A DNA stretch of 64,000 bases from Flagellimonas sp. MMG031. Lineage in GTDB: Bacteria > Bacteroidota > Bacteroidia > Flavobacteriales > Flavobacteriaceae. The notes under the pieces were generated by a model that saw only the letters and a list, made by a program, of their open reading frames with translations, was not told where the DNA came from and did no database searches. Every line of letters starts with the position of its first letter. Within the stretch, counting starts at the first letter, position 1. The position numbers and the translations under genes are program-made. This document shows, in pieces, positions 1 through 64,000 of the stretch. The stretch lies in assembly GCF_040112705.1 (NCBI RefSeq), contig NZ_CP157804.1, positions 3,652,001-3,716,000 of the forward strand, written 5' to 3'.

Positions 1-998
1 TAGAAGTAGGTGAATATGATGATCAATACCGCGAAAAGGATATTGTACGCCAGTCCAAAGATATCAGCAAACTGTACTTCCATCCACTGTCCGGCAGCGG
101 TATCATTAAATGTTCTACCTATTAAACTTGGTGCAAACATAATCGCTTGTGCAAAGATGATGGGCATTACTCCAGATGCATTCAGTTTTAGCGGAATGTA
201 CTGTCGTGCTCCCATTACGTTCTTTTCGTATCCGCCAGAGGCTGTTCTTCTAGCGTACTGCACTGGAATCTGTCTCACCGCCATTGTCAAATACACACTG
301 GCCAAGATGACCAAGAACCAAATGATGACCTCGATCAACATGAACATGATTCCACCTGTATTATTGGTCGTTCTAGAAACAAATTCCTGAGTAAATGCCT
401 GTGGCAATGTTGCGATGATACCCACCATAATCAAAAGGGAGATACCGTTACCGATTCCCTTATCGGTGATTTTTTCACCCAACCACATGGCAAACACACA
501 TCCTGTTACCAATATGATAACTGCTGGAACGATAAAATCCAAACCTTTGCCCAAAACAAATGCACTGTCAGGCACACCTAGGGCACCAAGACCGTACAAA
601 TAAGCGGGCGCTTGAACAATACAGATACCGATGGTCAACCAACGGGTAATCTGATTGATGGTTTTTCTTCCACTTTCCCCTTCCTTTTGGAGTTTTTGAA
701 GATAAGGAATCGCAATTCCCATCAACTGCACCACAATGGAGGCGGAGATGTAGGGCATAATACCCAAAGCGAATACCGAAGCATTTGCAAAGGCTCCCCC
801 TGTAAAAGCATTCAGAATACCCAAGATACCATTTTCAGTGTTCGAGGATAATTCCGCCAACTGGGCGGTATCAATACCGGGAAGGACTACTTGGGCACCG
901 AATCGGTATACCAACAACAGCCCCAAGGTTACGATGATACGTTGTCTCAGTTCATCAATCTTCCAGATATTTGATATGGTCTCAATAAATTTCTTCAT
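1..998 (-). CDS. secY: Protein translocase subunit SecY (3' end outside window)
   Basis: SecY forms the inner-membrane channel through which the Sec system moves unfolded proteins. The visible part, about 332 residues, reads from the ATG at 996-998 (MKKFIETISNIWKI) and continues to the left edge without a stop, so the last transmembrane segments and the cytosolic tail are missing. It contains the typical plug and early TM region, with a stretch reading GIMPYISASIVVQLM, followed by alternating hydrophobic segments. It is the last gene seen in the ribosomal cluster, 11 bases after rplO, the usual place for secY at the end of an spc operon. Only truncation by the window edge is evident; no internal lesion was noticed. 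Confidence 0.96.
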   Translation of the reverse strand, partial: MKKFIETISNIWKIDELRQRIIVTLGLLLVYRFGAQVVLPGIDTAQLAELSSNTENGILGILNAFTGGAFANASVFALGIMPYISASIVVQLMGIAIPYLQKLQKEGESGRKTINQITRWLTIGICIVQAPAYLYGLGALGVPDSAFVLGKGLDFIVPAVIILVTGCVFAMWLGEKITDKGIGNGISLLIMVGIIATLPQAFTQEFVSRTTNNTGGIMFMLIEVIIWFLVILASVYLTMAVRQIPVQYARRTASGGYEKNVMGARQYIPLKLNASGVMPIIFAQAIMFAPSLIGRTFNDTAAGQWMEVQFADIFGLAYNILFAVLIIIFTYF

Positions 999-1009
999 GC
1001 TGCAATGTC

Positions 1010-1462
1010 TTATAAACTTATCGCCTCACCTCCTGCTGACTCGATGGCAGCTTTGGCGGAAGCGGTAAATTTATGTACGGATACTTTTAGGGAGGCTTTC
1101 AATTCGCCATCGCCCAATATCTTTACCAAATCGTTTTTGTGGGCCAAACCGTTGTCCATTAGTGTTTGCAAGGTAACCTCGTTTTTCACGGCTCCTTTGT
1201 CCACCAATTCCTGTAGTTTGCCCAAATTGACTCCTGTGTACTCTTTTCTGTTCCTGTTATTGAAACCGAATTTGGGTACACGTCTTTGCAATGGCATCTG
1301 ACCACCTTCGAAACCAATCTTTTTGGAATATCCAGATCTAGACTTGGCTCCTTTGTGCCCACGGGTAGCAGTTCCTCCTTTACCGGAACCTTCTCCTCGT
1401 CCTACACGTTTTCCTTCTTTGTGCACAGCGCCATCCGCTGGTTTAAGATTATTCAAATCCAT
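1010..1462 (-). CDS. rplO: 50S ribosomal protein L15
   Basis: L15 is a late-assembling protein of the large subunit that binds 23S rRNA. The 150-residue product starts [11 protein letters not shown] and has the Gly/Arg/Lys-rich extended N-terminal arm ([18 protein letters not shown]) that threads into rRNA, then the globular C-terminal half. Length and start match the family. It lies between rpmD and secY in the conserved spc order and is presumably co-transcribed with them. Confidence 0.97.
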
Positions 1463-1475
1463 GTGCCTTTATATT

Positions 1476-1655
1476 TTAAGCTTCCTCTGTGGAAACCAAG
1501 TGTTTTACCTTATTTACCATTCCAAGGATACTGGGAGTCGCTTCGTGCTCAACTACCTGTCCGATTTTTTTCAATCCAAGAGCTTCCAAGGTCCTTTTTT
1601 GGTCCTGTGGTTTTTTGATACCGCTCTTTACTTGCTTTACTTTTATCTTTGACAT
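1476..1655 (-). CDS. rpmD: 50S ribosomal protein L30
   Basis: This short gene encodes 59 residues starting MSKIKVKQVKSGIKKPQ and ending HLVSTEEA. Translation of the minus strand from the ATG at 1653-1655 to the stop at 1476-1478 gives the bacterial L30 fold sequence, including the family pattern RTLEALGLKKIGQVV and the segment GMVNKVKHLV. L30 is a small 23S rRNA-binding protein of the large subunit. Its position between rpsE and rplO is the canonical one, with 12-13 base gaps on both sides. Confidence 0.95.
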   Translation of the reverse strand: MSKIKVKQVKSGIKKPQDQKRTLEALGLKKIGQVVEHEATPSILGMVNKVKHLVSTEEA

Positions 1656-1667
1656 AATATCCTCTAT

Positions 1668-2192
1668 TTATCCTTTAAAGACTTTTTCCAAAGAAACTCC
1701 TCTTTGTTTTGCCACAGTATCGGCACTTCTCAATTGCAACAAGGCGTCAAAAGTAGCTTTTACCACATTGTGCGGGTTAGAAGAACCTTGGGACTTGGAC
1801 AATACATCCTGAACACCCACGGCTTCCAATACGGCCCTTACGGCACCACCGGCGATAACCCCGGTACCATGGGATGCAGGCTTAATGTATACCCGTGCAC
1901 CACCGAACTTTCCTTTTTGCTCGTGAGGCAGGGTAGCCTTGTTCAATGGAATGCGAACCAAGTTCTTTTTGGCATCCTCGATGGCTTTGGCGATAGCCGT
2001 AGCAACTTCTTTGGATTTACCCAGACCATGTCCAACTACTCCGTTCTCGTCACCTACCACAACTATTGCTGAAAAACCAAAGGCTCTACCTCCTTTTGTT
2101 ACCTTGGTAACCCTTTGCACTCCAACCAAACGGTCTTTCAACTCCAGTCCACCTGGCTTAACTATCTCTACGTTCTTGTAATTCTGGTACAT
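1668..2192 (-). CDS. rpsE: 30S ribosomal protein S5
   Basis: S5 binds near the decoding centre and mRNA entry site and affects translational accuracy. The 174-residue product has the double-stranded-RNA-binding-like N-terminal domain (about residues 20-85, with [20 protein letters not shown]) and the C-terminal S5 domain with [15 protein letters not shown]. Length fits the family. It follows rplR by 6 bases and precedes rpmD, as in other spc operons. Confidence 0.97.
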
Positions 2193-2198
2193 AGTTTC

Positions 2199-2552
2199 TT
2201 AAAATTTTAGTCCGGCTTCCCTAGCTCCTTCAGCCAATGATTTTACTCTTCCGTGATATAGGTTTCCTCCCCTATCAAAAGCAACGGCGTCAACACCAAG
2301 CTTAAGGGCCTTTTCGGCTATGGCCTTGCCCACGTTTGTCGCGATTTCGGACTTGGTCCCTTTGGAATCGACATCTTTGTCCCTGGACGAAGCCGCCGCC
2401 AAAGTTACACCTTTATTGTCGTCAATCAACTGGGCGTATATTTCTTTATTGCTCCTGAAAACAGACAACCTTGGTCTTGCTTCAGTTCCGAAGGATACTT
2501 TGCGTATTCTTCTTCGGATGCGTAATTTCCTTTCAGTCTTAGATAATCCCAT
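2199..2552 (-). CDS. rplR: 50S ribosomal protein L18
   Basis: L18 binds 5S rRNA together with L5 and attaches it to the large subunit. The 117-residue product begins [18 protein letters not shown], a typical basic N terminus, and ends with the conserved [17 protein letters not shown] motif. Complete, and in the standard order between rplF and rpsE. Confidence 0.97.
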
Positions 2553-2563
2553 AGTCTTAATTA

Positions 2564-3106
2564 TTAAGCTGATTTACCTGCTTTTCTTCTTAATTGCTCA
2601 CCAACAAACTTCACACCTTTTCCTTTGTAAGGCTCTGGCTTACGGAAGGATCTGATTTTGGCAGCAACTTGGCCCACCAATTGTTTGTCATGAGACGTTA
2701 GTTTTACGATAGGGTTTTTCCCTTTTTCGGAGATGGTCTCAATTTTCACTTCTGGAGCGATGTCCAAAACGATGTTATGAGAAAATCCTAGGGCCAAATC
2801 CAATTTCTGTCCTTGGTTGCTGGCTCTGTAACCAACTCCAACCAATTCCAATTCCTTGGTCCAACCATTGGTCACACCTTCTACCATATTATTGATAAGA
2901 GCGCGGTATAACCCATGCTTTGCTTTGTGATTGTTATCATCGGAAGGTCTTTCCAAAACAACACTTCCGTCCTCGACTTTTACGTCAATTCCTGAAAACT
3001 CTTGTGTAAGCTCTCCCAATTTACCTTTTACAGTAACCAAGGAATCCTTCACTTCTACAGTGACTCCCTCAGGAATTTTAACTGGACTGTTACCTATTCT
3101 AGACAT
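2564..3106 (-). CDS. rplF: 50S ribosomal protein L6
   Basis: L6 sits near the factor-binding site of the large subunit and contacts 23S rRNA. The 180-residue protein starts [15 protein letters not shown] and contains two tandem L6 folds; the second ends with the signature [11 protein letters not shown]. Complete and of normal length. It lies between rpsH and rplR. Confidence 0.97.
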
Positions 3107-3125
3107 TTTTCTTCTCTTTTCTCAA

Positions 3126-3524
3126 TTAATATACGTAGCACAATACCTCGCCACCTACGTTCTCTTGCTGGGCCTGCTTGCTCGTCATAACTCCGTGGGA
3201 AGTGGAAACGATGGCGATGCCCAATCCGTTCAATACCCTAGGCAAATCGTTAGAGCTTGAATACTTTCGCAGACCGGGCTTACTTACCCGCTGCAATTTT
3301 TTAATGATAGGCTCCTTGGTAAATTTATCGTACTTCAAGGCGATTTTGATATTGCCCTGTACTTCGTTTTCCTCGAACTTGTAGCTCAAAATATAGCCTT
3401 GATCGAACAATATTTTGGTAATCTGTCTCTTAAGATTGGAACCTGGGATATTTACAACCCTATGACCTGCCTTATTGGCATTTCTCAATCTGGTCAAATA
3501 ATCTGAAATTGGATCTGTAAGCAT
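3126..3524 (-). CDS. rpsH: 30S ribosomal protein S8
   Basis: S8 is a primary 16S rRNA-binding protein; in E. coli it also represses its own operon by binding the rplE message, though whether that happens here is unknown. The 132-residue product starts MLTDPISDYLTRLRNANKA and has the C-terminal signature GLGIAIVSTSHGVMTSKQA. Complete; it lies between rpsN and rplF. Confidence 0.97.
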   Translation of the reverse strand: MLTDPISDYLTRLRNANKAGHRVVNIPGSNLKRQITKILFDQGYILSYKFEENEVQGNIKIALKYDKFTKEPIIKKLQRVSKPGLRKYSSSNDLPRVLNGLGIAIVSTSHGVMTSKQAQQENVGGEVLCYVY

Positions 3525-3542
3525 TTCTTTTCTTTATCTAAA

Positions 3543-3812
3543 TTACCAACTTGCCTTCTTAACACCGGGAATCAAGCCTTTGTTGGCCATTTCCCTGAAC
3601 ATTACCCTGGATATACCAAAAGTTCTCATGTATCCACGAGGTCTACCGGTCAATTTGCAACGGTTCCTCATGCGCACAGGAGAAGCATTCTTTGGCAACT
3701 TTTGCAAAGCCTCATAATCTCCCGCTTCCTTTAGCGCCTTTCTTTTCTCGGCGTATTTTTCTACCATTTTAGCCCTTTTTCTTTCGCGGGCTTTCATTGA
3801 TTCCTTGGCCAT
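3543..3812 (-). CDS. rpsN: 30S ribosomal protein S14 (zinc-free type)
   Basis: S14 is a small-subunit head protein. The 89-residue product is the long form without the two CxxC zinc ligands; it carries the signature [20 protein letters not shown] followed by the usual basic C terminus. It is separated from rplE by one base, which suggests translational coupling. This form does not need zinc, in contrast to the short zinc-ribbon S14 found in some other bacteria. Confidence 0.96.
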
Positions 3813-3813
3813 A

Positions 3814-4365
3814 CTAGTTCTTTTTAAAGGGTATTCCCAGTTCGGTTAACAATGATTTTGCTTCTTTATCAGTCTCAGCTGTGGTAACGAACGTAATGTC
3901 CATTCCGTTGATCCTGTTGATTCTGTCGATATTGATCTCAGGGAAGATGATTTGTTCGGTAACACCCAAATTGTAGTTACCTCTACCATCAAAACCAGTG
4001 GCTTTCACTCCGGAGAAATCACGTACCCTTGGAAGGGCAGTTGTGATCAATCTATCCAAAAACTCGTACATACGTTCTCCCCTAAGGGTCACTTTTGCAC
4101 CAATTGGCATTCCTTTTCTCAATTTGAACGTGGCGACGTCTTTTTTGGAAAGGGTAGCTACCGCTTTCTGACCTGTTATGTTGGTCAACTCGTCAACGGC
4201 ATGGTCGATAAGTTTTTTATCGGACACAGCAGCACCGACACCTCGGCTTACCACAATCTTTTGCAACTTAGGAACCTGCATTACGTTCTTGTAACCAAAT
4301 TCTTCGGTCAGCGCCTTGATCACACGCTCTTTATATTCTTGCTTTAATCTTGGAATGTAACTCAT
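3814..4365 (-). CDS. rplE: 50S ribosomal protein L5
   Basis: L5 is part of the 5S rRNA complex in the central protuberance and contacts P-site tRNA. The 183-residue product begins [15 protein letters not shown] and contains the family motifs [15 protein letters not shown] and [18 protein letters not shown]. It lies 2 bases after rplX and 1 base before rpsN, so translation of the three is probably coupled. Confidence 0.97.
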
Positions 4366-4367
4366 GA

Positions 4368-4679
4368 CTAAATTACTTCATTGGATTTTTTGGAAACACG
4401 CACTTTCTTTCCGTCCCTTACTTCGTACCCTACGCGAGTTGCCTCACCAGATTTTGGGTCGATCAAGGAAAGATTGGAAATGTGCATCGGAGCTTCCTTT
4501 TTTGTTATGCCTCCTTGAGGATTGTTCGCACTTGGCTTTTCGTGTTTGGACACCTCGTTGACGCCTTCCACGATAGCTTTGTTCTTTTCACGGTCTACAC
4601 GAAGTACTTTACCTTCGCTGCCTTTGTGGTCTCCCGCAATGACTCTTACCGTATCCCCTGTTTTTATTTTCAACTTCAT
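4368..4679 (-). CDS. rplX: 50S ribosomal protein L24
   Basis: L24 initiates large-subunit assembly and lies near the peptide exit. I chose the ATG at 4677-4679, giving 103 residues starting [20 protein letters not shown], which is the conserved KOW start; an upstream in-frame ATG would add 15 residues unlike the family and would overlap rplN. The KOW motif is at residues 5-32. It follows rplN by 16 bases. Confidence 0.96.
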
Positions 4680-4695
4680 CTTTCTGATATTTCTG

Positions 4696-5064
4696 TTATA
4701 GCACTTCAGGCGCCAATGAAACAATCTTCATGAATTGTCTGTCCCTCAACTCTCTCGCAACAGGGCCAAACACACGGGTTCCTCTCATCTCCCCGGTTGG
4801 GTTCAACAACACGCATGCGTTATCGTCGAAACGGATGTAAGAACCATCAGGTCTTCTTACTTCTTTCTTGGTCCTTACAACAACCGCCGTAGAAACTGAA
4901 CCTTTTTTTACAGTACCGTTTGGAGTAGCCTCTTTTACGGTAACAACAATTTTGTCACCTACGGAAGCGTATCTTCTTTTAGTTCCTCCTAGTACGCGGA
5001 TGGTCAAAACTTCTTTTGCACCGGTATTGTCCGCAACCCTTAATCTTGATTCTTGCTGTACCAT
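4696..5064 (-). CDS. rplN: 50S ribosomal protein L14
   Basis: L14 contacts the small subunit across the interface. The 122-residue product starts [19 protein letters not shown] and has the signature [22 protein letters not shown]. It starts 2 bases after the rpsQ stop, implying coupled translation. Complete and of normal length. Confidence 0.97.
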
Positions 5065-5066
5065 AA

Positions 5067-5324
5067 TTATTTAGCTCTTTCTAGGATTTCTACCAACCTC
5101 CAGCATTTTGTTTTGCTCAATGGTCGTGTTTCCATTATTTTGACGGTATCACCTTCGTTGCAATCGTTCTTTTCGTCGTGCGCAACATATTTTTTGGTCT
5201 TCAAAACGAACTTCCCGTACATAGGGTGCTTCATTCGTTTTACCTCAGAAACCACTATCGATTTCTCCATTTTGTTGCTGGTAACAACGCCTATTCTTTC
5301 TTTTCTTAAATTTCTGTTTTCCAT
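5067..5324 (-). CDS. rpsQ: 30S ribosomal protein S17
   Basis: S17 is an early-assembling 16S rRNA-binding protein. The 85-residue OB-fold product starts [19 protein letters not shown] and contains [19 protein letters not shown] and the terminal [16 protein letters not shown]. Complete. It lies between rpmC and rplN. Confidence 0.97.
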
Positions 5325-5337
5325 AAGGCAGAACCGA

Positions 5338-5529
5338 TTATTGTAATTCCCTTTTAGTTAATTCAGTTGCAAGTCTTGCTACCGTCCTTCTAGTCTTTCT
5401 GATCTGTAAAGGATTTTCCAAAGGTGTAACAGCGTGCGCCATTTTAAGATCGGCATGTTGTTTTTTGAACTCTGCCAATCGCTCCTTTAGCTCTTCAATT
5501 GAAAGTTCTTTTATTTCTGATTGTCTCAT
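5338..5529 (-). CDS. rpmC: 50S ribosomal protein L29
   Basis: L29 is a two-helix protein at the tunnel exit near the signal-recognition-particle binding site. I chose the internal ATG at 5527-5529 (63 residues, [18 protein letters not shown]), which matches L29; an ATG four codons upstream is possible. The motif [17 protein letters not shown] is the family signature region. It lies between rplP and rpsQ. Confidence 0.94.
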
Positions 5530-5548
5530 CTTTCTTCTCAATTAAAAA

Positions 5549-5968
5549 TTAGGCGGAATAATCCCTTGCTACGACAAACTTGGTCTTTACCGGTAACTTT
5601 TGCGCTGCAAGCCTCAAGGCTTCTTGTGCAACGTCCATGGGCACACCGGCAATTTCGAACATGATACGACCAGGTTTAACCACGGCCACCCAATATTCCG
5701 GAGCTCCTTTACCTTTACCCATACGTACCTCAAGAGGCTTTTTGGTGATAGGCTTGTCCGGGAATATTTTGATCCACAACTGACCTTGTCTCTTCATGTA
5801 TCTTGTCGCAGCGATACGTGCAGCCTCGATTTGACGGGAAGTAATGAAGTGAGAATCCAAGGACTTGATACCGAACATTCCATTGGAAAGTTGGTGGCCT
5901 CTTTGGGAAATTCCCTTCATACGCCCTTTCTGGGCCTTACGAAATTTTGTTCTTTTTGGCTGTAACAT
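5549..5968 (-). CDS. rplP: 50S ribosomal protein L16
   Basis: L16 helps shape the A site of the large subunit. The 139-residue product begins [19 protein letters not shown] and carries the signature [19 protein letters not shown]. Complete and of usual length. It lies 20 bases after rpsC. Confidence 0.97.
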
Positions 5969-5988
5969 CTTACCTTACTTTATCTTAA

Positions 5989-6699
5989 TTACTTTCTACG
6001 ACGAGGTTTCTTGTTCTCCTTGCCGCCTTTTCCTTGACTCTTGCTCAATCCTACCAATGGGGAAAGTTCTCTTTTTCCGTAAACCTCTCCTTTCATGATC
6101 CACACCTTAACACCCAATCTTCCGTAGGTAGTGTGAGCCTCGTGCAATGCATAATCTACATCGGCACGGAAAGTGGACAATGGAATCCTTCCTTCTTTGT
6201 AAGATTCGGAACGTGCCATTTCAGCACCGTTCAAACGTCCGGAAATCTGAATCTTGATACCTTCGGCATTCATACGCATTGCTGCTGCAATGGCCATTTT
6301 AATGGCTCTTCTGTATGAAATCCTGCTCTCAATCTGTCTTGCTACACTCGCAGCAACCAAATTGGCATCAAGCTCAGGTCTCTTGATCTCGTGAATATTG
6401 ATTTGGACCTCTTTGTTGGTGATTTTCTTAAGCTCTTCCTTAAGCTTATCAACCTCTTGTCCTCCCTTACCAATAATGATACCTGGCCTTGCGGTGGTAA
6501 TGGTAATGGTAATCAATTTCAAGGTTCTTTCTATAATCACCCTAGATACACTGGCTTTGGCCAAACGTGCATAAAGGTACTTTCTGATCTTATCGTCTTC
6601 AGCCAGTTTATCGCCATAATCATTTCCTCCGTACCAGTTGGATTCCCATCCTCTGATAATTCCTAAGCGATTTCCTATTGGATTGGTCTTCTGTCCCAT
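5989..6699 (-). CDS. rpsC: 30S ribosomal protein S3
   Basis: S3 lines the mRNA entry tunnel and has mRNA-unwinding activity together with S4 and S5. The 236-residue product starts [14 protein letters not shown]. It has the KH RNA-binding domain (about residues 60-105, with [14 protein letters not shown]) and the C-terminal S3 domain with [12 protein letters not shown]. The tail is rich in Lys/Arg. Complete. Confidence 0.97.
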
Positions 6700-6708
6700 A
6701 TTATTCTT

Positions 6709-7116
6709 CTAGCTTTGAACGTTGTTATTGGCCTCCAAAATCATAGTAACATGATTGGAACGCTTTCTGATTCTATGTGCCCTACCTTGTGGAGCTGGTC
6801 TTAGTCTTTTCAACATAGTTCCTCCATCAACACGGATTTCCTTGATGTAAAGATCGGCAGCTTCGATATCAGCACCCTCATTTTTGGCTTCCCAATTGGC
6901 AATTGCAGAAAGCAAAAGTTTTTCCAATTTTCTAGAAGCTTCCTTTGGGTTAAATCTTAGGGTAGCCAAAGCCAACTCAACCTGCTTACCTCTTACCAAG
7001 TCAGCGACCAAACGCATCTTTCTTGGAGAGGTTGGGCAATTGTTAAGCTTTGCAATAGCAAGTTGCTTTTTCTCTTCTTTTAACCTTTCGGCCATTTCTC
7101 TTTTACGAACTCCCAT
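6709..7116 (-). CDS. rplV: 50S ribosomal protein L22
   Basis: L22 reaches into the peptide exit tunnel with a beta hairpin. The 135-residue product starts [17 protein letters not shown] and includes the conserved [15 protein letters not shown] and the hairpin region with [20 protein letters not shown]. The N terminus is somewhat longer than in E. coli, as is common in Bacteroidota. It follows rpsS by 7 bases. Confidence 0.97.
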
Positions 7117-7123
7117 AGCTTAC

Positions 7124-7402
7124 TTACTTTTTACCTTTGTTTTTAGCTCCTGCATGACCCCTGAAAGATCTTGTAGGTGAAAATTCCCCAAGTTTGTGAC
7201 CCACCATGTTTTCAGTAACAAAAACAGGGACAAATTGTCTACCGTTATGCACCGCGATGGTCTGCCCAACAAAGTCTGGCGTTATCATAGAGGCTCTAGA
7301 CCACGTTTTGATAACTGATTTCTTACCTGATTCTATATTGGCCTGGACTTTTTTCTCCAAGCTATAATGAACGTATGGTCCTTTTTTTAACGAACGTGCC
7401 AT
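7124..7402 (-). CDS. rpsS: 30S ribosomal protein S19
   Basis: S19 lies in the small-subunit head and forms an inter-subunit bridge. The 92-residue product starts [18 protein letters not shown] and has the signature [16 protein letters not shown] and [14 protein letters not shown]. Complete; 11 bases after rplB. Confidence 0.97.
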
Positions 7403-7413
7403 TTACTTTTCTT

Positions 7414-8238
7414 TTATTTCTTTCTACGTTCTACGATATACTTATTGGTGTCCTTGGTTCTAGAACGGGTTCTGAATCCTTTTGCAGGAATACCGTTTCT
7501 AGATCTTGGGTGACCTCCGGAAGCTCTACCTTCACCACCTCCCATTGGGTGATCAACAGGGTTCATTGCTACTGGTCTGGTTCTTGGTCTTCTACCCAAC
7601 CATCTGCTTCTACCAGCTTTACCGCTAACAAGCAATTGATGGTCTGAGTTGGATACCGCACCAATGGTCGCCAAGCATGTAGCCAACACCATTCTGGATT
7701 CACCAGAAGGCAATTTCATGGTCACAAACTTTCCGTCTTTCGCCATCAACTGGGCAAAAGTACCGGCACTACGAGCCATGATAGCTCCTTGACCCGGTCT
7801 CAATTCGATACAGGACACAATGGTACCCAAAGGAATTTCGCTCAACGGAAGCGCATTTCCAATTTCAGGAGCAGATCCAGTTCCAGACTGAATGGTCTGG
7901 CCTACCTGCAATCCGTTTTGGGCAACCACATATCTTTTTTCACCATCCTTGTACTCTACCAAGGCGATAAATGCAGTTCTGTTGGGATCATACTGAATGG
8001 AAACCACAGTGGCCTCTACACCTTGCTTGTCCCTTTTGAAATCGATGATTCGATATCTTCTTTTGTGACCACCACCCTTATGGCGCATGGTCATTTTTCC
8101 TTGACTGTTCCTACCACCCGTCTTTTTTATCGGAGCAAGCAAGCTTTTCTCCGGCTTATCAGTAGTAATCGCGTCAAATCCGTTTACTACTCTAAAACGC
8201 TGACCAGGGGTTATCGGTTTTAATTTTCTAACTGACAT
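7414..8238 (-). CDS. rplB: 50S ribosomal protein L2
   Basis: L2 is a core protein needed for subunit association and peptidyl-transferase activity. The 274-residue product starts [15 protein letters not shown], has the N-terminal OB-like domain and SH3-like domain, and near the C terminus the signature [17 protein letters not shown], which includes the universally conserved His at the catalytic centre. Complete; between rplW and rpsS. Confidence 0.97.
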
Positions 8239-8247
8239 TTCTCGTCT

Positions 8248-8538
8248 TTATAGATTACTGTAAAAATCAATAATATCACCTTCAGCTACATCAACGATCG
8301 CTTTTTTCAAAGCATTCGTTTTACCATGCTGAATACCGGTTTTTGTATAACGACTCTTACGGTTTGGCCCATAGTTCATGGTTCTTACCTTTTCCACAGA
8401 AACACCATAAGTAGCCTCTACCGCTTCTTTGATTTCAAGCTTGTTGGCACTAGGGTTTACATAGAAACCATAGCGATTGAAAAGCTCGCTGTCAGCGGTC
8501 ATTTTTTCCGTAATTATCGGTTTTATCAACACACTCAT
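8248..8538 (-). CDS. rplW: 50S ribosomal protein L23
   Basis: L23 borders the exit tunnel and docks trigger factor and SRP. The 96-residue product starts MSVLIKPIITEKMTADSE and includes EIKEAVEATYGVSVEKVRTMN, the family core. Complete; between rplD and rplB. Confidence 0.97.
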   Translation of the reverse strand: MSVLIKPIITEKMTADSELFNRYGFYVNPSANKLEIKEAVEATYGVSVEKVRTMNYGPNRKSRYTKTGIQHGKTNALKKAIVDVAEGDIIDFYSNL

Positions 8539-8545
8539 GATTGTT

Positions 8546-9175
8546 CTATTTCTTTAGGTTCGATTCAATTCCTTCCAAAGCGCTTTCGGTCAACACCAAA
8601 CTTGTTGCATTAACAATTTTGTAAGTGTTTAATTCTGAACCAGTTACGACTTCGGAGCGGTCCAAATTGCGCGACGACAAATATACGTTATTATTTGTAC
8701 CGCCCAACACAATAAGAGACTTTTTATTTTCTATTCCCAAGGAAGACAAGAATTTAACGAAGTCCTTGGTTTTTGGCGCTTCAAAATTGAAGTCTTCCAC
8801 AACCACCAAAGATTGCTCTTTGGACTTCAAGCTCAAGGCCGATTTTCTGGCCAATCGCTTCATGTTCTTGTTCAACTTTTGGGTGTAGTCCTTTGGTCTT
8901 GGACCAAAAATTCTACCTCCCCCTCTAAATACAGGGGATTTGATACTACCGGCCCTTGCGGTACCTGTACCTTTTTGTTTTTTGATTTTTCTGGTACTAC
9001 CAGCGATCTCCGCTCTTTCTTTGGCCTTGTGCGTTCCTTGCCTTTGGTGGGCCAAGTATTGCTTTACATCCAAATAGATAGCGTGCTCATTAGGCTCTAT
9101 CGCAAAAACATCGTCAGAAAGCTCTACTTTCCTACCTGTTTCTTTTCCTGTGATATCTAAAACTGCTACCTTCAT
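8546..9175 (-). CDS. rplD: 50S ribosomal protein L4
   Basis: L4 lines the exit tunnel; in E. coli it also autoregulates the S10 operon, but no such role can be assigned here. I chose the ATG at 9173-9175, giving 209 residues starting [16 protein letters not shown]; the longer in-frame extension lies inside rplC. The motif [20 protein letters not shown] marks the tunnel loop. Its ATG overlaps the rplC stop by one base (TAATG), indicating translational coupling. Confidence 0.96.
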
Positions 9176-9798
9176 TATTGCCACCTTTGAATTGTTACGT
9201 AAGCATTCTTGTGACCTGGAACACATCCTTTTACTACCAAAAGATTTTTCTCAGGAACCACTTTCAATACTTTCAAGTTTTGAACTGTCACTCTTTCACC
9301 ACCCATTCTTCCGGCCATACGAAGACCTTTAACTACTTTGGATGGGTAAGAAGCCGCACCGATGGAACCAGGGGCCCTCAATCTGTTGTGCTGACCGTGG
9401 GTTGCTTGTCCAACTCCACCGAAACCATGACGTTTTACAACACCCTGGAATCCTTTACCTTTTGATGTACCAACTACATCAACAAACTCTCCTTCTACAA
9501 ACAAATCAACACCTACGGTATCCCCTAATTTGTATTCACCTTCAAACCCTTGGAACTCAACGACTTTCTTTTTAGGAGAAGTACCTGCTTTTTTGTAGTG
9601 GCCTGTTTCGGCCTTGTTAGCACGTTTTTCTGCCTTGTCATCGAAACCTAGTTGAAGGGCTTTGTACCCGTCTACCTCTTCGGTTCTGACTTGGGTAACC
9701 ACGCATGGCCCAGCTTCCAATACGGTACATGGAACGTTCTTTCCATTCTCGTCGAAAATGCTGGTCATACCGATTTTCTTACCTATTAACCCAGACAT
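9175..9798 (-). CDS. rplC: 50S ribosomal protein L3
   Basis: L3 is an early-assembling protein whose loop reaches the peptidyl-transferase centre. The 207-residue product starts [19 protein letters not shown] and has the signature [17 protein letters not shown] and [15 protein letters not shown]. It is the first gene after a 168-base leader that carries three hairpins, so its expression may be separated from that of rpsJ. Confidence 0.97.
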
Positions 9799-9851
9799 AT
9801 TTAATTAATTAACAATTATTTACTTTTTATAACTCTAGCCAATTTCTTGGC

Positions 9852-9890
9852 AAAAAAATTGGGTCAAGAAAACAATTCTGCTCTGACCCA
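9852..9890 (-). terminator. Terminator-like hairpin between rpsJ and rplC (possible attenuator)
   Basis: Read on the minus strand, a 7-bp stem TGGGTCA / TGACCCA, extended by AGAA/TTCT pairing inside the loop, is followed directly by a run of seven T. This is the form of an intrinsic terminator. It lies inside the ribosomal cluster after rpsJ and before rplC, so it could attenuate the downstream genes or end the str part. Seen directly; function is inferred. Confidence 0.6.
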
Positions 9891-9912
9891 GATTCTTTTC
9901 TTTCTCCGTTTT

Positions 9913-9957
9913 TCCCGAACCGTCGTTCGGGACATGTGATTCCCACCTATAGTGGAA
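9913..9957 (-). promoter_or_regulatory. Two further leader hairpins in the rpsJ-rplC gap
   Basis: An 8-bp perfect stem TCCCGAAC / GTTCGGGA with a CGTC loop (9913-9932) and a weaker stem TTCC(C)CAC / GTGGAA (9940-9957, one bulge) lie just downstream of the rpsJ stop. Neither is followed by a T run on the minus strand, so they look like structured leader RNA or processing sites rather than terminators. Together with the stem at 9852-9890 they fill most of the 168-base gap. Confidence 0.5.
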
Positions 9958-9966
9958 AAGGTATTA

Positions 9967-10272
9967 TCAGACTTTGATCTCAACCTCCACACCACTGGGA
10001 AGCTCAAGCTTCATAAGGGCGTCGATGGTTTTTGATGAAGAGCTGTAAATGTCCAACAACCTCTTGTAAGAGCTCAATTGGAACTGCTCCCTAGCCTTTT
10101 TGTTCACGTGGGGTGAACGCAAAACCGTAAATATCTTCTTTCGGGTTGGCAACGGAATCGGTCCAGTTACCACAGCACCCGTAGTCTTTACTGTTTTTAC
10201 GATCTTTTCAGCAGATTTGTCCACCAAATTGTGATCGTAAGATTTCAATTTTATTCTAATTTTTTGACTCAT
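9967..10272 (-). CDS. rpsJ: 30S ribosomal protein S10
   Basis: S10 is a small-subunit head protein that in other bacteria also binds NusB in antitermination. The 101-residue product starts [20 protein letters not shown] and has the signature [19 protein letters not shown]. Unlike in many bacteria, no tuf gene separates it from fusA (12-base gap). The 168-base space after it contains the leader hairpins. Confidence 0.97.
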
Positions 10273-10284
10273 CTTGCTGAAAAA

Positions 10285-12411
10285 TTAAGCGGTTACTCCT
10301 TTAGCTGATTTGATTACTTCCTCTGCAATGTTGGTAGGTGTTTCTGCATAGTGCGAAAACTCCATGGTTGATGTAGCTCTACCTGAAGACAATGTCCTCA
10401 AGGAGGTTACGTATCCAAACATTTCAGAAAGTGGTACTTCAGCTTTAACAACTTTAGCCCCTGCCCTGTCGGACATACTGTTTACCTGACCTCTTCTTCG
10501 GTTCAAGTCACCAACAATGTCACCCATGTTTTCTTCAGGGGTAAGCACTTCCAACTTCATGATAGGCTCCAAAATTACCGCTTTTGCTTTCTTGGCAGCT
10601 GCTTTGTAACCAAGCTTGGCTGCAAGCTCAAACGAAAGTTGGTCGGAATCCACCGCGTGGAAGGAACCATCTTTAAGGGTAACTTTCATGGCATCCATTT
10701 CGAAGCCGGCCAAAGGACCATTTTTCATAGCCTCCTTGAATCCTTTTTCTACAGATGGAACAAATTCCTTAGGAATGTTACCACCTTTGATTTCGTTCAC
10801 AAATTCAAGACCAGTCTTACCTTCTTCAGCAGGCTCCAAGGTGAATACGATGTCCGCAAATTTACCTCTACCACCTGTTTGTTTCTTGTAAGTCTCCCTG
10901 TGGTCAGCAGAAGCCGTAATAGCTTCTTTGTACTCTACCTGAGGTTGACCTTGGTTTACCTCTACCTTGAACTCACGTTTCAAACGATCACAGATAATAT
11001 CCAAGTGCAACTCACCCATACCGGAAATGATTGTCTGACCGGAAGCTTCATCTGTTTTTACTTGGAAAGTCGGATCTTCTTCGGCCAATTTAGCCAAAGC
11101 CATACCTAACTTATCAACATCAGCCTTTGTTTTTGGCTCAACCGCAATACCGATTACTGGATCGGGGAACTGCATACTTTCCAAAACAATTGGATGCTTT
11201 TCGTCCGATAGGGTATCCCCAGTCTTGATATCCTTAAATCCAACAGCAGCACCAATATCTCCAGCTTCGATAAAATCGATGGCATTTTGCTTATTGGAGT
11301 GCATTTGATAGATACGTGAAATACGCTCTTTGTTACCTGAACGGTTGTTCAAAATGTAGGAACCAGCGTCCAAACGACCTGAGTAAGCTCTAAAGAATGC
11401 CAAACGCCCTACGAAAGGATCAGTAGCAATCTTAAATGCCAAAGCGGAAAATGGTTCTTTAGGATCTGGTTTTCTTCTTTCTTCTTTTTCAGTATCAGGG
11501 TTCACACCGATGATATCATCCTTATCCAATGGAGAAGGAAGGTATCTACATACAGCGTCCAACAAGAACTGAACTCCTTTATTTTTAAAGGAAGAACCAC
11601 AAACCATAGGGATGATGGCCCTGTCCATTACAGCAGCACGTAGTGCGGCATGCACTTCTTCTTCAGTGATGGAATCTTCGTCCTCGAAGAATTTCTCCAT
11701 CAATTGCTCGTCATATTCCGCAACAGCCTCGATCAAAGCAGCTCTATACTCCCTAACCTCGTCCTGCATTTCTGCTGGAATATCCACAACATCGAATGTA
11801 GAACCGAAGTTATCCTCGTGCCAAACAACAGCTCTGTTCTTGGCCAAATCCACAATACCTTTAAAATCTGCTTCGTCACCAATTGGCAATACGATTGGCA
11901 CCGCATTGGAACCCAACATTTCACGAACCTGCTTACAAACAGCCAAGAAGTTGGCTCCTTGACGGTCCATTTTGTTCACGAAACCGATACGTGGTACTTT
12001 ATAATTATCGGCCAATCTCCAGTTGGTCTCGGATTGTGGCTCAACACCGTCAACAGCACTGAACAAGAACACCAATCCGTCCAACACACGAAGGGAACGG
12101 TTTACCTCAACCGTAAAGTCAACGTGCCCGGGAGTATCGATAATATTAAAGTGATAATCTTTTGTATCAGGCAAAGGCTGCGCATTCTCCATGGGGAACT
12201 TCCAAGTACAGGTGGTAGCAGCAGAAGTAATGGTAATACCACGCTCTTGCTCTTGCTCCATCCAGTCCATGGTCGCTGCACCATCGTGCACCTCCCCGAT
12301 CTTATGACTCACACCTGTATAGAAAAGAATACGCTCAGTAGTAGTAGTCTTTCCAGCATCAATGTGAGCTGCAATACCTATATTCCTTGTATATTTTAAA
12401 TCTCTTCCCAT
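10285..12411 (-). CDS. fusA: Elongation factor G
   Basis: EF-G is the translocation GTPase and also acts in ribosome recycling. The 708-residue product starts [23 protein letters not shown]. The G domain has AHIDAGKTT (G1), RGITI (G2), DTPGH (G3) and NKMD (G4). Domains II-V follow, with GGRGKFADI in domain IV and the terminal domain-V region [19 protein letters not shown]. Length is normal. It lies 12 bases upstream of rpsJ and 8 bases after rpsG in the merged str-S10 cluster. Confidence 0.98.
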
Positions 12412-12419
12412 TGTATTGT

Positions 12420-12896
12420 TTAGAATCTAAAGTGTGAGAATGCTTTATTGGCCTCGGCCATTTTGTGTGTATCCACTCTTTTCTTCACAGCTGCACCTTC
12501 TTCTTTGGCGGCCGCCAAAATTTCAGCTGCCAATTTCTGCGCCATGGATTTTTCGTTACGCTTTCTGGAGTAACTGATCAACCACTTCATGGCAGTAGAA
12601 ATTTTTCTATCCGGACGAATTTGCATCGGGATTTGGAAGGTAGCACCACCCACTCTTCTACTTCGCACCTCTACGTGTGGCATTACATTGGAAAGTGCAT
12701 CTTTCCAAAGCTCCAATCCGGATTTTTCTTCGTCAGTATTTTTTTCGTCTACGATATCAATTGCATCGTAGAAAATCTTGAACGCAATAGATTTTTTACC
12801 GTCCCACATCATCATGTTCACAAAACGTGTCACAAGTTGATCGTTAAATTTTGGGTCTGGTAATAAAGGTCTCTTTTTTGCCTGCTTTTTTCTCAT
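12420..12896 (-). CDS. rpsG: 30S ribosomal protein S7
   Basis: S7 nucleates the small-subunit head and contacts E-site tRNA. The 158-residue product starts [19 protein letters not shown] and contains [18 protein letters not shown] and a C-terminal helix with [21 protein letters not shown]. Complete; 19 bases after rpsL. Confidence 0.97.
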
Positions 12897-12915
12897 CGCT
12901 TCTTCTTAAAAATGA

Positions 12916-13290
12916 TTAATTTTTAGGACGCTTTGCACCATACTTAGATCGTCGTTGCGTTCTTCCCGCAACACCTGCGGTATCCAATGCACCGCGAACG
13001 ATATGATATCGCACACCAGGCAAATCCTTTACTCTTCCGCCTCTAACCAATACTATCGAGTGCTCTTGGAGGTTGTGACCTTCACCAGGGATATATGCGT
13101 TCACCTCTTTACCATTGGTCAACCTTACCCTTGCAACTTTACGCATTGCAGAGTTCGGTTTCTTTGGCGTAGTAGTGTAAACACGCGTACAAACCCCTCT
13201 TCGTTGAGGACACGAATCCAAAGCAGCCGATTTACTCTTCTTGGTAATTGTGGCCCTTCCTTTTCGTACTAATTGTGAAATTGTTGGCAT
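12916..13290 (-). CDS. rpsL: 30S ribosomal protein S12
   Basis: S12 controls decoding accuracy. The 124-residue product starts [18 protein letters not shown] and retains the wild-type lysines of the two streptomycin loops ([13 protein letters not shown] and [13 protein letters not shown]), so no known resistance substitution is visible there. It is the first gene of the cluster, with a clear promoter and a hairpin in its leader. Confidence 0.97.
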
Positions 13291-13316
13291 TAAATTTCTT
13301 TTAAAAAACTAAATAA

Positions 13317-13331
13317 CCCTCATTTTGAGGG
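13317..13331 (-). promoter_or_regulatory. Hairpin in the rpsL leader
   Basis: A perfect 5-bp stem CCCTC / GAGGG around an ATTTT loop lies just downstream of the predicted rpsL promoter and 26 bases before the ATG. It is short, and its role in leader stability or feedback is unknown. Confidence 0.4.
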
Positions 13332-13334
13332 CTG

Positions 13335-13365
13335 CAAATGTAGTGATATTTCCCAATAATTCAAA
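13335..13365 (-). promoter_or_regulatory. Bacteroidota-type promoter for the ribosomal cluster
   Basis: On the minus strand the sequence reads TTTG, 19 bases, TACATTTG. This fits the Bacteroidota housekeeping promoter (TTG/TTTG at -33, TAnnTTTG at -7). It lies 45 bases upstream of rpsL, the first gene of the run down to secY, so it probably drives the whole cluster. The rest of the 558-base gap to the susC gene is AT-rich and shows no gene. Confidence 0.7.
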
Positions 13366-13789
13366 TCCGTAGCCATTAAATTTCAACATCCCGTAAAAAA
13401 ACTTGGCAACCCATGGAACCAAGGTCAATTGGACGGAGTATTTAAAAGTGAAAAACTGCCTCGCACATTGATTGTCGTTACGACCAATTCTTCATCTAAG
13501 CTCAAATTTTCAAGTATATATATTAAGGTATGATCTCAACAGGGTTTCATCGAACAATAAGACACCTTAACATTACTCTAACAGCTAAGGCCTTCAACAC
13601 GCATTATAATCCAAAACCGTCCAAATTAATGTAAGAAAAATCAACACCCCTGGCAAAGGACTGGCTTATACGTTCAAATTTCATTTAAAACAATTCTACC
13701 CCCTTTAAATTATATAGTTGTTAATGAATATTACAGTTTTTGCGGTTATTTCATTTAAGGGTGGCTTCTTAAAGATTTTATAAAATTAG

Positions 13790-13820
13790 TTTGGATTATT
13801 AACATGAAATTATGATTTTA
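13790..13820 (+). promoter_or_regulatory. Possible promoter for the SusC/SusD locus
   Basis: TTTG at 13790-13793, 17 bases, then TATGATTTTA at 13811-13820, a partial match to the TAnnTTTG element, 28 bases before the susC ATG. The -7 element is imperfect, so this is a tentative call. Confidence 0.4.
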
Positions 13821-13848
13821 GCAACTAGCTAATTCAAATAATTTAACA

Positions 13849-16800
13849 ATGAGAACAAAACTTAATGGATTGTTAACGCTATTATTGGCGTTTGTTGTGC
13901 ATATATCCTATGCACAAGACAAGACGATTACAGGTACGGTTACGGACGCCGATGGGCTGCCGCTTCCTGGGGTCAACATTGTCGTTGAAGGGACCAGCAC
14001 TGGTACCCAAACTGATTTTGATGGTAACTATGCCATCAGCGCAAGGGAAGGACAGACGTTACTCTTTACCTATATCGGGCAGAGACCTGCCTCGAGACCT
14101 GTAGGTTCCGGGAACGTAATCAATGTCCAAATGGTGGAAGACACCCAAGCCCTAGAAGAGGTGGTTGTTACTGCCCAAGGTATCAAACGGGAGAAAAAGG
14201 CACTGGGTTATTCGGTGACCTCCGTAGGTGCCGACCAGATAGAGAACCGCTCCGAGGGTGATGTTGCCAGGGTTCTTAACGGTAAGGCCGCAGGTGTACA
14301 GATTACCTCTGGAGGTGGTACATCCGGTTCTGGTACCAACGTTACCATTAGGGGTTTTAGTTCCTTTAGTGGAAGTAACCAAGCGCTCTTCATTGTTGAC
14401 GGTGTACCTTTTAGTAACGACACCAACTCTCCTGGAAACTTTTTGGACGGTAACCCCGCTCCTTCCCGTTTCTTGGATCTCGACCCTAACAACATCGCCA
14501 ATGTGGAAGTGTTGAAAGGTCTTGCTGCTACCACATTGTATGGTACGTTGGGACGAAACGGTGTGATCTTGATCACTACCAAGGCAGGTGCCGGTCAAGT
14601 AGGTCCAAAGAAGACCGAAATTACCGTAAGCCAATCCATGTTTACCAACGAATTTGCGTCATTACCTGATTACCAACAAAAATTTGGTAACGGTTTTGAC
14701 CAATCCTTCGGATGGTTCTTCAGTAACTGGGGACCTAGTTTCGAGCGTGATGGCGTTTCCGGTTGGGGCAACCAAGCGGCCATCGATGACCAGGGTACAT
14801 TGTTGCACCCTTACGCGTCTTCAGCTTTCTTGAACCCTGATGGACCCAATACAGGTACAAGTGCCTTGGCGCAGCAATTCGCTAATCAAAGGTATGATTG
14901 GAGACCATATAACTCTGTGGAAGAGTTTATGGCTCCAGGTAGAACTTTGAACACTTCCGTGAACATTGCAGGAGCTTCAGAGGATGGCAATACAACGTTC
15001 AATGCCAACATCGGTTATTTGGACGAAGAAGGGTTTACACCTGGCAACTCCCTAAATCGTTTCAATTTCTCCGTTGGGGGACAGTCCAAGCTTTCCAACA
15101 AGTTTAGTGTTCAGGCTACCGCCAACTATGCAAGAAGTGACGTAAAAACGCCACCGATCGCTGCGAGTAGGGGTAACGGTTCCTTGGGACTTTCCGTATT
15201 CGGTAACGTATTGTTCACACCTTTGAGTGTGGATCTTATGGGATTGCCCTTTGAGCAGCCCGAAGATGGTTCCAGTATCTACTATCGTAACGGTAATGAT
15301 ATCATCAACCCAAGGTGGACGGCCAAGAACGTTACCTATAACAACTTGACCAACAGGTTCAACTTCAATGCTTCATTGAACTACGAGATCAACGAGAACC
15401 TAGGGTTGACCTGGAGAACCGGTCTTGACTACTACAACGAGAGGAACGTAAACTCCTCCAACCGAGGTGGGGTTGAATTTACCCAAGCGATATTCGGATT
15501 CTTGAACACGTACGACAACAACAATACGATTTGGGACCACTATGTGGCTCTTAACGGTAACTACGACCTTTCCGAAAAGATCGGTATGACCTTTATCGCC
15601 GGTGCCAACGCCCGTTCCGATTTCTTCGATCAGCAAGGTGTTGCCAGTACGGGACAAATCGTGTACGGAATCAAGAGACATTTCAACTACGAAAACCAAT
15701 TGCCTATTCAGTTCTCACAAAAGAGAAACATTGTGGGACTTTTGGGTCAGGTTTCATTTGATTACGATAACATGCTGTTCTTGAACTTGAACACTAGGAC
15801 TGACTGGGTATCCAACTTGGCAACCGAAAACAGAAGCTTGACCTATCCAGGTGTGAGTGTATCCTTCTTGCCAACTGCTGCGTTTAGTGGACTACAGTCC
15901 GAAAACGGTCTGAACTACTTGAAGTTGAGAGCGGGTTACGCGACTTCCGCGAACTTCCCAACAGGCTACCCAACAGTGAGCGTGGTAGAGCAGAACACAC
16001 AAGTGTATGGCGAAGGCGGCGAGATCACCAACAACCAAGTGGACAACTTTAGGGCGAACCCTGACCTAAAACCAGAGCTTTTGAAAGAGTTCGAGGTAGG
16101 TTTGGAATCACGTTTCTGGCAGAACAGAGTTTCTTTTGATTTCACTTACTATGACAGAAGGACGGATGATTTGATCGTTAGCCAACCGCTTCCACCATCC
16201 ACAGGATTTACCTTGACCCAGTCCAACATTGGACAGATCAGTAACAAAGGTATCGAGGCCGATTTGGGCATAGATATCTTTAGAGGTGGTCAGGATGGCT
16301 TCAACTGGAATACAAGGGTGAACTTCTTTGCCAACGAGGAAGTCGTTGAGGAGCAGGAAGAGGATATCATCTTTTACGCTGGTAGTACCGCACTGTTCGT
16401 AGGTGCAAACGCTGCCATTGAAGGAGAGTCCTTGGGTACCATTGTGGGTACTGCAGTAGCTCGTGACGAGAATGGCAACTTCTTGGTCAACAACGGAGGT
16501 AACTACGTGATTACAGAGCAGGACAACGATGGCAATGTGCCGATTATCGGGGATGCTATTCCCGATTACACCATGAACTTCTTCAACAACCTTTCCTACA
16601 AGAACTGGAGCCTCGGTTTCCAGATCCAGCACGTGAAAGGTGGGGACATCATGTCGAGCACCATCGCCACCCTATTGGGCCGTGGTTTGATTACGGAGAC
16701 CCAGAACAGGGAGAACACCTACGTATTGCCAGGTGTAAGCCAGTCGACAGGAGAACCTAACAACCTGCAGATCAACAACTCTACGTATTACTTCAGTAAC

Positions 16801-17090
16801 CTGTTGTTTGGTCCTGCTGAATTAAAGATCTATGATGCATCCGTAATCCGTTTGCAGGAAGTGTCATTGTCCTACTCCTTCCCTAAGAAGTTCTTGGACA
16901 AAACACCTTTTGGCGCGTTGACACTAACAGCACAGGGATTCAATTTATGGTATGATGCCTACAACACTCCTGACGGAGCGAACTTGATCCCAACGTTGCC
17001 GGTATCGGTATCGGAAACGGTCGTGGTTTTGACTTCATGAACGGACCATCGCAACGTAGGTATGGATTCAGTGTAAGGGCATCGTTCTAA
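13849..17090 (+). CDS. SusC/RagA-family TonB-linked outer-membrane transporter, frameshifted near the 3' end
   Basis: SusC-type proteins are outer-membrane barrels that import glycans or peptides with a SusD lid, powered by TonB. A signal peptide ends at ISYAQ. A carboxypeptidase-regulatory-like domain (about 23-97) and a plug (about 112-250, with LEEVVVTAQGIKREKKALGY) follow, then the barrel. The first frame stops at 17040 with an aberrant tail after residue 1045. One extra base near 16985 (AACTTGATCC read as AACTTCGATCC) restores DPNVAGIGIGNGRGFDFMN and the conserved end YGFSVRASF with a stop at 17088-17090, for 1080 residues. As written, the terminal strand needed for barrel insertion is lost. 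This is either a real lesion or a one-base assembly error. The SusD gene follows 25 bases after the repaired stop. Confidence 0.9.
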
Positions 17091-17115
17091 TAAAAATTGT
17101 TAATGATATAGCATT

Positions 17116-18786
17116 ATGAAAAATTATTTAAAACATATTTCAATGGTTTTGTTCGCGGGCCTCACATTCACCGCCTGCGAGACGACCGATCTGGACTTAA
17201 GAGTAAGTCCAAACGATCTGGCTGCCGATCAGGCAGATCCCAACCTCTTGTTGAACTCCATACAGTTGGCCTATGCCTCCAATATGGATGTAATGAGCGA
17301 TTTGGGAGCGGAACTGACCCGTATCGACTATATGTTCGGTAGGGATTATTTCAACAACTATCCCGGGGACACCTTTAACGCGGTGTGGTCCAGAACCTAC
17401 AGTAGTGGGACTAATGATCCTGGTACCGGTGTACAAGTGGGCATGTTTACCAACATCAATACCCTAGAGGCTATCGATGCGGAAAGTGATACCGATTACT
17501 CTTTTCATTTAGGAGTATCAAAAACGCTACAGGCACACATGTTGATGTTGTTGGTAGATTATCTCGGTGAAACTGCGCTTAGCCAAGCTTCAAATCCGGA
17601 TGAGTTCCCTGCACCGACCTTGGATGACGGTGCTACTGTGTATGCAGAAGCGCTTTCACTATTGAACGAGGCACAAGGTCTCTTGTCAGGAGGTCCATTG
17701 ACCTTGGGTGCGACCGATTTCTTTTACGGAGGTGATACTTCCAAGTGGTTGAAATTGGTAAATACTCTAAGATTAAAAGCTTATGTGACCACTGGCGACA
17801 CGGCCAACTTCAACACGGTAATCGCAGGCGGCAATTTCATCTCCTCCGCAGATGACGATTTTGAGTTCCAATATGGGAGCAGTGAATTGCAACCGGACAC
17901 ACGTCACCCTGACTATGCTGCGGATTACACGCCATCCGGTGCGAACATCTATCAGTCCAACTGGTTGATGGAGCTCATGTTGAACAATGACGACCCACGG
18001 ATCCGTTATTATTTCTATAGACAGACCGATGCCACACCGGGTGCTGATGCTCCCGCCAACGAAGAGACCTTGGCTTGTTCTTTGGCAGTTCCGCCTCAGC
18101 ACTACCAAGATGGTGGTTTCACCTATTGTAGTGTTCCAAATGGATACTGGGGAAGATCACATGGTAACGATGAGGGTACTCCTCCGGACAACTTCTTTAG
18201 GACTGCCGTTGGTGTTTATCCAGCCGCTGGTAGGTTTGATGACAGTAGCTTCGGCACTGTTGGTCTTGGAAGAGGAGGTGCCGGTGCCGGTATAGAGCCC
18301 ATCATCCTTTCCTCTTACGTTGATTTCTGGAGAGCTGATATGGCAGCGAACGATGCCACTAGGGCCCAGTTCTTAAGAAGTGGTCTGGAAAAATCCATTG
18401 CCAAGGTACAGTCCTTCGGGTCTTTGGATGCCAATGCGGACCTTTCCGTTGCACCGACCGAAGCTGAAGTGGATGCCTATATCGATGGTATTGTTGCCGA
18501 TTTCAATGCAGCAACTGGTGATGACAAGGAGAACATCTTTGCCGAGCAGTACTTTGTTACTTTGTACGGTGGAGCTACGGAGGCCTATAACTATTACAGG
18601 AAAACAGGCTACCCCACTACCGTTCTACCTAACTGGGAGTTGGACCCGGGAGCTTTCCCAAGAAGCTTCCTTTATCCTCAGAACGAGGTGGTGACCAACC
18701 CTTCGCTGACACAGAAACAAACGCTGACACAGCAGGTTTTCTGGGATACGAACCCAGCAAGTCCAACATTCCCACCTGCTAACTAA
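17116..18786 (+). CDS. SusD/RagB-family nutrient-binding outer-membrane lipoprotein
   Basis: SusD-like proteins bind substrate at the cell surface and close over the SusC barrel. The 556-residue product has a lipoprotein signal (GLTFTAC, lipidated Cys 21) and belongs by sequence to the second SusD-like group: MLMLLVDYLGETALSQASNP, FFYGGDTSKWLKLVNTLRLKAYV and the C-terminal TGYPTTVLPNWELDPGAFPRS are typical. It follows susC by 25 bases and precedes a third lipoprotein by 19, forming one operon. The substrate cannot be read from sequence; no glycoside hydrolase, lyase or sulfatase is encoded nearby. Confidence 0.93.
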   Translation: MKNYLKHISMVLFAGLTFTACETTDLDLRVSPNDLAADQADPNLLLNSIQLAYASNMDVMSDLGAELTRIDYMFGRDYFNNYPGDTFNAVWSRTYSSGTNDPGTGVQVGMFTNINTLEAIDAESDTDYSFHLGVSKTLQAHMLMLLVDYLGETALSQASNPDEFPAPTLDDGATVYAEALSLLNEAQGLLSGGPLTLGATDFFYGGDTSKWLKLVNTLRLKAYVTTGDTANFNTVIAGGNFISSADDDFEFQYGSSELQPDTRHPDYAADYTPSGANIYQSNWLMELMLNNDDPRIRYYFYRQTDATPGADAPANEETLACSLAVPPQHYQDGGFTYCSVPNGYWGRSHGNDEGTPPDNFFRTAVGVYPAAGRFDDSSFGTVGLGRGGAGAGIEPIILSSYVDFWRADMAANDATRAQFLRSGLEKSIAKVQSFGSLDANADLSVAPTEAEVDAYIDGIVADFNAATGDDKENIFAEQYFVTLYGGATEAYNYYRKTGYPTTVLPNWELDPGAFPRSFLYPQNEVVTNPSLTQKQTLTQQVFWDTNPASPTFPPAN

Positions 18787-18805
18787 AAAAATTAAAACAG
18801 ACAAT

Positions 18806-19777
18806 ATGAAAAATTGGTTTAAATATATAACTATACTATTCGCAGGAGCCGGATTATTGGCAACATCTTGCGAGGATAGTGATCAGCCCGTCGACCAAGT
18901 GGTCGCAGGAACAGAAAGAGGTGCTGTACTGAGAACAGCAAACCTAATTTCAAATGAACTTCCTATCGGAGACGCTTCCGCTGGTTTTTCTGTAGAACTT
19001 GAAATACAAGATCAGGAAAATGGTGCGTTAGTTGACCAAGTGGAAGTTTATGTCGGATTCAGGGACAACACAGAATCAATTGGCCCAGGAACGGATGTAG
19101 ATGAAGCTTTGTATGGAACGGTAGCCTCTTCGGAATTTACCAACGGACCCTTTGGTTTGCCCAGATTCAGCTATTCCATTGCGTTATCTGATATGCTAGC
19201 ATTCGTAAATAGAACCGATGCAGACATTACTGGTGGCGATCAGTTCACCGTAAGATTTGAACTTGTGCTTTCAGATGGCAGAAGATATTCGTTTGCAGAC
19301 AATACAGGTACGTTAACAGGTTCGTTCTTTAGTTCACCCTTCCTGTATACTCCAACTGTTATCTGTCCCGTTGCAGCAGACCTTTTCGTAGGCGAATACA
19401 ATCTGACTGTAACACCTGATAGTCCTATTGGTGGAACTCCTGTATGGAATGACCAGGTAGTAACTCTATCAGTAGGGTCAACAAGTACTCAAAGGGTCTT
19501 TGAGGCTACCTACTTGGAAGGTTTGGCTATAGGCAATGGCCCAGAGTCATTCACTTTTGAGATGATTTGTGGAGAAACCATAGCTTTGGCTGGACAAGGA
19601 ACAGGTCTATCCTGTTCAGGTGTCAACATTACATTGGGACCAATTGGTGATGATGTTGACAGTGGCACCTATGACATCGCGGATGATTCTAGCTTTACAG
19701 TAGTCTTTATTGAAAATGAAGGTAGCGCATGTGGCGGTGGACCAGCTGTAATGACTGCCACTTTGACCAAGATTTAA
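18806..19777 (+). CDS. Surface lipoprotein of unknown function in the SusCD operon
   Basis: The 323-residue product has a lipoprotein signal peptide (GLLATSC, Cys 22). The remainder is beta-rich with many Thr/Ser/Gly and acidic residues and no recognised catalytic motif. The first half (about 40-170) looks like an immunoglobulin-like domain; the second contains two Cys in CPVAADLFVGEYNLTV and EMICGETIAL. The position directly after SusD is that of SusE/F-type accessory binding proteins, so a substrate-binding role is plausible but unproven. A strong terminator follows. Confidence 0.75.
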   Translation: MKNWFKYITILFAGAGLLATSCEDSDQPVDQVVAGTERGAVLRTANLISNELPIGDASAGFSVELEIQDQENGALVDQVEVYVGFRDNTESIGPGTDVDEALYGTVASSEFTNGPFGLPRFSYSIALSDMLAFVNRTDADITGGDQFTVRFELVLSDGRRYSFADNTGTLTGSFFSSPFLYTPTVICPVAADLFVGEYNLTVTPDSPIGGTPVWNDQVVTLSVGSTSTQRVFEATYLEGLAIGNGPESFTFEMICGETIALAGQGTGLSCSGVNITLGPIGDDVDSGTYDIADDSSFTVVFIENEGSACGGGPAVMTATLTKI

Positions 19778-19825
19778 CATTAAATTCATTTTCAAAAAAT
19801 ATTTTGGAAAGAATAATAAGTTTAC

Positions 19826-19860
19826 AAACCCCTATGCTGTGCATAGGGGTTTATTTTTAA
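19826..19860 (+). terminator. Intrinsic terminator after the SusCD operon
   Basis: A 12-bp perfect stem AAACCCCTATGC / GCATAGGGGTTT with a TGT loop is followed by ATTTTTAA. It ends the SusC-SusD-lipoprotein transcript 48 bases after the last stop. The symmetric A/T flanks allow action in both directions. Confidence 0.85.
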
Positions 19861-20002
19861 AATAAAACTAACTTTTTGTTCATTTTTTAGCCAGATGTTA
19901 TTCTGGTAAACATACCTTGGGTATAGCACAAAATTTATAATCTACTTAACATAGTTTTGCTTCGTTTTCCTTATTTTGACAAGACAAACAAAAAATATAC
20001 GC

Positions 20003-20746
20003 ATGAAATCAATTAAGGCACTAACACTTTCAATATCATTGATAACCAGCTCTTTAGCTGTAGCGCAATTTGCCGGTCAATCCCCCGTGGTTGCTGGAAA
20101 AGGAGGTCCTGGAGGAGCCAGTACGGCTGCCATAGGGTACATTACTGGTTCTATGATGGACGAAAAGAATACCAAATTGAACGTGGATGATTTCCAAGGT
20201 TCTCCTTATACCTCGGATACATTTCAACCCACCACGTTATTTGACAAGGGCAAGGAAGTTGGCCAATTTTACTATCGCTACAATGCTTACAACGGTGAAA
20301 TTGAGATAAAGTCTTCCATTACTGATACCGGAGTTGGCAGTTTGAGCAGGGACAAATCCTTGGCCGTCTTGGAAGATGGTAAAAAACTTAGCTTCAAAAC
20401 ATTCATCGACAAGAATAAAAATACGATGAACGGCTATTTGTTGGAGCTCATCGATGGTGAAAAGTACAACTTGTACGAAAGAACCAAAGTGAAATATACG
20501 GAAGGAGCTCCAGCGGCGAATTCCTTTGTAATGGCTACGCCAAATAAATTTTCACAGTTCACCGAATACTATATCGAAAAAGAAGGAGGCAACAGAATAG
20601 ATGAAATAGAAACTTCCAACAGAAAGATTTTAAAGGTCCTTGATGGTGAAGACAAGGAAAAAATCAAGGCTTATTTGAAAGAAAACAAAATCAAAGTCCG
20701 CTCCATTGAGGATTTGACCAAGATAATCGAAGTTTTAAATTCGTAA
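20003..20746 (+). CDS. Secreted protein of unknown function
   Basis: I chose the ATG at 20003 (247 residues) because it begins a clear Sec signal peptide ending SSLAVAQ; an upstream in-frame start would add nine unrelated residues. The mature part begins with a Gly-rich stretch (GKGGPGGASTAAIGYITGS), followed by a mixed alpha/beta region with YNAYNGEIEI and a Lys/Glu-rich helical C terminus (KIKAYLKENKIKVRSIEDL). No family was recognised. It stands alone between two terminators, so it is probably its own transcription unit. Confidence 0.75.
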   Translation: MKSIKALTLSISLITSSLAVAQFAGQSPVVAGKGGPGGASTAAIGYITGSMMDEKNTKLNVDDFQGSPYTSDTFQPTTLFDKGKEVGQFYYRYNAYNGEIEIKSSITDTGVGSLSRDKSLAVLEDGKKLSFKTFIDKNKNTMNGYLLELIDGEKYNLYERTKVKYTEGAPAANSFVMATPNKFSQFTEYYIEKEGGNRIDEIETSNRKILKVLDGEDKEKIKAYLKENKIKVRSIEDLTKIIEVLNS

Positions 20747-20766
20747 CAAACACCCAAATAACGAAA

Positions 20767-20798
20767 AACCCGCTACCTTTGGTCAGTGGGTTTTTTAT
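20767..20798 (+). terminator. Intrinsic terminator immediately before rlmB
   Basis: The stem AACCCGCT / AGTGGGTT (one G-U pair) with a 10-base loop is followed by TTTTATTT. The T tract ends only a few bases before the rlmB ATG at 20803, so rlmB translation must start from the edge of the terminator or from another promoter. Confidence 0.7.
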
Positions 20799-20802
20799 TT
20801 TT

Positions 20803-21549
20803 ATGCAATTGGAAAGAACAGAAACAATTTATGGCATTCGTGCCGTGTTGGAAGCGATAGAGGCCAACCAATCCATCAATAAAATCTTTGTACAAAAAGG
20901 TTTAAAGGGCGAACTCTTCAAGGAGCTCGAATCCACAGTACGAAAAAATGGTTTGAGCCTATCTTATGTACCTGTAGAAAAGTTGAACCGCCTTACCCGT
21001 AATCATAATCACCAAGGAGTGGTGGCGCAAATATCGCCAGTACAGTTTTACGATTTCGAGGCGTTGGTGGAACAAGTGCTTTCCAAAGAAAAGTTACCTT
21101 TCTTTCTGCTGTTGGATCAAGTTTCCGATGTACGTAATTTTGGTGCCATTATCCGAACCGCCGAGTGTTGTGGCGTGCATGGCATCATTATCCCTAAAAA
21201 CGGAGCCGCGCCGATAACGGACGATACCGTCAAAACTTCGGCTGGAGCTGCCTTTAACGTACCCATTGCCAAAGTGGACCATTTAAAGGATGCCGTTTTC
21301 TATTTACAGTCCTCGGGCATTGTGGTAACCGGCGCCACGGAAAAGGCAGCGGACCATATTTACGGTGTGGACTTTAACCAACCTACAGCCATTATTATGG
21401 GCTCAGAAGACAAAGGCATCTCCCCTTCTACCCTACAGATCATCGACCACCAAGCAAAACTCCCCCTCATGGGCAAAATAGGCTCCTTGAACGTGTCTGT
21501 GGCCTGTGGTGTGTTTCTTTACGAAGTGGTTCGACAAAGACGTTCATAG
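20803..21549 (+). CDS. rlmB: 23S rRNA (guanosine-2'-O-)-methyltransferase RlmB
   Basis: RlmB is a SpoU/TrmH-type enzyme that methylates a guanosine ribose in 23S rRNA. The start at 20803 gives 248 residues beginning MQLERTETIYGIRAVLEAIE. The N-terminal substrate-binding domain (about 5-75) ends with RNHQGVVA-like residues (NHNHQGVVAQ). The SPOUT domain follows with motif 1 LLDQVSDVRNFGAIIRTAEC, motif 2 IIMGSEDKGISPS and motif 3 LPLMGKIGSLNVSVACGV, the knotted SAM-binding site. It begins right behind a terminator and is probably transcribed alone. Confidence 0.93.
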   Translation: MQLERTETIYGIRAVLEAIEANQSINKIFVQKGLKGELFKELESTVRKNGLSLSYVPVEKLNRLTRNHNHQGVVAQISPVQFYDFEALVEQVLSKEKLPFFLLLDQVSDVRNFGAIIRTAECCGVHGIIIPKNGAAPITDDTVKTSAGAAFNVPIAKVDHLKDAVFYLQSSGIVVTGATEKAADHIYGVDFNQPTAIIMGSEDKGISPSTLQIIDHQAKLPLMGKIGSLNVSVACGVFLYEVVRQRRS

Positions 21550-21780
21550 AACTCGACCTCAATTAATTCAATCCTATCACTTGACCTTTTTACAAGTATA
21601 TTTCTAGGTTCTTTAGATTTTTAAGCCAAGTAAGGCTTCAATGAATCCGATTCATTATAAAAATGTTACAAATCCTCCTTTACCATTTTTTTAATAACTC
21701 TAATGGTAGATTATCAAGTCCTGAAGAAAAATCAATATTTATACGTATCTAACATCTTTCTAAAATCTTAGCATAGCTTT

Positions 21781-21808
21781 TTTGGCTTTAAAGTAAATTT
21801 TACGTTTA
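21781..21808 (+). promoter_or_regulatory. Possible promoter for the VCBS/ASPIC lipoprotein gene
   Basis: TTTG at 21781-21784 and TACGTTTA at 21801-21808 (seven of eight positions of TAnnTTTG), 15 bases before the ATG at 21823. The rest of the 273-base gap after rlmB is AT-rich; a weak stem AAGCC/GGCTT near 21622 may end rlmB transcription. Confidence 0.4.
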
Positions 21809-21822
21809 TTTAACATAAAATT

Positions 21823-24800
21823 ATGTTAATTATGTTGAGACGGATAATACCCATTCTTTTGAGTCTATTTATAATAAGTTGTGATAATCAAGAGAAAAAC
21901 AGTAGTGCGTCCCGCTCGAGTAATTCTGTAGAAAAGAATAGTCCAGTATTTAGAAAAGTTGAACCCAGAAATAGCCATATTACCTTTGCCAACACCATAA
22001 CCCACGACGTTGGCAGCCTTAACAACCTATTCGATTACGATTATTTTTACAACGGGGCAGGAGTTGGTATGGAGGACCTTAACAACGATGGCTTTTTGGA
22101 CGTCTTTTTCTGCGGAAATCAAGTAAACAATTCACTCTATTTTAACAAAGGTGACCTCACATTTGAGGATGTTTCGGACACGGCCCAAATTAACAATGGC
22201 AAAATATGGTCCAACGGTGTCACTTTTGCCGATATCAATAACGATGGTTGGATGGACATCTATATCTCACAAGGAGGACCCAACACACGGGACAAGCGAA
22301 AAAATTTGTTGTTTATTAACAATCAAGATGGAACCTTTGAGGAAAAAGCCGAGCAATACGGACTTGCCGACATGGGCATCAGTACCCAATCTGTCTTTTT
22401 TGATATGGATAAAGACGGTGACCTGGATTGCTTGGTAATGAATGAGAATGAACTCTATGGCATGGACCCCATTAGCTTCAACCAATATGTTAACTCCGAT
22501 GAGGAAACTGCCTATTTTAATTCCTCCCATTTGTACCGAAATGATGACGGTACTTTTACCGACATTACCAAATCTGCAGGACTTGCAAAACCCATATTTG
22601 GATTAGGCCTTGCCGTTGCCGACATTAACGAAGATGGCTGGATGGACATCTATATGGCAAGTGACTACTATCTACCAGATGCACTTTATATCAATAATCA
22701 CGACGGAACCTTCACCGATCAAATCAAGGAAGCTACCAATCAAATATCATTTTATGGTATGGGTATGGATATAGCCGATCTGGACAACGATGGACTTCAA
22801 GATATTTTTGTGCTAGACATGGCCGCTAACGATCATGTCCGGTCCAAAACATTAATGGCCTCCATGAATACCAAAAGATTTGAATTCTTGGTCAACAAGG
22901 CTGGCTATCATTATCAGTATATGTACAACTCCCTTCAAAAAAACATGGGAGACACTAAATTCAGTAATATTTCCCAACTTTCCGGAGTTGCCAATACAGA
23001 TTGGAGTTGGTCCGTATTAATGAATGATTTTGACCTCGACGGACACAAAGAAATACATGTGACCAATGGATATCGTAGGTATGCACTTGACAACGATTTA
23101 CAAAGAAAGGTTTTTGAAGCAAAACAACGATATGGACGAAATGTTCCGTTGGAAGTAAAGCAACAGCTTTATGAATCAATGCCTTCTGAAAAATTACCCA
23201 ACATACTTTACAAGCGGAAATCAAAACTGGTTTACGATAATGTAGCAACCGCTTGGGGGTTAGGAGATTTTTCATTTAGTAATGGTGCTGCTTCCGGGGA
23301 TTTGGACAATGATGGTGACCTAGATATCATTGTCAATAATATGGATGAAACCGCATTTGTTTATCAAAACCTATCCATAGAGAGTGGACTTGGGAATTAC
23401 TTAAAAGTAATCACCAATGGAAATTCCTCCGAAGAATTTGCCAAGGTAACGGTAAGCAGTGGCAGCGACTCACAAATGGTAGAAGTAAAACGAGTTCGCG
23501 GCTACCGTTCTGCCCAAGAACCTAAAGCATTTTTTGGACTGGCCAACAATACTTCTGTAGATACCGTAACCGTGTATTGGAAATCGGGAAAAATGCAACA
23601 AAAATTCAATGTCCCAGCAAACTCTACCATTACTTTTAATGAAAGGGACGCCACCCTTCCTGTTTCAACCAAACAAGAGAACGAGACCTACTTTATTGAA
23701 CTTGATACCGAAGCATTGGGGCTGAACTTTACCCATAATGAGAATGTATACGACGATTTTGAAACCGAAGTACTACTCCCTTACAAACAATCCAATCAGG
23801 GTCCCTTTATCACCAAAGGTGACATTAACGGAGATGGGCTGGAGGACATCCATGTAGGAGGCGCTGCAGGACAGCCTGGACAACTTTATATTCAGTCAAG
23901 CAAGGGATTTGTCAATATAAACTCACCCGCACTTCAAAAGGATGCACACCATGAGGATATGGAGTCCATCTTTTTTGATTTTGATGGTGACACCGATTTA
24001 GATCTTTTTGTGGTAAGTGGCGGAAATGAATTCGCCGAGTATTCTTCGTATCACACGGATAGAATCTACATAAACGACGGACAGGGGCAATTCTCTAAAC
24101 TGCAAAGCGAATCACTCTCTGCATTTCCTAAGAATGGAAAGTCCGTGAGCATTATCGACTTCGACAAAGATGGAGACAACGATATTCTAGTTGGAAACCG
24201 AGTGGTTCCCAAACAATATCCTATACCACAAGCTTCAGTGCTATTTGAAAATAGAGATGGTGAATTGGTGGATGTCACCCAAGAGGTGGCACCTGAATTC
24301 CAAGACTTTGGTATAGTCAATGATATTCAGACCACAGATGTAAATAACGATGGGTGGCCCGATTTCATAGCAGTGGGTGAATGGACCGGCATCGGTGTTT
24401 TCGTTAACCAACAAGGCACCTTTTCAAATATGGCAGAAGAAGATGCAATGCTCAGTGAAAAAGGATGGTGGTTCTCCGTAACAGAAACCGATGTCAACAA
24501 CGATAACCTTCCGGATTATGTAGTAGGAAATGTTGGCCTCAACATCAAGTTTAAAGCATCCAAAGAAAAACCGTTCAAGGTGTATGCTACAGATTTTGAT
24601 GAAAATGGAACCACCGACATAGTGCTGAGCAAAAAATATAAGGGAACCTACGTACCTGTTCGTGGAAGAGAATGTTCTTCCCAGCAAATGCCGTTTATCA
24701 AAGAAAAATTTGAAACATATTCCGAATTTGCCAATGCCAGCCTGGTGGATATTTATGGTGAAAAATTAAGCTCTTCGTATGAAAGCAGTGCAACCGAGCT

Positions 24801-25179
24801 CCAATCCATAGTGTTAATCAACAAAGGCAATCTTGTTTTTGAAAAACAACGGCTCCCCATTTCAGGTCAAACCATTCCTATTTTGAATTGTGCAGTGGCA
24901 GACCTAAATAACGATGGTTACGAGGATATCGTCGCCGTAGGAAACATTTACGAAACAGAGGTGGAAACGCCACGATTGGACGCCCTATCGGGTGTAATCT
25001 TACTTTCAAACGGTACCGATGGCTACATCAGCGTACCTCATCAGAATTCAGGGCTTTTTATGGAAGGAAACGTTAAGAGCATCGAGTTGATCACCAATAC
25101 AAACGATGAGACAATTCTCGTAAACACCACCAACAATGGTCCACTTGCCGTACATAAAACCTCTTGGTACGATAAATAA
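21823..25179 (+). CDS. Large VCBS-repeat / ASPIC-UnbV lipoprotein (CRTAC1-like)
   Basis: The 1118-residue product has a lipoprotein signal (LFIISC, Cys about 20); an ATG three codons further in is an alternative start. It is built of FG-GAP/VCBS calcium-binding repeats of the form D-x-N-x-D-G-x-x-D: about seven between residues 80 and 510 (for example DLNNDGFLDVFF, DINNDGWMDIYI). An ASPIC/UnbV domain follows at about 525-605 (AKVTVSSGS...VEVKRVRGYRSAQEP). About seven more repeats lie between 655 and 1080. This predicts a surface-attached beta-propeller pair. Such proteins often accompany SusCD loci in Bacteroidota, which suggests a role in surface binding, though there is no direct evidence. 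Confidence 0.88.
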   Translation: MLIMLRRIIPILLSLFIISCDNQEKNSSASRSSNSVEKNSPVFRKVEPRNSHITFANTITHDVGSLNNLFDYDYFYNGAGVGMEDLNNDGFLDVFFCGNQVNNSLYFNKGDLTFEDVSDTAQINNGKIWSNGVTFADINNDGWMDIYISQGGPNTRDKRKNLLFINNQDGTFEEKAEQYGLADMGISTQSVFFDMDKDGDLDCLVMNENELYGMDPISFNQYVNSDEETAYFNSSHLYRNDDGTFTDITKSAGLAKPIFGLGLAVADINEDGWMDIYMASDYYLPDALYINNHDGTFTDQIKEATNQISFYGMGMDIADLDNDGLQDIFVLDMAANDHVRSKTLMASMNTKRFEFLVNKAGYHYQYMYNSLQKNMGDTKFSNISQLSGVANTDWSWSVLMNDFDLDGHKEIHVTNGYRRYALDNDLQRKVFEAKQRYGRNVPLEVKQQLYESMPSEKLPNILYKRKSKLVYDNVATAWGLGDFSFSNGAASGDLDNDGDLDIIVNNMDETAFVYQNLSIESGLGNYLKVITNGNSSEEFAKVTVSSGSDSQMVEVKRVRGYRSAQEPKAFFGLANNTSVDTVTVYWKSGKMQQKFNVPANSTITFNERDATLPVSTKQENETYFIELDTEALGLNFTHNENVYDDFETEVLLPYKQSNQGPFITKGDINGDGLEDIHVGGAAGQPGQLYIQSSKGFVNINSPALQKDAHHEDMESIFFDFDGDTDLDLFVVSGGNEFAEYSSYHTDRIYINDGQGQFSKLQSESLSAFPKNGKSVSIIDFDKDGDNDILVGNRVVPKQYPIPQASVLFENRDGELVDVTQEVAPEFQDFGIVNDIQTTDVNNDGWPDFIAVGEWTGIGVFVNQQGTFSNMAEEDAMLSEKGWWFSVTETDVNNDNLPDYVVGNVGLNIKFKASKEKPFKVYATDFDENGTTDIVLSKKYKGTYVPVRGRECSSQQMPFIKEKFETYSEFANASLVDIYGEKLSSSYESSATELQSIVLINKGNLVFEKQRLPISGQTIPILNCAVADLNNDGYEDIVAVGNIYETEVETPRLDALSGVILLSNGTDGYISVPHQNSGLFMEGNVKSIELITNTNDETILVNTTNNGPLAVHKTSWYDK

Positions 25180-25329
25180 AAAGTATCGCAATTAAATCGA
25201 CAAATAATAATCTAGGTAATACTGCACGAGTATAAAGAGTCCTCATGAAGGATTCAACAACAACCAACGTCTCGAAGAAGGTTACAAAAGTCCATCATTC
25301 TCCCTAATATTTTAATTTCGAATGTGCGA

Positions 25330-26058
25330 TTAATCCTCATCCGAAGCCTTGTAATGGTATTTGATTTCAATGTTTTGTTCGGTCTCTTCGGGTTTGGTTT
25401 CAATAAAATTACCGTGCTCGTCAAAATGTTGTAGAAAAGGGTCGTCGGCTTCATTATAATCATCGTGTTCCCAAGCATATTTGCGCACTTCAGGAACCCT
25501 GACCTTGGTCACCAAGGCAAACACGAGCCCAGTCACAAATCCCGACAAATGTCCTTCCCACGAAATGCCATCTTTTACCGGAAAAATATACCAGATCATA
25601 CTCCCGTAAATAAAGACAACTACTAAGGACAATGCCACGAGCCTATAATTTTTGGCCAAAATGCCCTTAAAAAAAATAAAACTGGCCAAAAGATAGATAA
25701 CCCCGCTGGCACCGATATGGTAAGATGGACGGGCAATGAACCAAGTGAGCAAACCTGAGAGCAAGGTACCGAATAAAAGCACCCTTAGGGCCGCGCTCTG
25801 ATAAAAATAAAACAGAAAAGCGGTCAATACCGCCAACGGAATGGTATTGTTATACAGATGTTCGATAGAGCTGTGGATAAACGGACTAAAAAATACCCCT
25901 CTAAGACCAGACAGTCTCCTGGGATAAATCCCATAATCGTTCAGGTTGATGCCCATTTGGACCTCGGCCCAGAACACGGCCCAAATAGAGAGAATGGCCA
26001 CCAGTGGCGCCAGCACTACCGCATTGGAAAATTTAAATGAATCTGAATCCATAACCAC
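25330..26058 (-). CDS. Rhomboid-family intramembrane serine protease
   Basis: Rhomboids cut substrate proteins within the membrane using a Ser-His dyad. The 242-residue product has six predicted membrane segments. The catalytic serine is in GASG (Ser 118) in TM4 and the histidine in EGHLSG (His 170) in TM6. The HLYNN segment near residues 67-71 is the oxyanion-side region of TM2. The soluble C-terminal tail from about residue 190 is acidic. A start two codons later is possible. It is divergent from rarA and alone on its strand. Confidence 0.9.
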   Translation of the reverse strand: MVMDSDSFKFSNAVVLAPLVAILSIWAVFWAEVQMGINLNDYGIYPRRLSGLRGVFFSPFIHSSIEHLYNNTIPLAVLTAFLFYFYQSAALRVLLFGTLLSGLLTWFIARPSYHIGASGVIYLLASFIFFKGILAKNYRLVALSLVVVFIYGSMIWYIFPVKDGISWEGHLSGFVTGLVFALVTKVRVPEVRKYAWEHDDYNEADDPFLQHFDEHGNFIETKPEETEQNIEIKYHYKASDED

Positions 26059-26160
26059 CCTAAATCAAACATCCGGCCATATCCTTACACTGTTACAATT
26101 TGTCAGGTACCGCCGTAAAATCCTTTATAAAACAAGCACATGATACCATCAAATTTATAC

Positions 26161-26168
26161 TATTTTTG
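26161..26168 (+). promoter_or_regulatory. Candidate -7 element of the rarA promoter
   Basis: TATTTTTG matches TAnnTTTG exactly but ends only four bases before the rarA ATG at 26173, so transcription from it would give a nearly leaderless message. No clear TTG is seen at the right distance upstream. Confidence 0.35.
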
Positions 26169-26172
26169 AGGT

Positions 26173-27450
26173 ATGAACGAACCTTTGGCAGAACGCATAC
26201 GTCCCAAAACCTTGGAGGACTACATCAGTCAACAACATCTAGTGGGCAAGGAAGGTGCGCTTACCAACCAAATCAAGAACGGTATTATCCCCTCACTTAT
26301 TTTTTGGGGGCCACCGGGAACGGGCAAAACCACCTTGGCCAACATTATTGCCTCCGAGAGCCAACGTCCATTTTACACTTTGAGCGCTATTAGCAGCGGA
26401 GTAAAGGATGTACGCGAGGTCATCGAGAAAGCAAAGCAGAGTGGCGGCCTGTTCACCTCAAAAAATCCCATTCTTTTTATTGATGAAATCCATCGGTTCA
26501 GCAAATCCCAACAAGATTCTTTGCTGGGCGCCGTGGAAAAGGGATGGGTAACCCTTATTGGTGCCACTACGGAGAACCCAAGTTTTGAAGTCATCCCGGC
26601 ACTTTTGTCGAGATGTCAGGTGTACACCCTGAATCCGTTTGGGAAAGAGGATCTGGTGGCCCTTTTGGAGCGGGCTATCCAAACAGATGTCCAACTTTCC
26701 AAAAAACAGATTGAACTCAAGGAAACAGAAGCCCTATTGCGACTTTCGGGCGGAGATGGCCGAAAATTGCTCAATATTTTCGAGCTTTTGATCAATTCAG
26801 AAAGTGGAGCCAAGATCAGTATCACCAATGATCTGGTGTTGAGCAAAGTTCAAAAGAACACGGTGCTCTACGATAAAACCGGCGAACAGCATTATGATAT
26901 CATCTCAGCCTTTATCAAAAGTATCCGGGGCAGTGACCCCAATGCGGCGGTATATTGGTTGGCCAGAATGATAGAGGGTGGCGAGGATGTGAAATTCATT
27001 GCCAGAAGGATGATCATTTTGGCTTCGGAAGACATTGGGAACGCCAACCCTACGGCCTTGGTATTGGCCAACACCACGTTCCAGTCCGTTACCACCATCG
27101 GTTTTCCCGAAGCGCGGATTATTCTGAGCCAGTGTGCGACCTATTTGGCAAGTTCCCCAAAGAGCAATGCCAGTTACATGGCCATCAACGAGGCACAACA
27201 GACCGTTCGACAGACCGGCGATCTTTCAGTGCCCATGGCGATCCGAAATGCCCCGACCAAATTAATGAAGGACTTGGGTTATGGCAAAGGCTACGATTAT
27301 GCGCACAACCATGAAAATAATTTTGTGGACTTCGAGTTTCTGCCCGATGAGATTTCGGGTACTACGTTTTACAGGCCAGGTAATAATCCAAGGGAAAATG
27401 CCATGCGGGATTTCCTAAAAAAGAGGTGGAAGGACAAGTACGATCTTTAA
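26173..27450 (+). CDS. rarA: Replication-associated recombination protein A (RarA/MgsA)
   Basis: RarA is an AAA+ ATPase acting at stalled replication forks, related to clamp loaders. The 425-residue product starts MNEPLAERIRPKTLEDY. It has Walker A GPPGTGKTT (about residue 43), Walker B LFIDEIHRF, sensor 1 LIGATTENPSFE and the arginine-finger region ALLSRC. The C-terminal tetramerisation domain follows with RGSDPNAAVYWLARMIEGGED and YGKGYDYAHN. Length matches the family. Its stop overlaps the convergent neighbour by four bases. Confidence 0.96.
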   Translation: MNEPLAERIRPKTLEDYISQQHLVGKEGALTNQIKNGIIPSLIFWGPPGTGKTTLANIIASESQRPFYTLSAISSGVKDVREVIEKAKQSGGLFTSKNPILFIDEIHRFSKSQQDSLLGAVEKGWVTLIGATTENPSFEVIPALLSRCQVYTLNPFGKEDLVALLERAIQTDVQLSKKQIELKETEALLRLSGGDGRKLLNIFELLINSESGAKISITNDLVLSKVQKNTVLYDKTGEQHYDIISAFIKSIRGSDPNAAVYWLARMIEGGEDVKFIARRMIILASEDIGNANPTALVLANTTFQSVTTIGFPEARIILSQCATYLASSPKSNASYMAINEAQQTVRQTGDLSVPMAIRNAPTKLMKDLGYGKGYDYAHNHENNFVDFEFLPDEISGTTFYRPGNNPRENAMRDFLKKRWKDKYDL

Positions 27451-28295
27451 AATTTGATCTGCAGTTCTTTCTGGACCTTTTGCCCATTTTCGGAATACTC
27501 CATCAACCACTTCCCGTCCTTTTCAAAAACTACGGCATTGTTACCCTGATAGGTTGTGATGAACACGTTGTCCATTGAAGTGGATTCCAGTCGGAGCACC
27601 ACTTTGGGCGTACTGTCCACCAGCTGATATCCATTTGCTATGGGCTGTGCATATAGCATGCCTTCTGGAAGATCAACATGTTCTTCGGCTATACTGGGGC
27701 TTGTTTCCCTGACGATGTCGGTAGGTTTTGGTTCGATGCTCTTGTACACCTGCTCTTCAGTAGTTGCCTTTTGTTCCAATACGTGTTCCGTGGATTCCTC
27801 TTTCACCGATTTTACATCATCCCGAAAACTTACCACTATGGTTGCGGGCTCCTCAACTTCTTCTTTGGGCTCATAGGCATAGTTCAATCCTGTAAATGAG
27901 ACAAAGGTATTCTGGATGGCATCCCGGTACGCCTCCTTGTACTCCTTTATACGGTTTTTTGCTTCCATCGATCGGAACACTTCTTGGTTTTTACAATCCA
28001 CAAGTGCTATGGACAGTTTTGTGGAGAACATGGTGGATTCATCAATCAAATCCGCTGTTAGGCCCAAGCACTTATCCGCAGCCAAATCCGCAGGCATTTC
28101 ATCATCATAGATGGCGTTAAAACCATTTTCCTCAAAATAATACTTGATCAGGGTGCTGGTCTGATATTGATTTTCGGACCTGAACTCCTCAAATTTTTTG
28201 GGAACAATAATGTATTTGTAATCATTCAGCTGTGCATTTACCGCACCTCCGAACATCAAGGCTAACCATAAAATGTATGTGACTTTCGATTTCAT
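27447..28295 (-). CDS. Secreted protein of unknown function
   Basis: The 282-residue product has a signal peptide ending GAVNAQ. The mature part begins NDYKYIIVPKKFEEF and a domain to about residue 145 carries two Cys. A low-complexity Glu/Thr-rich linker follows (about 150-215), then a small beta-rich C-terminal domain ending KVQKELQIKF. No family was assigned. It lies 12 bases after the DUF5723-like gene, which overlaps the lipoprotein gene before it, so the three form an envelope-related operon. Confidence 0.75.
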   Translation of the reverse strand: MKSKVTYILWLALMFGGAVNAQLNDYKYIIVPKKFEEFRSENQYQTSTLIKYYFEENGFNAIYDDEMPADLAADKCLGLTADLIDESTMFSTKLSIALVDCKNQEVFRSMEAKNRIKEYKEAYRDAIQNTFVSFTGLNYAYEPKEEVEEPATIVVSFRDDVKSVKEESTEHVLEQKATTEEQVYKSIEPKPTDIVRETSPSIAEEHVDLPEGMLYAQPIANGYQLVDSTPKVVLRLESTSMDNVFITTYQGNNAVVFEKDGKWLMEYSENGQKVQKELQIKF

Positions 28296-28307
28296 ACAGA
28301 ACTATAC

Positions 28308-29768
28308 TCAATTATTGTTCCAAGATATAATATTAAATCCGAACTGTAAAGAAGCATAGTGGCTATCGGCAATATTGGAATAGCTCAATAGATTGTCCGC
28401 CAAGACATAAAAGTTGACAGGACCTAGCTGTAGATTGGCACCCAAACCAAGGTTGGTAAAGGTATATTTATCGATGGTGTAGGTAGTTTTCAAAGAAAGT
28501 ACCCTGCCAAATCGCCGTTGATAAAACCCAGTTAGGGCGGCTTGTATCCCCTTGGGCCGTTTGATCATAAACAACTGTCCGCCTACGCTATTCCTGTAAT
28601 AATCTCTATTGCTTCCGCCCCCAACATTAACGCCACATCCGCAATTGTCGAATACCGAACTACGTCCGCCCTCGCCAAAATCGTAGCGGACTGACCCATA
28701 AACCTTTACGGGTCTCCAAGAGATATAGCCCGAATCATTCTCTCCATAAGGCAAGGCCTCCTCGATCTCGTCCAGAAGTTCTTGCCAAAGATCATTGTTC
28801 ACATCGTCGATATCTTCTGGAAGAAAGACAGTGATTCCCTCGGTAGTCGTGTTGCCGCTCAGGGTATAGTTCCAAACATCCTTGGTGTTGCTAATAAATC
28901 CGACATCCAAGATACTTCCGGTAATGGTGGTCTGTGGATTCAGATTGTAACTGAAGCCAAAATCGAGTCCCAACCCCAAATTGCCACCAAAAAGCACCCT
29001 TTCGGTAAACAGACTGGTTACATCCCGTTGTGTGGTTCCGGTATCTTCTTCTGCAATATCATAAAAACCTCTTATACCGGCTGTTTGCAACTGCATGTCG
29101 GCACTGATAGCACTTTCGTAAACATTGTTCTGTCCAGGTCTGGTAACAAAGGAACCGGAGTTACGAATGGATTGAAACTGGAAGATACTGGAATAGATTT
29201 TGGCCCTTCCTCCTATCGTGAGGCTGTTGTCTATTTTTTTGTTGATACCAAAATGGAACACATTGACCATTTCTCCCCTAAGATTCAAATCTCCAAGATC
29301 AAAACTTCGTCCAATATTGTTCCCTCCGTTGCCCTCGAACGCCAAGATGGCCAAATCCTTGGGCCAATAGGAAATGATGTCCATTTCCCCGTACATTCCA
29401 AAGGAATAGTAGGTATCCGGTCTATTGCGCCCCCTAAAACCTACGGTAATGCCCTCTATTTGACTGGTGGAACTAAAATCGTCCCTGTCGCTCATCACAT
29501 CCAAGAGGCGTTCCCTGACCTTGGTGGTAAAGTCTACCCCATCGTTGGCGAATAAATCGTTGACGGTAACGCCGCTTGTGGCTGCTTGAAAAGCTAGACC
29601 TGACAACACAGGAAGGCCCGCATGCCATTTTTGGGATGTCTTCACCCCGGGATTTACCATCAAGGACTGCGGAATTTCGTTAAAATCGTAGAGTAGTTGC
29701 TTGTTCTGAGCTGTAGCCATGAGGTTGCACAGCAGTACAAAAAAAAGTATTCGGGACACTATTCTCAT
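28308..29768 (-). CDS. DUF5723-like outer-membrane beta-barrel protein
   Basis: The 486-residue product has a signal peptide ending MATAQ and then alternating beta strands with many aromatic and Gly residues (GEMDIISYWPKDLAIL, NVFHFGINKKIDNSLTIGG), ending SLQFGFNIISWNNN as outer-membrane proteins often do. It resembles the DUF5723 family of Bacteroidota, whose function is not known. Two Cys sit in FDNCGCGVNVGGG. The start overlaps the stop of the upstream lipoprotein gene by four bases (ATGA), indicating coupled translation. Confidence 0.75.
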   Translation of the reverse strand: MRIVSRILFFVLLCNLMATAQNKQLLYDFNEIPQSLMVNPGVKTSQKWHAGLPVLSGLAFQAATSGVTVNDLFANDGVDFTTKVRERLLDVMSDRDDFSSTSQIEGITVGFRGRNRPDTYYSFGMYGEMDIISYWPKDLAILAFEGNGGNNIGRSFDLGDLNLRGEMVNVFHFGINKKIDNSLTIGGRAKIYSSIFQFQSIRNSGSFVTRPGQNNVYESAISADMQLQTAGIRGFYDIAEEDTGTTQRDVTSLFTERVLFGGNLGLGLDFGFSYNLNPQTTITGSILDVGFISNTKDVWNYTLSGNTTTEGITVFLPEDIDDVNNDLWQELLDEIEEALPYGENDSGYISWRPVKVYGSVRYDFGEGGRSSVFDNCGCGVNVGGGSNRDYYRNSVGGQLFMIKRPKGIQAALTGFYQRRFGRVLSLKTTYTIDKYTFTNLGLGANLQLGPVNFYVLADNLLSYSNIADSHYASLQFGFNIISWNNN

Positions 29769-30316
29769 TTTAACTCAAATAAAAATTCGGCCCCTGATCT
29801 TAATATGATTTTGGGGTCATCCACTGGGGAAGTACTGGAGGTGTCACCCAAATTAAGCGCAGAAATTCGTAAGCGCTCTGTGTTGACGAGAATATCCAAA
29901 CTCTTCCCCCCTGGTCCATAGAACACATCCCTTGTAACCAAACCTGAAGGTTCTGCCGATATATCGAGTACTTCCATATCCAAAACAGTTCCGCCTGCAT
30001 TCAAAAACTCGATCAATACCCGAACGGGCTTGCTGGTGGTATTTTCCATCTCATAAGTGATGGTTCCCTCCAGTAAACGCTCTGCCACGTAGTCTTGGCT
30101 GAAAGCTTCAAAAGTGACTTCCCGCGTATAAAAAGGGCCTCCGGAACTTCCCGAATTAATGGTGGCCTCATCGGATTCCAGATAAAAGAGTCCTGATGCC
30201 AAGACAGGGGTAATGGACAAATCATCGATTTGACTGAAGTCCTGTTCCTCGGTACAAGAAGTTGGTACGCAAAGGAAACCCGCGAGCAGAACTACGCCAT
30301 AGAGCAATCTTTTCAT
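29765..30316 (-). CDS. Lipoprotein of unknown function
   Basis: The start at 30316 gives 183 residues with a typical lipoprotein signal (MKRLLYGVVLLAGFLC...PTSC); a start four codons upstream is also in frame. The mature region is beta-rich with no recognised motif. It precedes the DUF5723-like barrel gene with a four-base overlap, so it may be a partner of that barrel. Confidence 0.7.
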   Translation of the reverse strand: MKRLLYGVVLLAGFLCVPTSCTEEQDFSQIDDLSITPVLASGLFYLESDEATINSGSSGGPFYTREVTFEAFSQDYVAERLLEGTITYEMENTTSKPVRVLIEFLNAGGTVLDMEVLDISAEPSGLVTRDVFYGPGGKSLDILVNTERLRISALNLGDTSSTSPVDDPKIILRSGAEFLFELK

Positions 30317-30370
30317 AGCTGAATGCATTTTCTAGTGTCAAATAATGCGGTTAACCACTTAAATATAACT

Positions 30371-31060
30371 CTATAAAATGCTTTTTATTTCAATCAAATC
30401 GTTAATGATGATGGATTCACCATGATCGGGCTCTTTGTGAAAATTATAGTGCAATACCTGCATCCCCATGGCCTTTGCTCCCAAAATATCCGCTTCCAGG
30501 TTGTCCCCGATCATCAAAGAATTTTTGGGGTTGACCTCTGCCATTTCTAAGGCCAGTTCAAAAATATAGGGGTCTGGCTTTTTGACGCCCGCCATCTCGG
30601 AATCGACAATTTTTTGAAAATAATGATGGATTTGACTTCCCTTTAACTTTTTTTCCTGCACTTCTTGAAAACCATTGGTAATGATGTGCAATTTGTATTT
30701 GGGAAAAAGATAATCCAAGGTTTGAACCGTATTGGGCAGTAAATGGGTATAGGAGGACAAATGCGCAATATAATCGTGCGCCAACACATGGATGACCTCG
30801 TCCGAAACTTGAACACGTAGGGCATCAAACGTCTGCTTCAACCGCTGGTACCTCAGCTCGGATTTGCTGATTCCATTATTGCGGTAGAGTGCCCACATTT
30901 GTAAGTTGATGGGAGCATACACTTCCAAAAATCCATCCAAATCAATATCTACCTTATTGTCCCCCAAAATTTTGGCAAAGGTAAGTGCAGAGTTTTTCTC
31001 AAAATCCCAAAGGGTATGGTCCAAGTCAAAAAAGATATCGGTGATGGGGTGCTCAAACAT
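30371..31060 (-). CDS. yjjG: YjjG-type HAD nucleotidase
   Basis: YjjG-type enzymes dephosphorylate noncanonical pyrimidine nucleotides as a house-cleaning step. The 229-residue product has HAD motif I DLDHTLWDF (about 12-20), motif II ITNGF, the motif III lysine in VKKPDPYIF and motif IV MIGDNLEADI, with a helical cap domain in between. Length and motifs fit the YjjG group. Its start overlaps the end of the deacetylase-like gene by eight bases. Confidence 0.85.
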   Translation of the reverse strand: MFEHPITDIFFDLDHTLWDFEKNSALTFAKILGDNKVDIDLDGFLEVYAPINLQMWALYRNNGISKSELRYQRLKQTFDALRVQVSDEVIHVLAHDYIAHLSSYTHLLPNTVQTLDYLFPKYKLHIITNGFQEVQEKKLKGSQIHHYFQKIVDSEMAGVKKPDPYIFELALEMAEVNPKNSLMIGDNLEADILGAKAMGMQVLHYNFHKEPDHGESIIINDLIEIKSIL

Positions 31061-32349
31061 AGTAACGCTTTAACATGGATTGATACAGTTGCATCCAATC
31101 CAAAGGTTGTTTTCCTCCCAACAGTTCGTTGGAAAAAACCAAAACAAAATCTCCCTTCACCTGTTTTACCAAACGATACACCCGGTCCATTTTCTCAAAA
31201 ACCTCTTCTTTGGTCTTGTATTTGACCAGTGCATAATCGTGCATGGCAAAGGGATGGATTTTTATCGGTTGTCGCACCTCGGTATTGATGTCATAAAAAT
31301 AAAATGGGGTACAGGTACCTGCCCTAAACCCGATTTCGTGGGTATATCCCATGGAAAAATCATCGGTAAATTCGGTTTCCACCAAATTGCGGTAGGTCGC
31401 AGGAACATTTACCTTGTTATAACGAAGCCGTGCATAGCTTATGGGCCTATTGATCAAGTTGCCCAATTGCTTTTTCTCTTCCCGAAAGTACATTCTTGTC
31501 GGATGTGGACACAAAGGAAGTGCTCAGCGATACGATACTATAGTCGGCAATGGATTTGATCAGGTAGCGAAACCTGTTATTGGTGGTGGCAACGTTCTTG
31601 TCATGCGCCGAATGCTTGGCAAATTGAAAGAAGAACATGGTTTTGATGGGGAATTTCTTATGGATTTCCACCAGATCAAAGAAATTATCGTAAGGGTCTT
31701 TTTTGATCCGCAGCAACACGGAAAAGCGTTCCCAAATCTCCCGAAACCGAAAATTGCCCAGATCCAACAAAAAACCGCCCAATGTTCGCGAAATACCGCG
31801 CATGGCATAGGCATGCGATGTGGTCACATTGATAATGGAGGTAAAACTGTACGACTTCTCCTTGGTCTCCAGATCGGGAAAACGCTCTTGAAGCGCTTCC
31901 AAAAGCTTATACGCCCAAAGGTCGACCACGGGAAGTTCCAAAAAATCGTGCTGGTAGGCGATGCTCTCCTTTACGGGAAACCGGCCCACACTATCCTTCA
32001 CATGGGGCAAATATTCCTCATACCGGCTCAAAAGGAAAAAGCTGGCCGAAAAAATATCAAAAGGGACGGTACTTTTCTCTCCAGAAGCAAAAAAACAAGG
32101 AATCCCGTCCCAGTCAGACACCTTGATTTCCAAATCGTTGATGCCTTGTTCAAACAACAGATCATTGCTTCGGATAAAAAATTCGTTCTGTAGCGGTTGC
32201 TTGGAATAGGTCATTTTTGGACCATTGTGCTTGATGAAGTCCTCCACCTTTGTGGTAAATCCCATTTCCACTCCCAAAATCCGCTCGAAGAGGTGCTTGG
32301 CCGTATAGGTCAAACGATTGGTTACCTTATGGGTGAATATCAACAACAT
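31053..32349 (-). pseudogene. Polysaccharide-deacetylase-like gene with a one-base frameshift
   Basis: Two adjacent frames encode the halves of one protein. The first runs 300 codons from 32349 and ends at 31447; the second continues from about 31490 to 31053. Removing one base from the A run at 31485-31487 (plus strand) joins them as ...SDKNVLREEKKQLGNL..., giving 431 residues, the usual length of this Bacteroidota deacetylase family. The N-terminal domain (about 1-130) is followed by the NodB-like region with RTLGGFLLDLGNFRF and, after the shift, MGYTHEIGFRAGTCTPFYFYD. The metal-site segment, normally with Asp-x-Asp, reads SIINVTTSHAYA, and the HPSY-type motif reads STSF, so activity is doubtful even if the frame is intact. 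The frameshift may be an assembly error. Confidence 0.75.
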
Positions 32350-32352
32350 GGG

Positions 32353-33051
32353 CTACAAAATTCCTTTATCCGCAAAACTGAGGTATTCATTTTGGGCCAA
32401 GATGAGATGGTCCAACACTTGAATATCCAAAGCTTCGGAAGCTGTTTTTAGTTTTTGTGTGATTTTTTTATCGGCCACACTGGGCTTTAAGGTTCCCGAA
32501 GGATGGTTGTGCGCCAAAATGATTCCAACTGCGCCAAGCTCCAAGGCTTGTTTCAGCACCAATCGCACATCGACCAAAGTTCCTGTAATGCCCCCTTTGC
32601 TCAATTGTGATTTATGGATGACCTTGTTGGAGTTGTTGAGATATACAATCCAGAACTCTTCGTGCGGAAGCTCGCCGATCAATGGGTATAGCAATTCAAA
32701 AACATCATGGCTGCTCTGTATCTTGACAATTTTTGAGGTATCCTCCAGTCGTCTGCGTCTTCCGACTTCCAAGGCTGCCGCAATACTTACGGCCTTGGCT
32801 TCACCAATGCCCTTAAAACGCATCAATTGGTTGACGGAAAGTTTGCCCAGCTCGTTCAAATTATTGTCCACCGAGGCCAAAATACGTTTGGAAAGTTCCA
32901 CTGCACTCTCATCCCTACTACCGGAACCGATCAAAATGGCGATCAGTTCGGCATCGGAAAGTACAAAACTCCCTTTCTGCACCAGTTTCTCCCGAGGCCT
33001 GTCGTCGTCGGCCCAGTTTTTTATGGAAAAGGAAGCTAGTTTTTCTTGCAT
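32353..33051 (-). CDS. radC: RadC/JAB-domain protein
   Basis: RadC proteins were named for DNA repair but their biochemical role is unresolved. The 232-residue product has a helix-hairpin-helix region (MRFKGIGEAKA, about 75-85) and a C-terminal JAB/MPN+ metalloprotease-like domain with the metal motif HNHPSG followed by the distal Asp in SVADKKIT, and EEFWIVYLN upstream. All expected ligands are present. It lies three bases upstream of the deacetylase-like gene. Confidence 0.93.
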   Translation of the reverse strand: MQEKLASFSIKNWADDDRPREKLVQKGSFVLSDAELIAILIGSGSRDESAVELSKRILASVDNNLNELGKLSVNQLMRFKGIGEAKAVSIAAALEVGRRRRLEDTSKIVKIQSSHDVFELLYPLIGELPHEEFWIVYLNNSNKVIHKSQLSKGGITGTLVDVRLVLKQALELGAVGIILAHNHPSGTLKPSVADKKITQKLKTASEALDIQVLDHLILAQNEYLSFADKGIL

Positions 33052-33104
33052 GGTCTAAAGATAGGAGAATAATTTTATGTAAATTTCAATATAAATCCTT
33101 GGAT

Positions 33105-33557
33105 ATGAAATCGATTTTCAACTCGGAAGCCTACGAAGAAATTTTATCGCGAATCGACCAACTATCGGAATCTTCGGAACGGCAGTGGGGAAAAATGCAA
33201 GTGGGCCAAATGCTGCACCATTGCCAGTATCCCTTAAAAATAGGATTGGGAAGGCACAATCCGAAGAACAAACCCAGCCTGATGCTGAAGGTAATGGGCA
33301 AATTTTTCAAGAAAAGCCTGTACAACGATAAGCCGTGGAAACAAAATCTGCCGACCGCCAAAAGCTTTAAGGTGGAAGATGACAAGGATTTCGCTGCAGA
33401 AAAGGAGATTTTGCTTGGTCTTATCCGTGATTTTCACCAAGAAAAGGATAAAAAAGAATGGGATCCACACCCTGCGTTCGGTTCCTTTACGGCAGAACAG
33501 TGGGGACAAATGCAATACAAGCACCTGGACCACCATCTGCGACAGTTTGGAGTCTGA
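33105..33557 (+). CDS. DUF1569 family protein (DinB-like fold)
   Basis: The 150-residue product starts at the ATG at 33105 (MKSIFNSEAYEEIL); an upstream TTG is less likely. It contains WGKMQVGQMLHHC and the terminal QMQYKHLDHHLRQFG. These His-containing helices are those of DUF1569, a four-helix DinB-related group that may bind a metal. No substrate is known. It converges on the Mpl-like gene with a three-base gap. Confidence 0.82.
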   Translation: MKSIFNSEAYEEILSRIDQLSESSERQWGKMQVGQMLHHCQYPLKIGLGRHNPKNKPSLMLKVMGKFFKKSLYNDKPWKQNLPTAKSFKVEDDKDFAAEKEILLGLIRDFHQEKDKKEWDPHPAFGSFTAEQWGQMQYKHLDHHLRQFGV

Positions 33558-33560
33558 TGG

Positions 33561-34433
33561 TTATTGGAAAGTGGACATCGCCTCATAAAACTCGACCTCA
33601 TCCACCCCCATCTGTTGGCAAATCCATTTGGCACCTGCCATGCTTCTAAGATTATCAGATCCAGAAATTTCCAGGGGCAACTCACCATCGGGCGTTTCCA
33701 GAAAGATTTCACCATCTTCCTCTTGATAGGCGGGAGTGGCGTAGGGAAATTTACGAATGGGATTCTCCGAAGCTTCGACCAGTTCCTTTACCATCACATC
33801 CTCATCGTTGTAAGTAATACTCCCCCCTTTTACCACACTATCCACAAAATGGGCAAATTGCGCTGAATCAACCGCTTCTGAGGTAGCGATATCGCTCAAT
33901 AAGGCTATGTTCGGAATGTATTTTTGGAATTGGGGCGTGGCATCCAAGGAAGACGATGCCTGATTATTTGCCTCGATCAGGATAAAATCATTCTCTTTGG
34001 TAAGATGTATACCGCTGGAAGTTTCGGTCACATAATCCGCCGCCACATCATTATATTCCAATGCATGCAGGATCATTTGGGTGACGGTGCCATGATGTTG
34101 AGAACCGGCAATCACCACCCGCGTTTTGTATTTGGCCTGTTCGTAAAGAAAATCAGGAAAAGAGAATAAGGGCAAGCCCAGTTCTTGCGCCTTAACCATT
34201 TCTGGGTTGTCCACCTGTACCTTGGAACCTATCACTACGGCATCCAAGTTGGTATGGATACTATCCGAAAACCAACCCGCACCTTTGGACAATAATCCCT
34301 GTTCCTCCATCATGGTCTTTAGGGATTCGTCAAAAACCTCGTCGCTGCCCGTTACCACTGTTCCATTTTTATGCAGGGCCACGGCCAAATTAAACATATT
34401 GACCTCCCCCATTCCAATAAAATGTACCTGCAT
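33561..34433 (-). CDS. Shortened Mpl/Mur-ligase-like protein with degenerate P-loop
   Basis: Mpl ligases attach a recycled murein tripeptide to UDP-MurNAc using ATP. The chosen ATG at 34431-34433 gives 290 residues, beginning MQVHFIGMGEVNMFNLAVAL. Mpl has about 450. The N-terminal Rossmann domain (1-100) and start of the central domain align well (GWFSDSIHTNLDAVVIGS, NPEMVKAQELGLPLFSFPDFLYEQ). The P-loop normally reading GSHGKTT is GSQHHGT (110-116), so the ATP-binding Lys is His 114. Much of the central domain and the normal ligase domain are missing. The frame is open throughout, so it looks like a retained pseudo-enzyme rather than debris; it may be a binding or regulatory protein in murein recycling. 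Confidence 0.75.
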   Translation of the reverse strand: MQVHFIGMGEVNMFNLAVALHKNGTVVTGSDEVFDESLKTMMEEQGLLSKGAGWFSDSIHTNLDAVVIGSKVQVDNPEMVKAQELGLPLFSFPDFLYEQAKYKTRVVIAGSQHHGTVTQMILHALEYNDVAADYVTETSSGIHLTKENDFILIEANNQASSSLDATPQFQKYIPNIALLSDIATSEAVDSAQFAHFVDSVVKGGSITYNDEDVMVKELVEASENPIRKFPYATPAYQEEDGEIFLETPDGELPLEISGSDNLRSMAGAKWICQQMGVDEVEFYEAMSTFQ

Positions 34434-34531
34434 CTTTTGTGTTTTGAACCGCAAAAATAACCATTGCCGATGCCATTGCAAATAGGGAGGCTGCCTATTA
34501 ATCTTTATATTGGTCCTAAAATCAGAAATCA

Positions 34532-34843
34532 ATGAACCTATCAGAAATTGAACCAAGGGAAATCATGCCCGGATACCACGGAAAATTAGTGCATGGCGAA
34601 CGGATGAGCTGGGTGTTTTGGGATGTGGACCAAAATGCGGAGGTGCCCGAACATCAGCACGACCACGAACAGATCATGCACGTAGTGGAGGGCACTTTTG
34701 AGTTTACCTTGAATGGAAAAACAGGCAGGTACCACCCGGGTGATGTGGTCATTATCCCATCCAATGCACCCCATAGCGGAAAGGCGTTGACACCCTGTAA
34801 ACTAATGGATATTTTTAGTCCCGTAAGAGAACAGTACCGATGA
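34532..34843 (+). CDS. Cupin-domain protein
   Basis: The 103-residue product is one cupin barrel: motif 1 VPEHQHDHEQIMHVVEGTFE (about 36-55, with the His/Glu metal ligands) and motif 2 YHPGDVVIIPSNAPHSG (about 67-83). It probably binds a divalent metal; the reaction is unknown. Its stop overlaps the ATG of the SDR gene (ATGA at 34840), so the two are translationally coupled and likely act on related substrates. Confidence 0.85.
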   Translation: MNLSEIEPREIMPGYHGKLVHGERMSWVFWDVDQNAEVPEHQHDHEQIMHVVEGTFEFTLNGKTGRYHPGDVVIIPSNAPHSGKALTPCKLMDIFSPVREQYR

Positions 34844-35625
34844 ATATTTCACTCCAAGGAAAAAAGGCCCTTGTTGGCGGAAGCAGCAAAGGGATTGGTG
34901 CGGCCATAGCAAAACAACTGGCTGCCAGTGGCGCGAGTGTGACCCTGATGGCGCGTAGCGAAGGGCGAATGCAGGAGCTCATTGAGGAAATGGACAGCTC
35001 TCAAGGACAACAACACCAATTCCTTTCGGTGGATTTTACCGATTTTGAAGCCTACAAAACCAAAATAGCAAGGTATTTCGAGACCAATACCGTGGATATT
35101 TTGGTCAACAATACGCAGGGGCCCGAAGGCGGCGGTGCGCTCGAAAAGAAAGTGGATGATTATCAAAATGCCTTCGATTTATTGTTCAAGTCGGTGGTGT
35201 ACACTACGGAGCTGGCCCTAAAACACATGCAGGAGCAACACTGGGGGCGTATTATCAACATAGCATCCATATCGGTAAAGGAACCGCTGAACTACTTGGC
35301 GCTTTCCAATACCATTAGAGCTGCCGTGGTCACCTGGGCCAAGAGTTTGGCCTACGATGTGGCCAAAGACGGCATTACGGTAAACAGCACCCTAACAGGT
35401 TATTTTGACACGGACCGCATTGCCCAACTAAACTCCAAAAAAGCGGAAAAAATGGGTGTTTCCCCGGATGAAGTCCGCTCCAACATGGAAGAGCAAGTAC
35501 CCGTAAAACGGATTGGCGACCCAAAGGAATATGGCTATTTGGTGACTTTCTTGGCATCGGAACAGGCCGCCTTTATTACGGGAACCAATATCCCGATTGA
35601 TGGCGGACTACTAAAATCGTTGTAA
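34840..35625 (+). CDS. Atypical short-chain dehydrogenase/reductase
   Basis: The 261-residue Rossmann protein has the cofactor motif GGSSKGIGAAIA (about 13-24), NNTQGPEGGG in place of the usual NNAG, and a Ser in IINIASISV. The position of the catalytic YxxxK reads LALSN, so Tyr and Lys are replaced. The C-terminal FITGTNIPIDGGLLKSL is typical SDR. Similar BKR-like SDR groups lacking the full tetrad are known in sequence databases, so this is a subfamily trait rather than decay. A degraded copy of its 3' end lies at 37881-38080, beyond the toxin-antitoxin island. Confidence 0.88.
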   Translation: MNISLQGKKALVGGSSKGIGAAIAKQLAASGASVTLMARSEGRMQELIEEMDSSQGQQHQFLSVDFTDFEAYKTKIARYFETNTVDILVNNTQGPEGGGALEKKVDDYQNAFDLLFKSVVYTTELALKHMQEQHWGRIINIASISVKEPLNYLALSNTIRAAVVTWAKSLAYDVAKDGITVNSTLTGYFDTDRIAQLNSKKAEKMGVSPDEVRSNMEEQVPVKRIGDPKEYGYLVTFLASEQAAFITGTNIPIDGGLLKSL

Positions 35626-35676
35626 AGTAAGGACCCTTAGGGCCTTTCATGGGATACATTGTTAGATGTGGTATTT

Positions 35677-35976
35677 CTATTCAGTTATTCTGTTTTTCAA
35701 ATCCATTTGTCCGTGTAAAATTCTCGTAATCTCAATCGGTTGGTTAATTCGTTTTCGATAAAAAATGATATGTCGGCTTGTTTTAAGCCCGAATAAGTCT
35801 TTGGTTATATCATCGTAGTTTTTTCCCAACCCAGGATTGTTTGCAATGTCTTGGCAACTGTCCAATAGTAGGTTATAATATCTATCTGCTTGTTGCTCAG
35901 ACCACTTTTCAGTTGTGTATTCCCAAATTCGGGTTAAATCCTCAACTGCTTTATGGGTCAGTTCATATTTAGCCAT
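35677..35976 (-). CDS. parE: ParE/RelE-family toxin
   Basis: The 99-residue product matches the ParE group of type II toxins: EDLTRIWEYTTEKWSEQQADRYY, then GLKTSRHIIFYRK near the C terminus, the usual basic strand. ParE toxins poison DNA gyrase in characterised cases; the target here is inferred. Its start overlaps the parD stop region by eight bases. It is the last gene of the island; ATCTAAC, of the form RYYYAAC, follows about ten bases after the stop. Confidence 0.9.
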   Translation of the reverse strand: MAKYELTHKAVEDLTRIWEYTTEKWSEQQADRYYNLLLDSCQDIANNPGLGKNYDDITKDLFGLKTSRHIIFYRKRINQPIEITRILHGQMDLKNRITE

Positions 35977-36220
35977 TCTTTTTACGCCTGGCCTTTAATT
36001 CCTGAAGATGTTTTTCTGGGTCAAAATCATGAGCAATTCCGCTGTCAATTCCTTCCTGTATCGCATTTCTCAAAGCAAGAGCTTTACTTTCTTCATGCTC
36101 TAATAGTCGAAGTCCGGCCCTGATTACTTCACTTACGTTTTTATACCTTCCGGCTGAAACTTGGTTACTTACAAATTGGTCAAAATAATTTCCAAGGGAT
36201 ATGGATGTGTTTTTACTCAT
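35969..36220 (-). CDS. parD: ParD-family antitoxin
   Basis: The 83-residue product has a ribbon-helix-helix N terminus (TSISLGNYFDQFVSNQVSAGRYKNVSEVIRAGLRLLE) and a charged C-terminal tail that would wrap the toxin (DPEKHLQELKARRKKNG). Standard antitoxin-first order, overlapping parE by eight bases. A perfect 8+8 palindrome 20 bases upstream of its ATG is a likely operator for autorepression. Confidence 0.92.
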   Translation of the reverse strand: MSKNTSISLGNYFDQFVSNQVSAGRYKNVSEVIRAGLRLLEHEESKALALRNAIQEGIDSGIAHDFDPEKHLQELKARRKKNG

Positions 36221-36240
36221 AACTCACATTTTTACCCGAA

Positions 36241-36259
36241 ATTACCAAAAATTGGTAAT
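36241..36259. promoter_or_regulatory. Palindrome upstream of parDE, probable autoregulatory operator
   Basis: ATTACCAA AAA TTGGTAAT is a perfect 8-bp inverted repeat around three bases, 20 bases before the parD start. ParD-type ribbon-helix-helix proteins bind such repeats to repress their operon. Direct observation for the repeat; regulation is inferred. Confidence 0.6.
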
Positions 36260-36281
36260 TTTTCCAAGCTATACCCAATCG

Positions 36282-36349
36282 CAATCAGCAAAAGGGGGGG
36301 CGCACTGCGTGCGTGGTTTTGCGTTCCTGAAGGGATATTGCCATCAACG
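36282..36349. repeat. Copy A of a 68-bp palindromic repeat
   Basis: This copy nearly matches 37107-37173. Both read AATCAGCAAAAGGGG or GATCAGCAAAAGGGG at one end, GTGCGTGGTTTTGCG in the middle and GGGATATTGCCATCAACG at the other end. GCAAAA and TTTTGC pair around a GC-rich loop. Each copy lies at the end of a long palindromic spacer in the island. Confidence 0.8.
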
Positions 36350-36475
36350 TTTGTGGCTATGGTTTCGTTGCGGATAAATCCGCGAGGATTTTCCGCCGTA
36401 ACCCAAAGTTAATAAATACGCAAGGAATTTCAGTAATGAAATTCCGCCGCAATGAGCTATACACGGTGTTAGCAT
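36350..36475. repeat. Imperfect palindromic spacer A between parD and the AT-rich lipoprotein gene
   Basis: Contains CGGAT/ATCCG and the 9-bp stem GGAATTTCA / TGAAATTCC, and ends GGTGTTAGC seven bases beyond the stop of the gene at 36482. Read from that gene, it begins GCTAACACC and runs into repeat copy A. Its size, nested stems and GCTAAC/GTTAGC edges resemble a cassette-type recombination site, but the outer core does not match the integron consensus well. Confidence 0.5.
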
Positions 36476-36481
36476 AAGTAT

Positions 36482-36931
36482 TTAATTTTCGTTTTCGATT
36501 AAGTCTAATATTTTTTTCGATATAAAAAACCGATGAAATTTTTGCCCCATTCCATTTTCTTTATAATTAGATATTGTTTTTCCAAAAAATCCAATTTCTG
36601 TTTTGGTATTGTTAATTTTTGGATATATAGTTAATTGAAGAGTGTCTTTTTTATTGTAAAATTCTAAGTGATAAAGAGCTCTTTTACCGCCATATTTATA
36701 TTTTTCATTTTTAAAATAGTTAGTTGAGTCAGTAAAAAAAGAAGTAAAATTATTTAGCTTCTTTCTTTCGTCAATTATCCTTTTAAATTGATAGTCAAAC
36801 ATTTTTTTTATTTCAATTTTTTCGACTGAATTAAAATCAAATTTTGGAAATTCCTGTTTTGAGTTATCTTCAAATAAACAAGAATTTAATGAAAGTCCTA
36901 ATAACAATAAAAAACACAGTCTTAATTTCAT
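36482..36931 (-). CDS. Small AT-rich lipoprotein of unknown function
   Basis: The 149-residue product starts MKLRLCFLLLLGLSLNSC, a lipoprotein signal with Cys 18. The mature part is rich in Lys, Phe, Tyr and Asn (YHLEFYNKKDTLQLTIYPKI) and has no recognised motif. The gene is clearly more AT-rich than the neighbouring core genes. GTTAGC lies a few bases before its ATG and GCTAAC about seven bases after its stop, so it sits alone between two palindromic spacers like a cassette gene. Confidence 0.75.
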   Translation of the reverse strand: MKLRLCFLLLLGLSLNSCLFEDNSKQEFPKFDFNSVEKIEIKKMFDYQFKRIIDERKKLNNFTSFFTDSTNYFKNEKYKYGGKRALYHLEFYNKKDTLQLTIYPKINNTKTEIGFFGKTISNYKENGMGQKFHRFFISKKILDLIENEN

Positions 36932-36942
36932 ATTTATGCTAA

Positions 36943-37035
36943 CCGGCCTTGTTTATGGCGAGTGAGGCGTGCCTCACGGGGAGCCATCGTTACGCCTCAT
37001 TCGGTATAAGTGCAGTTGATGGCTTTGGCTTTTGC
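36943..37035. repeat. Imperfect palindromic spacer C upstream of the AT-rich lipoprotein gene
   Basis: Begins GCTAACCGGCC next to the lipoprotein start and contains the stem GTGAGGC / GCCTCAC with GT between, then ACGCCTCA which can pair with the same arm, and ends near GTTGATGGCTTTGGC. No ORF of note lies in it or in the next 60 bases. Confidence 0.45.
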
Positions 37036-37092
37036 CTGTAGCCCTAGTTAAAGATAGAAAAAACTTTCATGGGTCATGAGGTGGAATGTACA

Positions 37093-37177
37093 AGGCCCGT
37101 TGATGGCGATCAGCAAAAGGGGAGCGCAGGTCGTGCGTGGTTTTGCGTTCCCGAAGGGATATTGCCATCAACGGCCT
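37093..37177. repeat. Copy B of the palindromic repeat, with complete outer arms
   Basis: The outer arms AGGCCCGTTGATGGC (37093-37107) and GCCATCAACGGCCT (37164-37177) pair with one bulge; inner arms GCAAAA (37113-37118) and TTTTGC (37141-37146) nest within, with a small TCCC/GGGA stem. This copy keeps both arms, whereas copy A at 36282 lacks most of one arm. It can form one long nested hairpin. Confidence 0.75.
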
Positions 37178-37303
37178 CGTATAACCGTCAGTTACGGGTT
37201 TATATGCGTTAATTTTCGGTTTGGCAGAGACGTTAGCAATTCCGAGTGGATTCGGACGTAGTCGAATCATCCGTAATTGCGGTTACACATTGTTGTTCGC
37301 TGG
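37178..37303. repeat. Imperfect palindromic spacer B downstream of the 138-residue protein gene
   Basis: Contains AACCGT/ACGGGTT, ATTCG/CGAAT and CCG/CGG stems and an internal CGTTAGC. It ends CATTGTTGTTCGCTGGC four bases from the stop of the gene at 37307. Read from that gene it begins GCGAACAACAATG, similar to the edges of the other island spacers. Confidence 0.5.
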
Positions 37304-37306
37304 CTT

Positions 37307-37723
37307 TTATTCATTTAATAATTCAATTTCAGTTATTGTCGGTTTTTCATAAGCTAAAACAGTCAAACAGCCATTTGTTGTCGCTATGAAAAATTCATTC
37401 AATTGGTCAACTGCTCTACTAACGTCCAATATTCCGCTTTGGGTAATTTCTCCAGATTTCCAACCGCCTTTAATTATTCTAAACAGGTGAAATCCGTTTT
37501 TAAAATCAGGTAAATCCCAATAACCTAAAAAATCACCTTCGTCCAAATATCGAAATCCGTTAAATCCGCTGAATTCATATTCAATTCCGATTTGTTTTTC
37601 CGCATTTTCCCAAGTCGAAATCGTTATTTTCAATCCGAAATTGTCTGTCCACTGGAAATCAATTATATCACTTTCTTTTTTCGAGAAATATTCTTTTCCA
37701 ATTTTGTCAATTGTCATTTCCAT
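37307..37723 (-). CDS. Small soluble protein of unknown function
   Basis: I chose the ATG at 37721-37723 (138 residues, MEMTIDKIGKEYFSKK); a start two codons later is equally good, and a longer start at 37765 would run through the sequence GTTGTACGCAAGCTGA that looks like a spacer edge. The product is acidic and rich in Phe/Trp (FQWTDNFGLKITISTWENAEK, GDFLGYWDLPDFKNGFHLF). No family was recognised; small proteins of this type are sometimes immunity factors, but nothing shows that here. It is the first gene of the minus-strand island. Confidence 0.65.
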   Translation of the reverse strand: MEMTIDKIGKEYFSKKESDIIDFQWTDNFGLKITISTWENAEKQIGIEYEFSGFNGFRYLDEGDFLGYWDLPDFKNGFHLFRIIKGGWKSGEITQSGILDVSRAVDQLNEFFIATTNGCLTVLAYEKPTITEIELLNE

Positions 37724-37880
37724 ATCGGTTTTCAGCTTGCGTACAACTATTGAATACAAAGACAATTCCTTATATCCCTACTTATTTGTACTAAACATAC
37801 TACTTTTTTGCTTACAAAAAATTCATTCGCATTAGTAGGTCTATTCCCGATTTTGGGAAAATATGGGAGGTTAAACGCAC

Positions 37881-38080
37881 CTACGTCACCACCAAACTCC
37901 CAAAAAGCGGAAATAAAGGTGTCGCCCCAAAAGATGTCCGCAGTAATATCGAAGAACGAGTACCCCCAAAACCGATTGGCAATTCAAAGGATTTTGGCTA
38001 TTTAGCCACCTTCTTGGCATTGGAACAGGTAGCTATTCTAACAGCAACCCCATATCCCGATTGATGGCGGACTTCTAAAA
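37881..38080 (+). pseudogene. Decayed 3' remnant of the SDR gene
   Basis: The plus strand encodes VRSNIEERVPPKPIGNSKDF, matching VRSNMEEQVPVKRIGDPKEY of the intact SDR, followed by GYLATFLALEQVAILTA matching GYLVTFLASEQAAFITG. One extra base near 38050 breaks the frame, after which IPIDGGLLK resumes. There is no 5' part. The remnant covers about the last 70 codons and lies on the far side of the island from the intact gene (34840-35625), in the same orientation. It marks an old duplication or insertion boundary. Confidence 0.85.
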
Positions 38081-38183
38081 CACTCTAAACCCACTCATTT
38101 TCAATAAAATAACTTGACCAAGAAAATCATAGCTATTTGTTTTTTAGGTACTTTTATATGGTAACCAATAAATCATTAACCCT

Positions 38184-38561
38184 ATGAACTCTAAAGTGTT
38201 TTTGGGAATCCGTATCCTCTTGGGGCTTTTTGTCCTCATATTCGGATTGAACAAATTTCTCAATTTTATTCCCGCGGGAGGTGAAATGTCCGAACCGGCG
38301 ATGAACTATTTTGGGGGGCTATCCTCCACCTACACCATCCAATTGGTGGCCATTGTGGAAATTTTAGCGGGACTTGCGCTCATTTTCAACAAGTATGGCG
38401 CCTTAATGGCCTTGGTGCTGATGAGTGTATCCGTAAATGCCGTGCTTTTTCATGCCACTCTGGATATCGGCAACATTGGACCCGCTTTGGGACTGTTGAT
38501 TCTCAATATCTTGGTATTGGTAGGATATAAGGATAGGTACAAAGATCTGTTGAGGGCATAA
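38184..38561 (+). CDS. DoxX-family membrane protein
   Basis: The 125-residue product has four hydrophobic segments and the DoxX pattern (GLFVLIFGLNKFLNFIP at the first helix; AIVEILAGLALIFNKYGALMAL in the middle). DoxX-like proteins are small inner-membrane proteins linked to redox processes in some cases; the function here is unknown. It ends at a long inverted repeat shared with the convergent LytTR regulator. Confidence 0.85.
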   Translation: MNSKVFLGIRILLGLFVLIFGLNKFLNFIPAGGEMSEPAMNYFGGLSSTYTIQLVAIVEILAGLALIFNKYGALMALVLMSVSVNAVLFHATLDIGNIGPALGLLILNILVLVGYKDRYKDLLRA

Positions 38562-38569
38562 ACGCTTTG

Positions 38570-38727
38570 AAAGAGGCTGTTTAAAAAGTTGATTTTTGTC
38601 AACCTGAACTTGCCTGCCTGCCGGCAAAGGCAGGTTTCAGGTTCTCATAATGATTTGTTTACCAGAACGATGAGATTCTGAAATAAATTCAGAATGACAT
38701 ATTTCACTACTTTTTAGACAGCCTCTT
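38570..38727. repeat. 158-bp inverted-repeat element between convergent genes
   Basis: The outer 20-base arms AAAGAGGCTGTTTAAAAAGT (38570-38589) and ACTTTTTAGACAGCCTCTTT (38709-38728) pair at 19 of 20 positions. Inside are GCCTGCCTGCCGGCAAAGGCAGG and a TTCTGAA/TTCAGAA stem. It ends in a T run on the plus side and serves both the DoxX gene and the response regulator as a terminator. The size and closed ends also fit a miniature inverted-repeat element. Confidence 0.7.
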
Positions 38728-38731
38728 TTTT

Positions 38732-39457
38732 TTACAAACTCATTTTATCCTTAAAAATGTAGGATTGCCTGCGGGAAACCTCTACCTCTTCCCCATTTTT
38801 CATGGTGAGTTTCAACTTGCCGTTGAACCATGGCACCACATTTTCGATATAGTCTGTGTTGACAATCTGTTGCCGATTCGCCCTAAAAAAAGCATCCTCC
38901 GGTAGTTTTTCCTCCACCTGGTTGAGCGATTTGTAGAGCATGGGCTTTTTGTCCTCAAAAAACACCCGCGTATAGTTCCCAACGATTTCGAACATCGAAA
39001 TATCGCCAATCTTCACCAACCAGCACGACTCTCCATCTTTGATGAAAATCTGACTGTTTGCAGCGAGCCTTTTAGCCGTGGTCGATTCCGTGGTTTTGGA
39101 AGACAATTTTTCACGCACCTTTTCCAAGGCCATGTCAAAACGTTTGTTGCTCACGGGTTTCAGCAAGTAATCCAACGCATTGTACTCAAAGGATTTAATG
39201 GCATACTCATCGTAAGCGGTAGTAAATATGGTAATGGGCACCTCATCCAATAATTCCAAAAGGTCAAAGCCATTTTTTTCGGGCATATTGATATCCAGAA
39301 AAAGGAGGTCAGGAGATTCTTTCTCTATGAGCTCCACCCCGTCGTCCACATTCGCCGCCTCCCCAACGAGCTCCAAATCATCATGTAGTTTGATGAGTTC
39401 CTTTAGCTCGTTCCGGGCCAACCTGGAGTCTTCAACTATGACTGCCCTAATGTTCAT
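38732..39457 (-). CDS. LytTR-family response regulator
   Basis: The 241-residue product has a receiver domain (1-120) with the acidic pair in VEDS, the phosphorylated Asp in LLFLDINMPEKNG and the conserved Lys in LLKPVSNKRF. The C-terminal LytTR DNA-binding domain (about 140-240) has VGNYTRVFFEDKKPMLYKSL and FFRANRQQIVNTDYIE. Its ATG overlaps the stop of the sensor kinase by four bases. It probably activates genes carrying two direct repeats spaced about two helical turns. Confidence 0.94.
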   Translation of the reverse strand: MNIRAVIVEDSRLARNELKELIKLHDDLELVGEAANVDDGVELIEKESPDLLFLDINMPEKNGFDLLELLDEVPITIFTTAYDEYAIKSFEYNALDYLLKPVSNKRFDMALEKVREKLSSKTTESTTAKRLAANSQIFIKDGESCWLVKIGDISMFEIVGNYTRVFFEDKKPMLYKSLNQVEEKLPEDAFFRANRQQIVNTDYIENVVPWFNGKLKLTMKNGEEVEVSRRQSYIFKDKMSL

Positions 39458-40512
39458 TCCATGGGGATTTTGATTTCTGCCACAACCTCATCGGAGATTT
39501 CTTTCAAGGTAAAGGATGCCTGATCGGCATACAATAATTTTAATCGTTGTTCAATATTCTTCAAGCCCAATTGGGTGGAATCTTGGGTCATCTGAAGTTT
39601 TCCCGTGTTCCGCACTTCAATATGTAGCTGTTCATCCGTTCTAAAAATAGACAAAACAATCCGTCCGCCATGCTTTAGATTGGAAATACCGTGTTTGGCG
39701 GCGTTTTCGATCAACAATTGAATGATCATTGGAGGAATCCGTAGGTCCAGGGTGTTCTCTTCAATCTGTTTTACAAACTCCAAACGGTCCTCAAACTGGA
39801 TTTTGGACAGGTCGATATAATTGTCCACTACTTCCACCTCCTCCCGAACAGGGATGTCGTTGACGTTGTTCTTCGTCAACGAATACCGAAGGATTTCGGA
39901 GAGTTTGGTCAGCATTTCCCGAGAGCGGTCCACATCCTCGAGCATCAAGCCACGGATATTGTTGAGGCTATTGAACATAAAATGGGGGTTGATTTGTCCT
40001 TTTAGCGTATTTAGTTGCGCCTGTTTCAGGGTGGTGTTCAGCTCCAAACGCTCTATTCGGTTCTGATTCAGTTTTAAGAGCAATTTGATGACCAAGTAAG
40101 TTATGGTCCAAGCTCCTACCAAAAACAAAGAGTTCAACACTTGGATCAAAATCTTATCATATCCTTCGAACATCTTCAGTTCGGTTTCTGTGAGTTCCGG
40201 ACCAAACTTAAAGTAGAGGTATCCTGACAAGAAATTCAATAGCCCAAATAATAAAGCGGCCAACAAAATGGATACTATGATTTTGAGGACTTCCTTCCCT
40301 CCAAAAGAATCAAAATGGACATTTTTTTTGAGATACCATCGTAGTATAGAGGTGCTGAATACTCCGATAAAAATACCCACAACGACCGAAAAAACGGTCA
40401 GTTCCCAACTAAGGTTGTGAGGAACCAAAATTGAAATGGCATTAATAAACCCCCATCCCAATAATTGTAGGGTCCAAAATGCAATATTGCGTTTGCGCGA
40501 ACTTAATTCCAT
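39454..40512 (-). CDS. LytS-type sensor histidine kinase
   Basis: The 352-residue product has four predicted N-terminal membrane helices (about 10-155), then a coiled linker and the His_kinase domain with the phospho-acceptor box INPHFMFNSLNNIRG (His about 196). The ATPase domain follows with RIPPMIIQLLIENAAKHGI and QLGLKNIEQRLKLLY. There is no extracellular ligand domain, so it probably senses within the membrane. It overlaps its response regulator by four bases. Confidence 0.94.
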   Translation of the reverse strand: MELSSRKRNIAFWTLQLLGWGFINAISILVPHNLSWELTVFSVVVGIFIGVFSTSILRWYLKKNVHFDSFGGKEVLKIIVSILLAALLFGLLNFLSGYLYFKFGPELTETELKMFEGYDKILIQVLNSLFLVGAWTITYLVIKLLLKLNQNRIERLELNTTLKQAQLNTLKGQINPHFMFNSLNNIRGLMLEDVDRSREMLTKLSEILRYSLTKNNVNDIPVREEVEVVDNYIDLSKIQFEDRLEFVKQIEENTLDLRIPPMIIQLLIENAAKHGISNLKHGGRIVLSIFRTDEQLHIEVRNTGKLQMTQDSTQLGLKNIEQRLKLLYADQASFTLKEISDEVVAEIKIPME

Positions 40513-40566
40513 CCTTTAGAGCACGAATGGCTCAAATATACATTAAACTAGATTGGTGCGGAGTAG

Positions 40567-40776
40567 TTAGGAGTTTTGTGCCTCCTTGCTTTTCAAAGCT
40601 TTGCGGCACGATTTTTTGTTGGAAATGAATGAAATCCAAATCATACTCGTGCTTGCGTAGAAAATGGGGAAAAACTCCATGTATTCCCAACCATTTACCT
40701 TGCCGATAAAGGCAGTGACAACGCCTACGATTCCAATGATCAAGACTACTTTCTGATGTGTTGTAAACTTTTTCAT
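40567..40776 (-). CDS. Small two-TM membrane protein
   Basis: The 69-residue product has two hydrophobic helices (about 10-27 and 34-51) separated by a short loop, with a basic C-terminal tail (KKSCRKALKSKEAQ). It lies just upstream of the LytS/LytTR pair on the same strand. In flavobacteria small two-TM proteins often accompany such pairs, so it may be a target or partner, but this is inference. Confidence 0.6.
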   Translation of the reverse strand: MKKFTTHQKVVLIIGIVGVVTAFIGKVNGWEYMEFFPIFYASTSMIWISFISNKKSCRKALKSKEAQNS

Positions 40777-40806
40777 AGTGATGTTTTGATGCGATTTCCT
40801 CGCGGA

Positions 40807-40860
40807 TTATAAAATGATACTAACTAAAAGTGTTATGATCAATTTGGCCAGTGCTATCAT
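40807..40860 (-). CDS. Possible 17-residue hydrophobic peptide
   Basis: The minus strand from the ATG at 40858-40860 encodes MIALAKLIITLLVSIIL and a stop. It is a single hydrophobic segment upstream of the two-TM protein gene. It could be a leader or small membrane peptide, or chance; there is no other support. Confidence 0.2.
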   Translation of the reverse strand: MIALAKLIITLLVSIIL

Positions 40861-41012
40861 GATTGTTCGGTTTTAAGATGTTTTGATGATGCTAAAGTAA
40901 TGGACCACCCTTGTTTGTAGAAGTGATTTATGACAAGTGGTCATTTTGACCCACCGAACGGTAAAAACCCTGTAAATGGGTCTTAAAAAAATCGTAAATA
41001 GCTGATTTTGTT

Positions 41013-41537
41013 CTATTTCACTTTTGGAGGAAACTTGGAAAACACCTTCTTCACTACCTCTCGTAGCTGTTCTTCACGAACACTGGGCGATGCATTGTCG
41101 CGGAGCCCGCTTTCGGAAGTCGCTTGCCAAATAAGGGCATCACGCTGGGCATCCACCAAGTCAAACTGAATGCTGCGTTTCCAATTGGACCCGCCCAGAG
41201 GCAATCCAACAGAAATACCCCCACCTACGTTTCGTCCCGTACCGCCAATGCCCACACCAACATTGTTGTTGGGAGCGCCCCTGTATTCATCGCTAATGAT
41301 ATTAACGAACAGCTCGGGCTCTTCGGCCAAACGATATCCTCGCGATTTTAAAGTGGAATCCAAGGCTCGTAGCAATCGTCTTTCGTCCAACTGACTTAGG
41401 CCCGATTTCATATCCGGGTAGTAATTGTAGGTCGTGTATCCTGAAAAATCGATGGTTTTATCGTAATCATAATTCACCCTGACAGAGCTACAGGATGCCA
41501 ATAAAAGCACCAACATTATGGGTAGAACAGTTCGCAT
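41013..41537 (-). CDS. DUF4136 lipoprotein
   Basis: The 174-residue product has a lipoprotein signal (VLLLASC, Cys 16). The DUF4136 pattern follows: VNYDYDKTIDFSGYTTYNYYP, then LDERRLLRALDSTLKSRGYRLAEEPELFVNI, and the C-terminal LREVVKKVFSKFPPK. A Gly-rich loop (GVGIGGTGRNVGGGISVGLP) lies in the middle. These envelope proteins have no known role. It lies alone between obgE and the small membrane-protein genes; the gap 40861-41012 contains an imperfect palindrome GTGGTCATTTTGACCCAC near 40937. Confidence 0.85.
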   Translation of the reverse strand: MRTVLPIMLVLLLASCSSVRVNYDYDKTIDFSGYTTYNYYPDMKSGLSQLDERRLLRALDSTLKSRGYRLAEEPELFVNIISDEYRGAPNNNVGVGIGGTGRNVGGGISVGLPLGGSNWKRSIQFDLVDAQRDALIWQATSESGLRDNASPSVREEQLREVVKKVFSKFPPKVK

Positions 41538-41601
41538 CTTAGGACTTTTGGATTCTCCTAAAATTAATCAATAAATTGATGAAGTACCCGAAGAACCGAC
41601 A

Positions 41602-42603
41602 TTATTCGTTCAACAGCTTCCAAAGTCTATCCTTGAGCTGCTGAATCCCCAAACCGCTAACGGAAGAGATGAACATGTAGGGAACATCCTTAAAATCGTC
41701 CTTCATATCGGCGTCCATTTCCTCGATGAGTTCTTGGTCCAACATATCGCACTTGGATACGGCCACCAAACGTTCCTTGTCCAGCAATTCAGGATTGTAC
41801 CGTCTAAGCTCGTCCAATAGGATGTTGTATTCCTGGCTGATGTCCTTGCTATCGGCCGGAATCAAGAACAACAAAGTGGCATTGCGCTCAATATGCCGCA
41901 GAAAATAGTGTCCAAGGCCTTTGCCTTCGGCCGCCCCTTCGATGATTCCGGGAATATCGGCCATTACAAAACTTTGGAAGTCCCGATATTCCACAATGCC
42001 CAAGTTGGGCTTTAGAGTAGTAAATTCGTAATTGGCAATTTTTGGCTTGGCAGAGGTCATTACAGAAAGTAACGTGGATTTTCCAGCGTTGGGAAAGCCC
42101 ACCAGACCTACATCGGCCAACACCTTCAATTCCAAAGTGAGGTGACCTTCCTGCCCTTTGATTCCGGGCTGTGCGTATCTCGGGGTTTGATTGGTGGCAC
42201 TCTTAAAATGCCAGTTTCCCAATCCGCCCATACCGCCTTCGAGCACCACCTTCTCCTCACCGTCCTCGGTAATCTCAAAAAGGATTTCGTTAGTTTCGGT
42301 ATCGCGTACCACGGTACCCAACGGCACTTCCAAGTACACATCCTCACCATCGGCCCCAGTGCTTCGGCTTTTGCTGCCATGCTCTCCGTGACCGGCCTTA
42401 AAATGTTTTTGGAACTTAAAATGGACCAAGGTCCACAAGTTTTTGTTCCCTTTGATTATGACATGACCTCCTCGACCACCATCACCTCCATCCGGGCCTC
42501 CTTTGGCCACATATTTTTCGCGACGTAAATGTGCAGAACCCTTCCCTCCGTTGCCGGAAGCAATGTGCACCTTTACATAATCGACAAAATTTCCTTCGGT
42601 CAT
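41602..42603 (-). CDS. obgE: GTPase ObgE/CgtA
   Basis: ObgE is a large-subunit assembly GTPase that responds to nutrient status. The 333-residue product has the Gly-rich Obg domain (1-157, with [25 protein letters not shown]). The G domain (about 158-333) has [11 protein letters not shown], the switch region [12 protein letters not shown] and SKCD. It lacks the variable C-terminal extension of some orthologues. It is followed upstream on the same strand by the hpt-adk fusion gene with a 32-base gap. Confidence 0.96.
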
Positions 42604-42635
42604 ATGCTAAACTAAAAAATCGTTGTGGAAATCAA

Positions 42636-43751
42636 CTACAGGGAGTCGATTACCTTGCTCAAACGTTCGGTAATATCTTGGATATCCCCTATTCCATTTA
42701 CGGAGTGGAATTTTCCCTGTGCTTCGTAGTAGGCTTTGAGCGGTGCCGTTTTTTCATTGTATTCATCAAAACGGTTGCGGATCTTGCTCTCGTCCTGATC
42801 ATCGGAGCGTCCGCTGCTCTTGCCACGTTCCAATAAACGTTCCACCAAAATATCATCCTCTGCTTCCAGGGCAATGGTTGCGTTTACTTTCATGTCCTTG
42901 GACTCCAAGAAATTGTCCAACGCCTGTGCCTGGGCCGCAGTTCGCGGGAAGCCATCAAAAATAAAACCTGCCGCATCCGGGTTTTTCTCCACCTCGTCCT
43001 TGAGCATATCGATGGTCACCTCATCTGGCACCAATTCTCCTTTATCGATATAGGATTTTGCCAAGGTACCGAGTTCGGTCCCATTTTTAATATTGAAACG
43101 GAACACATCCCCCGTGGAAATGTGTTTTAGATTGTACTTTTCCTTAAGGAAACCTGCTTGGGTTCCTTTTCCTGCTCCTGGCTTTCCAAAAAGCACTAGG
43201 TTGATCATATCTGTTTGATTTAATTGGTAAACTTCTCTAAGGTTACGGCCCAGTTCATTGTAATCCAGTCCATATCCCACTATAAAGTGATCGGGGATTT
43301 CCAGACCCACATAATCGATGGCGTATTCCCCGTTGTAAATATCCGATTTATAAAAAAGGGTCCCGATTTTGAACTCCTTTACATTCTTGTTGGAAAAGAG
43401 ATGAACCAACTGTTTCAAGGTTCGTCCCGTATCCACCACATCTTCCAAAATAATGACACTCTTTCCTTCCAGTTCATCGGGCACATCCAACAGCGTTTCC
43501 ACAATGCCCGTTGAGGTAAGTCCCTGATAGGAACTCAACCGCACAAAGGAAACTTCGCATGGGTGTTGATAGGCCTTCAAAAAATCGGACACAAACATAA
43601 AGGCACCATTGAGCACACCCACAAACAAGGGTGTTTCATCCTTGTAATCGGCCGCAATCTCCTTGGCCATTTTATCAATGGCAGCAAGGATTTGTTCTTC
43701 CTTTAAATACGGCTTAAAATACTTGTCGTGGAGTTTGATCAATGTTCTCAA
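42636..43751 (-). CDS. Fused hypoxanthine phosphoribosyltransferase - adenylate kinase
   Basis: One 371-residue frame joins two purine-salvage enzymes. Residues 1-178 are Hpt, with the PRPP loop LEDVVDTGRT (about 102-111) and DYVGLEIPDHFIVGYGLDYNE. Residues 182-371 are adenylate kinase, with P-loop GKPGAGKGT (189-197), ISTGDVFR, the FDGFPRTAAQAQAL motif and a short LID. Hpt makes IMP and GMP from bases; Adk interconverts AMP, ADP and ATP. The junction (NQTDMINLV) keeps the ancestral adk Met, so a separate Adk could also be made by internal initiation. The gene is divergent from purK. Confidence 0.94.
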   Translation of the reverse strand: MRTLIKLHDKYFKPYLKEEQILAAIDKMAKEIAADYKDETPLFVGVLNGAFMFVSDFLKAYQHPCEVSFVRLSSYQGLTSTGIVETLLDVPDELEGKSVIILEDVVDTGRTLKQLVHLFSNKNVKEFKIGTLFYKSDIYNGEYAIDYVGLEIPDHFIVGYGLDYNELGRNLREVYQLNQTDMINLVLFGKPGAGKGTQAGFLKEKYNLKHISTGDVFRFNIKNGTELGTLAKSYIDKGELVPDEVTIDMLKDEVEKNPDAAGFIFDGFPRTAAQAQALDNFLESKDMKVNATIALEAEDDILVERLLERGKSSGRSDDQDESKIRNRFDEYNEKTAPLKAYYEAQGKFHSVNGIGDIQDITERLSKVIDSL

Positions 43752-43829
43752 GTTATGGTCAGGTTGGCAAAGATACTATTTTTAGCACTCCTAAGCCCCT
43801 ACATCTTTTATACCCTCGTGGATTTCATG

Positions 43830-43837
43830 TATTTTTG
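43830..43837 (+). promoter_or_regulatory. Candidate -7 element for purK-purE
   Basis: TATTTTTG matches TAnnTTTG exactly, 22 bases before the purK ATG at 43860. The -33 region has no clear TTG at the expected distance. Confidence 0.45.
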
Positions 43838-43859
43838 CCCACATTCAATATACAGATCG

Positions 43860-45014
43860 ATGCAATTTTTCTCTTCTGACTTTAAACTGGGAATTTTAGG
43901 TGGCGGACAATTGGGCAAAATGATGCTCTACGAAACCCGGAAATGGGACGTACAGACCAAAGTTATGGATGCCTCGGCCGAAGCACCCTGTAAAATAGCC
44001 TGCAATGAATTTGTACAGGGCAGTTTGATGGATTTTGATGCCGTTTATGCCTTTGGGAAGGATGTAGACGTGCTGACCATCGAAATTGAAAACGTCAACG
44101 TAAACGCTCTTGAAAAATTGGAACACGAGGGAATCAAGGTCTATCCCCCCACTAAAACCTTGAGAACCATACAGAATAAGGCCGTACAAAAATTGTTTTA
44201 TACGGACCACGGTATCCCAACGGCACCTTTCACCCGATTTGCCTACACCTCCGAAATTGAGGACAGCATCCTGAACGGAGGGCTTTCCTTGCCCTTTGTA
44301 TGGAAAAGTGCCCAATTTGGCTATGATGGCCAAGGGGTTAAGGTTGTTCGAACCATGGAAGATCTAAAAGACCTCCCCAATGTGGAGTGCATTGCCGAGC
44401 AAATGATCGACTTTAAAAACGAATTGGCCGTTATCGTGGCGCGAAACACCAAAGGTGAGGTCGTAACGTACCCTGTGGTGGAAATGGAGTTTCACCCAGA
44501 AGCCAATCAGGTGGAGTACGTAATCTGTCCCGCAAGGATTGATGACGAAGTGGCCCAAAAAGCTAGGGAAATTGCATTAAAAGTTTCGGAGCACATGAAA
44601 CACGTTGGCCTATTGGCCGTAGAAATGTTCCAGACCCAAGACGACCAAATTTTGGTGAACGAATCGGCCCCAAGACCGCACAACAGTGGCCATTACAGTA
44701 TTGAAGCAGGCTACACCAACCAATTTGAACAGCACATCAGGGCCATTTTAGGCTTGCCACTAGGAAAAACGGACAGTAAAGTCGCCGGAATTATGGTTAA
44801 TTTGGTGGGAGCTGAAGGCCATACCGGCGATGTGGTCTACGAAAACATCGAAAAAATATTGGAAATGGATGGAGTAACCCCGCACATTTACGGTAAAAAA
44901 CAAACCCGCCCTTTCCGCAAAATGGGCCACGTGACCATCGTGGACGAAAATATGGCCAGGGCCAGGGAAGTGGCACAGCAAGTAAAGGAAACCATAAAAG
45001 TGATAAGCAAATAG
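43860..45014 (+). CDS. purK: N5-carboxyaminoimidazole ribonucleotide synthase PurK
   Basis: PurK carboxylates AIR with bicarbonate and ATP in de novo purine synthesis. The ATG at 43860 gives 384 residues beginning MQFFSSDFKLGILGGGQLGKMM; the longer upstream frame overlaps hpt-adk and the promoter. ATP-grasp motifs are present, including LPFVWKSAQFGYDGQGVKVV and the metal-binding VNESAPRPHNSGHYSIE. It is followed three bases later by purE. Confidence 0.95.
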   Translation: MQFFSSDFKLGILGGGQLGKMMLYETRKWDVQTKVMDASAEAPCKIACNEFVQGSLMDFDAVYAFGKDVDVLTIEIENVNVNALEKLEHEGIKVYPPTKTLRTIQNKAVQKLFYTDHGIPTAPFTRFAYTSEIEDSILNGGLSLPFVWKSAQFGYDGQGVKVVRTMEDLKDLPNVECIAEQMIDFKNELAVIVARNTKGEVVTYPVVEMEFHPEANQVEYVICPARIDDEVAQKAREIALKVSEHMKHVGLLAVEMFQTQDDQILVNESAPRPHNSGHYSIEAGYTNQFEQHIRAILGLPLGKTDSKVAGIMVNLVGAEGHTGDVVYENIEKILEMDGVTPHIYGKKQTRPFRKMGHVTIVDENMARAREVAQQVKETIKVISK

Positions 45015-45017
45015 GAT

Positions 45018-45509
45018 ATGAGCAAAGTAGCCGTAATCATGGGAAGCACAAGCGACCTTCCCGTTATGCAAGACGCCATCGATATATTGAAGGAATTGGG
45101 AGTACAAGTGGATGTAGACATCGTATCTGCCCACCGGACCCCCGAAAAACTGTTCAGTTTTAGCAAAAGCGCACACACCAATGGCTATTCGGCCATTATT
45201 GCCGGTGCCGGAGGGGCTGCTCACTTGCCCGGAATGGTAGCATCCCTATCGCCATTGCCGGTTATAGGCGTTCCCGTAAAAAGCAGTAATTCCATAGATG
45301 GCTGGGATTCCGTGTTATCCATCCTACAAATGCCCGGTGGAGTTCCAGTGGCCACAGTAGCTTTGAACGGTGCAAAAAACGCTGGAATCCTCGCCGCACA
45401 GATCATAGGAAGCTCCAACAGCCAGATTATGGAAAACATTATCGCTTACAAAGAGGGACTCAAGGAGAAAGTAATCAAAGGTGCCGAAGAGGTACAGAAA
45501 AAATACTAA
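45018..45509 (+). CDS. purE: N5-carboxyaminoimidazole ribonucleotide mutase PurE
   Basis: PurE moves the carboxyl group made by PurK to form CAIR. The 163-residue product has the signature MGSTSDLPVMQDAIDILKELG and VDIVSAHRTPEKL, with the catalytic His in SAHRTP, and GAGGAAHLPGMVA. This is the class I (mutase) enzyme, in keeping with its partner PurK. Spacing of three bases indicates one operon. Confidence 0.96.
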   Translation: MSKVAVIMGSTSDLPVMQDAIDILKELGVQVDVDIVSAHRTPEKLFSFSKSAHTNGYSAIIAGAGGAAHLPGMVASLSPLPVIGVPVKSSNSIDGWDSVLSILQMPGGVPVATVALNGAKNAGILAAQIIGSSNSQIMENIIAYKEGLKEKVIKGAEEVQKKY

Positions 45510-45526
45510 GTAGCAACCCATAGCTC

Positions 45527-45913
45527 ATGAACTTCAACCAAATTGGCATTTTGGTAGGGATTTGTGCCGTAGCCTTTTTTGGCTTCACGCTAAAAAAAGT
45601 AAGCAACCCCTATATCAAAGGACTTTGGAAAAGTGGTCTTTTGGTTTTCTTCCTATATGCAGCCATATTGATCTATGTGGAAATACGCTGGCAATTTATT
45701 TCCAGTTATGCCCAAAAATATGACCTGAACGGCAATGGTTTTGTGGATTTGAACGAGTATTCCGATGAAGCCATGGCCGCCATGAACAAAATGACAAGCG
45801 GCGCCAAAGCAAAAAGCTTCGCTGCCCTGACCGTTGCAGGATTATCCTCCATCATCGGATTTGGATTTTTGATAAGCGATTGGGCCGTAACCTATTTAAA
45901 GAACAAAGAGTAG
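45527..45913 (+). CDS. Small membrane protein with one EF-hand
   Basis: The 128-residue product has hydrophobic helices at about 6-22, 34-52 and 100-118. Between the second and third lies a canonical calcium loop, DLNGNGFVDLNE (D at 1, N at 3, N at 5, D at 9, E at 12). Placement between membrane segments suggests a calcium sensor at the membrane. It follows purE by 17 bases and precedes the M3 peptidase by 10, so it is probably co-transcribed. Function unknown. Confidence 0.7.
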   Translation: MNFNQIGILVGICAVAFFGFTLKKVSNPYIKGLWKSGLLVFFLYAAILIYVEIRWQFISSYAQKYDLNGNGFVDLNEYSDEAMAAMNKMTSGAKAKSFAALTVAGLSSIIGFGFLISDWAVTYLKNKE

Positions 45914-45923
45914 AACAACAACT

Positions 45924-47945
45924 ATGAACAATCCATTATTGGAGCCTTTTGATGAGGCACCATTTTCCAAAATAAAGAACGAACATTTTAAACCGGCCTT
46001 TCTTCAAGCCATCGAAGATGCCAAAAAAGAAATCTATGCCATTGTAGCCAATCCAGAAGCCCCCTCTTTTGAAAATACTTTGGAAGCTTTGGATTTTGCT
46101 GGATATCAACTCGACCGTATTTCTAGTATCTTTTTTAACCTAAACTCGGCAGAGACCAACGAAGAAATCCAGAAAATAGCGCAAGAGGTATCGCCATGGC
46201 TATCCGAATTCAGCAATGACATTACCTTGAACGAAGGTCTTTTTGCACGCATCAAAACGGTTTATGAGCAACGTGATTCGTTGGACCTGACCACAGAGCA
46301 ACGGACCCTCCTTGAGAAGAAGTACAAGAATTTTAGCCGGAACGGGGCCAATTTAACCGAAGAGAACAAAAAACGCCTTCGGGAAATCGATACGGAGCTT
46401 GCCAAACTGAAACTCACCTTTGGTGAAAATGTTTTGGCGGAGACCAACAAATACGAAATGTTGCTTACGGATGAAAAGGATGTGGACGGCCTTCCCGATG
46501 GCACCAAGGAAGCGGCTGCCCAACTTGCAGAATCCAAGGGCAAAGAGGGTTGGCTGATCACTTTGGACTACCCAAGCTATATCCCTTTTATGAAATATGC
46601 CAAAAACAGGGAGTTGCGAAAGAAACTGTCCATGGCCTTCGGAAGCAAAGGGTTTCACGGCGACGAGCTGGACAATCAGGAGAATGTAAAGCGAATCGTG
46701 AACCTACGCCACGAAAGAGCCAATTTATTGGGCTATACCACCCATGCCCACTTTGTGCTTGAAGAGCGTATGGCGGAAACCCCCGAAAAAGTACAGGAAT
46801 TTCTCAACGAACTTTTGGAAAAAGCCAAACCTGCCGCAGAACGTGAGTTTGCCGAACTGGAAGCCTTTGCCAAGGAGTTGGACCATATCGACCGTTTGGA
46901 AAAATGGGACAGTGCCTACTATTCCGAAAAATTGAAGCAAAAACTCTTCAATTTGGACGATGAAAAGCTAAAACCCTATTTCAAGCTCGAAAATGTAATC
47001 AACGGGGTTTTCAAGGTTGCGGAAAATCTCTTTGGACTCACCTTCAAGGAAGTAGACCATGTGGACAAGTATCACCAAGAAGTAAAAACCTTTGAAGTGT
47101 ACGAAAATGGAAACTTTATCTCACTGTTTTATGCCGATTTCCACCCGAGGCCTGGAAAACGAGGTGGCGCTTGGATGACCAGTTACAAACCACAATACAT
47201 TTTTGATGGTAAAAACAACAGGCCACATATTTCCAATGTCTGTAATTTTACCAAGCCTACCAGCTCAAAACCATCATTGCTTACCTTTAACGAAGTCACC
47301 ACGCTATTCCATGAATTCGGACATGCGCTACACGGCATGTTGGCCAACACCACCTACCCTAGCCTATCCGGAACGTCTGTGTACTGGGACTTTGTGGAGT
47401 TGCCAAGTCAGGTGATGGAAAATTGGTGCTACGAAAAAGAAGCCTTGGAACTGTTTGCCCATCACTACGAAACCGGTGAATTGATTCCTATGGAACTGGT
47501 GGAGAAAATAAAGGAATCCGCCACATTCCAAGAAGGGATGGCCACTGTTCGCCAATTGAGCTTTGGATTGCTGGACATGGCTTGGCATGGCGGCGACCCA
47601 TCAAACATAACAGATGTAAAAGCCTTTGAAGATGCCGCGTTCGAAAGCACCGATTTGTTCCCAAAAACACCGGAAACGTGCATGAGCACATCATTCGCCC
47701 ATATTTTTCAAGGTGGGTATTCATCCGGCTACTACAGTTACAAGTGGGCAGAGGTATTGGATGCGGACGCTTTTGCCTACTTTAAGGAAAATGGGATTTT
47801 CAATAAAACGGTTGCCCATAAGTTCAAGGAGTTCGTGCTTTCCAAAGGAGGAACCGAAAACCCGATGGAACTTTATGTAAAATTTAGGGGAGCCGAACCA
47901 AGCATTGATGCCTTGTTGGAGCGGGCAGGATTGCTAGCCAAATGA
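45924..47945 (+). CDS. M3-family zinc metallopeptidase (Dcp/oligopeptidase A group)
   Basis: The 673-residue product matches M3A peptidases, which cleave short peptides in the cytoplasm. The zinc motif HEFGHALHG begins at His 463 and the third ligand Glu lies in the downstream GTSVYWDFVELPSQVMENW segment. The C-terminal IFQGGYSSGYYSYKWAEVLDADAF is characteristic. It starts MNNPLLEPFDEAPFSKI with no export signal. The Dcp versus PrlC assignment is not settled from sequence alone. Confidence 0.92.
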   Translation: MNNPLLEPFDEAPFSKIKNEHFKPAFLQAIEDAKKEIYAIVANPEAPSFENTLEALDFAGYQLDRISSIFFNLNSAETNEEIQKIAQEVSPWLSEFSNDITLNEGLFARIKTVYEQRDSLDLTTEQRTLLEKKYKNFSRNGANLTEENKKRLREIDTELAKLKLTFGENVLAETNKYEMLLTDEKDVDGLPDGTKEAAAQLAESKGKEGWLITLDYPSYIPFMKYAKNRELRKKLSMAFGSKGFHGDELDNQENVKRIVNLRHERANLLGYTTHAHFVLEERMAETPEKVQEFLNELLEKAKPAAEREFAELEAFAKELDHIDRLEKWDSAYYSEKLKQKLFNLDDEKLKPYFKLENVINGVFKVAENLFGLTFKEVDHVDKYHQEVKTFEVYENGNFISLFYADFHPRPGKRGGAWMTSYKPQYIFDGKNNRPHISNVCNFTKPTSSKPSLLTFNEVTTLFHEFGHALHGMLANTTYPSLSGTSVYWDFVELPSQVMENWCYEKEALELFAHHYETGELIPMELVEKIKESATFQEGMATVRQLSFGLLDMAWHGGDPSNITDVKAFEDAAFESTDLFPKTPETCMSTSFAHIFQGGYSSGYYSYKWAEVLDADAFAYFKENGIFNKTVAHKFKEFVLSKGGTENPMELYVKFRGAEPSIDALLERAGLLAK

Positions 47946-48094
47946 AAAGGTATAGGACCACAATTTGGAATTACCATTAGGAAAGTGAGGGAAATTTAGT
48001 ATCTTTTTAAGAAAATTGCATTACCTGACCCATAAAGCTTGAAAGTTCCCATAAATAATCAAGGCTTGCTTTGTTATAACCAACCCCGAAGTAT

Positions 48095-49954
48095 ATGAAA
48101 AATTGGGACATTGAGGATTTTGGAACAGACAGTTTGTTTGCGGAAACCATCAAACTAGCCAAAATCGGTATCTATGAGCTGAACGTCGCCACCAATCAAA
48201 TTTATTGGAGCGATGTTACCCGCGACATCACCGAAGTTCCCGACGACTTTGTCCCGTCCTTGGATAACCTTGCCTCCTTTTTTAATGAAGGGCACTACAG
48301 GGATTTGGCCCGTGATGCCATGCAAAATGCCATCGCAAAGGGAGAGCCTTATGATTTGGACATGGAGGTGGTAACCGCCAAAGGCAACATCAAGTATGTT
48401 CGTAATGTTGGGCAACCAAAAATGGAAAATGGGGTTTGTGTAAAACTATTCGGTTTTCTTCAAGATATTACAGAAAGAAAACAGACCAAGATAGAGCTTA
48501 CCAAAAAAATCCAACAACTCAATTTAGCGGAACAACTGGCTCAAATTGGTTATTGGGAATGGGATATCGTGGCCGACAATATCCTGTGGTCCGACAACCT
48601 TTATCGTATTTTTGGGTTAGAAATAGGGACTCCTATCCATTTTGAGCGCGTTATCGAAGCGATACACCCCGATGACCGGAAAGAGTTTCGGGAAAATGCC
48701 CAAGAGTTTATCGCCGAGAAACGGTTTCGAAAATTCATGCACCGTATTGTACACAAAGATGGCAGTATACGGACCGTAGAGCTGATTGGTGAACTTATCA
48801 TGAATCCGCAAGGTGAGGTCATTAAAATGATCGGAACCACCCAAGATATTACCGAACAGCGCATGTCGGAAATCAAGTTTAGGGGGTTATTGGACTCTGC
48901 CCCGGACACCATGGTCATTGTAGATCGAAACGGTATTATCCAATTGATCAACAAGCAGGCAGAAAAAATGTTCGGCTACAAATCATCGGAACTTATTGAC
49001 AAGCATGTCACCATTCTCGTTCCCAACCGACTTTGGGATACCATGGAATACTATGCCGTAAACTTCTTTAAAGCCCCCAAACATACCGGGCTTCCTGCCG
49101 ATCTCGATTTTTTCGTACACAACAAATCAGGTTTTCAAATCCCAGTCCAAGTTACCCTAAGCCCTCTGGAAACCTCCGAAGGACTTCTGGTATCCATTGC
49201 GCTCCGAGATATTACGGTTCAAAAACAGGCCGCTCACCGAATTTTGGAAACCAATAAGAGTCTAAAGGAATCGGCCAAGCGACTAAAAGCACAAAATCGG
49301 CAGTTGGAAGAGTTCAATCAAATCACATCGCACAATTTGAGGTCGCCCGTCAGCAACCTTAGTGCGCTGCTCGACATTTACAAAACGGAAAGCGATTCCG
49401 AAACCAAGGAGATGATCATCGAAAAAATAGAATCGGTGACCAACCATCTCACATGGACCTTGGACACCCTTGTGGAGTCCTTGCTCATTAAAAAAAGTTC
49501 GCAACAAGCCCTTGAAAAATGTCATTTTGATAAAACCCTGGAACGGACAAAAGAAATGCTCGCGGCCGAGATTTTAAAGACCGAAGCGGTTATTACCTCT
49601 GATTTTTCCGAAGCACCCACCGTGATGTACAACAAGGTCTACTTGGAAAGTATTTTCATCAACCTGATCAGTAATTCCTTAAAATACAAGGCAAAAGACC
49701 GCGCTCCCGAAATAGTTGTTCAATCCAAGATGAACGATGGAACGGTGCAACTGGAATTTAGGGACAACGGTTCGGGAATCAACCTTAAAAAGAACGGGCA
49801 CAAATTGTTCGGGTTCAGCAAGGTTTTCCACAGAAATGATGATGCCAAAGGTGTTGGGTTATTTATAACAAAGGCCCAAGTGGATGCCATGGGCGGTAAA
49901 ATTTGGGCCAAGAGCGAAGAAGGCAAAGGCACTTCTTTTTTTATTAATCTATAA
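48095..49954 (+). CDS. PAS-domain sensor histidine kinase
   Basis: The 619-residue cytosolic product has three PAS domains (about 15-125, 135-255 and 262-385, each ending in DITE-like or DITV-like motifs). A coiled segment and the HisKA box QITSHNLRSPVSNL (His 413) follow. The ATPase domain has NLISNSLKYKAKD, FRDNGSGIN and GVGLFITKAQVDAMGGKI. No membrane segment was seen, so it senses an internal signal, perhaps redox or a small ligand. A single-domain receiver gene follows 12 bases later, forming a two-component pair. Confidence 0.92.
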   Translation: MKNWDIEDFGTDSLFAETIKLAKIGIYELNVATNQIYWSDVTRDITEVPDDFVPSLDNLASFFNEGHYRDLARDAMQNAIAKGEPYDLDMEVVTAKGNIKYVRNVGQPKMENGVCVKLFGFLQDITERKQTKIELTKKIQQLNLAEQLAQIGYWEWDIVADNILWSDNLYRIFGLEIGTPIHFERVIEAIHPDDRKEFRENAQEFIAEKRFRKFMHRIVHKDGSIRTVELIGELIMNPQGEVIKMIGTTQDITEQRMSEIKFRGLLDSAPDTMVIVDRNGIIQLINKQAEKMFGYKSSELIDKHVTILVPNRLWDTMEYYAVNFFKAPKHTGLPADLDFFVHNKSGFQIPVQVTLSPLETSEGLLVSIALRDITVQKQAAHRILETNKSLKESAKRLKAQNRQLEEFNQITSHNLRSPVSNLSALLDIYKTESDSETKEMIIEKIESVTNHLTWTLDTLVESLLIKKSSQQALEKCHFDKTLERTKEMLAAEILKTEAVITSDFSEAPTVMYNKVYLESIFINLISNSLKYKAKDRAPEIVVQSKMNDGTVQLEFRDNGSGINLKKNGHKLFGFSKVFHRNDDAKGVGLFITKAQVDAMGGKIWAKSEEGKGTSFFINL

Positions 49955-49966
49955 CTGTTGATGATT

Positions 49967-50362
49967 ATGAAACCAGTCAATGTCTTTGTGGTCGATGATG
50001 ATGATATCTATCAATTTACGATCAAAGTAACGCTGAGAAGCATTCCGGCAGTCCAATCCACGAGTACCTTTGCCGATGGTGCAGAAGCGTTGGAATACAT
50101 TGTTGTGCATCAGAATGAAGAAGATAAGCTACCGGATATCATTTTTCTCGACATCAACATGCCTGTTATGGACGGTTTTCAGTTCATGGAGGAGTTTGCG
50201 GAGCTGCTTCCCAGTTTAAAAAAGTCCATCAAGGTGTATATGGTTTCCTCTTCCATGGACCCCAAGGACATTAAAAAGGCCAAACGGTTCGAGGAAATCT
50301 CCGATTATTTGATCAAGCCATTGAACTCCAAGGACATCAAGGAAATCATAGCCAAATTGTGA
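49967..50362 (+). CDS. Single-domain response regulator
   Basis: From the ATG at 49967 the product is 131 residues (MKPVNVFVVDDDD). It has the acidic cluster VVDDDD, the phosphorylation site IIFLDINMPVMDGF and the Lys in YLIKPLNSKD. It has no output domain, so it probably works by protein contact, as a partner of the PAS kinase just upstream. An ATG two codons earlier is also possible. Confidence 0.9.
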   Translation: MKPVNVFVVDDDDIYQFTIKVTLRSIPAVQSTSTFADGAEALEYIVVHQNEEDKLPDIIFLDINMPVMDGFQFMEEFAELLPSLKKSIKVYMVSSSMDPKDIKKAKRFEEISDYLIKPLNSKDIKEIIAKL

Positions 50363-50476
50363 AGTTTTTGTAGCGGACAAATCAAAAACCTATGTTAAAC
50401 CTTTACTTCGCTGTTAGACTGATTACTTTTATACGTCTAAAAGGGGCCAAACGTAGAATAGGTGTCCAAAAACCAT

Positions 50477-50484
50477 TACATTTG
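50477..50484 (+). promoter_or_regulatory. Candidate -7 element for the sigma-factor gene
   Basis: TACATTTG matches TAnnTTTG exactly, 16 bases before the ATG at 50501. No strong TTG is seen at the -33 distance. Confidence 0.4.
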
Positions 50485-50500
50485 GTAACTCTATACGATA

Positions 50501-51055
50501 ATGGCCAAACATAAACTTCAACCGGACAATTGGGTAGATCAATATGCAGATTACCTGTTCAACTATGCGGTTTCTCGCGTAAGCGATGCAGAAATCGCAA
50601 AGGATTTGGTACAGGAAACCTTTTTTGCAGGTTTGAACTCGGCCAAAAACTTCAAAGGGGACGCTGCGGAACGCACTTGGTTGGTTTCCATCCTTAAGCG
50701 AAAAGTAATCGATCATTACCGAAAGATAAATTCAAAAAAGGGCAAGGCCGAGGTACGCATCAACTACAGCTCCGATTCGGATGCCGAAGGCGATTGGTTG
50801 GAGCAGCAAGTAGCCGACCCTTTTAGCAAGGATGGCGACAATATCCTTGAGAATGAGGAACTGGGACTGGCCATACAGGATTGTATCACCAAACTGCCCC
50901 AAAAACAGGCATTGGTCTTCAAATTGAAAACAATCCAAGGGATGAGTACCGAAGATGTGTGTAATGAACTGGACATAAATCCGTCCAACCTCTGGGTGAT
51001 GATCCATAGGGCGAGAACGGCACTTATGGGTTGTTTAAATGAAAACTGGTTTTAG
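50501..51055 (+). CDS. ECF-type RNA polymerase sigma factor
   Basis: The 184-residue product has region 2 (YLFNYAVSRVSDAEIAKDLVQETFFAGL, about 20-50, then ERTWLVSILKRKVIDHYRK). Region 4 follows (LPQKQALVFKLKTIQGMSTEDVCNELDINPSNLWVMIHRARTAL cut in pieces across about 127-175). There is no extra C-terminal domain. The next gene begins two bases later and encodes a small Cys/His protein that could be its anti-sigma factor. Confidence 0.92.
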   Translation: MAKHKLQPDNWVDQYADYLFNYAVSRVSDAEIAKDLVQETFFAGLNSAKNFKGDAAERTWLVSILKRKVIDHYRKINSKKGKAEVRINYSSDSDAEGDWLEQQVADPFSKDGDNILENEELGLAIQDCITKLPQKQALVFKLKTIQGMSTEDVCNELDINPSNLWVMIHRARTALMGCLNENWF

Positions 51056-51057
51056 GT

Positions 51058-51288
51058 ATGAAGATTTCGTGTAAAGAGGCATCTAGTATTTGTGACAAAT
51101 CCCAATATAAAGAGGCAAGTTGGTGGGATATCATTAAACTGCGCGTGCATTTGCTCTATTGCAAAACCTGCCAATTATATTCCAAAAAGAACAGTGAACT
51201 TACCTCATTGTGCGATAAGGCCGGACTTACCATGCTATCTGACGAGGACAAAAAGAAAATGAAAAGGGACCTCGAAGAAAAAATTTAG
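51058..51288 (+). CDS. Small ZAS-like Cys/His protein, possible anti-sigma factor
   Basis: The 76-residue product has Cys at 5 and 12 and the sequence HLLYCKTC (His 31, Cys 35, Cys 38), which fits HxxxCxxC of zinc-associated anti-sigma factors. It lacks the membrane segment of most such proteins, so it would act in the cytosol. The spacing of two bases from the sigma-factor gene suggests coupled translation. Its stop overlaps the convergent membrane-protein gene by four bases. Confidence 0.65.
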   Translation: MKISCKEASSICDKSQYKEASWWDIIKLRVHLLYCKTCQLYSKKNSELTSLCDKAGLTMLSDEDKKKMKRDLEEKI

Positions 51289-52112
51289 GCCACAAAGCGC
51301 TCTGCCCACCAAAACAGGCAAAACCAAAAAATAGGGATGGCTTCCACCCAAAACATTACAAAGTACTTGGATTTCATCCGCTGATGCGAAGCCAACATCA
51401 CCAAAAGTATTACGCAGATCACGGATTGCAGCTCCGCCTCCAAAGGATGCAGCGTATCCTTCAAAAAGGTAAGCAAAAAGAAGATAAGCGTAAAGCCCAT
51501 TCCCAAACGTCGTGTGGCTCGCTCGCCCAAAACCTGGGGCAAGGTTCTCAAACTGCGATCATCCCATTGCAGATCTCGGATTTCAAAAGGCAGAATCAAT
51601 ACCAAAACCAATATCATTCTTTGAATGAAGGTGACCGAGAAATCCCAGTCCAACGGTACATTGGCATCTAGAACAGGCAACAAAACAGAGAAACCTGCCC
51701 ATACAAAAGCCACGATGTAGATTTTTAGTCCGGCCAAGTTCCGTAAATTCTTGGCCCTTGGCAAAAGAGGTACTGCGTAAAGGGCGGACAAGACACCCAA
51801 AACGGCCGTAGCCCACCAAATGTTACTATCCAAATGGAACAAAAAATAAAGGGCAAATACAAAACTCACAAAACTGAAGATTTGGATAATCCTGTGATAA
51901 GCATTGGACACAATAAGGTATTTATAGGCCTCTACTCCGTACTTGATAAAATTATAGCAAACGATCACACTGCAAAAAATGAATCCCAACAAATGTAAGT
52001 CCAGCGAACTGTCCAACAAATAAAAGGTAACACCAGTCAAGGAAATCACCGCTATAGCCACGTGAATACTGGCATCCAAATAAAAATCAAACAGTGCTTT
52101 TAAGGTTCTCAT
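51285..52112 (-). CDS. UbiA-like multi-pass membrane protein
   Basis: From the ATG at 52112 the product is 275 residues with about nine hydrophobic segments. The region EIRDLQWDDRSLRTLPQVLGERATRR is like the second Asp-rich loop of UbiA prenyltransferases. The first loop, normally NDxxDxxxD, is absent at the matching place (CYNFIKYGVEAYKYL). It may therefore be a divergent or inactive family member. It is alone on the minus strand and divergent from gcvP. Confidence 0.65.
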   Translation of the reverse strand: MRTLKALFDFYLDASIHVAIAVISLTGVTFYLLDSSLDLHLLGFIFCSVIVCYNFIKYGVEAYKYLIVSNAYHRIIQIFSFVSFVFALYFLFHLDSNIWWATAVLGVLSALYAVPLLPRAKNLRNLAGLKIYIVAFVWAGFSVLLPVLDANVPLDWDFSVTFIQRMILVLVLILPFEIRDLQWDDRSLRTLPQVLGERATRRLGMGFTLIFFLLTFLKDTLHPLEAELQSVICVILLVMLASHQRMKSKYFVMFWVEAIPIFWFCLFWWAERFVA

Positions 52113-52209
52113 GCGGTAAAATCCCAATCCGTTGGCCCTAGGTTAATTGGTGGTTAACAACTTTGCGCCATCCACCATCAAAATTGACCATTTTCATCGA
52201 ATTAATCCC

Positions 52210-52217
52210 TAATTTTG
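52210..52217 (+). promoter_or_regulatory. Candidate -7 element of the gcvP promoter
   Basis: TAATTTTG fits TAnnTTTG exactly, 20 bases before the gcvP ATG at 52238. A TTG about 23 bases upstream is at the outer limit of the usual spacing. Confidence 0.5.
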
Positions 52218-52237
52218 TGCACTTTATTGGATTGAAC

Positions 52238-55120
52238 ATGAACACAGAGGTTTTTGCTGCCAGGCACATTGGCATCACAGAAAGAGACTTGCCCCACATG
52301 CTCGAAACCATTGGGGTGGAAAGTATGGAACAGCTCATTTACGAGACCATTCCCGATGACATCAAACTTAAAAAACCATTGGACCTTCCCCAGGGTATCA
52401 GCGAACACGAGTTCCTGAACCATCTGCATGCGTTGGCCAAAAAGAACAAGGTTTTTAAAAGCTACATTGGTCTAGGGTATCATGAGTCGCTAACACCTTC
52501 GGTCATCAAAAGAAATATTCTGGAAAATCCAGGATGGTATACCGCCTATACGCCATACCAGGCCGAGATTGCCCAAGGTAGATTGGAGGCCCTCCTGAAC
52601 TTCCAGACCATGGTCGCCGACCTGACAGGTATGGAAATTGCTAATGCTTCGCTTTTGGACGAAAGTACCGCAGCTGCCGAAGCGATGAGCATGTTGTTCG
52701 AACTTCGTAGCCGCCAACAGAAAAAGGATGGTGCCGTAAAATTCTTCGTTTCTGAAGAGATACTTCCCCAAACCCTGAGTTTATTGGAAACACGTGCGAT
52801 TCCTTTGGGCATTGAATTGGTTATTGGAGACCACGAAGCGTTCGATTTTTCATCTGATTTTTACGCTGCGCTCTTGCAATATCCCGGGAAGCACGGTCAG
52901 GTAAATGACTATGCATCTTTCGTGGAGAAAGCCAAAGCCAAGGACATTAAAGTGGCCGTTGCCGCAGATATCCTGAGTTTGGTGATGCTCACTCCTCCAG
53001 GGGAATGGGGGGTGGATGCCGTAGTGGGGACCACACAACGTTTCGGAATCCCATTGGGATATGGTGGACCACACGCAGCCTTCTTCGCCACTAAAGAAGC
53101 CTATAAGCGAAATATTCCCGGTAGGATCATCGGAATTACAAAGGACACCGATGGCAACCCAGCCCTAAGGATGGCGCTCCAAACAAGGGAGCAGCACATT
53201 AAAAGGGACAAGGCAACCTCCAACATTTGTACTGCTCAGGTACTCTTGGCCGTCATGGCTGGAATGTACGCTGTATTCCATGGACCGGAAGGTTTAAAAT
53301 ATATTGCCAATAGTGTTCACCAAAAGGCAAGGGCCTTCGATAAGGTTTTAAAACATTTGGGCCTTAATCAGCTTAATACTGGCTTTTTTGACACTTTGAA
53401 AGTTAAGATGGATAATGTTGATAAACTCAGAAAAATTGCGGAACATGTCGAGATCAATTTAAACTACATTGACCATAATCATGTGTCCATCTCCTTTAAT
53501 GAAGCTATCTCAAATGATGATATGCTAAAATTAATCAAGGTTTTTTCGAGTTATAAAGAGGCTACACCAAACGGCAATGAATCAAGCAAAGATTTCCACG
53601 CACAAATCGATAACACTTCTTCCGAAAAATCGATACCCCAATCTCTGCAAAGACAGGCTCCATTTATGCAGCATGAAGTCTTTAATTCCTATCATTCGGA
53701 AACAGAGTTGATGCGCTACATCAAAAAATTGGAGCGAAAGGATTTGGCGTTGAACCACTCCATGATTTCTTTGGGCAGTTGTACCATGAAGCTGAACGCT
53801 GCTTCCGAAATGTTGCCATTAAGTTGGCCAGAATGGGGCAATATTCATCCCTTTGCGCCGATTGATCAGGCCCAAGGCTATCAGGAAGTGCTTACATCAT
53901 TGGAAGAACAGTTGAATGTCATCACTGGTTTTGCGGCTACTTCCCTGCAACCCAACTCAGGGGCACAGGGCGAATATGCGGGACTTATGGTGATACGTGC
54001 TTATCATGAATCCCGAGGGGAAGGGCATCGAAACATTTGTTTGATCCCATCATCGGCCCACGGAACCAATCCAGCGTCGGCTGTAATGGCAGGTATGCAA
54101 GTGGTGGTAACCAAAACCGATGAGAAAGGAAACATCGACATGGCGGATCTGAAAGAAAAAGCCAACAAATATGCCGATAATCTTGCTGCTTTGATGGTTA
54201 CATACCCGTCCACTCATGGTGTTTTTGAGTCATCCATTAGGCAAATCACCAAACTCATCCACGACAATGGTGGACAAGTCTATATGGACGGCGCCAACAT
54301 GAATGCTCAGGTTGGACTCACCAATCCAGCGACCATTGGGGCCGATGTATGTCACCTTAACCTGCACAAAACCTTTGCCATTCCTCACGGAGGTGGTGGC
54401 CCAGGCGTAGGTCCTATTTGTGTGGCCGAGCAGTTAAAGCCCTTTTTGCCTACCAACCCTATGATCAAAACAGGAGGAGAAAAAGCGATTACAGCCATAT
54501 CCGCAGCACCTTGGGGAAGTTCCTTGGTATGCCTGATTTCATATGGCTATATCAAAATGTTGGGTAGTGAAGGACTTACCAAAGCAACAGAAGCCGCAAT
54601 TTTGAATGCCAATTACATCAAAGACCGCCTAAAAGGTAAGTTTGATGTGCTCTATACGGGTGAGCGCGGACGTGCGGGGCACGAAATGATCATCGACTGT
54701 AGACCTTTTAAAGCGAATGGCATCGAAGTAACGGATATCGCCAAACGGCTTATCGATTATGGTTTCCATGCTCCTACGGTTTCTTTCCCAGTGGCCGGAA
54801 CCATGATGATAGAACCGACCGAAAGCGAAAGTTTGGCCGAATTGGATCGTTTTTGTGATGCACTCTTGTCCATCCGAGCGGAAATTGACGAAGTTTCTGC
54901 CAACGAGACGGACAACGTACTCAAAAACGCTCCGCATACCCTCGCCATGCTGACCAGCGACTCTTGGAGCCATCCTTATAGTCGCGAAAAGGCCGCTTTC
55001 CCGCTGCCTTATGTGGCCGAAAACAAATTTTGGCCGAGCATCAGAAGGACAGATGAAGCGTTTGGGGATCGTAATTTAATGTGCACTTGTGCACCCATTG
55101 AAGATTACGTAGAAGCGTAA
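52238..55120 (+). CDS. gcvP: Glycine dehydrogenase (aminomethyl-transferring), P-protein
   Basis: The P-protein decarboxylates glycine in the glycine-cleavage system with PLP. The ATG at 52238 gives 960 residues starting [21 protein letters not shown]; the 25 upstream codons overlap the promoter and look unlike the family. Both halves of the single-chain enzyme are present: the N-terminal half with [38 protein letters not shown] residues and the C-terminal half with the PLP Lys in [15 protein letters not shown] (Lys 711). It stands alone with a terminator after it; gcvH and gcvT are not in the window. Confidence 0.97.
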
Positions 55121-55140
55121 AAACCATTATAAACCTTGAT

Positions 55141-55178
55141 AAAAAGCCTTGATCTTAAAAATAGACCAAGGCTTTTTT
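55141..55178 (+). terminator. Intrinsic terminator after gcvP
   Basis: The 11-bp stem AAAAAGCCTTG / CAAGGCTTTTT with a 15-base AT-rich loop ends in a T run. It lies 20 bases after the gcvP stop. Confidence 0.85.
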
Positions 55179-55222
55179 CGTATCCAGCGAGATATGGGTT
55201 ATCTTTTGGATATTGTAAAATA

Positions 55223-55240
55223 TACTATGCATGCATAGTA
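55223..55240. promoter_or_regulatory. Perfect 18-bp palindrome upstream of the KAS III gene
   Basis: TACTATGCATGCATAGTA is identical to its reverse complement. It lies 49 bases before the KAS III ATG and 100 bases after the gcvP stop, a typical place for an operator. Its form (two 9-bp half sites) fits a dimeric winged-helix repressor of the MarR type; no such regulator gene is in the window. Confidence 0.6.
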
Positions 55241-55289
55241 ATTGATTGTAGCATACATTAACTTGTATTCATTAAAACCTCAACAACTC

Positions 55290-56348
55290 ATGAAAATCGG
55301 TATTACAGGCATTGGAAGTTATATCCCGTCCATCGTGACCAAGAATGAAGATTTCTTGCAGCATCAATTCATGGAGACGGATGGAACTGCATTTGAGCAA
55401 CAGAACAATGTAATCATCGAAAAATTTCAAGCCATCACCGGAATCGCCAACCGTAGGTATGCCAAACCCGAACTAAAAACATCCGACCTTGGCTACTTGG
55501 CCGCTGAGGAAGCTATTTCCAACGCTGGAGTGGATAAGGAGGAGTTGGACTACATTATCTTCGCACACAACTTTGGCGACCTTACCCATGGTAAAATACA
55601 AGGAGACACCTTGCCCAGTTTGGCCACAAGGGTGAAACACTTATTGCGCATACAAAACCCTAAATGCGTAGCCTACGACCTTATTTTTGGCTGTCCCGGT
55701 TGGATAGAGGGGCTGATTCAGGCCAATGCTTTCATTAAAAGTGGCATGGCCAAAAAATGTTTGGTCATTGGAGGAGAAACCCTTTCGAGGGTCGTGGACC
55801 ATCATGACAGGGATAGTATGATTTTTTCTGATGGCGCCGGTGCTGCCATCGTAGAGGCCAATCCGCCACACGGCGAAATCCTGTCACACGCATCCGTTAC
55901 TTACGCCAACGAAGAAGCCTATTATCTGTATTTCGACAAATCCAATAGTCCAGAGGCCTGTGCGGACACGCGGTACATCAAAATGCAAGGCAGGAAAATT
56001 TACGAATTTGCCTGTATTAACGTGCCCAAGGCCATGGCAGCTTGTTTGGATGACAGCGGAGTAAGTATCGATGAGGTAAAGAAAATTTTTATCCATCAAG
56101 CCAACGAAAAAATGGATGAGGCCATTATTAAAAGGTTCTACAAAATATATGGTAAGGAAATACCCGAAAACGTGATGCCCATGAGCATACAGGATTTGGG
56201 AAACAGTTCCGTAGCCACGGTTCCTACACTATTTGACCTGGTGTTGAAAGACAAACTTCCGAACCATCATGTAGAAAAAGGAGACGTGGTCATCTTTGCG
56301 AGCGTTGGGGCTGGCATGAACGTAAATGCGATTGTATACAGGTATTGA
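55290..56348 (+). CDS. 3-oxoacyl-ACP synthase III family protein (KAS III)
   Basis: KAS III enzymes condense acyl-CoA with malonyl-ACP. The ATG at 55290 gives 352 residues starting MKIGITGIGSYIPSIVTKNED. The catalytic triad is intact: Cys 135 in IFGCPGW, His 269 in IFIHQANEKMDE and Asn 305 in DLGNSSVATVP. An insert near residues 20-40 distinguishes it from housekeeping FabH, so it may belong to a specialised pathway rather than primary fatty-acid synthesis. The palindrome at 55223 probably regulates it. Confidence 0.88.
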   Translation: MKIGITGIGSYIPSIVTKNEDFLQHQFMETDGTAFEQQNNVIIEKFQAITGIANRRYAKPELKTSDLGYLAAEEAISNAGVDKEELDYIIFAHNFGDLTHGKIQGDTLPSLATRVKHLLRIQNPKCVAYDLIFGCPGWIEGLIQANAFIKSGMAKKCLVIGGETLSRVVDHHDRDSMIFSDGAGAAIVEANPPHGEILSHASVTYANEEAYYLYFDKSNSPEACADTRYIKMQGRKIYEFACINVPKAMAACLDDSGVSIDEVKKIFIHQANEKMDEAIIKRFYKIYGKEIPENVMPMSIQDLGNSSVATVPTLFDLVLKDKLPNHHVEKGDVVIFASVGAGMNVNAIVYRY

Positions 56349-56451
56349 AATCCCGCTTCAAGTGCTTAAACTGAACCAAATTGCCTTAACAGCATCGCAC
56401 TAAACGCAAACTTAGTTGGGATTTGTTATTTGTTTTTTGGAATTTTAGCCC

Positions 56452-56979
56452 ATGTACGAAAACAACTTTCCCAATAAGCGCTACAGACATACTTTAGCCT
56501 TTTTGAAAAAGCACATCGACCCTTCCGAAACCATTTTGGATTTAGGGGTTGAGAACCCCTTTTCAGAAATCATGAAATCCAACGGATATCAAGTAACCAA
56601 CACCAAAGGTGAGGATTTGGATATCGATTTTAAAAAAGCCGCGAATTCGGATGCGGATGTGGTAACCGCCTTTGAAATTTTTGAGCATTTGGTCGCTCCC
56701 TTCAATATTTTGAAAGAAATAAAAGCCAACAAATTGGTCGCCAGTATTCCGATGCGTTTATGGTTTTCCCCTGCCTATCGCAGTAAAACAGACCCGTGGG
56801 ACCGTCATTACCATGAATTTGAAGATTGGCAGTTTGATTGGCTTTTGGAAAAAGCGGGTTGGACGATCAAGGATTCCGCAAAATGGACCAATCCCACGAA
56901 AAAGTTGGGCTTTCGTCCCCTACTCCGCTATTTTACCAATCGATATTATATTGTGTACGCCGAGCGAAGCACAACCTAA
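56452..56979 (+). CDS. Class I SAM-dependent methyltransferase-like protein
   Basis: The 175-residue product has a motif I-like strand-loop (ETILDLGVENPFSEIM, about 25-40), the acidic end of strand 2 (GEDLDIDF), and VVTAFEIFEHLVAPFNIL, the post-motif region common in methyltransferases. The usual GxGxG is reduced to GVENPFS, so SAM binding is weaker by sequence. The substrate is unknown. A glycosyltransferase gene follows 37 bases later. Confidence 0.75.
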   Translation: MYENNFPNKRYRHTLAFLKKHIDPSETILDLGVENPFSEIMKSNGYQVTNTKGEDLDIDFKKAANSDADVVTAFEIFEHLVAPFNILKEIKANKLVASIPMRLWFSPAYRSKTDPWDRHYHEFEDWQFDWLLEKAGWTIKDSAKWTNPTKKLGFRPLLRYFTNRYYIVYAERSTT

Positions 56980-57016
56980 TTGGTGAGTTCCCGTTAAGCT
57001 TTTCAGATTTTAGCCC

Positions 57017-57862
57017 ATGCGCATCAGTATTATCATCCCGGCCCACAACGAAGCAGCTTTCTTGGAGGAGTGCCTCGATTCCTTTGTGAATCAGACCTAT
57101 CTGCCCAATGAATTAATTGTGGTGGACGATAATTCTTCCGATGCAACCTTTGCCATTGCACAGGACTATGCCAAAAAGCACGAATGGATAAAAGTCGTTC
57201 AACGCAAATCGACGGATGAGCACATTCCGGGTAAAAAGGTGGTGGATACCTTTAACTTTGGATTGAAACACGTTTCGGCCTATGACCTCATTGGCAAGTT
57301 TGATGCCGATATCGTACTTCCTCCCAACTATTTTGACAACATGGTGAACCAGTTTCAGGCTAATTGGAAACTAGGGATGTGTTCGGGATTATTGTTCGTT
57401 CAAAATGGGGACCAATGGAAGTATGAGGACATTGCCAACAAAAACCATATCCGAGGCCCCATTAAACTGTATCACAAAGCCTGTTTCCAAAAGATTGGTG
57501 GTTTATGTCCAGGGGTAGGATGGGACACAGTCGATACACTTTTGGCCCGATTCCATGATTTTGATACCGTAACCCTGCCCGAACTCAAGGTGAAACATCT
57601 TCGACCCACGGGCCATGGGTATAGCAGCAAAAACTATCAATCCAAAGGAGAGGCGATGTATCGGATGGGATACGGGCTTTTACTGACCAAAATTGCAGTC
57701 TTAAAAATGGCATGGCAGGCCAAAAGTCCCAAGTTATACCTCCAAGCGATATGGGGTTTTTTAAAGGCCTTAATCCAGGGACAGGAAAAATATGTTTCCA
57801 AAAAAGAAGGCAAATTCATCAGAACATATCGTTGGAAAGGAATTTGCTCCAAAATCCAATAG
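57017..57862 (+). CDS. Family 2 glycosyltransferase
   Basis: The 281-residue GT-A product begins MRISIIIPAHNEAAFLEECL, with ELIVVDDNSSDAT and the metal-binding DxD in KFDADIVLPPNYF (about 92-104). The C-terminal half has GPIKLYHKACFQKIGGL and GWDTVDTLLARFHDF, typical of transferases acting on envelope glycans. No membrane helix is obvious. It is likely co-transcribed with the methyltransferase gene. Acceptor unknown. Confidence 0.88.
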   Translation: MRISIIIPAHNEAAFLEECLDSFVNQTYLPNELIVVDDNSSDATFAIAQDYAKKHEWIKVVQRKSTDEHIPGKKVVDTFNFGLKHVSAYDLIGKFDADIVLPPNYFDNMVNQFQANWKLGMCSGLLFVQNGDQWKYEDIANKNHIRGPIKLYHKACFQKIGGLCPGVGWDTVDTLLARFHDFDTVTLPELKVKHLRPTGHGYSSKNYQSKGEAMYRMGYGLLLTKIAVLKMAWQAKSPKLYLQAIWGFLKALIQGQEKYVSKKEGKFIRTYRWKGICSKIQ

Positions 57863-57968
57863 TCAACCAACACCCTAACTTATTTATTCGTAGTCAATTG
57901 CCTATTAAATCCATCGAATATTTTTACAGTGGTCATTAAATCCAACTACACGACCCCATTTTAGGGCT

Positions 57969-58003
57969 CATCCGTCAATTCAAAAGGCCCATCCGTCAAT
58001 TCA
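57969..58003 (+). promoter_or_regulatory. Two direct repeats upstream of the large T9SS protein gene
   Basis: CATCCGTCAATTCA occurs at 57969-57982 and again at 57990-58003, exactly 21 bases apart, two helical turns. This arrangement fits tandem sites for LytTR-type regulators. The sites lie about 115 bases before the ATG at 58117. The rest of the 254-base gap is AT-rich with no gene. Confidence 0.5.
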
Positions 58004-58116
58004 CTGCACATTTTATATTCAAACCATTGTATCTTTAAATCAGTATTCAGCATAACCCAAAAAAGTAGTTGTTCAATACATAGAACACCTATATAGTTCT
58101 AAAAAAAGGTTATGCT

Positions 58117-61100
58117 ATGAAATGGTTTCATCACATTACAAAGGTCTTACCGTTCGCTTTAGCGCTTATCGGTGTAAACTGGTATTCCCATGCGCAAATA
58201 CCGGGACAGAGTTATTTCCCAAATGGTAACAATTATATAGAATATATTTATGGAAATCATCCAGTAATTCTTTCCATCCCTCATGACGGTGATTTAAAAC
58301 CGGATGAAATTCCAGATAGATCTTGTCCCAATTGTGTATATGGCAACGACACTGACACCCAAGAAATGGGAAGGGCAATGGCTCAAGCCTACTTTAACAA
58401 AACAGGGCATTACCCTTTTGTGGTCATCAATCGATTAGCTCGAATAAAGTTTGATGCCAACCGCAATAAGAATGAGGATGACAACGACAACAACCCTATC
58501 ATTCAAGAAGCTTTTGACAATTACCACGCATACATTGCAGATGCCAAGAACAAGATTATCCAAGACTTTGGCAGAGGTCTTTTTATCGACATCCATGGAC
58601 ATGCCCACGATATTGAAAGGGTTGAACTAGGTTATACCCTAACCGGGCATGAACTTCGTCAAGCGGACGAGGTTTTGAACACTACTACCTTTATGAACCG
58701 CAACAGTATCAAAACCTTGGTTTATGAGAAAGTCGGTGAAATGACCCATGTACAGCTCATAAGGGGAGGACTAAGTTTAGGAAATTTGTTTCATGATAAA
58801 GGCTTCCCCACCGTACCAAGTGCTGCAGACCCCTTTCCGAAAGAAGGTGAACCTTATTTTAATGGTGGGTATAATGTATGGATACATGGGTCACGATTAA
58901 ATTCCGGAAATATTGATGGCATACAGATTGAAATCAATCAAGATGTGCGCTTTGATGCTGAAAGCAGTGCTCTTTTTGTTGATGCAGTGGCTACTAGCCT
59001 TATGGAATACCTCAGCTTACATTATGGGTTTGGTGTTATCGACTTTGATGGTGATGGTGTCCTGTCCAATTTGGACTGTGATGATTTTAATGCCAACATC
59101 AACCCTAACACCAACGAGATTCCATACAATGGCATCGACGATGACTGTAATCCTGCAACACCAGATGATGACCTCGATGGAGATGGTTTCAACAACATGG
59201 ATGACTGTGACGATGAAAACGCAGACATCAACCCCGGTTCAGACGAGATTCCATACAACGGTATCGATGATGATTGTGACCCCGCGACTCCCGATGATGA
59301 CCTTGATGGGGATGGTTTCAATAACGTAGATGACTGCGATGACAACAATTCCAACGTTAATCCCAACGCGGAAGAAGTTCCTTACAACGGCCTTGACGAT
59401 GATTGCGACCCTGCCACTCCCGATGATGATCTCGATGGGGACGGTTTCAACAACGTGGACGACTGTGACGATGAAAATGCTGATGTCAACCCCAACTCAG
59501 ACGAGATACCTTACAACGGAATCGACGACGATTGTAACCCTGCGACACCTGATGATGACCTCGATGGGGATGGTTTCAATAACGTAGATGACTGCGATGA
59601 CAACAATGCCGATATCAGTCCAAATGCCGACGAGATTCCATACAACGGCATCGATGATGATTGCGACCCCGCGACCTCCGATGATGATTTGGATGGAGAC
59701 GGATTCAACAACGTGGAGGATTGCGATGACAACAATTCCAATATCAATCCAAATGCCGAAGAGATTCCATACAATGGCATCGATGACGATTGCGACCCCA
59801 CCACTTTGGATGACGATTTGGATGCGGATGGATTTAACCTAGTTGATGATTGCAACGATAATGATACTAGCATCAACCCCAATGCAATCGAGATTCCTTA
59901 CAACGGCATCGACGACGACTGTAATCCAGCCACACCAGATAACGATTTGGATGGTGACGGTTTCAACAACATGGATGACTGTGACGATGAAAATGCTGAC
60001 ATCAACCCCGGTTCAGACGAGATTCCATACAATGGCATCGACGATGACTGTAATCCTGCAACACCTGATGATGACCTGGATGGAGATGGGTTCAACAACG
60101 TGGACGACTGTGATGATGAAAACCCAGACATCAATCCAAGTGTATCGGAAATCCCCTACAACGGAATCGACGACGATTGTAACCCTACGACACCTGATGA
60201 TGATTTGGATGGAGACGGATTCAACAACGTGGAGGATTGTGATGACAACAATGCCAATATCAATCCAAATGCCGACGAGATACCCTACAATGGCATCGAC
60301 GACGATTGTAACCCCGTGACCCCCGATGATGACCTCGATGGAGATGGTTTCAACAACATGGACGACTGTGACGATGAAAACCCATACATCAATCCAAGCG
60401 TAGCGGAGATTCCCTACAACGGCATTGACGATGATTGCGACCCGGCCACTTTGGATGATGACCTCGACGGGGACGGTTTCGACAATGCGCAGGACTGTGA
60501 TGACAACAATGCCAACGTTAATCCCGACGCTGAAGAGATTCCTTACAACGGTCTTGACGATGATTGCGACCCCGCCACTTTGGATGACGATTTTGACGGG
60601 GACGGGTTCAACATTGCCGAGGACTGTAATGATAACAATGCTAATGTCAATCCAGGACTCAATGAGATTCCTTATAACGGAATCGATGACGATTGCAATC
60701 CTGCCACTCCAGATGATGACCTCGATGGGGATGGTTTCAACAACATGGATGACTGTGACGACAACAATGCAAGCGTTCATCCCAATGCGGAAGAGATTCC
60801 CTACAACGGAATCGACGATGATTGTAACCCTGCGACACCTGATGATGACCTCGATGGGGATGGTTTCAATAACGTAGAGGATTGTGATGACAACATTGCC
60901 AACGTTAATCCCAACGCTGAAGAGGTTCCTTACAACGGCCTTGACGATGATTGCGACCCCGCCACTTTGGATGATGACCTTGATGGGGACGGGTTCAACA
61001 ACGTGGACGACTGTGACGATGAAAATGCTGATGTCAACCCCAACTCAGACGAGATACCTTACAACGGAATCGACGACGACTGTAATCCCGCCACCCCAGA

Positions 61101-61635
61101 TGATGACCTTGATGGGGATGGTTTCAATAATGTGGACGACTGTGACGATGAAAACCCAGACATCAATCCAAGCGTAGCGGAGATTCCCTACAACGGCATC
61201 GATGATGATTGTAACCCCGCGACACCTGATGATGACCTCGATGGGGATGGTTTCAACAACGTAGAGGATTGTGATGACAACAACGCCAATATCAATCCAA
61301 ATGCAGAAGAAATCTTCGACAATGATGTGGACGAAAATTGTGATGGCTTGATTGAGGTTACCCCAACAAAACCTGAAACATCTGTATCAGCAGGAAACGC
61401 TAAAGACTACCTATACATTTACCCCAACCCTGCAAATGATTTCATTTATATTGAAAAGTGGGACAAATATCAATTCTTGGTCGAAATTTATGATGTCAAC
61501 AAAAGACTTGTATTGCGTAAGTTTAACACGAATCAACTAAATATCCAGTCACTTGCCAATGGCATCTACTTCCTCATCTATTATGATGAAATGGGCGAAA
61601 GAATTGTCAAAAAATTGATCGTGGATAGAAAATAA
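58117..61635 (+). CDS. T9SS-exported protein: N-formylglutamate-amidohydrolase-like domain plus 18 Asp-rich repeats
   Basis: The 1172-residue product has a signal peptide ending YSHAQ. Residues 30-300 resemble N-formylglutamate amidohydrolases: VILSIPHDGDLKPDEIPDR, VVINRLARIKFDANRNKNED and LFIDIHGHAHDIERVELGY carry the expected His/Asp/Glu metal ligands. From about residue 309 to 1078 there are 18 repeats of 43 residues (consensus DDDLDGDGFNNVDDCDDNNA, then NINPNAEEIPYNGIDDDCNP), each with two Cys and several calcium-type Asp loops, like MopE or thrombospondin type 3 repeats. The last 80 residues (YIYPNPANDFIYIEKWDKY to VKKLIVDRK) are a T9SS type A sorting signal, so it is exported and anchored at the surface. 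The substrate of the enzyme domain is unknown. Confidence 0.88.
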   Translation: MKWFHHITKVLPFALALIGVNWYSHAQIPGQSYFPNGNNYIEYIYGNHPVILSIPHDGDLKPDEIPDRSCPNCVYGNDTDTQEMGRAMAQAYFNKTGHYPFVVINRLARIKFDANRNKNEDDNDNNPIIQEAFDNYHAYIADAKNKIIQDFGRGLFIDIHGHAHDIERVELGYTLTGHELRQADEVLNTTTFMNRNSIKTLVYEKVGEMTHVQLIRGGLSLGNLFHDKGFPTVPSAADPFPKEGEPYFNGGYNVWIHGSRLNSGNIDGIQIEINQDVRFDAESSALFVDAVATSLMEYLSLHYGFGVIDFDGDGVLSNLDCDDFNANINPNTNEIPYNGIDDDCNPATPDDDLDGDGFNNMDDCDDENADINPGSDEIPYNGIDDDCDPATPDDDLDGDGFNNVDDCDDNNSNVNPNAEEVPYNGLDDDCDPATPDDDLDGDGFNNVDDCDDENADVNPNSDEIPYNGIDDDCNPATPDDDLDGDGFNNVDDCDDNNADISPNADEIPYNGIDDDCDPATSDDDLDGDGFNNVEDCDDNNSNINPNAEEIPYNGIDDDCDPTTLDDDLDADGFNLVDDCNDNDTSINPNAIEIPYNGIDDDCNPATPDNDLDGDGFNNMDDCDDENADINPGSDEIPYNGIDDDCNPATPDDDLDGDGFNNVDDCDDENPDINPSVSEIPYNGIDDDCNPTTPDDDLDGDGFNNVEDCDDNNANINPNADEIPYNGIDDDCNPVTPDDDLDGDGFNNMDDCDDENPYINPSVAEIPYNGIDDDCDPATLDDDLDGDGFDNAQDCDDNNANVNPDAEEIPYNGLDDDCDPATLDDDFDGDGFNIAEDCNDNNANVNPGLNEIPYNGIDDDCNPATPDDDLDGDGFNNMDDCDDNNASVHPNAEEIPYNGIDDDCNPATPDDDLDGDGFNNVEDCDDNIANVNPNAEEVPYNGLDDDCDPATLDDDLDGDGFNNVDDCDDENADVNPNSDEIPYNGIDDDCNPATPDDDLDGDGFNNVDDCDDENPDINPSVAEIPYNGIDDDCNPATPDDDLDGDGFNNVEDCDDNNANINPNAEEIFDNDVDENCDGLIEVTPTKPETSVSAGNAKDYLYIYPNPANDFIYIEKWDKYQFLVEIYDVNKRLVLRKFNTNQLNIQSLANGIYFLIYYDEMGERIVKKLIVDRK
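59041..61350 (+). repeat. 18 tandem 129-bp coding repeats
   Basis: This region inside the T9SS protein gene consists of about 18 in-frame repeats of 129 bp, with high identity in places. Larger blocks recur: repeats 3-4 resemble 15-16, and 9-10 resemble 17-18, which points to duplication of multi-repeat units by recombination. Copy number is likely to vary between strains and is hard to assemble from short reads. Confidence 0.9.
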
Positions 61636-61653
61636 TGGATTGCTTTACCGTTT

Positions 61654-63330
61654 TTAGTCAAATTTCAACACCTCGCCAATAGGTTGCCCGGTTGTACCAT
61701 TTGGGAAAGCGATTCCCAATAAAGTGGCAATGGTAGGGGCTATATCGGAAATCTCCGTGCGGTTTACCGTACTTCCCTGTTGAATGCCTTTCCCATATAA
61801 TAAAAGGGGGACATGGGTATCATAAATCTGTGGAGAACCATGGGTGGAACCTGTTCGGCTGTAAGAGATAAAGCCTACATTGGGCACCAAGAGAACATCC
61901 CCGGAACGTTTTTGGTTATACCCATTTTGCAAAATGTATGGAATCCCCTTGGTATACTCATTCTCCCACATTTGATGCCCTGTATATACCTGGGCAATTC
62001 CCTCATAAGAAAGTAGTTCTTTGGCGATGGCCTCTTGGGCATCATCCAGATCGATATCCAAATTGGCCAGAATGGTATGGTCCAAAAACAATTGATAATT
62101 GGATAGATCTCTCACCACATCGGTGGTCCCATAAGTGTATTGAAGAAATGTATTGAACTTTTCGCGCATGCCACCCATATCCAAATATCCGGCGGGAATC
62201 TTTGCATCCATCAAAAAAGAGGGTACGTGAATCGCCGCGTGATCGGCGGTCAGAAAAACGGTGTATTCACCTTTGCCCACTTTTTCGTCCAAAGTGGATA
62301 AAATTCTTTCCAAATCTTGGTCTAGTCTAATGTAGGTATCCTCGATTTCTTTGGAATTCACTCCAAAAAAGTGACCTACGTAATCCGTGCTTGAAAAACT
62401 GATGGCCAAGAAATCGGTTATGGTATCCGCTCCCAAATCCTCTCCTTCCAAAGCGGCCAAGGCAAAATCGGCCGTGATGCTATTTCCATAGGGGCTTCTC
62501 CTGATCAAATCGAACTGACCGTTTTGGTCCCAAATGGCTGGTAAATCATGTGGAAAGGCATTACTGGTTTCACCCTTCTGCAATCCTTCATAATTGTTGG
62601 CATCCAGTCCACTTTCAACATAAGTTTCAATCGGTTTTAGGGTAGTCCAAGGCTTTTTGTATGCCTCAACCTTATCGGAAGCGTTAAAATCGGCTACCCA
62701 TTGTGGCAATTCATCCATATAATAGGAACTGGTGATCCAATTTCCGGTTTCACCTCCTTCAAACCAATAGGCCGCATTGGCGGTATGTCCTGCAGGAAGT
62801 ATGGCCCCTCTATCCTTCAAGGCAACACCTATCACCTTCCCACGCATTTGGGTATGTAACCGCAATTGATCGGTAATGGTGGTAGTCAACATTCGGTGCG
62901 GCGACATTTTTCCCAAATCCGAAGTAGTACCCACAGATTCATAGGCATCATCGCCTGCACAGTAGACGTCTTTTCCCAATTCCTTGTCGAACCAATCATT
63001 ACCGATAATACCGTGTACCGCAGGGGTCGTTCCCGTGTAAACAGAGGTATGTCCTGGCCCCGTGCTGGTAGGCGCATAGTTAAAATGGTTGTTTTTACAA
63101 TTGAAACCTTCGTTTACCAATCGTTTAAAACCGCCCTCCCCATATTGATTCCAAAAACGGGTAAGATAATCGTAGCGCATTTGGTCCACCACAATACCGA
63201 CCACCAATTTAGGCTGGTGTGCAATTGGAGCAGGTAGCGGTTCAGGGGCAGCATTTTTTCTTCGTTGGCCATAGGTTAGACTGATCATGCTCAAAGCCAA
63301 AACAGAAAGGATAAGGTTGGTCGTTCTCAT
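61654..63330 (-). CDS. pafA: PafA-type alkaline phosphatase
   Basis: PafA enzymes are periplasmic Zn-dependent phosphate monoesterases, found in many Bacteroidota and active even when phosphate is present. The 558-residue product has a signal peptide ending SLTYGQ. The nucleophile is Thr 90 in APTSTGPGHT and the second-sphere Asn 111 is in GNDWFDKE, 21 residues apart as in characterised PafA; Lys and Arg in ALKDRGAILPAG complete the pocket. DQM (49-51), SSTDYVGHFFG and FLTADHAAIHVP hold the metal ligands. It converges on the T9SS protein gene with an 18-base gap. Confidence 0.9.
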   Translation of the reverse strand: MRTTNLILSVLALSMISLTYGQRRKNAAPEPLPAPIAHQPKLVVGIVVDQMRYDYLTRFWNQYGEGGFKRLVNEGFNCKNNHFNYAPTSTGPGHTSVYTGTTPAVHGIIGNDWFDKELGKDVYCAGDDAYESVGTTSDLGKMSPHRMLTTTITDQLRLHTQMRGKVIGVALKDRGAILPAGHTANAAYWFEGGETGNWITSSYYMDELPQWVADFNASDKVEAYKKPWTTLKPIETYVESGLDANNYEGLQKGETSNAFPHDLPAIWDQNGQFDLIRRSPYGNSITADFALAALEGEDLGADTITDFLAISFSSTDYVGHFFGVNSKEIEDTYIRLDQDLERILSTLDEKVGKGEYTVFLTADHAAIHVPSFLMDAKIPAGYLDMGGMREKFNTFLQYTYGTTDVVRDLSNYQLFLDHTILANLDIDLDDAQEAIAKELLSYEGIAQVYTGHQMWENEYTKGIPYILQNGYNQKRSGDVLLVPNVGFISYSRTGSTHGSPQIYDTHVPLLLYGKGIQQGSTVNRTEISDIAPTIATLLGIAFPNGTTGQPIGEVLKFD

Positions 63331-63445
63331 AAAAGGATTTATTCAAATAAGGACAAAACTATTGATTTCTGCCGTTTAAAAATTTAAATGAAGGTTAAAT
63401 GCTCCACAATATTCTTATTTTTATCACCTCAAGTCCATTAAACGC

Positions 63446-64000
63446 ATGAAATACCTAGCAGCGATTGGAAAATACTTCATCATGGTTTGGGAAGTATTTA
63501 AAAAACCTACCAAGTGGGGCATCATGAAGACCTTGATCCTCAAGGAAATTGATGAGTTGATTTTTGGGGCCATGGGCATCATCATCTTCATCTCCTTTTT
63601 TATTGGAGGTGTTGTTACCATACAGACCGCACTCAACCTGAACAATCCCCTACTTCCAAAAAGTTTGATAGGATTTGCGACCAGGCAATCGGTTATTCTG
63701 GAATTTGCCCCGACCTTTACCTCCATCATCATGGCCGGTAAAGTGGGCTCCTACATCACCTCTAGTATTGGAACCATGCGGGTTACCGAACAGATTGACG
63801 CCCTAGAGGTTATGGGCATCAACTCACTGAACTACCTTGTTTTTCCAAAGATTATCGCCACGATGATGTACCCCTTCGCGGTTGCTATTTCCATGTTTGT
63901 GGGTATTTTGGGCGGATGGGTCGCCGCAGTATTTGGTGGTTTTGCGCCAAGTGGGGATTTTATACAAGGACTACAAATGGATTTTGATTCGTACCACGTG
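63446..64000 (+). CDS. MlaE/YrbE-family ABC transporter permease (3' end outside window)
   Basis: MlaE-type permeases move phospholipids between the membranes with an MlaF ATPase and an MCE protein. The ATG at 63446 begins MKYLAAIGKYFIMVWEVFKK. The visible 185 residues contain the family region IGGVVTIQTALNLNNPLLP, FAPTFTSIIMAGKVGSYITSSIGTMRVTEQIDALEVMGIN and several membrane helices. The rest runs off the right edge. The ATPase and MCE genes would be expected just beyond it. Confidence 0.93.
   Translation, partial: MKYLAAIGKYFIMVWEVFKKPTKWGIMKTLILKEIDELIFGAMGIIIFISFFIGGVVTIQTALNLNNPLLPKSLIGFATRQSVILEFAPTFTSIIMAGKVGSYITSSIGTMRVTEQIDALEVMGINSLNYLVFPKIIATMMYPFAVAISMFVGILGGWVAAVFGGFAPSGDFIQGLQMDFDSYHV

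Follow-up and report, generated by a model that had tools for sequence, protein, structure and literature searches.

We find that a minus-strand gene island in Flagellimonas sp. MMG031, whose genome is a single contig of 3.76 Mb, is very probably a short cassette array without a recombinase, belonging to an integron-like system of the Bacteroidota, and we read that system as a new integron variant. The island lies between a plus-strand SDR gene (34840-35625) and a plus-strand DoxX gene (38184-38561) of the window, that is, the whole stretch of 64,000 nucleotides analysed here. Comparison with related genomes shows that most putative cassettes of this system hold one gene each, with a common orientation, that a cassette-specific inverted repeat of the form GTT-N7...N7'-AAC bounds each of them ahead of a folded attC-like site, and that the predicted arrays start from a short putative head site, with a tyrosine recombinase gene of the same strand shortly upstream.

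Read on the minus strand from 37747 to 35661, the island consists of a degenerate head site, a gene for a 138-residue protein, a gene-less unit, a lipoprotein-like gene and parDE, with GTT at 37747, 37172, 36943 and 36348 (Table 1). The pattern of a unit is GTT and seven nucleotides at its start and the reverse complement of those seven with AAC at its end, after which the attC-like site follows; the lipoprotein unit, for example, has the borders GTTAGCATAA (from 36943) and TTATGCTAAC. When the rule is applied exactly and with its A/C asymmetry, the 64-kb window yields this unit and one unrelated plus-strand pair (24471-26577). The original prediction had read the island as a cassette array of three units on one strand, and its ParDE, lipoprotein-like and 138-residue genes are confirmed by the open reading frames and, for ParDE, by Pfam; the three gene-bearing units stand, but a fourth, gene-less unit with its own hairpin had been overlooked. 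The AAC edges described shortly after the gene stops are real, with gaps of 13, 11 and 12 nt from stop to AAC and with ATCTAAC (35667-35661) coming 9 nt after the parE stop. The proposed match of ATCTAAC to the integron core RYYYAAC is not typical of the sites, which have AAC and GTT but mostly depart from the rest of the core (RYYYAAC/GTTRRRY), and the toxin-antitoxin pair put forward as a cassette does lie in the array but has no matching start.

Table 1. Features of the island and its flanks (window positions).
Feature	Position	Strand	Remarks
parE	35677-35976	-	Pfam ParE
parD	35969-36220	-	Pfam ParD
lipoprotein-like ORF	36482-36931	-	no Pfam family
138-aa ORF	37307-37723	-	no Pfam family
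head (attI-like) stretch GGATATAAGGAATTGTCTTTGTATTCAATA	37748..37777	-	directly before first GTT; degenerate
cassette 1: 138-aa gene and attC-like site 37170-37294	37173..37747	-	end rule 5/7; site E 9.0e-16; strain breakpoint 37745
cassette 2: gene-less unit GTTGATGGCA...GCCATCAAC, different 161-nt hairpin 37101-36941	36944..37172	-	end rule 6/7
cassette 3: lipoprotein-like gene and attC-like site 36346-36470	36349..36943	-	end rule 7/7; site E 3.1e-16
last unit: parD, parE, ATCTAAC edge	35661..36348	-	end rule 1/7, no matching start
gene-less unit fragment inside last unit	36278-36348	-	
truncated last site (AACAATGTATCC...), ends at SDR stop codon	35626..35663	-	read from sequence; no fold
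remnant of SDR 3' end, head side of island	37894..38080	+	76-94% to end of intact SDR

The two 125-nt attC-like sites lie in the spacers of the island, and their genome-wide E-values (Table 1) come from a covariance model, R1, whose 60 training sites include these two and otherwise derive from genomes of one family, taken to be the Flavobacteriaceae. The 161-nt hairpin that ends the gene-less unit is unlike both. As single-stranded DNA, 36343-36480 folds with z-scores of -4.0 and -3.9 on the two strands, 36936-37112 with -3.1 and -2.9, and the gene-less body at 37097-37174 with -5.4; folding is weak at 37166-37306 (-1.5 and -1.3), and neither the truncated last site (z 0.0 over 35600-35690) nor 36260-36352 (z 0.3) folds. 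Searches of the window gave no match to Rfam and none to an IntI profile. The intact end of the SDR gene (35500-35616) and a diverged second copy of it (37963-38080) flank the island at 76-94% identity, as though the array had left a duplicated or replaced SDR gene as the mark of its arrival.

A second genome labelled as the same species (G316) matches the window at 94% over 34401-36352 and at 90% over 37745-39500. Between these flanks it carries a 583-aa amidohydrolase gene, the gene-less unit (at 93%), an IS110-type transposase and a 149-aa gene, and it has the last unit too, 94% identical as far as 36352. The breakpoints coincide with GTT, where ...TTCAATA|GTTGTACGC in the window genome corresponds to ...TCCAATA|GTTACCTACC in the other, and two of the G316 units follow the end rule exactly. 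Judged from their sequences, the two genomes differ by whole predicted cassettes with breakpoints at GTT, an indirect sign that cassettes may move. In three other members of the genus that were read, the SDR gene continues to DoxX without an island, and 28 genus loci at this place gave just two weak model matches (E 0.0093 and 0.089), near the ends of the loci. In G316 the transposase (L169 5547-6491) is flanked by the end of the 149-aa cassette and by the next full site, and a 44-nt attC-like site consisting of arms with almost no loop follows the amidohydrolase cassette (L169 3140-3183).

Elsewhere in the window genome, 174 nt of the second spacer, that of the gene-less unit, recur at 97% (C1:1323376-1323549), with a tRNA-Leu gene some 0.2 kb away, upstream of a 706-aa gene with GmrSD_N and SLFN_AlbA_2 domains (L012 4219-6339). 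After that gene the model finds a further, weaker site (C1:1321081-1321204, E 5.7e-5). The best PADLOC match of the gene is the candidate family PDC-M55C (1.1e-63); it is a candidate defence gene with the appearance of a lone cassette. At E 0.1 the window genome holds six model sites, and a unit that obeys the exact rule (C1:1700476-1700015; L260) abuts one of them, C1:1699836-1700017, at its end. The genome yielded no integron integrase with the IntI profile and, at E 1e-70 with the best six candidates scored, no match to a profile of the recombinases that head related arrays (A1, below), and the array is therefore an orphan. Several expectations of the original prediction are in this way borne out: an attC-like fold exists and shows covariation, a spacer recurs in the same genome beside a different gene, the gene order gives way to other cassettes in the same species and the island is missing from the three genus members read, and the window holds no integrase. 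Together with the end rule and the attC-like sites, the same-species swap supports the cassette-array reading.

The site family reaches far beyond the genus. The 375-nt spacer of the gene-less unit as a DNA query, with at most two candidates scored per genome, matched 163 of 299 family genomes, and R1, with eleven candidates scored per genome, matched 251 of the 299 (E 1e-6), a count that is a census and not an independent test. An iterated profile found 423 full-length sites in 15 chromosome stretches. For 324 of the 407 adjacent site pairs at least six of the seven bases at the unit start, after GTT, are complementary to those at the unit end, before AAC, against a mean of 13.6 and a maximum of 23 pairs in 200 shuffles, although sites inside one array are not independent. 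The rule holds for 312 of 354 pairs less than 1.5 kb apart and for 12 of 53 longer ones; 41 of the 83 failing pairs belong to the 53 at least 1.5 kb apart, among which sites may have been missed. Base 8 after GTT is A in 99%, and 30 of the 407 starts read GTTRRRY. This end rule is the pattern that circular cassettes integrating at GTT would be expected to leave. Among 322 rule-positive cassettes the longest open reading frame is on the strand of the site in 301, 23 have no open reading frame of 60 aa, and the median gap from stop to AAC is 12 nt; single genes in one orientation, as in cassettes, are thus the general case. The longest run comprises 87 sites over 70 kb, with three more past 6 kb of other genes (G068), and a run of 48 sites has no recombinase within the 80 kb read (G255).

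The two arms of the sites covary, with mutual information of up to 1.03 in 297 unique arm pairs compared with at most 0.08 in 20 shuffles. In the model alignment 93.6% of 840 cells are paired, and the covariation score of 0.352 (0.082 in shuffles, 0 of 500 as high) falls to at most 0.100 when the structure is slid. Column pair 13-120 is unpaired in 39 of 60 rows, mostly as an A.C mismatch, and the 3' arm holds one extra base, seen as a register shift and, by eye, in alignment A2. The elements of an attC fold, namely paired arms, an unpaired spacer, an extrahelical base and a variable loop, are accordingly present by covariation. The terms used here for that fold are in part general knowledge and in part those of PMC4792948.

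With its threshold relaxed, the IntI profile revealed a recombinase other than XerC and XerD in 12 of the 14 repeat-bearing genomes; the other two (G071 and G209) have none besides XerC and XerD. In all 13 stretches that contain such a recombinase it shares the strand of the sites and precedes them, and sites occur solely downstream of it, as judged within the 1.6-14 kb fetched upstream. Profile A1, built from 13 of these head-type proteins, scores its own members, which are its training rows, at 473-568 bits and Xer proteins at no more than 177; with six candidates scored per genome it matches 192 of the 299 family genomes (E 1e-70). Both R1 sites and the recombinase occur in 180 genomes, sites alone in 71, the recombinase alone in 12 and neither in 36 (p 1.7e-9, uncorrected for kinship); with the sites of the DNA query the association is weaker (118, 45, 74 and 62 in the same order; p 0.0016). 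The IntI profile gives ten head-type proteins 183-213 bits against a cut-off of 265 and scores of 404-509 for four proteins taken as IntI. The distance from the first arginine to HxxR is 88-90 in the head type (94 in L181) versus 131 in IntI1, 131-132 in two other IntI proteins and 112 in L250, and IntI4 has 64 residues where head-type recombinases have 21. Judged by its sequence, then, the head recombinase is not an IntI: it lacks the roughly 42 residues that contain the IntI-specific domain, scores below the cut-off and falls on a separate branch.

The closest solved relatives of the head recombinase by sequence are XerA-like, and most head recombinases carry an added N-terminal domain. That this domain is essential is disfavoured, because a 305-aa recombinase without it heads an array in G034. 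Two more 305-aa copies without the domain, of identical translation, occur in G159 (C1:2189790-2190797 and 3112748-3113749) apart from the head recombinase at 10740-11867, and possibly represent a separate mobile element. Since six of ten head-type proteins pass the cut-off of NCBIfam NF040815 ("site-specific tyrosine recombinase/integron integrase"), which the XerD of the window genome also passes, some head recombinases may already carry that name.

These recombinases bear on the improbable reading of the island as an ordinary CALIN, cassettes left behind when a classical IntI integron lost its integrase. The layout, the attC-like fold and the lack of an integrase nearby would all suit it, but no IntI scored above the cut-off in any of the 299 family genomes (at most seven candidates scored each), in a scan whose built-in controls gave no signal and whose cut-off lies below the four proteins taken as IntI; moreover, GTTRRRY starts are scarce and the arrays are headed by a different recombinase. 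Slightly less probable still is that homologous recombination between near-identical repeats shuffles the cassettes with no dedicated recombinase: some repeats are indeed 90-95% identical across genera, and some neighbouring segments in G101 appear duplicated, but cassette-specific ends pair with each other, repeats of distant sequence follow the same rule, and a recombinase stands at the array heads. There is little to be said for action of the host XerC and XerD on the sites, since both, though encoded in the window genome, are absent from the array heads, where a separate recombinase tracks the sites. Immobile intergenic palindromes between unrelated genes, such as terminators or REP-like repeats, would also fold and lie about 12 nt after stop codons, but they can practically be dismissed, for the complementarity joins the ends of cassettes and seldom spans a repeat (18 of 421 sites), and the same-species swap occurs at the borders.

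The integron-like reading further implies a head site. In 16 distinct heads GTT follows the recombinase stop by 26-125 nt; excluded are three (G175, G255b and G087) with GTT 1.3-4.8 kb past the stop, as well as heads without a matching GTT or without a repeat in the stretch (G068, G101 and several of L109-L138). Eleven of the 16 have a palindrome that ends 3-7 nt before GTT and is equalled by at most 7 of 100 shuffles, and five have no such palindrome. The palindrome of the window head is degenerate, being equalled by 39 of 100 shuffles, while G316 has a better one at the same place (4 of 100), 4 nt before GTT and hence spaced as in recombinase-bearing heads. By eye, no recombinase remnant is seen behind the window head site.

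In the mechanism that we propose, the folded attC of a circular cassette would be cut by the recombinase at its GTT/AAC border and joined to the head site, or alternatively the recombinase would excise cassettes between two attCs; the site's asymmetric bulge and its unequal spacers would set the orientation. As no such recombinase was found in the window genome, its cassettes would have been brought in by a recombinase that acted in trans or was later lost, or the array would have arrived as a block, and it is probably not self-moving now.

The close named relatives of the recombinase include Winogradskyella, Psychroflexus and Seonamhaeicola, from which the family is taken to be Flavobacteriaceae. 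Among the best 80 of 585 recombinase relatives in named genomes, 21 loci have strict-rule pairs on the recombinase strand (32 pairs, versus 3 on the other strand); in one of them, L207, the recombinase comes after the pair, and another, L236, is from an alphaproteobacterium. They include Arundinibacter roseus, Aquiflexum, Carboxylicivirga, Alkalitalea and a Bacteroidales MAG, and in loci of at least 8 kb there are no strict pairs in 148,000 nt upstream of the recombinase versus 18 in 140,988 nt downstream. Named relatives from the Cytophagales and Bacteroidales show the same layout; the Arundinibacter sites differ in sequence and, by eye, share it. The repeat profile matches just 5 of the best 80 loci, so that it is the end rule and not the site sequence that extends across orders. 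A 395-kb Persicobacter plasmid (CP012862.1; L254) encodes a 44% relative of the recombinase with one attC-like model match 5 kb downstream, a possible plasmid-borne form, and its 13-kb stretch contains no strict-rule pair.

A broader proposal, which we hold with more doubt than conviction, is that the Bacteroidota have a second kind of integron, in which folded attC sites are read by a XerA-like recombinase that lacks the IntI-specific domain and probably relies on a HARP/XPB-like N-terminal domain to recognise DNA shape; its arrays would reach superintegron size throughout the phylum, and it would be either the I2-free form called for by the question of how attC arose (below) or an independent invention. 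The 251 site-bearing and 192 recombinase-bearing genomes of the 299 would amount to a large pool of exchangeable genes that has been overlooked. The accessible part of PMC9024848 calls Bacteroidetes integrons rare, those of PMC8618304 and PMC2426708 count Bacteroidota or the Bacteroidetes/Chlorobi group as carrying integrons, and those of PMC8352920 and PMC8876359 mention neither. In the open literature we found no account of Flavobacteriaceae integrons or of a non-IntI class in Bacteroidota; preprints and most subscription journals lay outside this search, and an earlier description is possible.

Archaeal XerA and XerCD resolve chromosome dimers, and XerCD-using phages such as CTXphi integrate. 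It is to XerA-like proteins that the head recombinase is closest among solved structures by sequence; XerA and XerCD systems are not known to have cassette arrays. In its consulted sections PMC4792948 poses as an open, "chicken-egg" question how attC was selected before the I2 domain existed, and names the CTXphi reaction as the sole one with some similarities; the present system is relevant to the origin of attC before the IntI-specific domain, and, combining attC-like sites and an extrahelical base in nature without an I2, it makes that question testable. CALINs share with the window array the state of sites without an integrase, but they are called with classical attC models and at least two attC, whereas the two window sites were called with R1. 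Treponema integrons resemble the arrays described here in that the integrase is transcribed towards the cassettes, a typical intI diverging from them according to the accessible part of PMC3607928, but Treponema has IntI and these arrays a non-IntI recombinase. Sedentary chromosomal integrons and superintegrons are alike in having a head recombinase, a head site (putative in the present arrays) and one-way cassettes with folded sites, as well as gene-less cassettes, large arrays and strain-level cassette differences. They differ in that the recombinase here lies outside the IntI clade, lacks the IntI-specific domain, which PMC9668308 in its accessible part takes as defining, and mostly has an added N-terminal domain, and in that the core here is GTT with seven cassette-specific nucleotides and rarely GTTRRRY.
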